This document shows, piece by piece, positions 1 to 32,753 of a stretch of 32,753 nucleotides of DNA. The position numbers and the translations under genes were made by a program. Origin of the DNA: Halococcus salifodinae DSM 8989 (GTDB taxonomy: Archaea; Halobacteriota; Halobacteria; Halobacteriales; Halococcaceae); assembly GCF_000336935.1 (NCBI RefSeq), contig NZ_AOME01000079.1:1-32753 (forward strand), read 5' to 3'. Under the pieces are notes generated by a model. That model had not been told where the DNA came from. It saw only the letters and a program-made list of their open reading frames with translations, and made no database searches. The stretch's first letter is position 1. Each line of letters starts with the position of its first letter.

Positions 1-21
1 TACACGACGCTCTTCCGATCT
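1..21 (+). other. Illumina adapter remnant at contig end
   Basis: The 21 bases starting TACACGACGC and ending TTCCGATCT equal the 3' end of the Illumina TruSeq Read 1 / universal adapter. They interrupt the S14 gene just before its natural end. This is library contamination left at an assembly end and should be trimmed; it is not genomic sequence. Confidence 0.97.
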
Positions 22-187
22 GTCGATTTAACCCTATGCCGCGCGCGATCTCGCGGAAGCACTGTCGGCAGAGCCAGATGTCGTACTTCCCGACGAGGCC
101 CTGCTTGCGCCCGCAGCGCTGGCAGTCCTCGATCTGGCCTGTTCGCTTCGTCGCGTGTTCGCCGGTGTCGGTTTCGCTCTCGCTCAT
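22..187 (-). CDS. rps14: Ribosomal protein uS14 (S14), 3' end missing
   Basis: Small-subunit ribosomal protein S14, zinc-binding type. Reading leftward from the ATG at 187 gives about 55 residues starting [18 protein letters not shown]. Cysteines C22/C25 and C40/C43 form the CxxC...CxxC zinc site, followed by FREIAR. The family normally ends a few residues later with a DMGF(K/R)KY-like tail; here the frame reads GIGLNR and then enters the adapter, so the true C-terminus is lost and the last few codons before it may be unreliable. The start overlaps the L5 stop by 4 bp (ATGA), as expected inside this operon. Confidence 0.93.
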
Positions 188-702
188 TGTACCTCCACGT
201 CGAATTCGTTTTCGAGGAACGTGATCGCGTCCTCGACGTCGAGCCGGTGACGGCTCGGCAGCTGGCGTGTGGCCTTGTTCCGTCGTTTCACCCGTGCGCC
301 GGGCCGGTTGAGGTTGACCGTGACGTCGAGCCCGTAGATCCCGATGCTCGGATCGTACTCCTGGTCGGGGAACTCGGTGTGCTCGGCGACCCCGAAGCTC
401 ACGTTGCCGGTCTCGTCGAACTGGGTGCGCGAGATATCGGCGAGGTCGAGCGCGGTGGCGAGGAACGTCTCGGCGTCCTCGCCACGCAGCGTGACCTTCG
501 CGCCGATCGGATCGCCCTCGCGGATGTCGAACTCGGGCTCGGTCGCCTTGGCGCGCGTCCGGACGCTTTCCTGGCCGGTGACGGCCTCCAAGATCTCTTC
601 GGCGTTCGCGAGCTCGCGACCACCCTCACCGACGCCCATGTGGACGACGATCTTCTCGACCACGGGTTCGCGCATCGCGTGGAACTCCGCGGCTTCGCTC
701 AC
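184..702 (-). CDS. rpl5: Ribosomal protein uL5 (L5)
   Basis: Large-subunit protein L5 (172 aa), which contacts 5S rRNA in the central protuberance. The N-terminal part has the family signature ([16 protein letters not shown], residues 13-28). The C-terminal part has the [15 protein letters not shown] segment and the basic stretch that binds 5S rRNA ([11 protein letters not shown]). Length is normal for an archaeal L5. It overlaps the S4e stop by 4 bp and the S14 start by 4 bp, so translation of the three genes is probably coupled. Confidence 0.97.
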
Positions 703-1520
703 TCGTCGTCACCTCCGTCGTCGGCGTCGGTCCCGTCGTCTTCCGCCTCTGCCCCATCGTCCGCGTCCTCGGTGGGGTCGTCGGTGGCGTCGGTGTCCTC
801 GCCGGCGGCCGTGACGGTGTCGTCGTCGTCCTCGTCGACGAAGTTCTCGTCGATGACGACCACGTACTCAGCGACCGTCTCGAACCCGCCGTCGTCCTGG
901 GTGATGGTGACGTTGTTCGAGGAGCTGCCAGGCGTGACCTGGATGTCGTCGATCTCGCCGATCTCGCCGGCGTGACGACCCTCGACTGCGGTCACCAGCG
1001 CACCCTCCTCGTAGGGGAAGTGCGCGAGGATCTCGTCGTCCTCGTCGACCACGATCGAGTCGCTGCCGGCGTACTCGCTCGCGTCGTCGATCTCGAGGGT
1101 GCGGCCGTCGTGGAGCGCGAGCTGTGTCGCGCCGCCGGGCACCTGCTGTTTGCCCTCGATCTTGCCGAGTTTCGAGTCCGCGTCGTCGGCGTCGATCGTC
1201 GTCAGCGCGAGCCGACCGCCCTCGTCGGGGAACACTCGGTAATGCTCGTTTCGCTCGACGAACTCGAGGATGTCGAACATCCCGATCGGACGTTCCTCGT
1301 CGTCGAGCGTGTCGCCGTTGACGAGCACCGAGCCCTGATTCAGCGCGTAGCGCGCCTCTTTCCGGGAGTCGACGTAGCCGAGCACGTCCCGCAGAACGAC
1401 GAGCAGCGGAACCCCGCTCTCGCCGTGCGGGCCCGCGCCCGCCTTCACGGTGAACGTCTCGGTCTTGCGCTCGACGGGCCACGAGTTCGGCACGGAAAGT
1501 CGCTTCTGGTGCTTACTCAT
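699..1520 (-). CDS. rps4e: Ribosomal protein eS4 (S4e) with long acidic tail
   Basis: Archaeal/eukaryotic small-subunit protein S4e (273 aa). It starts [19 protein letters not shown], typical of the family. An S4-type RNA-binding segment ([20 protein letters not shown], about residues 50-69), the S4e central domain and a KOW-like segment near [13 protein letters not shown] follow in the expected order. The last 45 or so residues are almost only D, E, A, G and T, an acidic extension beyond the conserved fold. The gene overlaps the L24 stop by 8 bp. Confidence 0.96.
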
Positions 1521-1869
1521 CGTCGGCCTCCAGGCGCTCCTCGCGCCGGTCGTCCTCCAGATCGAGGTCGGTGATCCGAAGGTTGCTCGCGTCGAGCGGT
1601 CGGGCGACCTCCTCGCCGTCTGCGGTCTCGGTGACGACGTCCTCGACGTGGACGGTCGCGTCCTTCAGGTCGACAGCCACGACGTCGGCCTCCTCGCCGG
1701 CGAAATCGCCGCGCAGGACCTCGACGGTGTCGCCCTCGTTGACCCGGGCGTTCCGCCGGTCGTACTCCTCGCGGAGGTCGTCGTCGAGCGTCGCACGGAC
1801 CTGGCGATGCTTCTCGTGGAGCGGCGCGCGCTCCGTTCGTGTCCGTTGTTTGTGTGGTTGTTTGCTCAT
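1513..1869 (-). CDS. rpl24: Ribosomal protein uL24 (L24)
   Basis: Large-subunit protein L24 (118 aa), an early assembly protein near the exit tunnel. The start [21 protein letters not shown] and the KOW segment (residues about 44-64, [20 protein letters not shown]) match archaeal L24. Length is normal. A GGAG Shine-Dalgarno lies in the 12-bp gap before the ATG, and the C-terminus is acidic ([16 protein letters not shown]). Confidence 0.96.
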
Positions 1870-1881
1870 GCGTTCGTACTC

Positions 1882-2280
1882 CTAAACGATCATCGTGGCC
1901 GCGCTCGCGATCGAGCCGAACCGCTCGGCGACTTCGCGTGCGACGGGCCCGCGGAGTTCGGTCCCCCGGGGGTCCTCGTTCTCGTCGACGACCACCGCGG
2001 CGTTGTCTTCGAACTTCACGCGGGTGCCGTCTGGTCGTCGGATCGGCTTTCGCTGGCGGACGATCACGGCTTCGAGCACCTGACGGCGCATCTCGGGGGT
2101 GCCTTTGGTCACCGAGACCGACACCTTGTCGCCGAGACCCGCCTTCGGGTGGCGATTTTTCGTGCCGGAGTAGCCCGACACGCTGATGACCCTCAGCTCG
2201 CGCGCGCCCGTGTTGTCCGCACACGTCACGAGCGAGCCCTTTTCGAGGCCCTGCGTGACGTCGGCGGCGAGGGCTTCCAT
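1882..2280 (-). CDS. rpl14: Ribosomal protein uL14 (L14)
   Basis: Large-subunit protein L14 (132 aa), which sits at the subunit interface. Highly conserved segments are visible: [18 protein letters not shown] (about 17-34), the [15 protein letters not shown] region and the C-terminal [12 protein letters not shown]. Its ATG shares one base with the S17 stop (TGATG arrangement), as for other neighbours in this operon. Confidence 0.97.
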
Positions 2281-2705
2281 CAGGCGTCACCTCCGGATTC
2301 TCCGGTCGACGCCTCGATCTCGTCGAGGGCGACCTCCGAATCGGGATCGGAGGGGCCGGAGAGACTGCTCGCGCCGAGGTCCCGGGTCGTGTCGAGCGTG
2401 CCGACGACGACGTGGGCCTTGGTCTTCGAGAGCGGCCGGGTCTCGGCGATCCGGACCGCGTCGCCCACCGAGAGGTCGAGACAGTCGGGCGCGTGCGCGG
2501 GAGTGCGCGAGCGCCGCTTCATCTTCCGATCGTACTTCGGTACGGTGACGTCGTACTCGCGTTCGACGATCACCGATCTATGCATCTCCGTCGAGGCGAC
2601 CATCCCGTCGACCGTCCCGCCACGCACCGAAACCGTGCCGTGGAACGGACAGTTCGGGTCGTCGCAGGTCGTCTCGGGTTCGTCGACGTTCAATCCTAGC
2701 GCCAT
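2280..2705 (-). CDS. rps17: Ribosomal protein uS17 (S17) with C-terminal extension
   Basis: Small-subunit protein S17 (141 aa), binding 16S rRNA. Residues 1-112 follow archaeal S17, including [10 protein letters not shown] near the N-terminus and the OB-fold core ([18 protein letters not shown]). About 25 extra residues, acidic and Ser/Gly rich, lie beyond the usual end, so the protein is longer than most archaeal homologues. It overlaps the end of the Rpp29 gene by about 10 bp. Confidence 0.95.
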
Positions 2706-3052
2706 GTCGAATCACTGCTCCGTTCGGTGCGGCGGGCCGGTGTCGCGACCAGCCGCTCGCCCTCGACCGTCACGTGGACGGTCTCGGCTGCTTCGGGGTC
2801 GGCCGGGGTGACGTCCGCTGGGGCGACCGACTCGCCGCCGAGCGCGAACTCGAAGGTCGCGCCCGCCTTCGGTACCTGTTTCGCGGCCGTGGCTCCACCC
2901 GCGGTCGCCGCCGTTTCGACCGACAGCGTGTTTTTCGTCTCGCGCACGACCCGTCCCTCGATACCCGTGAGAGTGGCGTTGTCGGCCGCTGCGACCCGCG
3001 TGTGCAGGCCACAGAGTTCGTGTCGCGCGAGCGTTGCGGGAGTGAGCGCCAT
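2696..3052 (-). CDS. rnp1: RNase P protein component 1 (Rpp29/Pop4)
   Basis: Subunit of archaeal RNase P, which removes 5' leaders from pre-tRNA. The 118-aa frame starts [20 protein letters not shown]. The Sm-like beta-barrel core follows (LTGIEGRVVRETKNTLSVET, residues 28-47). The Gly/Ala-rich middle and the end (TVEGERLVATPARRTER) fit the haloarchaeal form. The ATG at 3052 is chosen because it shares one base with the L29 stop and starts the conserved N-terminus; the frame stays open further upstream but that part overlaps L29 and is not conserved-looking. Its place between L29 and S17 is standard in archaea. Confidence 0.92.
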   Translation of the reverse strand: MALTPATLARHELCGLHTRVAAADNATLTGIEGRVVRETKNTLSVETAATAGGATAAKQVPKAGATFEFALGGESVAPADVTPADPEAAETVHVTVEGERLVATPARRTERSSDSTWR

Positions 3053-3273
3053 CAGGCGTCCTCCTCGCTCTCGTCGTCGCCTTCCTCGTTTCTGATCGTC
3101 TTGAGTCGCGCGATGGTCCGCCGGAGCTCCCCGATCCGGCCGGGGTTCTCTGGCGCACCGCCGGCTGCCTGCACAGCCCGTGTGTTGAGCAGCTCGGTCT
3201 CGAGCTCTTCGAGCTCGGCCTCGCGCTCGGCGGGCGTCATGTCGCGCATCTCCGCGGCGTGGAGGATCGCCAT
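3052..3273 (-). CDS. rpl29: Ribosomal protein uL29 (L29)
   Basis: Large-subunit protein L29 (73 aa), a two-helix protein near the tunnel exit. It starts [20 protein letters not shown] and continues with the typical second helix ([20 protein letters not shown]). Length is normal. The start shares one base with the S3 stop and the stop shares one base with the Rpp29 start. Confidence 0.95.
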
Positions 3274-4391
3274 CAGGCGTCACCTCCGTCGAACTCCTCT
3301 GCGCCCGCCTTGATGCGCTCGGCGAACGCCGGGCCGACGCCTTCGGCCTCGGCGAGGTCGTCCTCGCTCGCCGCGCGCACGTCCGCGACCGACTCGAAGC
3401 CGGCCTCGACGAGTGCGTCGGCCTTCGCGTCGCCAACGCCGTCGATGACGGTGAGGTCTCCACCGGCCTCGGCGTCGTCCATCTCGTCGATGATCGCCTC
3501 GGCCGCGGCGTCGGTCTCCTCGGAGAGCTCCTCGTCGATGTCCTCGCCCGCTTCGGCGGGCTCCTCTGGTGAGGTTTCGGCCGAACCCTGCTCGGACTCG
3601 ATCTCCTCTTCGATGATCTCCTCGGCCCCAGTGGCTTCCGCGTCACCTTCAGGGGGCGTTTCGGTCACCTCGAAGTCCTCGTCGCTCTCGGACTCGTCGG
3701 GACCGGCAACGGGCTCGTCGGCCTCGCCCTCGCCGCTGAGGAGTTCCTCGACGTCGTCGCCCTCGACCTCTTCGGGTTCGAGCACGCTGGTGTCGACGTC
3801 CTCCTGGATGCGGAAGTCGTCGGGCAGCTCCGCGTCCGGCGGGATGATTCTGACTGTGACGCCGATCGTCCCGAGCTTCATCACCGCGACACCGTCGCCG
3901 CGGTCGACGATGCTCTGGGCCGGTTCGCCGTTGTGCTTGATGTAGCCCCGGTTGAACTTCTCGTTACGCGAGCGTGCACCGGTCACCTTCCCGTTGAGGG
4001 TGATCTCCGCACCGCGTGCGCCCGCGTCCATGATCCGATCGATCGTGGTGTGGCCCGCCTTCCGGAAGTACCAGCCACGTTCGAGAGCGTTGCCCAGTCG
4101 ATCCGCGACGATCTGGGCGTTGAGGTCGGGTTCGTCGACCTCCTGAACGTCGATCTGTGGGTCGTCGAGGTCGAAGCGCTCTTCGAGCTGGGTCGTGATC
4201 TTCCGGATGTTCTTCCCACCCTTCCCGATCACCATGCCGGGCTTCTCGGCCCGCAGCACGATCTGGGTCCCCATCGGGGTCTTGGCGAGATCCATCCCGC
4301 CGTAGCCAGCGCGCTCCAGCTCGTCGCCGAAGAACTCGTCGATCTGGGTCCGCTGCATCCCGTCCTCGATGAACGTCTGCTCGGAGCCCAT
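3273..4391 (-). CDS. rps3: Ribosomal protein uS3 (S3) with acidic linker and C-terminal HhH domain
   Basis: Small-subunit protein S3 (372 aa), at the mRNA entry site. Residues 1-190 are a normal archaeal S3: the type II KH domain with the GKGG loop ([11 protein letters not shown], 54-64) and the C-terminal S3 domain ([30 protein letters not shown]). After about residue 195 comes a roughly 110-residue D/E-rich linker. The last 60 residues look like paired helix-hairpin-helix motifs ([39 protein letters not shown]). Such a tail is absent from bacterial S3; I cannot say from sequence alone how widely it is shared. Confidence 0.95.
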
Positions 4392-4870
4392 CAGTTCTCA
4401 CCCTCCTCGTCCTCGTCGGGTTCCTCGACGATCAGTTCGACGTCGACCTCGGGCGTGTTCCACGCGCTCGCGCGGCCCATCGCCCGGGGCTGTCGGCCCT
4501 GCACCTCGCCGATCTTGTGGGCGGCGACGTGTTTGATCGTCATCGGATCGGGCTCGAACCCCTGGTGTTCGGCGTTCGCGCCGACGTTTTCGAGCAGATC
4601 GAGAAAGGCCTTCGAGGCCTTCTCGGGGTAGCGACCGGCGTCCCAGCCGTCGATGTCGCTGCGATGGCCCACGCCCGTGTTGTGCGAGCGGAAGGGGACC
4701 GACCGATCGCCGGCGATCACGGCTTCGAGGTACGTGCGTGCGTCGGCGACGGTGCGGCCCTTCAGCTCCCGGGCGATCTCCTTGCTGTGCTTGTGGCTCA
4801 TGTGGCGCTCCCGGAGCATGGCTTTCGCCGTTCGCTCGGGGTCCGCGTCCACGCTGTAGCTGATTCCCAT
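4391..4870 (-). CDS. rpl22: Ribosomal protein uL22 (L22)
   Basis: Large-subunit protein L22 (159 aa), whose hairpin lines the exit tunnel. The archaeal pattern is clear: SHKHSKEIARELKGRTVADA (25-44), the YLEAVIAGDRSVPF helix, and the hairpin ending RQPRAMGRASAWNTPEVDVELIV. An acidic tail (EPDEDEEGEN) closes the protein. A GGAGG Shine-Dalgarno lies in the 14-bp gap from S19. Confidence 0.97.
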   Translation of the reverse strand: MGISYSVDADPERTAKAMLRERHMSHKHSKEIARELKGRTVADARTYLEAVIAGDRSVPFRSHNTGVGHRSDIDGWDAGRYPEKASKAFLDLLENVGANAEHQGFEPDPMTIKHVAAHKIGEVQGRQPRAMGRASAWNTPEVDVELIVEEPDEDEEGEN

Positions 4871-4884
4871 GTGTTATGCCTCCA

Positions 4885-5307
4885 TCATTTGAGCGGCACG
4901 AACTTCGAGGAGCGTGTCGCGCCGATCCCCGCCTGGCCGTGCTCGACCGAGGTCCGGGTGAGCTGGAACTCGCCCAGGTAATGGCCGAGCATCTCGGGCT
5001 CGACACGGACTCGCTCGAACTCTTGGCCATTATGAACCGCGAACGTCTTGTTGACGAACGCGGGCAGCACCGGCATGTCGCGCAGGTGCGTCCTGATCGG
5101 ATCGTTCGCGGTCTCCTCGGTGCCGCTTTCGGCGGCCTCCTCGATCAGCTGTTCCTGTTCGACCGAGAGGCCGCGCTCGATGGTGCGGCGCAGGCGTGCG
5201 GGTAGCAGCTCCGCGACCGCTTCTCGGTCCATCTCCTGTAGCTCCTCAACTGTGTGGCCGCGGTAGGTGAACTCGCCCTCGCGACCGGTTCTGTAGTCCG
5301 AACTCAT
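4885..5307 (-). CDS. rps19: Ribosomal protein uS19 (S19)
   Basis: Small-subunit head protein S19 (140 aa). The N-terminal archaeal extension ([20 protein letters not shown]) precedes the conserved core ([24 protein letters not shown] is the mid segment) and the closing [19 protein letters not shown] and SKFVPLK. The 3-bp spacing to the L2 stop keeps it within the operon. Confidence 0.97.
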
Positions 5308-5310
5308 GTG

Positions 5311-6024
5311 TCACTTCCTCCCGGTCCGCTTGCTGGCGATGTCGCCGACCTTCCGGCCGGGCGGCGCGTCACGCGAGACGCTTTTCGGCTGGCCGGGATG
5401 CTGGCGACCGCCGCCACCGAACGGGTGGTCGACGGCGTTCATCGCGACGCCGCGCACTCGCGGGTACTTGCTCCCGCGCGAACGCATCTTGTGATGCTTG
5501 TTGCCCGCCTTCACGAACGGTTTTTCAGTACGGCCACCGCCCGCGACCACGCCGATCGTGGCGCGACACTGCGGATCGAGGCGTTTCACCTCGTCGCTCG
5601 GCAGTTCGACGACCGCCGTGCGGCGGTCGTGGGTGATGAGCTGGGCGTTCACGCCCGACGCGCGGGCGAACTTTCCGCCGTCGCCCGGCTGGCTCTCGAC
5701 GTTACACACCGGCACACCCTCCGGAATCTCGGCGAGTGGGAGCGTGTTGCCCGGTTTGATCTCGGCCGAGACGCCGACCTGCATTTCCTCGCCCACGCCG
5801 ATGCCTTCCGGCGCGAGCACGAGGCGCTGATCGCCGTCGTCGAACTCGACCGCCGCCACGGGCGCGCTCCGGGCGGGGTCGTGCTCGATGTCGACGACCG
5901 TGCCCGTGATCAGATCGCCCTCTTCGGTCGATTGATGCGACAGGTCGGCCTTGTATCGGTGGGATGGCGCGCGGAACGTCGGTCCGCCCCGGCCCCGGCG
6001 CTGTCCCTGAATGCGTCGTCCCAT
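5311..6024 (-). CDS. rpl2: Ribosomal protein uL2 (L2)
   Basis: Large-subunit protein L2 (237 aa), close to the peptidyl-transferase centre. It starts MGRRIQGQRRGRGGPTFRAP. The strongly conserved loop near the C-terminus (GVAMNAVDHPFGGGGRQHPG), including the functionally important His of DHP, is intact. Length is normal for archaea. Only 2 bp separate it from the L23 stop. Confidence 0.97.
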   Translation of the reverse strand: MGRRIQGQRRGRGGPTFRAPSHRYKADLSHQSTEEGDLITGTVVDIEHDPARSAPVAAVEFDDGDQRLVLAPEGIGVGEEMQVGVSAEIKPGNTLPLAEIPEGVPVCNVESQPGDGGKFARASGVNAQLITHDRRTAVVELPSDEVKRLDPQCRATIGVVAGGGRTEKPFVKAGNKHHKMRSRGSKYPRVRGVAMNAVDHPFGGGGRQHPGQPKSVSRDAPPGRKVGDIASKRTGRK

Positions 6025-6026
6025 GT

Positions 6027-6278
6027 TCAGAACACCCCGATTCGCGAGGCGACTTCGTCCGCGTCGTCGTCCTCGCTGAGTTTGACGGTGGCTTTCTTCT
6101 CGCCGTTCGGCGTCACCTGCGTGGTGACGTCGACGATCGAGACGTCGAAACGCTCCTCGATCTCCTCGGCGATCTCGGGTTTCGTCGCGTCGAGCGAGAC
6201 CATGAACTGGAGCTTATTTCGATAGTCCATCTCGTTCATCGCCTTCTCGGTGACGTGGGGGTAGCGGATCGAGCTCAT
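6027..6278 (-). CDS. rpl23: Ribosomal protein uL23 (L23)
   Basis: Large-subunit protein L23 (83 aa), the docking platform for SRP and other factors at the tunnel exit. It has the usual compact archaeal form: PHVTEKAMNEMDYRNKLQF at 7-25 and the C-terminal VTPNGEKKATVKLSEDDDA. The start overlaps the L4 stop by 4 bp. Confidence 0.96.
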   Translation of the reverse strand: MSSIRYPHVTEKAMNEMDYRNKLQFMVSLDATKPEIAEEIEERFDVSIVDVTTQVTPNGEKKATVKLSEDDDADEVASRIGVF

Positions 6279-7015
6279 CGGTCCGCCACCTCCTCGATGG
6301 CGCTCTCGGTCCAGATCGTCAGCCGGCCGCCCTGTGCGCCCGGCGCGAGATCTTCAGTATTGACCTCTCGTGCGGTGGCGACGTCCGCTCCCGCAAGATT
6401 TCGCGCCGCGCGCGAGGGCTCGTCGCTCGTGACGAACAGGATCGACGACGCCCGCTTGTACTTCCGGCCACGCGTCGTCCCGCGTCCCGCGCGGATCGTC
6501 TTGTCCTCGGCGCGCTCGATGTCGTCGTGGACGCCGAGCGCTTCGAGCAGCGAGACGACCTCCTGGGTCTTCACGAGATCCTCGAACTCGTCGCTCACCA
6601 CGAGCGGGAGATCGCGGTCTTCGAACTGGTGGCCGCGGTCGGCCACCCGCTCTGCGTCGGTGGTCGCGGCGATCGCGCTCTGAGTGGCGAGCTTTCGCTC
6701 TTTCGTGTTGATCTGCTTCGAGCTGTCCTTCTCCTCTTTCGGCGGGTGGGCCTTCCGGCCGCCCACGGTCTGGGGGACGCGGCGGCCCTGGCCGTTCGAT
6801 CGGGGAACGTGGGCCATACCGCGACCGCTGCCCTGTGACTCGGCGGGCGTCCGCATCCCGGCGTAGTCGTCGGCACCGGTCGCCTGGGTGCGGTTCGCCT
6901 GTGCGGCGCGCACCGCATCGCCGATCAGGTCGGGCCGGTACGGCGTCTCGAAGATCGCGGGGAGGTCGACCTCGCCCGCCTCGCCGCCGTCGGTGTCGTA
7001 GACTGTTGCGTTCAT
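6275..7015 (-). CDS. rpl4: Ribosomal protein uL4 (L4)
   Basis: Large-subunit protein L4 (246 aa). Conserved archaeal blocks are seen in order: DLPAIFETPYRPDLIGDAVR near the N-terminus, the tunnel loop (RTPAESQGSGRGMAHVPRS; QGRRVPQTVGGRKAHPP), NTKERKLATQSAIAATTDAE and RGTTRGRKYKRASSILFV. The L3 stop codon abuts its start codon with no gap. Confidence 0.97.
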   Translation of the reverse strand: MNATVYDTDGGEAGEVDLPAIFETPYRPDLIGDAVRAAQANRTQATGADDYAGMRTPAESQGSGRGMAHVPRSNGQGRRVPQTVGGRKAHPPKEEKDSSKQINTKERKLATQSAIAATTDAERVADRGHQFEDRDLPLVVSDEFEDLVKTQEVVSLLEALGVHDDIERAEDKTIRAGRGTTRGRKYKRASSILFVTSDEPSRAARNLAGADVATAREVNTEDLAPGAQGGRLTIWTESAIEEVADR

Positions 7016-8029
7016 TTATCCTTGCCCCTGGTTCGATGCCGTCGAAACGTACCGGACCTCGGGATCGAGGCGCGGCTGGTCGCCGGGTCTGACCGCCGGC
7101 CGGAACCGGAGCAGTCGCTGGTCCGGACCGGGGAGCGATCCCTTCACGAGCGCGTACGGCCCGTCGATCTCGCCGTAGTTGACGAACCCGCCGTCGACGG
7201 AGGGCTCGTCGCCGTCGCCCGAATCGACGAGGCGTTTGTTGAGCTCGGTGCGCTGGTGGTAGCCCGTCTGGCCCTGCTGGGGGACCGTCGAGCGAACCCG
7301 CGAGGGGTTCCACGGGCCGAGGTTGCCGATCCGGCGCTTGTAGCCCTGGCGGAAGTGTTTGCCTTTGCGTTTCTGGACGCCCCAGCGCTTGACGGGGCCC
7401 TGGGTGCCCTTGCCCTTGGTGACGCCAGCGGCGTCCATGTACTCACCGGGGCGGAACACCTCGGTCAGATTGTGTTCGCCGCCACCGGTGATGAGTTCGA
7501 GCCCGAACTCGACTCGATCGTCGAGTGAGCCGCCGCCGATCCGGGTCTCCATCACGTCCGGCTTTTTCTTCGGAATGTTCACCATCTCGCCCGGCACCGT
7601 GTGGGTGATCGCGCGGACGTCGCCGATATCGGCCTCACTGATGGCCTCCCGGAACGCATCCGGGTCGGCCTCGCCATCGGGGACGTCGAGCGCGCGGTCG
7701 AGATCCGCGTGGAACTCGTCGGTCCACGTCTCGGTCAACGGTCGGAGCCCGTAGGGCGTGTCTTCGTACGCCCGGAGCGCGACCGCCCGCATCGGCGGCG
7801 TCTCGACCACCGTCACGGGTACTGTCTGTTCCATGCCTTCGCGCGGGGAGTTGGCCGCGTCGTCGATCATCACGACGTGGCTCATTCCGGCCTTGTAGCC
7901 GGCAAAGCCCTGAAGCCCGGGCTGGCCGTCAGCCTCGGGCCACGAGCCGAAGCGCGGGACTTCGCTCGACGCGCGTTGTCGCGGGCCGTATCCCAACGAG
8001 CCCTTGCGTGGTCTGCTTGGTTGTACCAT
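7016..8029 (-). CDS. rpl3: Ribosomal protein uL3 (L3)
   Basis: Large-subunit protein L3 (337 aa). The ATG at 8029 is chosen because it starts the conserved MVQPSRPRKGSLGYGPRQRA and is preceded by an AGGAGGAG Shine-Dalgarno about 8 nt away. The frame is open further upstream but that stretch is antiparallel shadow of the methyltransferase gene. The core segments (FAGYKAGMSHVVMID; GVTKGKGTQGPVKRWGVQKR; KRRIGNLGPWNPSRVRSTVP) are intact. Confidence 0.97.
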   Translation of the reverse strand: MVQPSRPRKGSLGYGPRQRASSEVPRFGSWPEADGQPGLQGFAGYKAGMSHVVMIDDAANSPREGMEQTVPVTVVETPPMRAVALRAYEDTPYGLRPLTETWTDEFHADLDRALDVPDGEADPDAFREAISEADIGDVRAITHTVPGEMVNIPKKKPDVMETRIGGGSLDDRVEFGLELITGGGEHNLTEVFRPGEYMDAAGVTKGKGTQGPVKRWGVQKRKGKHFRQGYKRRIGNLGPWNPSRVRSTVPQQGQTGYHQRTELNKRLVDSGDGDEPSVDGGFVNYGEIDGPYALVKGSLPGPDQRLLRFRPAVRPGDQPRLDPEVRYVSTASNQGQG

Positions 8030-8045
8030 GTGTTTTCTCCTCCTG

Positions 8046-8885
8046 CTATCGCGGTAGGGTGAGACAGGCGAGGGTGGCGAACACCGCTTCTTCGGTGCGC
8101 ACGACCTCGCTGCCCTGGTTCGGAACCGTGTCGAGCCAGCGATCGAACCCCGCAGGCTCGTCGGTCTCGCTGCCACTCGCCACCGACCCGGTGTCGATGC
8201 CAAGCATCGCCGGCAGCCCTCTCTCGGGCGCGCCGAAGGCGACGGTCATGCCGTCTTCGACCCGTCCGGCCAGCACTCCGAGTCGATCCGTCGTGAGCGC
8301 CTCACCGTGGCGCGACGTGGCGATCCGGAGCCCGGCGTCCTCACGGCCGAGCGCTGCCGAGAGGTCCGCGCGCTCGACGGCGAACCCGGGTGCGGGCTCG
8401 TCGACGATCCGCGCGCGGACCGGCTCTCGCGAAGAGATCCTGACGGTCACACGCTCTCCCTCGTCGAGTCCCACGTCGGTGGGATCGACCAGTGAGATCG
8501 GGTGTTGCAGTCCGCAATTGACCCGAACGCGTCCATCAGGGCCGACCTCGGTCACGATTCCCTGTCTTGACGACCCCGAACCTTGCGATTCGGAGCCGGT
8601 CCGTGAGACGGCGCGAAGCGGTGGCAAGACGCCCGCTTGCTCCAGTTCGTCCCGCGTGCCCCACGCCTCCTTTCGGAGGTACGGAGCGGTCGCGGCGTAC
8701 CGCAGTACCGTGGAAACGAACCCGCCGCCCCATCGCCGGTCGCCGTCGGGATCCGGGAAGACCGTAACGCGGTCGATCCGGAAGACGGTGGCCGCGCGGG
8801 CAACGAGACCGACCTTGTGGGTCGCCTCGCGCTTGTCGGCGGCCTCCCGGCAAAGGGACGACGGCACGAGCAGGCTGACTGTCAT
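8046..8885 (-). CDS. SPOUT-family RNA methyltransferase (COG2106 type)
   Basis: Predicted SAM-dependent RNA methyltransferase (279 aa) of the MTH1/SPOUT1 family, which in archaea is commonly encoded just upstream of L3. The N-terminal part (VSLLVPSSLCREAADKREA; THKVGLVARAATVFRIDRV) matches the family. An inserted OB-like beta domain (about 105-165) and the C-terminal SPOUT knot (GVLAGRVEDGMTVAFGAPERG, about residues 205-225) follow. It is first in the operon: 16 bp separate its stop from the L3 start. The rRNA or tRNA target cannot be read from the sequence. Alternative name: putative RNA uridine N3-methyltransferase. Confidence 0.85.
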   Translation of the reverse strand: MTVSLLVPSSLCREAADKREATHKVGLVARAATVFRIDRVTVFPDPDGDRRWGGGFVSTVLRYAATAPYLRKEAWGTRDELEQAGVLPPLRAVSRTGSESQGSGSSRQGIVTEVGPDGRVRVNCGLQHPISLVDPTDVGLDEGERVTVRISSREPVRARIVDEPAPGFAVERADLSAALGREDAGLRIATSRHGEALTTDRLGVLAGRVEDGMTVAFGAPERGLPAMLGIDTGSVASGSETDEPAGFDRWLDTVPNQGSEVVRTEEAVFATLACLTLPR

Positions 8886-8938
8886 GCCGTGACGCTTTCG
8901 TGCCGTGCCACTAGACTGTAGCGCTTCTACCGTAGTGG

Positions 8939-8950
8939 GTTACAAAAACG
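8939..8950 (-). promoter_or_regulatory. Candidate TATA box of the ribosomal-protein operon
   Basis: On the minus strand the segment reads CGTTTTTGTAAC, about 55-60 nt before the methyltransferase ATG. It would give a transcript with a leader of roughly 30 nt. This is the most T/A-rich block in the gap; the assignment is by inspection only. Confidence 0.35.
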
Positions 8951-8957
8951 TAGCGTT

Positions 8958-9009
8958 TCATCGCGAGCGAAGCGAGCGTGAAGCCTGTCGTGAGCGGAGC
9001 GAAACGACA
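8958..9009. repeat. Short palindromic repeats upstream of the ribosomal-protein operon
   Basis: This stretch in the gap between the methyltransferase gene and the tRNA holds GCGAGCGAAGCGAGCG-type repeats and an inverted repeat TGTCGT (8986-8991) / ACGACA (9004-9009) with a 12-nt loop. Similar GAGCGAAGCGAG motifs recur in the other non-coding gaps of the window. No function can be assigned. Confidence 0.6.
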
Positions 9010-9099
9010 ACGCTTCGCGTGAGGGGTGTGTGGCGTTCACAGGCGATTCGAGGGACTGTACGGCGTTGGGTACTGCCACAGTCGGGCGGGTTCGGAACG

Positions 9100-9107
9100 T
9101 TTTTATC
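9100..9107 (+). promoter_or_regulatory. TATA box of tRNA-Gly
   Basis: TTTTTATC about 28 nt before the mature tRNA 5' end, the right distance for an archaeal TATA box. The transcript would start very close to the tRNA. Confidence 0.7.
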
Positions 9108-9134
9108 TCTCACCGGAATATGAACAAGTGCAGG

Positions 9135-9205
9135 GCGCTGGTAGTGTAGTGGTATCACGTGACCTTGCCATGGTCACAACCCGAGTTCAAATCTCGGCCA
9201 GCGCA
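9135..9205 (+). tRNA. tRNA-Gly (anticodon GCC)
   Basis: A complete 71-nt cloverleaf. The acceptor stem is GCGCTGG (9135-9141) with CCAGCGC (9198-9204) and discriminator A at 9205. The D-loop is AGTGGTA, the anticodon stem TGACC/GGTCA, the anticodon GCC at 9167-9169 in loop TTGCCAT, and the T arm CCGAG-TTCAAAT-CTCGG. No intron; the CCA end is not encoded, as usual in archaea. It reads GGC and GGT codons. Confidence 0.97.
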
Positions 9206-9307
9206 CTTCTATCGAATCCACCGTCGAGTAGTTCGTCGCTCGGTACGTCGAATGTAGTGTGGGTGGCGAGCTGACGACAAACGATCCTCAGGAGAGGACA
9301 GCGTCCG

Positions 9308-9317
9308 CTATCCTTTT
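9308..9317 (+). promoter_or_regulatory. Candidate TATA box of homoserine kinase
   Basis: CTATCCTTTT centred about 30 nt before the ATG at 9343, consistent with a leaderless or nearly leaderless transcript and supporting the chosen start. Confidence 0.5.
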
Positions 9318-9342
9318 GCGCCCCCTCGCACAATCCGCGGAC

Positions 9343-10218
9343 ATGCTCACCGTCCGGGCCCCCGCGACGAGCGCCAACCTCGGCAGCGGGTTCGACGTGT
9401 TCGGCGTCGCCCTGGAGCGCCCGGCGGACGTCGTTCGGGTCGAAAAGGCCGACCGGACGACGATCGAGGTCACGGGCACCGGGAGCCAGTACATCCCCGA
9501 GGACCCCGAGAAGAACACCGTCGGGGCGGTCGCTGAGGCGCTCGACGCGCCCGCGCACATCGAGATCGACAAGGGCGTACGGCCGGCTTCCGGGCTCGGG
9601 TCGTCGGCCGCGAGCGCTGCTGCCGCCGCGGTCGCACTCGACGAACTCTACGCACGCGGACGCACGCGCGAGGAACTCGTTCCGATCGCGGCCGAGGGCG
9701 AGGCGGTCGTTTCTGGAACTCCCCACGCCGACAACGTCGCACCCGCGATTCTCGGTGGGTTCACGATCGCCGCGGGCGAGGGCGTCTCGCAGGTCGACAC
9801 CACGATCCCGCTCGTGGCGTGCCTGCCCGAGATCGTGGTCTCCACCCGTGATGCGCGCCGGGTCGTTCCTGAAAGGGCGACGATGGAGGAGCTTGTCGAG
9901 ACGGTCGGTGCGGCTGCGACGCTCACGGTCGGAATGTGTCGCGGTGATCCCGGACTCGTCGGCGCGGGGATGGACGATCCGGTGGTGACGCCCGCCCGCG
10001 CCGATCTGATCGACGGGTACGACGCGGTCAGGACTGCGGCGCTCGAAGCGGGCGCGACGGGCGTCACCGTCAGCGGTGCGGGACCGGGTGTGATCGCGGC
10101 GTGCGAGGCGGACGACCGGCGGCAGATTGCGAGCGTGATGCTCGACGCGTTCGCCGAGCGCGGGATCGACGCGCGCGCGTACCCGACGCGAGTCGGGCGA
10201 GGCGCGACGATCCACTAA
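9343..10218 (+). CDS. thrB: Homoserine kinase
   Basis: GHMP-family kinase (291 aa) that phosphorylates homoserine in threonine synthesis. The start MLTVRAPATSANLGSGFDVFG is the family N-terminus. The ATP-binding motif is VRPASGLGSSAASAAAAAV (79-97), and the C-terminal GHMP motif is GVTVSGAGPGVIA. The frame stays open to 9259 but the extra 28 residues do not look conserved and lie before the TATA-like element, so the ATG at 9343 is preferred. It is transcribed alone; the next gene converges from the other strand. Confidence 0.95.
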   Translation: MLTVRAPATSANLGSGFDVFGVALERPADVVRVEKADRTTIEVTGTGSQYIPEDPEKNTVGAVAEALDAPAHIEIDKGVRPASGLGSSAASAAAAAVALDELYARGRTREELVPIAAEGEAVVSGTPHADNVAPAILGGFTIAAGEGVSQVDTTIPLVACLPEIVVSTRDARRVVPERATMEELVETVGAAATLTVGMCRGDPGLVGAGMDDPVVTPARADLIDGYDAVRTAALEAGATGVTVSGAGPGVIAACEADDRRQIASVMLDAFAERGIDARAYPTRVGRGATIH

Positions 10219-10263
10219 CGGACGTCTCACTCACACGACGTCTTCATCCGGCGTTCGTTCGAC

Positions 10264-10779
10264 TCAGAGTCCGTCTCGCTCTCCGGTAGCGATGTCGTCG
10301 AGCGCCTCCGTCAGGGATTGATTGACCTGCTGGGGATCGGAAACGCCGTTGAAAGAGACATCCATGGTGTCCGAGCCGGCGGTGTAGATCGTGATGTGGC
10401 CGTACGAGAACAGGCGTTCGAGCACCGACTGGTCGTAGGTCGTATTTTGTACGCGATCGAGCCTGACCTGGGCGACGTTGCGGTTCACGATCCCGGTCTT
10501 GCGGTAGACCTCCTCGCTCGTGATGATGTAGTGGGTGCTCCGCTGGGAGACGTACGCCCATGCGACGATCACGAGCCCGATCGGAACCCCCACGAGGGGG
10601 AGCCACCGGACCGGCGGCTCGGTCAGAACGACGGCCGTCAACACGATCCCGGCGATCGCGATCACGAGTCCGATCACGATCGATGGCAGGACCAACCGGA
10701 GACTGGGGTGGCCATCCCACCGGACTTCCTCGCCCTCTGTGAGCGTGACCCATTCCGGAACGTCAGCGTTCTGTGACAT
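10264..10779 (-). CDS. PH-domain (bPH2/DUF304-type) membrane protein
   Basis: A 171-aa membrane protein of unknown role. An N-terminal segment (LTEGEEVRWDGHPSLRLVLP) leads into two hydrophobic helices (about 30-52 and 57-77). A bacterial-type PH domain follows, with the typical YIITSEEVYRKTGIVNRNV, QVRLDRVQNTTYDQSVLERLF and GHITIYTAGSD pattern. Such proteins sit in the cytoplasmic membrane. It converges with homoserine kinase. Family assignment is from the domain pattern; the function is unknown. Confidence 0.85.
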   Translation of the reverse strand: MSQNADVPEWVTLTEGEEVRWDGHPSLRLVLPSIVIGLVIAIAGIVLTAVVLTEPPVRWLPLVGVPIGLVIVAWAYVSQRSTHYIITSEEVYRKTGIVNRNVAQVRLDRVQNTTYDQSVLERLFSYGHITIYTAGSDTMDVSFNGVSDPQQVNQSLTEALDDIATGERDGL

Positions 10780-10800
10780 GCTCGCTGATACTGAGCCGGT

Positions 10801-10812
10801 CCGGATAGATGT
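10801..10812 (-). promoter_or_regulatory. Candidate TATA box of the PH-domain gene
   Basis: On the minus strand, ACATCTATCCGG centred about 28 nt before the ATG at 10779, consistent with a leaderless transcript. Confidence 0.45.
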
Positions 10813-10865
10813 ACCGACGATCGATGGACCGGATGGCGATTCGCTACGCGTGAGTGATTTTTGTG

Positions 10866-11134
10866 GAGCTGCGCCGCGTGGCTGCGGGGCGGTAGCGGGG
10901 CGGTGGTCCCTGACGGATGAAAGACGAAGCTACGAGCGTAGCGAGTAACTGAGGGCTCCGGCGGTGCTGTGTGGCTGCGGAGAAAATCGTCTGTGCGAGC
11001 GAAGCGAGCGCGGCTCGCCGTGAACGAGCGATCGTCGGGAGCGAGTGTTTTCAATCCAGGTTTTGCGGGGAGGGGTGCCCGCAGCGCGGCGAAGCCGCGT
11101 GAGGACCACCCCCTCTCCGTAAAAATGTGGGTGC
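10866..11134 (-). repeat. Dispersed intergenic element, copy B (after hemA)
   Basis: The gap 10780-11134 (355 bp) has no gene. Read on the minus strand from the hemA stop it begins CACCCACATTTTTAC, then GGGGTGGTCCTC, a palindrome (11085-11099, CGCGGC-GAA-GCCGCG on the plus strand), CTGCGGGCACCCCTCC, AAAACCTGGATTGAAAACAC, CACAGCACCGCCGGAGCCCT, and CATCCGTCAGGGACCACCGC ending CGCAGCCACGC. The same blocks in the same order occur at 26138 and 31913. The T5 run about 10 nt after the stop probably ends hemA transcription. Confidence 0.85.
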
Positions 11135-12475
11135 TTAGTCGTCCAGTTCGTCGTAGACGGCTGCGGCGAACGCACGTTCCATCTCGGAAGCCGGCTCGTC
11201 GGCCGCCAGCTCGTCCTCGTCGGCAGGCTCGTCGCCGTCGAACGTGGGATCGAACAGCTGGAGCGCGGTGTTGATCGTCGACCAGTCGTCGGCTTCGGCG
11301 GCGTCGCGCAGGCTCCGGGTGGGAGCGGCGAGCAGCTGGTTCACGAGCGTGTCCGCGAACGACTCGACGACGGCGTGCTGGTCGTCGGTCAGCCCGTCGG
11401 TTTCGAGCTTCGAAACCGCGCGCGCGAGTTCGCGCTCTTTCATGCGTTCCGCACCCGCGTACATCGTCCCGATCACCTCGTCGGCACGCTGGCGCTTGTA
11501 ACGGGCGAGCAGCCGATCGAACTCGTCGTCGATCAGCGTCTCGACCCGCGCCGCGGCCTCCCGGCGACGTTCGTGGGTCTCGTCGGTGACGGATTCGAGC
11601 GCATCGAGGTCACACACTGTCACGTCCGGCCGGTTGCCAGCACTGGGCGGCACGTCGCGCGGCTGGGCGAGATCGACCACGAGCGTCTCGCCAACCGCCT
11701 CGAACATTGTCCGCTCGAAGACCGGATCGGGACTGCCGGTCGCCGAAACCACGACATCGGCAGCGTCGACCGCCGCCGCTACCCCGTCGAGCGTGAGCGC
11801 GGTTGCCTCGACATCGACGGTGCTGGCGACGTGCTCCGCGTTCGCCGCCGTCCGGTTCGCGATCAGGAGTTCGTCGACCGACTCGGCGAGCGCGGTAGCG
11901 ACGAGCGTTCCCATCTCGCCCGCGCCGACCACGAGCGCGGTCGCGTTCGCGAGCTCCGCCTCGTTCGTGGCGAGTTCGGCGGCGGCGCTGCCGAGCGAGA
12001 CCACGCCCTCGTTGATCGCGGTTTCGGCCCGCGCGCGCTCGCCGACGTGGAGCGCTTTCTCGATCCCCGTCTCGAACAGCCGCCCGATCCCGCCGGCCGT
12101 CCGGGCGGTCGCGTAGGCGTCTCGGAGCTGGCCGAGGATCTGATCCTCGCCGAGCACGATCGATTCGAGGCCGCAGGCGACCCGCATGAGGTGACGCAGA
12201 CTCTCCTCGTGGCCCAGATCGATCACCGCTTCGTCCGGTACGTCCTCGACGACCGACGCGACGATCGCCCGCCCGCGATCGGGATCGTCGGTGACGACGT
12301 ACGCTTCGACCCGGTTGCACGTCTCGACGACGAACGCCTCGCAGACGTCCTCACGGTCGAGCAGCGCCTCGACGGCCGCGCGTTCGTCACGGACGCCGGC
12401 GGCCTCGATCGTTTCGACGTTCGCACGCCGGTGCGAGACGCTGACGCCGGAGATGACACCGGTGGCCGTGGTCAT
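11135..12475 (-). CDS. hemA: Glutamyl-tRNA reductase
   Basis: First committed enzyme of the C5 tetrapyrrole pathway: reduces Glu-tRNA to glutamate-1-semialdehyde with NADPH. 446 aa, normal length plus an acidic C-terminus. The catalytic Cys is C53 in FVVETCNRVEAYVV. The substrate-binding HLMRVACGLESIVLGEDQIL and the NADPH-binding ALVVGAGEMGTLVA (glycine-rich loop) are intact, and the C-terminal dimerisation helix is present. Its start overlaps the stop of the preceding precorrin-2 dehydrogenase gene by 4 bp, so the two are co-translated. Confidence 0.96.
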   Translation of the reverse strand: MTTATGVISGVSVSHRRANVETIEAAGVRDERAAVEALLDREDVCEAFVVETCNRVEAYVVTDDPDRGRAIVASVVEDVPDEAVIDLGHEESLRHLMRVACGLESIVLGEDQILGQLRDAYATARTAGGIGRLFETGIEKALHVGERARAETAINEGVVSLGSAAAELATNEAELANATALVVGAGEMGTLVATALAESVDELLIANRTAANAEHVASTVDVEATALTLDGVAAAVDAADVVVSATGSPDPVFERTMFEAVGETLVVDLAQPRDVPPSAGNRPDVTVCDLDALESVTDETHERRREAAARVETLIDDEFDRLLARYKRQRADEVIGTMYAGAERMKERELARAVSKLETDGLTDDQHAVVESFADTLVNQLLAAPTRSLRDAAEADDWSTINTALQLFDPTFDGDEPADEDELAADEPASEMERAFAAAVYDELDD

Positions 12476-13182
12476 TGCTTTCCCGTCGACGAGAGCACGT
12501 CGCTGATCACTGATTCCGCCTCTGTCTCTGTTTTGTGATCCGGATCACCTAAACCCTTCCAAACCCGTTCCGATCGGACGACCGCCCGGATGGCTGCCCG
12601 ACGCTGGGAGGGGCCGATGCCGCGCTCGCGGAGCTCCGTGCGGAGCTGTCCGGAGAGATCAGCCATCGCTCCCACATCTGCGAACTCCGCCTCGAAGCGC
12701 TCGCGGAGATACCGGCTGAGTGCTGGACTCCGGCCACCGGTGGCGACCGCCATCGTCACCGGATCGTCCCGGACCGTCGCTGGCACGACGACCTCCCTCG
12801 CATACCTATCGCTCCCGCCGTCCCCATCGTCAGTTGGCTCGCCGTTCGATTCATCCGCATCTCCACCCTTGCTTCGATCGGCACGATTCAGGAGGACGCC
12901 GCGTTCGTTTGCCGCGCTCGCGATGGCGTCGTTCACCGCGTCGTCGTCGGTCGCCGCGACCGCGAGCGCCGGGTCGGTCCGTTCGAACCAATCCGGGACG
13001 ACTGTGGGATCGGGGGCAGCCCGAACCCGCTCCGCACCGCCGAACTCGTCGCCAGCGAACGACGGGCTCACGACCACGACTTGCGCCTCGCGGGCGAACC
13101 GGCGGGCCTTGCGCGCACCGACCGACCCGCCACCGAACACCAGCACCGTCGCTCCAGTGAAATCGTGGAGTAGCGGTATCAC
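12472..13182 (-). CDS. Precorrin-2 dehydrogenase / sirohydrochlorin ferrochelatase-like protein
   Basis: NAD-dependent oxidation of precorrin-2 to sirohydrochlorin on the way to sirohaem (CysG N-domain/Met8p/SirC family, 236 aa). The Rossmann start is VLVFGGGSVGARKARRFARE (14-33). PLLHDFTGA precedes it, and the family segment PATVRDDPVTMAVATGGRSP with the C-terminal helical domain follow. A Gly/Asp/Ser-rich insert of about 25 residues (GGDADESNGEPTDDGDGG) interrupts the usual NRAD...VVVPAT stretch. It is upstream of hemA with a 4-bp overlap. Whether it also chelates iron cannot be told. Confidence 0.88.
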   Translation of the reverse strand: MIPLLHDFTGATVLVFGGGSVGARKARRFAREAQVVVVSPSFAGDEFGGAERVRAAPDPTVVPDWFERTDPALAVAATDDDAVNDAIASAANERGVLLNRADRSKGGDADESNGEPTDDGDGGSDRYAREVVVPATVRDDPVTMAVATGGRSPALSRYLRERFEAEFADVGAMADLSGQLRTELRERGIGPSQRRAAIRAVVRSERVWKGLGDPDHKTETEAESVISDVLSSTGKQ

Positions 13183-13204
13183 GACGCTACCTCTGGTGTG
13201 CCGT

Positions 13205-13480
13205 TGCGGTGTGGCGCACGGCGCGGTCTACGGTGCGGTCGGTGTGGCGGTCTGCGGTGGCGGTCCCTGGTGGACTGGAAGGGCGAGCGGGCTACGCGAA
13301 CCCGGACGAAGTAAGCACCGCAGGGAGTGAGCGAGCGGAGCGAGGCGCGAACGAAGTGAGCGTGGTTCGAAGGACGCGAAGCGTCTTTCATCATCACGAG
13401 AGAGCTTCGCTCTCTCGGACGACAACGAGTCCCGGGAGCGTACCCGCGAGGGCTTCCGCCGTCATCGCGGTGGACGTTCT
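13205..13480 (-). repeat. Partial, rearranged intergenic element (copy D) with hairpins
   Basis: The 298-bp gap between ahbAB and the precorrin-2 dehydrogenase gene has no convincing gene. Read on the minus strand it has a GGAAGCCCTCG block close to the ahbAB stop and, about 180 nt later, CTCGCCCTTCCAGTCCACC followed by AGGGACCGCCACCGCAG. Both resemble the second half of copies A-C. Between them lie perfect hairpins: CGAGAGAGC-TTC-GCTCTCTCG (13397-13417) and GACGC-GAA-GCGTC (13373-13385). It lacks the T run and the first half of the element. Confidence 0.55.
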
Positions 13481-14563
13481 TCATTCGTCGTCTTCGCCGT
13501 CGGTGTTCGCTGCGGCGCGTTCGTCCAGCCGGATGCCCGTCTTCTTCAGGATGCGCGTCGAGAACAGCGTGTCCCAGTCGTCGTCGCTGACGTCGAAGAA
13601 CGCCGTCATTCGCTCCGTGACCTCAGCAACCCGCCGTTCGCTCTCGGCCTCGGAGCGGCCGTGAGTCATCGCGAAGAAGTTGTACGGCCAGACGCCCTCG
13701 TGGCGCGGGCGCTCGTAGCAGTGGGTGACGAAATCGAGGTCGGCGATCGCTGGCCCGACCTCGCCGACGAGGTCGTCGGGGACGTTCCAGACCGTCATCC
13801 CGTTCTCGGTGTACCCCAACGAGTAGTGGTTCGGGACGACGCCCACGCGCCGGATCTTCCCGCCGCGCTCGAAGCGTGTGATCGTCTCGATCACCCACTC
13901 GACGTCCGCGTCGATCGCTGCGGCGACGTCGCGGTACGGCGTTTCGGTGATCGGCAGCCCACCCTGGAGTTCGACGACGAGATCGCGTTCGGCGGGCGTG
14001 AGCCGGTCGTCGGTCGCGGGATCGACATCGGGCCCGAGATGCGATAGATCGAGGTCGCCGTCGTCCACCGGCCCGTCGAGCAGGAACTTCGCCTCGACCC
14101 GGAACTCCTGCTGCTTCGGGAGATTGTAGGTTTCCTGGCCGGTCTCGGCCTCGATCTCGGCAAGCACCTCGTCGACCCGCTCCGAGTCGGCGACGCTCAC
14201 GACGAACCACATGTTGAGATGGGGATGCTCGCGCTCGTAGTTGTGCGCGACCTCGCGGTGGGCGTTGACCTGCTCGGCAACCTCCTCGAATCGTTCTTCG
14301 GGTGCGTGCATCGCCACGAGGGTCGCCGTGCCGCCGATCGCCTCGGCGTCGATCAGCGCACCGAACCGCGAGAGGGTGCCCTCCTCGTCGAGTCGTTGTA
14401 TCCGATCGAGCAACTCGTCGGCCGAGCAGTCGACGTCACGCTCGCGGAGGGCCGCGGCCGCGGGCTCGAACGGCCGCTCGACCACCGGGAACCCGCCCTG
14501 GAAGGCGTTGAGAATCGCGCGATCGCGACGATCGAGATCGACTGCGACGTCCGCCTCGTTCAT
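13481..14563 (-). CDS. ahbAB: Fused sirohaem decarboxylase AhbA-AhbB
   Basis: Decarboxylates sirohaem to 12,18-didecarboxysirohaem in the alternative haem pathway of archaea. The 360-aa protein has two Lrp/AsnC-like halves that each normally form one subunit. Half 1 (about 10-160) has FQGGFPVVERPF (21-32), HNYEREHPHLNMWFV (107-121). Half 2 (about 188-345) has LQGGLPITETPY and HCYERPRHEGVWPYNFFAM (281-299). Repeated QGG(F/L)P and H-x-YER signatures show a tandem fusion. Sequence resemblance to Lrp regulators is common for this family; the genes next to it (precorrin-2 dehydrogenase, hemA) support the enzymatic role. Confidence 0.9.
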   Translation of the reverse strand: MNEADVAVDLDRRDRAILNAFQGGFPVVERPFEPAAAALRERDVDCSADELLDRIQRLDEEGTLSRFGALIDAEAIGGTATLVAMHAPEERFEEVAEQVNAHREVAHNYEREHPHLNMWFVVSVADSERVDEVLAEIEAETGQETYNLPKQQEFRVEAKFLLDGPVDDGDLDLSHLGPDVDPATDDRLTPAERDLVVELQGGLPITETPYRDVAAAIDADVEWVIETITRFERGGKIRRVGVVPNHYSLGYTENGMTVWNVPDDLVGEVGPAIADLDFVTHCYERPRHEGVWPYNFFAMTHGRSEAESERRVAEVTERMTAFFDVSDDDWDTLFSTRILKKTGIRLDERAAANTDGEDDE

Positions 14564-14585
14564 GATCGTTGTCGGTGCGCATCGG

Positions 14586-14595
14586 GGATAAACAC
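14586..14595 (-). promoter_or_regulatory. TATA box of ahbAB
   Basis: On the minus strand GTGTTTATCC, centred about 27 nt before the ATG at 14563. This fits a leaderless transcript and supports that start. Confidence 0.6.
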
Positions 14596-14656
14596 CCCGT
14601 TCGGCCGGTCTTCGATACCGCGAACTCTGTCGCCGTCGTCCCCCGATCGTCCGTCG

Positions 14657-15052
14657 TCAGCCTTCGACGCCAGTCACCGTGTACCCTTCGTCGCGGAGAT
14701 CGTCGAGGATCGCCGCGTGGTCGGCGCTCGCCTCGTAGTAAAACACCACGTCGTGGGTCCCCTCCCGGAGGAGTTGCTGGCACTCCCAGACGAACGCGTC
14801 GCCCTCGATCGTGAGTCCCTGGTGTTGGTTCAGTCCGAACTCGGGGTCGTCGGTGCCCGAGTGGACGTAGGTGTCGCCGGCGTCGGCGTGGCTCGCGATG
14901 GTCTCGCCGATCTCGATCGTGGCCTGGTGGAGCAGGCTCTCCTCGGCGCTCGAAAACTCGGTGTGGACCACGACGCCGTTGAGTTCGATCTCGCCCGGTT
15001 CGAGCAGCGCCGCCGCCCGCCGATAGAGGTCATCGTCGATGGATTCGCTCAT
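14657..15052 (-). CDS. Conserved haloarchaeal protein, DUF5778-like
   Basis: A 131-aa soluble acidic protein, no signal peptide or membrane segment. It starts MSESIDDDLYRRAAALLEPG and contains an ELNGVVVHTEF strand and a DVVFYYEASADHAAILDDL helix-containing end. It resembles the small haloarchaeal family named DUF5778; that name is from memory of the pattern and is not certain. The function is unknown. A TATA-like element sits at leaderless distance, so it is its own unit next to the cold-shock genes. Confidence 0.8.
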   Translation of the reverse strand: MSESIDDDLYRRAAALLEPGEIELNGVVVHTEFSSAEESLLHQATIEIGETIASHADAGDTYVHSGTDDPEFGLNQHQGLTIEGDAFVWECQQLLREGTHDVVFYYEASADHAAILDDLRDEGYTVTGVEG

Positions 15053-15073
15053 ACCGGAGGCTCACGGGCGGGA

Positions 15074-15082
15074 CGTATAGAT
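15074..15082 (-). promoter_or_regulatory. TATA box of the DUF5778-like gene
   Basis: Minus-strand CTATACG-type element about 26 nt before the ATG at 15052; leaderless spacing. Confidence 0.5.
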
Positions 15083-15158
15083 GCTGTCGATACCGCCGGC
15101 GACCGACTGAACAACGCTGTCGCTCGCCGGGAGCAAATATTGTGTTCGAAGGTCGCCG

Positions 15159-15353
15159 TTACAGCCGTTCGAGGTTCTCGGCGCGCGGACCCTTGTCCGC
15201 CTGCACGATGTCGAACTCGACCTCCTGGCCCTCTTCGAGATCGGGGCCGCCGATGTCCTCCATGTGGAAGAACACGTCTTCCTCGGAGTCGTCGCTGTCG
15301 ATGAAACCGTACCCGCCCGTGTCGTTGAAGAAGTCTACTGTGCCGTTCGCCAT
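15159..15353 (-). CDS. Cold-shock protein, downstream tandem copy
   Basis: CspA-type single OB-fold nucleic-acid chaperone (64 aa). The RNP motifs are intact: GYGFID (RNP1-like, 14-19) and DVFFHMEDI (RNP2-like, 26-34). The end KGPRAENLERL is the family C-terminus. It follows the upstream copy after 2 bp and differs from it at three residues (N3/T3, D21/E21, G42/D42). Both are most likely on one transcript started before 15550. Confidence 0.95.
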   Translation of the reverse strand: MANGTVDFFNDTGGYGFIDSDDSEEDVFFHMEDIGGPDLEEGQEVEFDIVQADKGPRAENLERL

Positions 15354-15355
15354 GA

Positions 15356-15550
15356 TTACAGCCGTTCGAGGTTTTCCGCGCGCGGACCCTTGTCTGCCTG
15401 CACGATATCGAACTCGACCTCTTGGTCCTCTTCGAGGTCGGGGCCGCCGATATCTTCCATGTGGAAGAAGACGTCCTCCTCGGAGTCCTCGCTGTCGATG
15501 AAGCCGTAACCGCCCGTGTCGTTGAAGAAGTCGACCGTACCTGTCGCCAT
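15356..15550 (-). CDS. Cold-shock protein, upstream tandem copy
   Basis: CspA-type OB-fold protein (64 aa), nearly identical to its downstream neighbour, with the same GYGFID and DVFFH motifs. The ATG at 15550 is chosen over an in-frame upstream ATG because it begins the conserved MATGTVDFFND, matches the start of the second copy, and lies at leaderless distance from the TATA box at 15576-15584. About 20 of 195 bases differ between copies, mostly silent. Confidence 0.95.
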   Translation of the reverse strand: MATGTVDFFNDTGGYGFIDSEDSEEDVFFHMEDIGGPDLEEDQEVEFDIVQADKGPRAENLERL

Positions 15551-15575
15551 TGCACTCGGTCCGAGGCACTGGGGA

Positions 15576-15584
15576 CATAAAAAC
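15576..15584 (-). promoter_or_regulatory. TATA box of the cold-shock gene pair
   Basis: Minus-strand GTTTTTATG, centred about 30 nt before the ATG at 15550. It is a strong archaeal TATA box, consistent with a highly expressed, almost leaderless mRNA. Confidence 0.7.
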
Positions 15585-15672
15585 CTGCGCAAATCCTCGC
15601 CGTCCATGCCACCCTTTCGCGCCCGCATGTCGTGGCATAAGACTCATTTCACCCGCGCGAGTGCGAAGCATA

Positions 15673-16596
15673 ATGCCTTCCAGTGCGCGTCGCTTGCTCG
15701 ATCGGACGTACGAACGTCTGCTCGAACGCGAGGTCGACGGCGCGCCCTCCCACGTCGCCGTGATCCAGGACGGCAACCGACGGTACGCCGACGAGCGTGG
15801 CAAGGACGCCTCCGATGGCCACCGTGCGGGGGCGGAAACCACCGAACAGGTCCTCGATTGGTGTGCCGATGTCGGCGTCGAGGAGCTCACCCTCTACACC
15901 TTCTCGACCGAGAACTTCGATCGCCCGCCTGAGGAGAACGAACGCCTCTTCGCACTGCTCGACGAGAAGCTCCGGGAGTTCGCCGAAGCCGAGCGCGTCC
16001 ACGATCGGGAAGTCTCGATTCGTGCCATCGGCGAGACCGATCAACTGCCCGAGCACCTCCGCGACGCCGTCGAGTACGCCGAAACCCGCACCAGCGGCTA
16101 CGATCAGCTCCGCCTCAACATCGCGCTCGCCTATGGAGGCCGCGCCGAACTCCTCGGCGCGGCCCGTGACGCCGCTCGCGCGGTCGAGGAAGGCGATCTC
16201 GCGCCACACGAGATCGGCGCCGACGAGATCGATCGTCGGCTCTACGAGGGGCCGACGCGCGACGTCGACCTCATCATCCGTACTGGTGGTGACGAGCGCA
16301 CCTCGAACTTCCTGCCGTGGCACGCCAACGGCAACGAAGCAGCGGTCTTTTTCTGCACGCCCTACTGGCCGGCGTTCGCGAAAAAGGACTTCCTGCGGGC
16401 GATCCGGACCTACGAGTCCCGCGAGGAATCGTGGCGGCGCACCCGTGCGCGGCGCGCGCTCGCGCTGGTGCGGGCGGTCGGCAGTGCGGAGCTCGACGAG
16501 GCGAGCGCCATCGTCGATCGGTTCCGCGAGTATCTCCCGCGTCGCGAACTCGAACGGGTCGACCGCGACGAGGGCGAGTCGGCGACCGCCGACTGA
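15673..16596 (+). CDS. uppS: cis-Prenyltransferase (undecaprenyl/dolichyl diphosphate synthase), catalytic
   Basis: Extends an allylic diphosphate with IPP in cis to make the polyprenyl carrier for glycosylation. 307 aa from the ATG at 15673 (MPSSARRLLDRTYERLLERE); the frame is open upstream but that part overlaps the cold-shock promoter. Motifs: HVAVIQDGNRRYADERG with catalytic D33, LTLYTFSTENFDRP (72-85), DLIIRTGGDERTSNFLPW (199-216), YWPAFAKKDFLRAI. At the C-terminus the R-x-G motif (RRFGG in E. coli UppS) is absent; the matching stretch reads SREESWRRT, followed by about 50 extra residues. That combination resembles the catalytic subunit of heteromeric enzymes. Confidence 0.93.
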   Translation: MPSSARRLLDRTYERLLEREVDGAPSHVAVIQDGNRRYADERGKDASDGHRAGAETTEQVLDWCADVGVEELTLYTFSTENFDRPPEENERLFALLDEKLREFAEAERVHDREVSIRAIGETDQLPEHLRDAVEYAETRTSGYDQLRLNIALAYGGRAELLGAARDAARAVEEGDLAPHEIGADEIDRRLYEGPTRDVDLIIRTGGDERTSNFLPWHANGNEAAVFFCTPYWPAFAKKDFLRAIRTYESREESWRRTRARRALALVRAVGSAELDEASAIVDRFREYLPRRELERVDRDEGESATAD

Positions 16597-16620
16597 CTGG
16601 CGACGCACTGCGGGCGTTCA

Positions 16621-17016
16621 TCACGTCGCACGACGCTCGACGGTCAACAGCGTCGCGGCAAGCACCGACAAAACCGCGAACGGGACGATTGCGTTGCCGA
16701 TGCTGAACAGCGAGAGCACCGAAAGCATCGACGCTGCCACCGCGAGTCCCCAGACGCGCCACACGCGTTCGGTCCACGCCCAGTACCCAACGCCGAGCGA
16801 GAGCGCGGCGACGACGACCGACCAAAAGAGGATTATCGGTGCGTTCTCGGCGGCGAGCGTTGTGCCGTCTACGAACAGATATGGAATCGCGGACGTGACG
16901 AGCAGATAGCCAGCACCGAACAGTCCGGCGAGGGCCGCGAGCACGCCGACGCTCCTCCCGACGAGATTGAGGCGGGACCCGTCCGCCCGGTCGCGGTCGG
17001 TCGTGACGTTCACCAC
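16621..17016 (-). CDS. Hypothetical four-helix membrane protein
   Basis: 131 aa, not recognised as a named family. After a polar N-terminus (MVNVTTDRDRADGSRLNLVG) it has four hydrophobic segments at about 22-42, 58-80, 86-102 and 105-125, so it is probably an integral membrane protein. It lies antisense-oriented between the two cis-prenyltransferase genes and ends 24 bp from the uppS stop (convergent). No function can be proposed. Confidence 0.7.
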   Translation of the reverse strand: MVNVTTDRDRADGSRLNLVGRSVGVLAALAGLFGAGYLLVTSAIPYLFVDGTTLAAENAPIILFWSVVVAALSLGVGYWAWTERVWRVWGLAVAASMLSVLSLFSIGNAIVPFAVLSVLAATLLTVERRAT

Positions 17017-17113
17017 AGCCGACTGTTCGTTTCAACGGCACATAGTTCTTGTCGAGCCATGAAATCCGCTCGCCTTCCGGCCCTGGAGACATCACGGCGG
17101 CCGCTCTCCGGCC

Positions 17114-17722
17114 TCACTTTCCGTACCGGCGCTGTCGGTTCTGATAGTCCCGAAGCGCCCGCAGATAGTCGCGCTTCCGGAAGTCCCGCCAGTTCACGTC
17201 GGTGAAGTGGAGCTCCGAATACACCGACTGCCAGATCATGAAATCCGAGAGGCGCTCCGCGCCGGTCTTGATCACGAGGTCGGGATCGGTCGGAAAGACC
17301 AGCCGCTCCTCGATCGCGTCGCCGTCGACGTCGTCGGGCGCGAGCGTCCCGGCCTCGACCTGGGTTGCGACCCCGCGGACCGCCGCCGCGAACTCGTGTT
17401 TGCCACCGAGACCGATGCTGACCTGAATGGGGGCGTCGGCGCGCTCGGCGTCGTCGGGGCCCCGAACCGCGAGCTCGCGCGGCGCGTCACACCGCTCGAA
17501 GACCTGCCGGATGGCGGGCACGGCACCGGTGTCGAGCACGCTGACGTACACCATCACGCGGTCGGCCCCGTACTCGAACGCCCACGCGAAACAGTCCTCG
17601 AGGGTGCGGTAGGCACCGTCCTCCAGGAGGTCGCGCTCGGCGATAACCACCGCGATCCGCTCGGGCAGCGTGGCCGGGTTCCGGCGGACCCGGGCGGCGA
17701 GATACCTGTCGTAAAGTCCCAC
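17114..17722 (-). CDS. cis-Prenyltransferase homologue lacking the catalytic Asp
   Basis: 202-aa UppS-family protein. The C-terminal half is well conserved: DPDLVIKTGAERLSDFMIW (147-165), YSELHFTDVNWRDFRKRDYL (168-187) and a C-terminal RQRRYGK carrying the R-x-G motif (199-201). The N-terminal DGNRR motif is gone: RIAVVIAERDL aligns with HVAVIQDGNRR, placing A28 where the catalytic Asp should be. The frame is intact, so it is unlikely to be a pseudogene. It may be the non-catalytic partner of the uppS product, as NgBR/Nus1 is for DHDDS, or a divergent enzyme. Start is GTG at 17722, supported by a TATA box 28 nt upstream. Confidence 0.88.
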   Translation of the reverse strand: MGLYDRYLAARVRRNPATLPERIAVVIAERDLLEDGAYRTLEDCFAWAFEYGADRVMVYVSVLDTGAVPAIRQVFERCDAPRELAVRGPDDAERADAPIQVSIGLGGKHEFAAAVRGVATQVEAGTLAPDDVDGDAIEERLVFPTDPDLVIKTGAERLSDFMIWQSVYSELHFTDVNWRDFRKRDYLRALRDYQNRQRRYGK

Positions 17723-17743
17723 ACCCCGACTACTCGCGGGGTG
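17722..17743. promoter_or_regulatory. Inverted repeat over the start of the second cis-prenyltransferase gene
   Basis: CACCCCG (17722-17728) and CGGGGTG (17737-17743) form a perfect 7-bp inverted repeat with an 8-nt spacer, between the TATA box and the GTG codon. It could be an operator or an mRNA hairpin at the very 5' end. Confidence 0.4.
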
Positions 17744-17745
17744 CG

Positions 17746-17755
17746 CCTAAAACTC
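17746..17755 (-). promoter_or_regulatory. TATA box of the second cis-prenyltransferase gene
   Basis: Minus-strand GAGTTTTAGG, centred 28 nt before the GTG at 17722; leaderless spacing. Confidence 0.6.
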
Positions 17756-17818
17756 ACGGCTCGTCCCGGCGAAATCGGCGATTCGCCGCGTCACACCTGT
17801 CGGTTCCGGGCTTCGGGA

Positions 17819-17828
17819 GTGTTAAGTG
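17819..17828 (+). promoter_or_regulatory. TATA box of the DUF92 gene
   Basis: GTGTTAAGTG, centred about 28 nt before the GTG start at 17851. The same GTTAAGTG octamer stands at the same distance before pdxS. Confidence 0.55.
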
Positions 17829-17850
17829 GCCATCGGCGAAACGACGGGCA

Positions 17851-19236
17851 GTGACATCCACCGTCCGGCGGGCGGGCGCGTTCGCACTCGTCGGCGCGCT
17901 CTCGCTCGCCGCGCCCTTCCTCGGGCCCGCGATCGCGGCCCCGTTCGTGCTGATCGCCGGCCTCGCGGCCTTCGTGATCGACGACGGGCCGGTGTTCGAG
18001 CTGTTCGCCCGCTCGGGCGATCGCCAGGAACGCACCCTCTACGGGCTCGCGGGCTTCGCACTCGCGATCGCGGGGCTCGCGCTGTTCGCCTCGGTGTTCG
18101 AAATGCCGACGTTCGTGTTCGTGGCGAGCGTCCTCGTCCTCTCGGGTGGCACCCTCGCCGAGGCGGTGGCCCAGGAGTGGCGGGGCACACCGATCGCGGG
18201 CGTCGTCGGGTTCGTGGTCGGCGGAACTCTCACAGGCGCGGCGGGCCAGCTTGCTGTCGGACTCGCGGCTCCTGCGCCCCTGCCCGCGCTCGCGGTCTTT
18301 TACGCTGCCAGCGGGGCGTTGCTCGGCGCGCTGGTGCGCTCGGTGCTGTTCGAGCGCGACGATCCCCTCGTCCTGTTCTCGATGGGACTCCTGCTCTGGC
18401 TACTGGCCGCCCTCGAACCGTCGGTCCCCGCCACCGGAATCGGTCTCGCGCTCGCGGTCACCGCCGGGTTCGGCTATCTCGCGTACGCGCTCGACACCGC
18501 CTCGATCCCGGGGATGGTGACGGGCGTGCTCTCCGGCCTCCTGATGATCGTGCTCGGCGGGTTCGGCTGGTTCGCCCTCCTCATCGCCTTCTTCGCGGGC
18601 GGCGGGCTCGCCACCAAGTTCCGCTACGACCGGAAACGACAGCGCGGCATCGCCGAGGACGACGGCGGCGCACGCGGCAGCGGGAACGTGCTCGCGAACG
18701 CCGCGGTCGCGCTGGCTGCGGTGCTCGGCTACGCCGCGGCCCCGCTGCACCCCGTCGGCGGCGAACTGTTCCGGTTCGTCTTCGCGGGATCGATCGCCGC
18801 CGCGATGGCCGACACGCTGTCGAGCGAGATCGGCGGTCTCTACGATACCCCCAGGCTCATCACGACGCTCGAACCCGTCCCTCCCGGCACCGATGGCGGC
18901 GTGACGTGGCAGGGTGTGGTCGCCGGACTCGGTGGCGCGGCGCTGGTCGCCGGGCTCGCTGCCCTCGTCTTCGACGTGACACCTGCGGGCGCGGCGATCA
19001 TCGCTGCGGCGGGCGTCGCGGGGATGATCGTCGACAGCCTCCTCGGGGCGCTGTTCGAGAACCAGCGCTTCGACAGTCTGCTCCCGGGTACGAGCGGCGT
19101 TCCCGGAGCCGAGCCCGGCGGCGGCTCGCTCGGGAGTCTGGAGTTCGACAACCGGACCGTGAACTTTCTCGCGACGCTCGCGGCCGCGATGATCTGTGCC
19201 GCGCTCGCCGTGAGCATCGGCCTCGCTCCGGGATGA
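17851..19236 (+). CDS. DUF92 family membrane protein (polyprenyl-phosphate kinase-like)
   Basis: A polytopic membrane protein (461 aa) of the DUF92/COG1836 family, whose plant member VTE6 is a phytyl-phosphate kinase; the archaeal substrate is not known from this sequence. Many hydrophobic helices run from residue 8 on. The C-terminal half carries the family signature: GGGLATKFRYDRKRQRGIAE (about 251-270), the GSIAAAMADTLSSEIGGLYD segment and DNRTVNFLATLAAAMICAAL. Start is GTG at 17851 (TSTVRRAGAF), chosen from the TATA spacing. It lies beside two cis-prenyltransferase homologues, suggesting a role in isoprenoid-lipid metabolism. Its stop overlaps the next start (ATGA). Confidence 0.9.
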   Translation: MTSTVRRAGAFALVGALSLAAPFLGPAIAAPFVLIAGLAAFVIDDGPVFELFARSGDRQERTLYGLAGFALAIAGLALFASVFEMPTFVFVASVLVLSGGTLAEAVAQEWRGTPIAGVVGFVVGGTLTGAAGQLAVGLAAPAPLPALAVFYAASGALLGALVRSVLFERDDPLVLFSMGLLLWLLAALEPSVPATGIGLALAVTAGFGYLAYALDTASIPGMVTGVLSGLLMIVLGGFGWFALLIAFFAGGGLATKFRYDRKRQRGIAEDDGGARGSGNVLANAAVALAAVLGYAAAPLHPVGGELFRFVFAGSIAAAMADTLSSEIGGLYDTPRLITTLEPVPPGTDGGVTWQGVVAGLGGAALVAGLAALVFDVTPAGAAIIAAAGVAGMIVDSLLGALFENQRFDSLLPGTSGVPGAEPGGGSLGSLEFDNRTVNFLATLAAAMICAALAVSIGLAPG

Positions 19237-19751
19237 TCGAAATCCGCGAGGCGACCCGCGACGATCTCACGACGCTGCTCGCCATTCAGTCGGTGTCGCT
19301 CGACTCGACGTGGCCCGATCTCCTGCATGCGGGAATCGACGGCCCACCGTTGGTGCTGGTTGCCGGACAGCCGCCGGTGGGCTACGCGCTCGCGATCACG
19401 GGCGATCCAGCCTACCTCGCCGAACTCGCGGTCGCGCCCGATCACCGAGGAACGGGCCACGGCTCGGCGCTTCTCGGTGCACTCGTCGACCGCGTGGGTG
19501 GAAGCGAACTCCGACTCACGACCCGTGCGGATGCGAGGCGTGCGAAACGGTTCTACGAGCGCCACGGCTTCACGGTCGCCGAGCGGTTGCCGGGCCACTA
19601 CGACGGCGACGACGGCCTCCTGCTCGTCCGTCAGTCCGAGGCCGATCTGCCGGACGGCGACGACGGCCTCCTGCTCGTCCGTCAGTCCGAGGCCGATCTG
19701 CCGGACGGCGACGACGAATCGGCCTCCCCGTCGGATTCGGGCCGGAGCTGA
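19233..19751 (+). CDS. GNAT acetyltransferase with duplicated C-terminal segment
   Basis: N-acetyltransferase of unknown substrate (172 aa). The acetyl-CoA loop is APDHRGTGHGSALL (68-81), and motif B is KRFYERHGFTVAERLPGHY (105-123). The last conserved strand DGLLLVR is present twice because a 17-residue unit (DGDDGLLLVRQSEADLP) is repeated perfectly. A normal protein would end after the first unit plus a short tail. It is translationally coupled to DUF92 (ATGA) and converges with dnaG, overlapping its 3' end by 70 bp. Confidence 0.9.
   Translation: MIEIREATRDDLTTLLAIQSVSLDSTWPDLLHAGIDGPPLVLVAGQPPVGYALAITGDPAYLAELAVAPDHRGTGHGSALLGALVDRVGGSELRLTTRADARRAKRFYERHGFTVAERLPGHYDGDDGLLLVRQSEADLPDGDDGLLLVRQSEADLPDGDDESASPSDSGRS
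19602..19716. repeat. Perfect 51-bp tandem duplication in the GNAT gene
   Basis: Two identical in-frame 51-bp units (19602-19652 and 19653-19703) followed by 13 bases of a third. The unit starts GACGGCGACGACGGCC. Absence of any difference means a recent duplication. The stop codon of the convergent dnaG lies inside the second unit. Confidence 0.95.
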
Positions 19752-21217
19752 GCCGGCGTCCGCACCCGAACGCCGGTGGGTTTCTTGACGAACTCGCCCT
19801 CCGAACGCGCGACGACCTGCTCGACGCCGCGCTGGGCGGCGATGTCGAGTACGCGCTGGGAGAGTTCGCCGTCGATCACCACGCTCGCCGGCACCGCTGT
19901 CGCCTCGGCGATGGTATCGAACGCCTCTGCCGCCGGGGCCTCGGCTACCGTCTCGAACTCGGTGTCGAGCAGCCGAACACGCTCCGTTCCATCGTCGATG
20001 ACTGCTCTGACGTGCCCTTGGAGCGTTTCGGGCTCGGATGTGGCGTCCGATTCGGTGTCGGCCGACTCGTCGTCCGCTGGTTCGTCGCTCGCCGGTTCGT
20101 CCGTGTCGCCGGTCGGTTCGCCGTTCGCGTCGCTCCTGGCCGATTCGGCTCCCTCGGTCGGTGCCTGTGCTCCGGGTTCGTCCCTTTCGTCCCCTTCGTC
20201 CGTCGAATCTGGTCCTGTCGAGGGCGACTCCGCCGAATCGACCGACTGGGTCGCCGGATCGCCGGCAGCGTCGTCCACCGACGTCTCGATCTGGCCAGCG
20301 AGGGCGTTGGATCGGGCCGCACCATCGGATTCGACCGGCGGCGCGGGCTCGGCGCTCTCGGGCGCGGGCCGCAAACTGCCGTCGGTGGCGGCGACGGCCT
20401 CGCGCGGGCTGCTCGCGCCCGCAACGAGATCGTAGGCGACCTTCTCGCGGAGTGCCGACAGCGCCGCCTCGCGCGCGAGGTCCTCGACGCTCTCTCCCGT
20501 TGGCGCGACCGCGACGTAGTCGACATTGCCGACCTGATCGAGCTCCTTCAAGATCAGATCGCCCCCGCGGTCGCCGTCGAGGAAGGCGGTCGTCGTGCGC
20601 TCCGTGGTGAGCGCGGCGACCGCGTCGGGGACGTTGGTGCCCTCGACCGCGATGGCGTTTTTGACGCCGTACCCGAGCAGGGTGAGCACGTCCGCACGCC
20701 CCTCAACCACGATGATCGCGTCGGCGTCGGCGACCCGCGGGCCGGCCGGCAGCCCCTCGTAGGTGGTGATCTCCCCGGTGCGTGCGCTCTCGCGGACGGC
20801 CTCGACGAGCTCCGCCGAGCTCATCGTGCTCTCCTCGAACGCGCCCAGCAGCGCCTTCGCTCGATCGACCACCTCGCGGCGTCTGGCCGCCCGAACGTCC
20901 TCGATCCGGTCGACGTCGACGATCGAGCGACACGGCCCGATCCGGTCGATGGTTTCGAGCGACGCGCCGAGGATCGCGGTCTCGACCTTGTCGAGCCCGC
21001 TCGCGATGGTGATCCGGCCGAACGACTGGCCGTTTTGAGAGTTGATCGTCACGTCGATCCGGCCGACCTTCGAGGCGTCCTGAAGCGTCCGGAGATCGAG
21101 GTCGTCGCCGAGCAGCCCTTCGGTCTGGCCGAAGACTGCGCCGACAACGTCGTTGCGCTCCACCACCCCCTCGGCGGTGACGTCCGCGTGAATCAGATAC
21201 TTCGCTGAGTCCTCCAT
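19682..21217 (-). CDS. dnaG: Archaeal DnaG (Toprim-domain primase-like protein)
   Basis: Archaeal DnaG homologue (511 aa), linked to both priming and the exosome in other archaea. The conserved start is MEDSAKYLIHADVTAEGVVE (ATG at 21217; the open frame upstream is not family-like). The Toprim domain has E172 in ADAIIVVEGRADVLTLLGYG and the DxD of TTAFLDGDRGGDL (D214, D216). A disordered acidic linker spans about 268-398, before the conserved C-terminal domain (GHVRAVIDDGTERVRLLD ... VRVRTPAQL). The last 20 or so residues overlap the GNAT gene on the other strand. A GCCCC-AGT-GGGGC hairpin lies at 21229-21241, 12 nt upstream of the ATG. Confidence 0.95.
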   Translation of the reverse strand: MEDSAKYLIHADVTAEGVVERNDVVGAVFGQTEGLLGDDLDLRTLQDASKVGRIDVTINSQNGQSFGRITIASGLDKVETAILGASLETIDRIGPCRSIVDVDRIEDVRAARRREVVDRAKALLGAFEESTMSSAELVEAVRESARTGEITTYEGLPAGPRVADADAIIVVEGRADVLTLLGYGVKNAIAVEGTNVPDAVAALTTERTTTAFLDGDRGGDLILKELDQVGNVDYVAVAPTGESVEDLAREAALSALREKVAYDLVAGASSPREAVAATDGSLRPAPESAEPAPPVESDGAARSNALAGQIETSVDDAAGDPATQSVDSAESPSTGPDSTDEGDERDEPGAQAPTEGAESARSDANGEPTGDTDEPASDEPADDESADTESDATSEPETLQGHVRAVIDDGTERVRLLDTEFETVAEAPAAEAFDTIAEATAVPASVVIDGELSQRVLDIAAQRGVEQVVARSEGEFVKKPTGVRVRTPAQLRPESDGEADSSSPSGRSASD

Positions 21218-21352
21218 GATTGTGAACTGCCCCAGTGGGGCGTACTCCGTGAACCGCGTTGAAACCGCGTCACTGATGCAGCAGATATTGCCAGTCCGAA
21301 CGCATATACCTACCGCCACACGGCTCCGTCGTAAAAACCGGACGTGAAACGC

Positions 21353-22417
21353 TCAGTCCGCAGTCGGGGCGACTCGTTGGGCGTCCGCCATCGCGAGCAC
21401 GTCGTCGAAGAAGTCGAGCGAGTCGTGTGGGCCGGGGTTGGCCTCGGGGTGGTACTGACGGGTGATGACGTCGAGTGCGTCGCTCGCGAGCCCTTCCGGC
21501 GTGTCGTCGTTGACGTTGATCTGTGTGACGTCGAGCTCGCCCGGCTCGGTCACGGTGTAGCCGTGGTTCTGGGTCGTCATCACCACACGGCCCGAATCGA
21601 GGTCACGAACCGGCTGGTTCACGCCGCGGTGGCCGAAGGCCATCTTTTCGGTGGTACCGCCGAGGGCCGCCGCGACGATCTGCTGGCCGAGACAGATCCC
21701 GGCGAGCGGGAGGTCGCCCGCGAACTCCTCCACGAGTGCCTGAGCGGCCTCGAAGTTCTCGGGATCGCCGGGGCCGTTCGAGACGAACAGGAGGTCCGGA
21801 TCAGTCCTCGAAACGTCTTCGGGGGTGGCGTCGTACGGCAGCACGGTGACGTCCGCACCACGCTCCATGAGCGACGACCGGATCGAGCCCTTCGCGCCGC
21901 AGTCGATCAGCGCGACGTCGTACGCTCCATCGCCCTCGTAGCGCGCGGGTTCGTCGACGCTGACCGTCGCGCCGATGTCGGTGTGCTCGCTCATTCCCCT
22001 GCACCGATCGAGCTCGGCGAGTGCGTCCTCGGGGGTCGCGTCGGGGCCGGCGGCGATCCCACACTCCATCGCGCCCTCCTCGCGGACGTCGGTCACCACG
22101 TCGCGGGTGTCGAGGTGATCGATCGCGGGGATTTCTTCGCTTCCGAGCCACTCGGCAACGTCGTCGGTGAGTTCGCGCGCGAGGACCGCCGTGGGCTGGA
22201 CCTGATCGGATTCGAACCGCTCGTCCCGAACGCCGTAGTTGCCGATCAGCGGGTACGAGAAGGTGAGCACCTGCTCGGCGTAGGAGGGATCGGTGAGACT
22301 CTCCTCGTAGCCGGTGTAGGCGGTCGTGAAAACCAGTTCGCCACGGGCCGTGCCCGGGGCGCGCGCACGCCCGGTCAGGACGTGGCCGCCCTCGATCGCC
22401 ACGTAGGCATCCGTCAT
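21353..22417 (-). CDS. carA: Carbamoyl-phosphate synthase small subunit
   Basis: Glutaminase subunit (354 aa) that supplies ammonia for carbamoyl phosphate in arginine and pyrimidine synthesis. The N-terminal CPSase domain (ELVFTTAYTGYEESLTDPSY, 27-46) and the class I amidotransferase triad are complete: C242 in LAGICLGQQ, H323 and E325 in QYHPEANPGPHDS. Length is normal. carB is not in the window. It is divergent from an Lrp-family regulator, with a palindromic site directly abutting the ATG. Confidence 0.97.
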   Translation of the reverse strand: MTDAYVAIEGGHVLTGRARAPGTARGELVFTTAYTGYEESLTDPSYAEQVLTFSYPLIGNYGVRDERFESDQVQPTAVLARELTDDVAEWLGSEEIPAIDHLDTRDVVTDVREEGAMECGIAAGPDATPEDALAELDRCRGMSEHTDIGATVSVDEPARYEGDGAYDVALIDCGAKGSIRSSLMERGADVTVLPYDATPEDVSRTDPDLLFVSNGPGDPENFEAAQALVEEFAGDLPLAGICLGQQIVAAALGGTTEKMAFGHRGVNQPVRDLDSGRVVMTTQNHGYTVTEPGELDVTQINVNDDTPEGLASDALDVITRQYHPEANPGPHDSLDFFDDVLAMADAQRVAPTAD

Positions 22418-22430
22418 TACGATATGCGTA
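22418..22430. promoter_or_regulatory. Putative Lrp operator at the carA start
   Basis: TACGATATGCGTA, an imperfect palindrome directly next to the carA start codon, closely resembling the perfect site at 22469-22483, 52 bp away (about five helix turns). Probably a binding site for the divergent Lrp-family protein. Confidence 0.55.
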
Positions 22431-22440
22431 CAGACGCACC

Positions 22441-22450
22441 CCTAATAACC
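22441..22450 (-). promoter_or_regulatory. TATA box of carA
   Basis: Minus-strand GGTTATTAGG, centred about 28 nt before the ATG at 22417; leaderless spacing. It lies between the two palindromic sites. Confidence 0.55.
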
Positions 22451-22468
22451 GTTGTGTTCGAAACAAGG

Positions 22469-22483
22469 TTACGATATTCGTAA
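22469..22483. promoter_or_regulatory. Putative Lrp operator in the regulator's own promoter
   Basis: TTACGATATTCGTAA, a perfect 15-bp palindrome (6-bp arms, TAT centre). It is 33 bp before the regulator's ATG and overlaps the only TATA-like sequence there, which suggests autorepression. Confidence 0.6.
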
Positions 22484-22515
22484 TCGTGAAGTGCCGGCGA
22501 TCGGTACGGTCACGA

Positions 22516-22929
22516 ATGGACGACCTCGATCGCCGCATCCTGAACGTCCTCCGACGCGATTCGCGGACACCGTACACCGAGATCGCCGAGGAAGTAGGAA
22601 CGTCGGAGGGGACGGTCAGAAATCGCGTCGAGCAGCTCGTCGACGATGGGACCATCGAGCGCTTCACCGTGACCACCCGGACGGGTAACATCAAGGCGAT
22701 GATCGAAGTCGGGGTCGCGGTCGACGTCGACACCTCGGCAGTCTCGAAGCGGATGACCGAGTGGCCCGAGGTGGATTTCGTCTGGCAGGTTTCGGGCGAG
22801 GAGGACGTGGTGCTCGTCGTCGACGCGGCCGATACCGCCGCGGTCAACGCGCTGATCACCCAGGCCCGCGAGCTCGACGACGTCGTGAGCACCAAGACCC
22901 GGCTGATCCTCGACGAACGCCGCGGGTAG
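22516..22929 (+). CDS. Lrp/AsnC family transcriptional regulator
   Basis: DNA-binding regulator (137 aa). Residues 1-50 are the Lrp winged helix-turn-helix (DDLDRRILNVLRRDSRTPYT; EIAEEVGTSEGTVRNRVEQL). Residues about 60-130 are a RAM ligand domain (VDFVWQVSGEEDVVLVVDA). The ATG at 22516 is chosen because it begins the conserved MDDLDRRIL. It is divergent from carA and flanked by palindromes, so it may control carA and itself. The effector is unknown. Confidence 0.93.
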   Translation: MDDLDRRILNVLRRDSRTPYTEIAEEVGTSEGTVRNRVEQLVDDGTIERFTVTTRTGNIKAMIEVGVAVDVDTSAVSKRMTEWPEVDFVWQVSGEEDVVLVVDAADTAAVNALITQARELDDVVSTKTRLILDERRG

Positions 22930-22940
22930 GGTGGTCGTCG

Positions 22941-23645
22941 TCAATCCCCGAGCGCCGCGATCCCGGCGCGGAGCTGTGTCCAGCCGCTCGTGACCAGTGC
23001 CTGGGGAAATCGTCGCCGTGCGCCGTCGAGTGTCTCTATGAGCGCCGCCGTGGCGTCGTCGAAGATTCCGGTTCCGTGGCCGAGGAGAATTCGCTCCGGA
23101 CGGAGATCACCGAACAGGTGTCGTGGTGGAAACAGCCGTCCGGGGAGAAACAGCGCGATGCGCTCGTCGCCCACGGTCGCCGAAAGCTCGGTGCTCAGCA
23201 CGTCGGGGACGTAGAGCGTCCCGTTCGATTCGTGGTACGCGATCGATTCTCGACAGCCCGGGAACGGCCGCGCGTTCCGCACCCGAAAGCCGGAATCTCC
23301 GATCTCGTCGGTGAACTGCTCGATCGGTGCGTCGATGCGCGCCGTGGCCCGGTTCAGCCACCGCGGGACGTGAACCGACACGCCATAGCGCTCCGCGAAG
23401 ACGGCGGCATCTCGGGCATGAAAGTCCGACAGAACGGCCACACCGACGATTTCGCCGATCGATTCGATGAGGTCGTCCACGCCCGGTGCGTCGAGCGGGT
23501 CGACGAGCCACACGCCGTCGTCGCCACCGATTGCGTGACTCGCCCGCCGACCGTCCTCGTGGGGATGCGCCAACCAGCCGACGCCACCCGCCCACCGATC
23601 GATGGGGCGACACTTGGTCGGCTCGTCGCGTGCGTACATCGGCAT
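22941..23645 (-). CDS. Metallo-beta-lactamase-like protein with degenerate metal motif
   Basis: A 234-aa haloarchaeal protein. The overall pattern is MBL-fold-like: GVWLVDPLDAPGVDDLIESI, then a DAxxVxVxVxH-type core VLSDFHARDAAVFAERYGVS where the HxHxDH motif would be, and a late ILLGHGTGI. Only isolated His/Asp residues remain, so two-metal hydrolase activity is doubtful. Two near in-frame ATGs (23645, 23639) fit a TATA-like element at about 23673-23683. It converges on the Lrp gene 11 bp away and follows the PHP gene. Function unknown. Confidence 0.75.
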   Translation of the reverse strand: MPMYARDEPTKCRPIDRWAGGVGWLAHPHEDGRRASHAIGGDDGVWLVDPLDAPGVDDLIESIGEIVGVAVLSDFHARDAAVFAERYGVSVHVPRWLNRATARIDAPIEQFTDEIGDSGFRVRNARPFPGCRESIAYHESNGTLYVPDVLSTELSATVGDERIALFLPGRLFPPRHLFGDLRPERILLGHGTGIFDDATAALIETLDGARRRFPQALVTSGWTQLRAGIAALGD

Positions 23646-23703
23646 GGCCGACCCGTCGGCGGAACTGGTCAAGAGTATTGTGCTTCGGCCGGAACGAGCG
23701 CCG

Positions 23704-24411
23704 TCAGTCGTCCTCGGGCGGCGCGCCGACGCCCGGGGTGGCCCACTCGGGACGGTCGAACTGCTCGCTCTCCTCGTGGATGTATCGATAGAGCCGGCCG
23801 ATGACCTGGTAGGGGAGCCAGTCGTCGACTCGTGGCTCGACCCGTCCGTCCTTGATGGCTGCGACCACGTTTTCGGGGGTGGGTTCGGCGACGTCGACTG
23901 CGGTGTACGCCCGGCCGACCTCCGGGGGGTAATGGACGTCGCTGCCGCCGGTCATCGGGAGTCCGTGGCGGTCGGCGAGGCGTTCGACCCACGCCCGCGT
24001 TCGGGGGTGTTTCCCGTTGACCTCGATGGCGTCGAACGACGCGTCGACCTCTCTGACCGTCGAGTTTCGGTAGGGATGAGCGACGATCGCGGCACAGCCC
24101 CGATCGTGGGCGATTTCGACGACTTCCGTTGGCGTGAGCTCTCCGCGCACCGTCTCGGACGGTGGATCGGGGCCGACCACGAGCACGTGACCCTTCGTCG
24201 TCGAAACCTCGATTCCGGGAATGACCGCGACGCCGGCGAGTTCGTCGCCGAACTCCCGATAGTAGTCGTGGTTGGTGGTGGCGACCCCGTCGAGCCCGCG
24301 AAGGCGTGCGGTCCCGGCGAGCAGCCGGGCCCCGAGCGGGTCGTAGGCGTCGCCGAGCCGACGATGACCGTGGAAGAATCGCGTGTGTGCGTGGAGGTCG
24401 ATCCGATACAC
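23704..24411 (-). CDS. PHP-domain phosphoesterase
   Basis: Metal-dependent phosphoesterase of the PHP superfamily (235 aa), probable nucleotide or sugar-phosphate phosphatase. The metal ligands are complete: DLHAHT (H7, H9), TTNHD (45-49), PGIEVS with E68, AHPYR (H112) and GSDVH (D158, H160). The start is GTG at 24411 (MYRIDLHAHT), as no ATG lies near the motif. It lies 53 bp from the divergent lipid-kinase gene and 58 bp upstream of the MBL-like gene on the same strand. Confidence 0.9.
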   Translation of the reverse strand: MYRIDLHAHTRFFHGHRRLGDAYDPLGARLLAGTARLRGLDGVATTNHDYYREFGDELAGVAVIPGIEVSTTKGHVLVVGPDPPSETVRGELTPTEVVEIAHDRGCAAIVAHPYRNSTVREVDASFDAIEVNGKHPRTRAWVERLADRHGLPMTGGSDVHYPPEVGRAYTAVDVAEPTPENVVAAIKDGRVEPRVDDWLPYQVIGRLYRYIHEESEQFDRPEWATPGVGAPPEDD

Positions 24412-24464
24412 ACTGGACGGTGGAGCCGGCAGGCCTTTGCTGTTCCGTCCGCAATCAGGGGGCC

Positions 24465-25463
24465 ATGAACGGACGATCGGTGCGCAGAGGGCGTGGTCCC
24501 GAACCCCCCATCCGCACCGACGGCGGCCGCGCTGCCGACGGGCACGCCACCGATACCGGGAGCGAGGGATCGCGGGTGCTCGTCCTGAACCCGGTGAGCG
24601 GGAGCGCCGATCACACCGAGCGGATCCACGAGCTCGCCGCCGATCACGACTTCGCCGTCCGCGAGACCAGCGAGGCCGGCGACGCCATCGAATTCGCCCG
24701 CGAAGCGGCCGACGCCGACCTCGTCGCGGCCGCCGGGGGCGACGGGACGATCCACGAGGTGGTCCGAGGCCTCTACGACGCCGACGCGCTCGATTCGACG
24801 ACTATCGGGGTCGTGCCGACGGGAACGGGCAACAACTTCGCCGGCAACATCGGGGTCGGCGATGTCGAGGAGGCGTTCGCGGTGCTCGAAACCGGCGATA
24901 CGCGCGATATCGATTGCGGGATCGCGAACGGTCGGCCGTTCGTCAACTCCGCGATCGCGGGGCTGACCGCCGACGCGAGCTCCGAGACCACCGCCGACAT
25001 GAAAGACAGCTTCGGCGTACTCGCATACGTCGTGAACACCGTCCAAACCGCCGCGTCGTTCGAGGGGCTCACGATCGACGTCGAGACCGCCGCGGACGAG
25101 GAGTCGTGGCACGGCGAGGCGGCGTTCGTCCTCATCGGCAACGGCCGCCGGTTCCCCGTCGAGGGCCACACTCAGGCCGACATGGAGGACGGCCGGTTCG
25201 AGGTCACCATCATCGAGGACCGTCCGACCGGGAAGCTCGTCGGTGAGGCTGCCATCCGGCGGCTGCTGGGGACCGACACGTCGAACATCACCCGACTCGA
25301 AACCGCCGCGCTCTCCATCTCCGTGCGGGACGGCGAGCCGGGAACGTTCAGCCTCGACGGCGAGATGCTCTCGGCGCGCGAACTCGATGTCGAGGCGGAG
25401 CGCGAGGCGCTCTCGATCCGGGTCGGCGAGGGCTACGAGATCGACCCGGAGCCGCTGGACTGA
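24465..25463 (+). CDS. Diacylglycerol kinase-family lipid kinase
   Basis: ATP-dependent lipid kinase family protein (332 aa; YegS/BmrU/DAGK catalytic domain), which phosphorylates a lipid such as a diradylglycerol; the archaeal substrate is unknown. Motifs: VLNPVSGSADH, LVAAAGGDGTIHEVVRGLYD, GVVPTGTGNNFAGNIGVGD, and the C-terminal FSLDGEML. The N-terminal 40 residues are variable and low-complexity. The ATG at 24465 is the first good one after the divergent PHP start; an internal start near the GSRVLVLNP motif cannot be excluded. Confidence 0.88.
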   Translation: MNGRSVRRGRGPEPPIRTDGGRAADGHATDTGSEGSRVLVLNPVSGSADHTERIHELAADHDFAVRETSEAGDAIEFAREAADADLVAAAGGDGTIHEVVRGLYDADALDSTTIGVVPTGTGNNFAGNIGVGDVEEAFAVLETGDTRDIDCGIANGRPFVNSAIAGLTADASSETTADMKDSFGVLAYVVNTVQTAASFEGLTIDVETAADEESWHGEAAFVLIGNGRRFPVEGHTQADMEDGRFEVTIIEDRPTGKLVGEAAIRRLLGTDTSNITRLETAALSISVRDGEPGTFSLDGEMLSARELDVEAEREALSIRVGEGYEIDPEPLD

Positions 25464-25564
25464 TCCCCACTCGTCGACGTTCGGATCGGCGGCCGCACAG
25501 CTCCGGCGGCGACCTTCCTCCCGGGAGTCGAAGCCGCTTTGAGTCCCCTCCGCGAGACCCACCC

Positions 25565-26137
25565 ATGAGCACGCCCGAGTCACCCAGCGCGGACGCCGAC
25601 GCGGCCCACCCGAACGCCGGCCAGGACGTGATCGCGGTCGACGCCGACGACGAGCCGACGGGGACGGTCAACCGCCTCGACGCCCACACCGGCGACGGGA
25701 CCCGCCACCGCGCGTTCACGGTGATGGTCTTCGATCAGGACGGCCGCATTTTGCTCGCCCAGCGCAGCCCCGACAAGCGCCTCTGGGACACCTTTTGGGA
25801 TGGCACCGTCGCCTCCCACCCAGTCGAGGGCCAGACCCAGGTCGAGGCCACTCGCGAGCGCCTCGTCGACGAGCTCGGCATCACCGCCGACCAGTACGAG
25901 GAGGTCCGGGTGACCGATCGCTTCGAGTACAAACGCTACTACTACGACGAAGGCATCGAGCACGAGGTCTGCACCGTGCTGAAGGCCACGCTTGCCGATA
26001 CCGACCTCGACCCCGACGAAAGCGAGGTCGCCGGCCTGCTGTGGGTTCCCTACGAGCACCTCCACGAGAACCCGCGGTGGTACCGCCAGCTCCGACTCTG
26101 TCCCTGGTTCGAGATCGCGATGCGCCGCGATTTCTAG
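25565..26137 (+). CDS. idi: Type 1 isopentenyl-diphosphate isomerase, Cys-to-Ala variant
   Basis: Nudix-fold enzyme (190 aa) interconverting IPP and DMAPP. It aligns along the whole length with E. coli Idi. Metal ligands are kept: H41 (LDAHT), H48 (RHRAF), H85 (ASHP), and E132/E134 (IEHEVC). The catalytic Cys of the WTN-VCGHP motif is replaced: the sequence reads FWDGTVASHP with A83. Whether it is active, uses another residue, or is another Nudix enzyme is open. The N-terminal 20 residues are an acidic extension. Copy A of the dispersed element begins right after the stop. Confidence 0.85.
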   Translation: MSTPESPSADADAAHPNAGQDVIAVDADDEPTGTVNRLDAHTGDGTRHRAFTVMVFDQDGRILLAQRSPDKRLWDTFWDGTVASHPVEGQTQVEATRERLVDELGITADQYEEVRVTDRFEYKRYYYDEGIEHEVCTVLKATLADTDLDPDESEVAGLLWVPYEHLHENPRWYRQLRLCPWFEIAMRRDF

Positions 26138-26430
26138 AACGTACCTTTTTACTTCGTCGGGTGTCCTCGCGCTCGCTGCGCTCGCGCTGCGGGCACCACT
26201 CCTCGCAAAAATCTACGCTAAAAACACCCGCTCGCTCACCCCTTTGGGGTTCGCTCGCGGTAGACCTGCTGGCGCTTTCCGCGACCGCACGGCAACCGCC
26301 TCCGCGGCCGCACAGCACCGTCGAAGCCCTCGGCGCTCCCCCGCTGGTCGCGCCTCGCCCTTCATCCGCCAGGAACCGCCGCCGCACTGCTCCCGCCACC
26401 GAAACCACACCGCAGCCGCCGGCCGCACGG
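26138..26430 (+). repeat. Dispersed intergenic element, copy A (after idi)
   Basis: Fills most of the 334-bp gap 26138-26471. In order from the stop: ACCTTTTTAC, GGGTGTCCTC, palindrome CGCGCTCGCTGCGCTCGCG (26168-26186), CTGCGGGCACCACTCC, AAAATCTACGCTAAAAACAC followed by CCGCTC, CGGTAGACCTGCTGGCGCT, CACAGCACCGTCGAAGCCCT, TTCATCCGCCAGGAACCGCC, and CACACCGCAGCC near the end. The same blocks occur in copies B and C. No convincing gene. Confidence 0.85.
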
Positions 26431-26471
26431 TGGTCCGGTGCAGTCATGACACCGGCGCACACACGAAACGC

Positions 26472-26819
26472 ATGGGCATCGACGAACCCGACATCGATTC
26501 CGCAGCGTTCCTCGACGACGTGGAGATGCGCGTTGGCGAGATCGTCGCTGTCGATGAGTTCCCCGAAGCGCGAAAAGACGTCTACAAGCTTGACGTCGAC
26601 TTCGGCGGCGAAACCCTCCAGTCGGCAGCCGGACTGACGCGCTACGAGCAGGACGAACTCCTCGGTCGCCAGGTGATCGCTGTCGTGAACCTCGGCACCG
26701 TTTCGATCGCGGGCTTCGAAAGCCAGTGTCTCGTGACCGGCGTCGACGCGGCCGACGGCGACGGCGTCGTGCATCTCCAGCCCGAGGGTGAGGTCGAGAA
26801 CGGTGCGCGGGTGTACTGA
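26472..26819 (+). CDS. tRNA-binding (EMAP/CsaA-type) domain protein
   Basis: A stand-alone 115-aa OB-fold protein of the EMAP-II/CsaA/MetRS C-terminal family; it may bind tRNA or act as a synthetase cofactor. The pattern is clear: VEMRVGEIVAVDEFPEARKD (17-36), YKLDVDFGGETLQSAAGL (38-55), LLGRQVIAVVNLGTVSIAGF (63-82) and SQCLVTGVDAADG. The start MGIDEPD (ATG at 26472) is chosen because sequence upstream is copy A of the dispersed repeat. No TATA is obvious. Confidence 0.9.
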   Translation: MGIDEPDIDSAAFLDDVEMRVGEIVAVDEFPEARKDVYKLDVDFGGETLQSAAGLTRYEQDELLGRQVIAVVNLGTVSIAGFESQCLVTGVDAADGDGVVHLQPEGEVENGARVY

Positions 26820-26855
26820 CCTATCCTCGCCGACGGTTCGCGATCCGCTCGACAA

Positions 26856-26865
26856 GGTTTATTCG
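26856..26865 (+). promoter_or_regulatory. TATA box of the HFX_2341-type gene
   Basis: GGTTTATTCG, centred 28 nt before the ATG at 26888; leaderless spacing and a clear AT island in GC-rich DNA. Confidence 0.65.
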
Positions 26866-26887
26866 TCGCTCAGGGGAACGAACGACC

Positions 26888-27787
26888 ATGCAGACACACA
26901 TCGTCCCGGTCGGGTTCGACTACGACCGGCTCATCGCGCCCCTCGTACGGGACAAACTCGATGTCGATCACGTGATCCTTCTCGAAGGCGCGGTCGGGAG
27001 CGCCGCGAACGTCGAATACTCCCGCAATCTCGCGGCGAAGCTCGAACAGGACTTCCGGAACCTGCTTGGCGCGGAGACCGAGCGGTTCGTCGTCGACGAC
27101 GTCTACGACTACGACGCGGCGTTCGAGCAGGCCTACGAGATGATCAACACCGAGCTCGACGCGGATCGGGAGGTCTGGGCCAACATCAGCGCGATGCCCC
27201 GAACCGTGAGCTTCGCTTTCGCTACCGCCGCCCACTCGATCGGCGTCGAGCGCAGCGAGGACCGCGGACAGATTCACACCTACTACACGATCCCCGAGAA
27301 GTACTTAGAAACCGAGCTCGCCGAGGAACTCCACAGACAGATCGACCTCCTCGAGGATCTCGCCGGCGAGGTCGACGACGAGCGCGTCGACGAGCGCCTT
27401 CGGAGTGCGCGCGACCTGCTCGCGGAGTTCGACGAGCGCGGCACCACCATCGGCGCGAAGGCGGTCGACGGCAGCCATATCATCGAACTTCCCGTTGCTT
27501 CCTTCTCGAACGTCAAACCGTTCGAGGAGCTGATCCTGTTCAAACTCGGCGAGGACGGCCCGTTCGAGTCGGTAAGCGAACTCGCGCAGGCGCTCGCGCG
27601 CGAACTCTCCGAGGAGTACACCGACAGTTTCCGATCGAAAGTGATCTACAACGTCGATCGGCTCGGCCCCGGCGGGAAGGGGTACATCGAACAGGACGCG
27701 CAGGGGAAATCCCACCGGACGCGGCTCTCGCGGATCGGCGAGCTGTGGGTGCGCTCGCACGCGAACGGGGAGACACGAACGGAGTGA
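26888..27787 (+). CDS. HFX_2341/DUF6293-type CARF-like regulator
   Basis: A 299-aa haloarchaeal protein. The N-terminal half is a Rossmann-like domain (QTHIVPVGFDYDRLIAPLV, 2-20) with a central WANISAMPRTVSFAFATAAH (95-114), placed where CARF proteins carry a ligand-binding loop. The C-terminal half looks like a winged helix (KPFEELILFKLGEDGPFESV; SFRSKVIYNVDRLG). This is like CARF-wHTH regulators such as Csa3, but no CRISPR locus is in the window. The family name is from memory of the pattern. Ligand and targets are unknown. Confidence 0.8.
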   Translation: MQTHIVPVGFDYDRLIAPLVRDKLDVDHVILLEGAVGSAANVEYSRNLAAKLEQDFRNLLGAETERFVVDDVYDYDAAFEQAYEMINTELDADREVWANISAMPRTVSFAFATAAHSIGVERSEDRGQIHTYYTIPEKYLETELAEELHRQIDLLEDLAGEVDDERVDERLRSARDLLAEFDERGTTIGAKAVDGSHIIELPVASFSNVKPFEELILFKLGEDGPFESVSELAQALARELSEEYTDSFRSKVIYNVDRLGPGGKGYIEQDAQGKSHRTRLSRIGELWVRSHANGETRTE

Positions 27788-27808
27788 GTACCTCGGAGGC
27801 GGAACCGA

Positions 27809-28522
27809 CTACTGCCCGGTTTCGAGCTTCTTCACCCGGGTCGCGAGCACGAGAAACGTCGCGAGCAGTGTCAGCGTCACCGCTGCGGCCGCCGCGAGGT
27901 CGTGGGCAGGCAGCGAGTGACCGATCACGCCGTCGACGAACTCCGCGCGCAGGAGGGTATGGTGGTAGTCGCCGACGAGCGGGACGAAGTAATCGACCAC
28001 GTCGTTGAACCCGTACCATGCCACGGCGACCGCGACCGCGCCGACCGGAAAGTCGGCGTAGCGATGGATCACGAAGGCTTGCAGCGCCATCGCGAGATGG
28101 CTCAGGATCAGGAACCAGTAGAGCCACGCCGCGATGCCACTCGGGCCGTTGACGAACAGTTGGACGAACGGCGTCCAGAGGCCGAGTTTGAGACAGCCGA
28201 AAAAGGCGAGCGCGTTCAGCCACTCCGGGTCGTAGCCGAACTTCCACGCCGCGAGCGACAGCGCGACGAACAGCGTCGCTGCCGGACTGTCGGGCACGAA
28301 CGGCCACATCACGATCGGGGTTCCGGCGAACTGGACTCGATAGTACCAGAAACCGAAGGCCGTGCCGACGAGGTTCACCGTAATGACGAGCCACACGAGC
28401 CGAAACCCGAGGTCCTCGATCGCACGTGGCACCGGCGCGACGTACCACGGCAGCGCGTCGCGGTCGGGAACCCGTCCGTCGAGGACGCGCCCGAGCGGGC
28501 CGACACCGGGTTCTCCGGCCAT
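27809..28522 (-). CDS. DUF1405 family membrane protein
   Basis: An integral membrane protein of about 237 aa with 6-7 hydrophobic helices (for example VWLVITVNLVGTAFGFWYY, LYWFLILSHLAMALQAFVI). It matches the DUF1405 family of unknown function, including the family-like WYGFNDVVDYFVP segment. The ATG at 28522 is taken because upstream in-frame sequence is unlike the family and overlaps the next gene. It ends 22 bp from the convergent HFX_2341-type gene. Confidence 0.85.
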   Translation of the reverse strand: MAGEPGVGPLGRVLDGRVPDRDALPWYVAPVPRAIEDLGFRLVWLVITVNLVGTAFGFWYYRVQFAGTPIVMWPFVPDSPAATLFVALSLAAWKFGYDPEWLNALAFFGCLKLGLWTPFVQLFVNGPSGIAAWLYWFLILSHLAMALQAFVIHRYADFPVGAVAVAVAWYGFNDVVDYFVPLVGDYHHTLLRAEFVDGVIGHSLPAHDLAAAAAVTLTLLATFLVLATRVKKLETGQ

Positions 28523-28610
28523 TGTGTGGTCGAAGGGTGGCCGTGGCAAAACGATGGCGGTCCGATCGGAAGACGGCGTGCCGTCGAGACCGCCGAACCG
28601 CAGCGACTGG

Positions 28611-29807
28611 TCAGTCGAGTGCGGCGTCGATCGCGCAGTCGAGATCGCGACGCTGGTCGTCGAGGTGTTCGATCCCCACCGAGACACGAATCAGGCCGTC
28701 GGTCAGCCCCGCTTCGAGGCGCTCTTCGCGCGGGATCGCGGCGTGGGTCATCGCGGCGGGCTGTTCGATCAGGCTCTCGACGCCGCCCAACGATTCGGCG
28801 AGCGTGAACACCTCCGTACTCTCGACGACCGTACTCGCCTCCGCCAGGCTGCCGTCGAGCTCGAAACTCAACATCCCACCGAAGTCGTCCATCTGCCGTG
28901 CGGCGAGGTCGTGCTGTGGGTGTGAGTCGAGCCCGGGGTAGTACACCTCGCTCACGTCGGGATGGTCGTCGAGCCACGTGGCGAGCGCACGGGCGTTCTC
29001 GCAGTGGCGATCCATCCGCACCGGGAGGGTCTTGGTTCCCCGGAGGACGAGAAAGCTCTCGAAGGGACCGGGTGTCGCGCCGACAGAGTTCTGGTAGAAC
29101 CCGATCCGTTCGTCGAGGTCGTCGCTATCGACCACGAGCGCGCCGCCGACCACGTCCGAGTGCCCTCCGAGATACTTCGTCAGCGAGTGACTGACGATGT
29201 CCGCGCCGTGTTCGAGCGGGCGCTGGAGATACGGCGTGGCGAAGGTGTTGTCGACCGCACACAGCGCGTCGTTCGCGTGGGCAAGGTCGGCGAGCGCGGC
29301 GATGTCGACCACTCGCATAAGGGGGTTCGTCGGGGTTTCGAGCCAGAGAAGTTCGGTATCGGGTCCCATTGCCGACGCGACCGCATCGGGATCGGTGGTG
29401 TCGACGAAGTCGAAATCGAGATCGTACTCCTCGTAGACTTGGGTGAACAGTCGGTGTGTCCCTCCATAGACATCGTTGCCCGCCACGACGTGATCGCCCG
29501 CTTCGAGCAGGTTCAGCACGGTGTTGATCGATCCCATCCCGCTCGCGAAGGCGCGACCGTGAGCGCCACCTTCGAGGCTCGCGAGATTGGCTTCGAGGTC
29601 GGTGCGGGTCGGATTCCCCGTCCGGGAGTACTCGTAGCCACGATCCTTGCCGGGAGCGTCCTGGACGTACGTGGAGTTGGCGTGGATCGGCGTCATCAGC
29701 GCGCCCGTCTCCGTGTCGGGTGCCTGGCCGGCGTGGATCGCGCGGGTCTCGATGTGATCCTCGTGACCGTCGTGGTCCGTGTGATCCGTACCGTCGTTGT
29801 TCGCCAT
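28611..29807 (-). CDS. Cystathionine gamma-synthase / gamma-lyase (PLP)
   Basis: Cys/Met-metabolism PLP enzyme (398 aa). The PLP lysine is K211 in VSHSLTKYLGGHSDVVGG. Other family blocks are GYEYSRTGNPTR (57-68), RAFASGMGSI, GNDVYGGTHRLF (110-121), WLETPTNPLMRVVD, and DDFGGMLSFELDG near the C-terminus. Gamma-synthase and gamma-lyase cannot be separated by sequence here. An unusual His/Asp-rich start (MANNDGTDHTDHDGHEDH) precedes the family N-terminus. It lies 40 bp downstream of the cysteine synthase/CBS-like gene, likely one operon. Confidence 0.93.
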   Translation of the reverse strand: MANNDGTDHTDHDGHEDHIETRAIHAGQAPDTETGALMTPIHANSTYVQDAPGKDRGYEYSRTGNPTRTDLEANLASLEGGAHGRAFASGMGSINTVLNLLEAGDHVVAGNDVYGGTHRLFTQVYEEYDLDFDFVDTTDPDAVASAMGPDTELLWLETPTNPLMRVVDIAALADLAHANDALCAVDNTFATPYLQRPLEHGADIVSHSLTKYLGGHSDVVGGALVVDSDDLDERIGFYQNSVGATPGPFESFLVLRGTKTLPVRMDRHCENARALATWLDDHPDVSEVYYPGLDSHPQHDLAARQMDDFGGMLSFELDGSLAEASTVVESTEVFTLAESLGGVESLIEQPAAMTHAAIPREERLEAGLTDGLIRVSVGIEHLDDQRRDLDCAIDAALD

Positions 29808-29847
29808 GAGTCGACGTGGGTGGCGCGAACCGTGACTCTTGTCGTTT

Positions 29848-30828
29848 CTACCCTTCCCAGTTCTCGAACTCGTCGTAGATCCCCTTCGAGAGGTAGCGCT
29901 CCGAGGAGTCGGGAAACACCGTCACCACCGTGTCGTGGGGGGCGTCGATCTCACCATTCGAAATCCGTTCGGCCACGTCGCGGGCGGCGACGCTCGCCAT
30001 CCCCGCGCTCGCCGCGACGAGGTGACCTTCCTCGCGTGCGAGCCGTTTGAGTTCGTCCTGGGCGGTGCGATCCCCGACTCGAAGCACTTGATCGACGATC
30101 GCGGGATCGAACAGCTCGTTCTTCGAGGGGTCGTGCGTGCCGATCCCCTCGGTTTTGTACTCGCCCTCCTCGACATCGGTGCCCATGACCTCGGCGTAGC
30201 GCGATCCCTGGGGTTCGACCGCGGCAACGAACGTCTCCGGGTGCTGCTCGCGGGCGTAGCGTGCGAGTCCCATGAGCGTCCCCGCCGTGCCACAGCCTGC
30301 GACCACCGCACCGACCCGCCCGTCGAGCGCGTCGTGGATCTCGGGGGCGGTGGTCGCGTAGTGCGCCTCGGCGTTGAGCGGGTTCGCGAACTGCTGGGGG
30401 ACGACCGCGTTCTCGTGTTCGGCGGCGAGCTCGTCGGCGCGATCGATCGCGCCGCCCATCCCCTCGTCGGTCGGCGTGTTGACGACCTCCGCGCCCAGCG
30501 ATCGCATCAGCTGCTGCTTTTCGAGGCTGAACCGCTCGGGCACCACGAACACCGCCTCGACGTCCAGCTGGGTGGCGGCGAGCGCGATCCCGATTCCGGT
30601 GTTGCCGGCCGTGGGTTCGATCACGGTCCCACCAGGATCGAGGTCGCCACGGTCGAGCATTGCTTCGAGCATATACTCCCCGATGCGGTCCTTGACGCTC
30701 GCGCCGGGGTTGAACGATTCGAGCTTCGCGTACACCGGGACCGATTCGGGGGCGGCGTGAACGCGAACCAGCGGGGTCTCGCCGATGGCCTCGTTCACCG
30801 AGTCGAGCGGTTCTCGGTGGGTCGTCAT
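29848..30828 (-). CDS. cysK: Cysteine synthase / cystathionine beta-synthase (PLP)
   Basis: Fold type II PLP enzyme (326 aa) joining an activated serine with sulfide or homocysteine. PLP lysine K46 is in SFNPGASVKDRIG; the phosphate-binding loop is EPTAGNTGIGIAL, and the second loop is VVAGCGTAGTLMGLARY. Length matches CysK and CBS without a regulatory domain. Since it precedes a cystathionine synthase/lyase, it could be the CBS half of a transsulfuration pair rather than a sulfide-using CysK; sequence alone does not decide. Confidence 0.93.
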   Translation of the reverse strand: MTTHREPLDSVNEAIGETPLVRVHAAPESVPVYAKLESFNPGASVKDRIGEYMLEAMLDRGDLDPGGTVIEPTAGNTGIGIALAATQLDVEAVFVVPERFSLEKQQLMRSLGAEVVNTPTDEGMGGAIDRADELAAEHENAVVPQQFANPLNAEAHYATTAPEIHDALDGRVGAVVAGCGTAGTLMGLARYAREQHPETFVAAVEPQGSRYAEVMGTDVEEGEYKTEGIGTHDPSKNELFDPAIVDQVLRVGDRTAQDELKRLAREEGHLVAASAGMASVAARDVAERISNGEIDAPHDTVVTVFPDSSERYLSKGIYDEFENWEG

Positions 30829-30972
30829 CGGCCGTGCGGGGACGACGGGCTGGCTTTGGGGATCTGTGCCGGGGACATGAGCGGTATCATCGTTACGACT
30901 GAGGCAGTATTCGCGCGGGCGACGTTTGTTCCTTCTGCCTTCGGCGGCCGAACGATCTGTGGCCGAAGAGGA

Positions 30973-30982
30973 GGGTTAAGTG
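30973..30982 (+). promoter_or_regulatory. TATA box of pdxS
   Basis: GGGTTAAGTG, centred about 27 nt before the ATG at 31004. The position supports that start and a leaderless mRNA. The GTTAAGTG core is identical to that of the DUF92 gene. Confidence 0.6.
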
Positions 30983-31003
30983 CGTCGGGCGGCAACTCCG
31001 GTC

Positions 31004-31912
31004 ATGGCCGACGAGACCGACTTGGAGGAACTGAAGCGCGGTACCGACCTCGTGAAACGGGGGTTCGCCCGGATGCAGCAGGGCGGGGTCATCATGGACG
31101 TCGTGAACGCGGAGCAGGCACGGATCGCGGAGGACGCCGGCGCGGTGGCGGTGATGTCGCTCGAAGCCGTCCCCGCCGACATCCGCAAGCGCGGCGGCGT
31201 CGCCCGGATGGCCGATCCCGCCGACGTGACCGAAATCATCGAGGAGGTCTCGCTCCCGGTGATGGGCAAGTCGCGGATCGGCCACACCAAGGAGGCCCAG
31301 ATCCTCGAAGCCACGGGCGTCGACATGATCGACGAATCCGAAGTTCTGACGCCCGCCGACGACGAGTACCACATCGACAAGCGCGACTTTACTGCGCCGT
31401 TCGTCTGCGGCGCGCGCGATCTCGGCGAAGCACTCAGGAGAATCGGCGAGGGTGCGGCGATGATCCGGACCAAGGGCGAGGCCGGCACCGGCGACGTCAA
31501 CCAGGCAGTCTACCACCAGCGCACGATCAAGGGCGCGATCCGGAAGCTGGAGGGGATGAACCACGAGGAACGCGAGGCCTACGCCCGCGAGATCGAGGCC
31601 CCCGCCGACCTCGTCCACGAGACTGCCGAGGCCGGCCGGCTGCCCGTGGTGAACTTCGCCGCTGGCGGGATCGCGACTCCTGCGGACGCCGCGCTGATGA
31701 TGCACCACGGCTGTGACGGCATCTTCGTCGGGTCGGGCATCTTCGGTGCGGAGAACCCCGCCGCGATGGGCGAAGCGATCGTCGAGGCCACCAACTCGTG
31801 GGACGATCCCGAGACGCTCGCGGAGATCGCCACGAACGCCGGCTCGGGGATGAAAGGCGACGCGAACGCCGACCTCGCCGAGGAAGAGAAGCTCCAGGGT
31901 CGCGGCGTCTAG
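31004..31912 (+). CDS. pdxS: Pyridoxal 5'-phosphate synthase lyase subunit PdxS
   Basis: Synthase subunit of the deoxyxylulose-independent vitamin B6 pathway (302 aa): makes PLP from ribose 5-phosphate, glyceraldehyde 3-phosphate and ammonia. The two catalytic lysines are K89 (VMGKSRIGH) and K157 ([12 protein letters not shown]). The phosphate-binding [17 protein letters not shown] and GIFVGSGIF are intact. Length is normal. The ATG at 31004 ([10 protein letters not shown]) is preferred over in-frame sequence 8 codons upstream. The glutaminase partner pdxT is not in the window. Copy C of the dispersed element starts right after the stop. Confidence 0.97.
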
Positions 31913-32170
31913 TCACCCACTTTTTTACACGGGGTCCTCGGCTCGCTTCGCTCGCCTCAAACCCCGTCCAAAAACCTGGACTAAAAACACCCGCTCACTC
32001 ACTCGCTCCGCTCGTTCGTTCACGGTAGGACTGCTGGCGCTCTTCCGCACCGCAACAGCCCCGTGACCGCACAGCACCGCCCGAGCCCTCGACCGTTCGC
32101 TTCGCTCACGGTCTCGCCCTCGATCCGCCAGGACCGCCCCGCAACCGCACCACAGCCACGCTGCACCGCT
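31913..32170 (+). repeat. Dispersed intergenic element, copy C (after pdxS)
   Basis: Fills most of the 336-bp gap 31913-32248. In order from the stop: CACCCACTTTTTTAC, GGGGTCCTC, palindrome-like GGCTCGCTTCGCTCGCC (31940-31956), ACCCCG pairing with CGGGGT, AAAACCTGGACTAAAAACAC followed by CCGCTC, TTCACGGTAGGACTGCTGG, CACAGCACCGCCCGAGCCCT, and ATCCGCCAGGACCGCCCCGC ending CACAGCCACGC. It lines up with copies A and B. The remaining 78 bp to the aldehyde dehydrogenase start hold no clear feature. Confidence 0.85.
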
Positions 32171-32248
32171 CTGCGCCCGCACCGCCATGCGAACAGCCGA
32201 CGAATCACAGGCCGAAACTACAACTACGTCCCCGTCCCAACGCGGCGC

Positions 32249-32753
32249 ATGGATCGTGTGAACCCGGCCACCGGCGAGGCGCTCGAACCCGTCGAGGGAC
32301 ACTCTGACGAGGAGGTCGACGACGCGCTCGGGCGCGCGAACAGGGCGTTCGAATCGTGGCGCGACCGCTCGATGATCGAGCGCCGCGAACTCCTCGCCGA
32401 CGCCGCAAGCGTCCTCCGCGAGAACAAACACGAGTACGCCGAGGTCATGACCCGAGAGATGGGCAAACCCATCTCGGGGGCGCTCTCGGAAGTCGAGAAA
32501 TGCGCATGGGTGTGTGACTACTACGCCGAGACCGCCGGCGAGCAGCTCGCTGACGAGGCCCTCCCGAGCGCGTCCGAGGCGTCCGCATTCGTCTCCTACG
32601 AGCCTCTCGGCCCGATCCTCGCGGTGATGCCGTGGAACTACCCGTTCTGGCAGGTGTTCCGGTTCGCCGCGCCCCACCTCACCGCTGGCAACGTCGGCCT
32701 CCTCAAGCATGCCTCGAACGTCCCCGAATGCGCGATGGCGATCGCGGACGTCT
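32249..32753 (+). CDS. Aldehyde dehydrogenase (succinate-semialdehyde type), 3' part outside the window
   Basis: N-terminal 168 residues of an NAD(P)-dependent aldehyde dehydrogenase. The ATG at 32249 gives MDRVNPATGEALEPVEGHS, followed by WRDRSMIERRELLADAA, EMGKPISGALSEVEKCAW and the cofactor-binding MPWNYPFWQVFRFAAP and GNVGLLKHAS with the conserved Lys. The pattern is closest to GabD/SSADH-like enzymes, but the catalytic Cys and Glu lie beyond the window, so the substrate is open. It is a frame with no stop before the right edge. Confidence 0.92.
   Translation, partial: MDRVNPATGEALEPVEGHSDEEVDDALGRANRAFESWRDRSMIERRELLADAASVLRENKHEYAEVMTREMGKPISGALSEVEKCAWVCDYYAETAGEQLADEALPSASEASAFVSYEPLGPILAVMPWNYPFWQVFRFAAPHLTAGNVGLLKHASNVPECAMAIADV

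Follow-up and report, generated by a model that had tools for sequence, protein, structure and literature searches.

The window analysed here, a 32,753-nucleotide stretch of the Halococcus salifodinae DSM 8989 genome (contig NZ_AOME01000079.1), contains two genes of the cis-prenyltransferase family PF01255, hereafter A and B, together with a gene for a DUF92 membrane protein (Table 1). The PF01255 profile matched A over positions 1-216 of 219 (E = 1.4e-67) and B over positions 115-219 of 219 (E = 4e-25), and these were the only two matches in a search of the whole 4.2-Mb genome. A and B are convergently oriented, with a 131-aa ORF between them, and B and the DUF92 gene are divergent. Judging from the gene coordinates and the conserved divergent order, the promoters of both B and the DUF92 gene presumably sit in the 128 bp that separate them. 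An earlier sequence-only reading of this DNA had the DUF92 gene following the pair, which is correct for its adjacency to B but not for a shared operon, as the two genes diverge.

Table 1 Features in and around the cis-prenyltransferase locus (positions are those of the window)
Feature	Position	Strand	Remarks
Fused siroheme-decarboxylase-like protein	13481..14563	-	
DUF5778 protein	14657..15052	-	
Cold-shock (CspA-like) ORFs	15159..15628	-	two, in tandem
A, putative catalytic subunit, cis-prenyltransferase homologue	15673..16596	+	307 aa
A/B intervening ORF, predicted membrane protein	16621..17016	-	131 aa
B, putative non-catalytic subunit, cis-prenyltransferase homologue	17114..17722	-	202 aa, GTG start
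Intergenic region, B / DUF92	17723..17850		128 bp
Integral membrane protein of family DUF92 (PF01940), candidate third component, gene divergent from B	17851..19236	+	
GNAT acetyltransferase	about 19233..19751	+	

The 131-aa ORF had a clear match in only one same-genus genome among the loci searched and, being barely conserved, was rejected as a part of the module. Beyond the pair, the two cold-shock ORFs are nearly identical and divergent from gene A, the siroheme-decarboxylase-like protein combines duplicated NirDL-like HTH and AsnC-type ligand-binding domains, and the GNAT acetyltransferase gene abuts the end of the DUF92 gene and encodes a protein in which a segment (DGDDGLLLVRQSEADLP) is repeated close to the C-terminus.

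The two proteins divide between them the motifs that homodimeric undecaprenyl diphosphate synthases (UppS) carry on one chain. In A, the catalytic aspartate lies within DGNRR (residues 33-37) and R-x-G is absent from the site where homodimeric enzymes have it; in B, Ala28 occupies the catalytic aspartate column and the chain ends in QRRYGK, which contains R-x-G. This complementary loss, already described for both proteins in the sequence-only reading, was confirmed on the sequence: neither chain unites aspartate and RxG, one PF01255 protein having DGNxR without RxG and the other RxG without DGN. The split is not a product of chance, as it recurs in every Halobacteria protein compared: Asp33 is found in 51/51 A proteins and RxG at the canonical site in 0/51, while all 50 B proteins have Thr, Ala or Ser in the aspartate column, lack DGN and end in RxG followed by exactly one residue. 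In a joint alignment, with residues in UppS numbering, B lacks equivalents of the allylic (S1) site residues (DGNxR, His43, Asn74 and Arg77), and B proteins of Halobacteria retain equivalents of Arg200, Ser202 and Glu213 in addition to RxG. A has kept the residues of both the allylic (S1) and the isopentenyl diphosphate (IPP, S2) sites.

Overall, PF01255 was present in 391/391 Halobacteria genomes, with exactly two copies in 377, three or four in 13 and a single copy in one. Among the 74 genomes listed in full, in which PF01255 matches ended at 215-217 of 219 for A and at 219 for all B, we found 70 with A and B, three with two copies of A plus B and one with B only. On the question raised by the sequence-only reading, whether the two genes always occur together, the answer is thus that 73/74 genomes have both; the B-only genome is a draft of about 120 contigs in which an A-profile search found no A, and there was no A-only genome among the 74. 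The genes are convergent and within 4 kb of each other in 53/74 genomes; in 20 of the 73 that have both, the distance exceeds 4 kb or the two are on separate contigs. Extra A-type copies occur in two Halobacteria genomes (G061 and G068; loci L091 and L092), and a third genome (G002) has a very divergent extra copy (L090).

The pair is not confined to haloarchaea, and its range is thus wider than that of the haloarchaeal module suggested in the sequence-only reading. Both types were found in 29 of the 31 genomes from other Halobacteriota families, and relatives of B occur throughout the phylum. Outside Halobacteria, DGNRR was found in 29/29 A proteins, DGN was absent from 30/30 B proteins and a terminal RxG was found in 29/30 B proteins; two of the 29 A copies (L208 and L212) have a terminal RxG-like tripeptide near the usual place. 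The convergent A-B order also recurs in several of these families, and a Methanoperedens contig (L123) has A, B and DUF92 in the same order. In a tree of 108 proteins, A and B each formed one clade (support 99/96 and 100/100, respectively); the B branch is long and, for that reason, its point of branching was not placed. Together, these results indicate that the A/B module is phylum-wide and has its origin close to the phylum's base. Both motifs are on one chain in archaea with a single gene (Thermoplasmata, Methanomassiliicoccales and Methanosphaera relatives), and since these homodimeric relatives end as B does, the RxG tail is an ancestral feature that B has retained. The two other-family genomes with neither type belong to one genus (G397 and G405, family f18), and their lack of a detectable cis-prenyltransferase could represent real loss, replacement or draft gaps; A-profile searches of these two and of the B-only drafts G072 and G514 revealed no A.

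Heteromeric enzymes of this kind have been reported in Methanosarcina, as the sequence-only reading noted: MM_0618/MM_1083 of M. mazei form a heteromeric cis-prenyltransferase with C45-50 products, probably for a glycosyl carrier lipid, while MM_0014 lacks RxG and is nevertheless an active homodimer (PMC8131916). One genome in our set (G500) has three PF01255 genes, of which one is the MM_0014 orthologue (E = 4e-131), identifying the genome as Methanosarcina, and an A and a B make up the rest. By elimination, MM_0618/MM_1083 are the A/B pair, and the haloarchaeal genes, judged by the tree and by this assignment, are their orthologues. The two systems share the phylum and the two subunit types but differ in gene spacing, the genes being usually neighbours in Halobacteria and far apart in the Methanosarcina genome.

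Taken together, the profile matches and model folds, the motif split, residue conservation, co-occurrence, linkage and Methanosarcina orthology make it very probable that A and B together constitute a heteromeric cis-prenyltransferase, each as one subunit, whose polyprenyl diphosphate product is the precursor of dolichol phosphate, the carrier of glycans. The suggestion of a possible heteromeric enzyme thereby gains support at the sequence level, above all from near-perfect co-occurrence and from orthology to the reported heteromer. In such an enzyme, A would bind the allylic primer and IPP and carry out the chemistry (Asp33, Asn81, Arg84, Arg203, Arg209 and Ser211), and B, having lost the allylic site but retained the C-terminal half of the fold, would reach over the dimer interface with its tail (Arg199-x-Gly-x-COOH) and in this way complete the active site in the tail-less A. 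A precedent exists in the human complex, where the C-terminal end of NgBR (R290-L-G-K293) spans the interface and contacts DHDDS N82, R85 and R37 as well as phosphate, and where the NgBR mutation R290H lowers activity (PMC7573591). The corresponding residues of A (N81, R84 and R36, based on near-gapless alignment offsets) are invariant, and the B chain terminates at the matching position, so that a tail arrangement like the human one is likely. From the evidence as a whole we infer physical contact between A and B, activity of the two only when joined, the product length and a role in the dolichol pathway. The product of the putative haloarchaeal enzyme may differ in length from that of MM_0618/MM_1083: a C55-C60 chain would be in keeping with the dolichol phosphates known from archaea, while human DHDDS/NgBR makes C85-100.

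The C-terminus of A may also be relevant. The helical C-terminal extension of DHDDS has been argued to be incompatible with an efficient homodimer (PMC7573591), and A has an extension of about 55 aa with predicted helices at 237-272 and 274-287 (model pLDDT 75, medium confidence), which may be comparable and may bear on homodimer formation in the same way. In a comparison with the PDB, the A model matched human DHDDS best, over about 300 columns at an rmsd above 10. The extension is missing from several other Halobacteriota A proteins. A search of the PDB with the C-terminal fragment of A alone matched only the known cis-prenyltransferase core.

Loss of RxG does not by itself establish a heteromer, MM_0014 being a homodimer without the motif; what carries the case is the pair and its orthology. 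MM_0014, like MA1831, resembles A in having the catalytic aspartate and no RxG, and this active homodimer (PMC8131916), along with the incomplete conservation of A/B adjacency, would favour A as a self-sufficient homodimer and B as a separate regulatory or moonlighting protein. We consider this very unlikely: proteins of the MM_0014 type, which make shorter products, form a separate long branch of the tree with A outside it, A and B co-occur almost without exception, B retains both the RxG tail and residues of the C-terminal half, and the Methanosarcina orthologues of the pair are reported as a heteromer (PMC8131916). A alone might still have some activity, given the MM_0014 homodimer and the weak activity that remains in DHDDS homodimers (PMC7573591). 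It is extremely improbable that B is a functionless, decaying paralogue, as its lost catalytic site and faster evolution (long branches) might suggest; all 74 Halobacteria genomes have retained B, as has the phylum at large, and 44 positions, tail included, are invariant in 37 B sequences, and we dropped this reading because B is universally kept. Counting against the heteromer itself are the convergent orientation of A and B, which would preclude co-transcription, their wider separation in 20 of the 73 genomes, the medium confidence of the A model and the RxG-like ends of the A copies in L208 and L212.

The comparison with human DHDDS/NgBR and yeast Rer2/Nus1 in the sequence-only reading was accurate for the division of motifs, with the catalytic aspartate on one chain and the C-terminal RxG tail on the other, although in Nus1 the Arg of RxG is replaced by Asn. 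A is also predicted to have a helical C-terminal extension, which may correspond to that of DHDDS. B lacks the N-terminal membrane anchor of NgBR, its fold starting directly with no hydrophobic N-terminal segment. With homodimeric UppS of bacteria, Thermoplasmata and Methanosphaera relatives, A shares the fold and active-site residues and B the C-terminal half; the difference is that UppS has both motifs on one chain. A common origin, in which eukaryotes inherited the split enzyme from archaea, would be compatible with a heteromer of A and B and differs from our reading only on origin. Full-length profiles are suggestive of it: the A profile aligned with DHDDS over 3-297, C-terminal extension included, and the alignment of the B profile with NUS1 began at residue 15, while UppS matches begin near 76-100. 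When searched alone, however, neither the N-terminal portion of B (half the protein) nor the extension of A matched NUS1 or DHDDS, so that no kinship was detected in the diagnostic halves. Moreover, bacterial UppS outscored the eukaryotic counterpart in comparisons with B and scored about the same in those with A, and several Halobacteriota A proteins have no extension. We therefore regard common descent as unlikely; the likeness seems to be functional, and a parallel origin appears the better reading of these comparisons, whose statistical power is low.

Heteromeric cis-prenyltransferases were known from eukaryotes and one archaeon, and the present pair is a haloarchaeal, phylum-wide extension of the archaeal kind. 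A search of mostly open-access literature revealed no paper on the haloarchaeal pair or on archaeal DUF92. Practically every haloarchaeon has two apparently redundant undecaprenyl-synthase-like genes, which should be explained as one enzyme. With the split dated to near the base of an archaeal phylum, the division of labour seen in DHDDS/NgBR, a human disease enzyme, seems to have evolved in parallel in archaea.

The DUF92 gene is strongly linked to B: the two are divergent and within 3 kb of each other in 60/74 Halobacteria genomes and divergent in 14/28 B regions outside Halobacteria, even where A lies elsewhere, and DUF92 is single copy in 74/74 Halobacteria. The protein scored 204.8 bits against PF01940 (gathering score, 27.5) and 139.5 bits against TIGR00297, below the NCBIfam cut-off of 205.85; searches of solved structures and other Pfam families gave nothing credible except PF01940. 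The plant protein VTE6 is a member of the DUF92 family. VTE6 has been named a phytyl-phosphate kinase (PMC10849223), and the steps that come after the prenyltransferase in the archaeal dolichol-phosphate pathway have been called uncharacterized (PMC5088576). With its conserved divergent position beside B, DUF92 is a good, testable candidate for a missing dolichol-phosphate step or for a membrane dock. More specifically, but only tentatively, DUF92 could be a third component that acts as a prenyl or polyprenyl phosphate kinase, as VTE6 would suggest, and may also dock the soluble A/B complex in place of the NgBR anchor. The dolichol-phosphate module of A, B and DUF92 put forward in the sequence-only reading is borne out for gene linkage, with a biochemical role for DUF92 that is hypothetical. 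One Halobacteria genome (G029; L081 and L082) has a rearranged module in which DUF92 lies near A and B is about 30 kb away.
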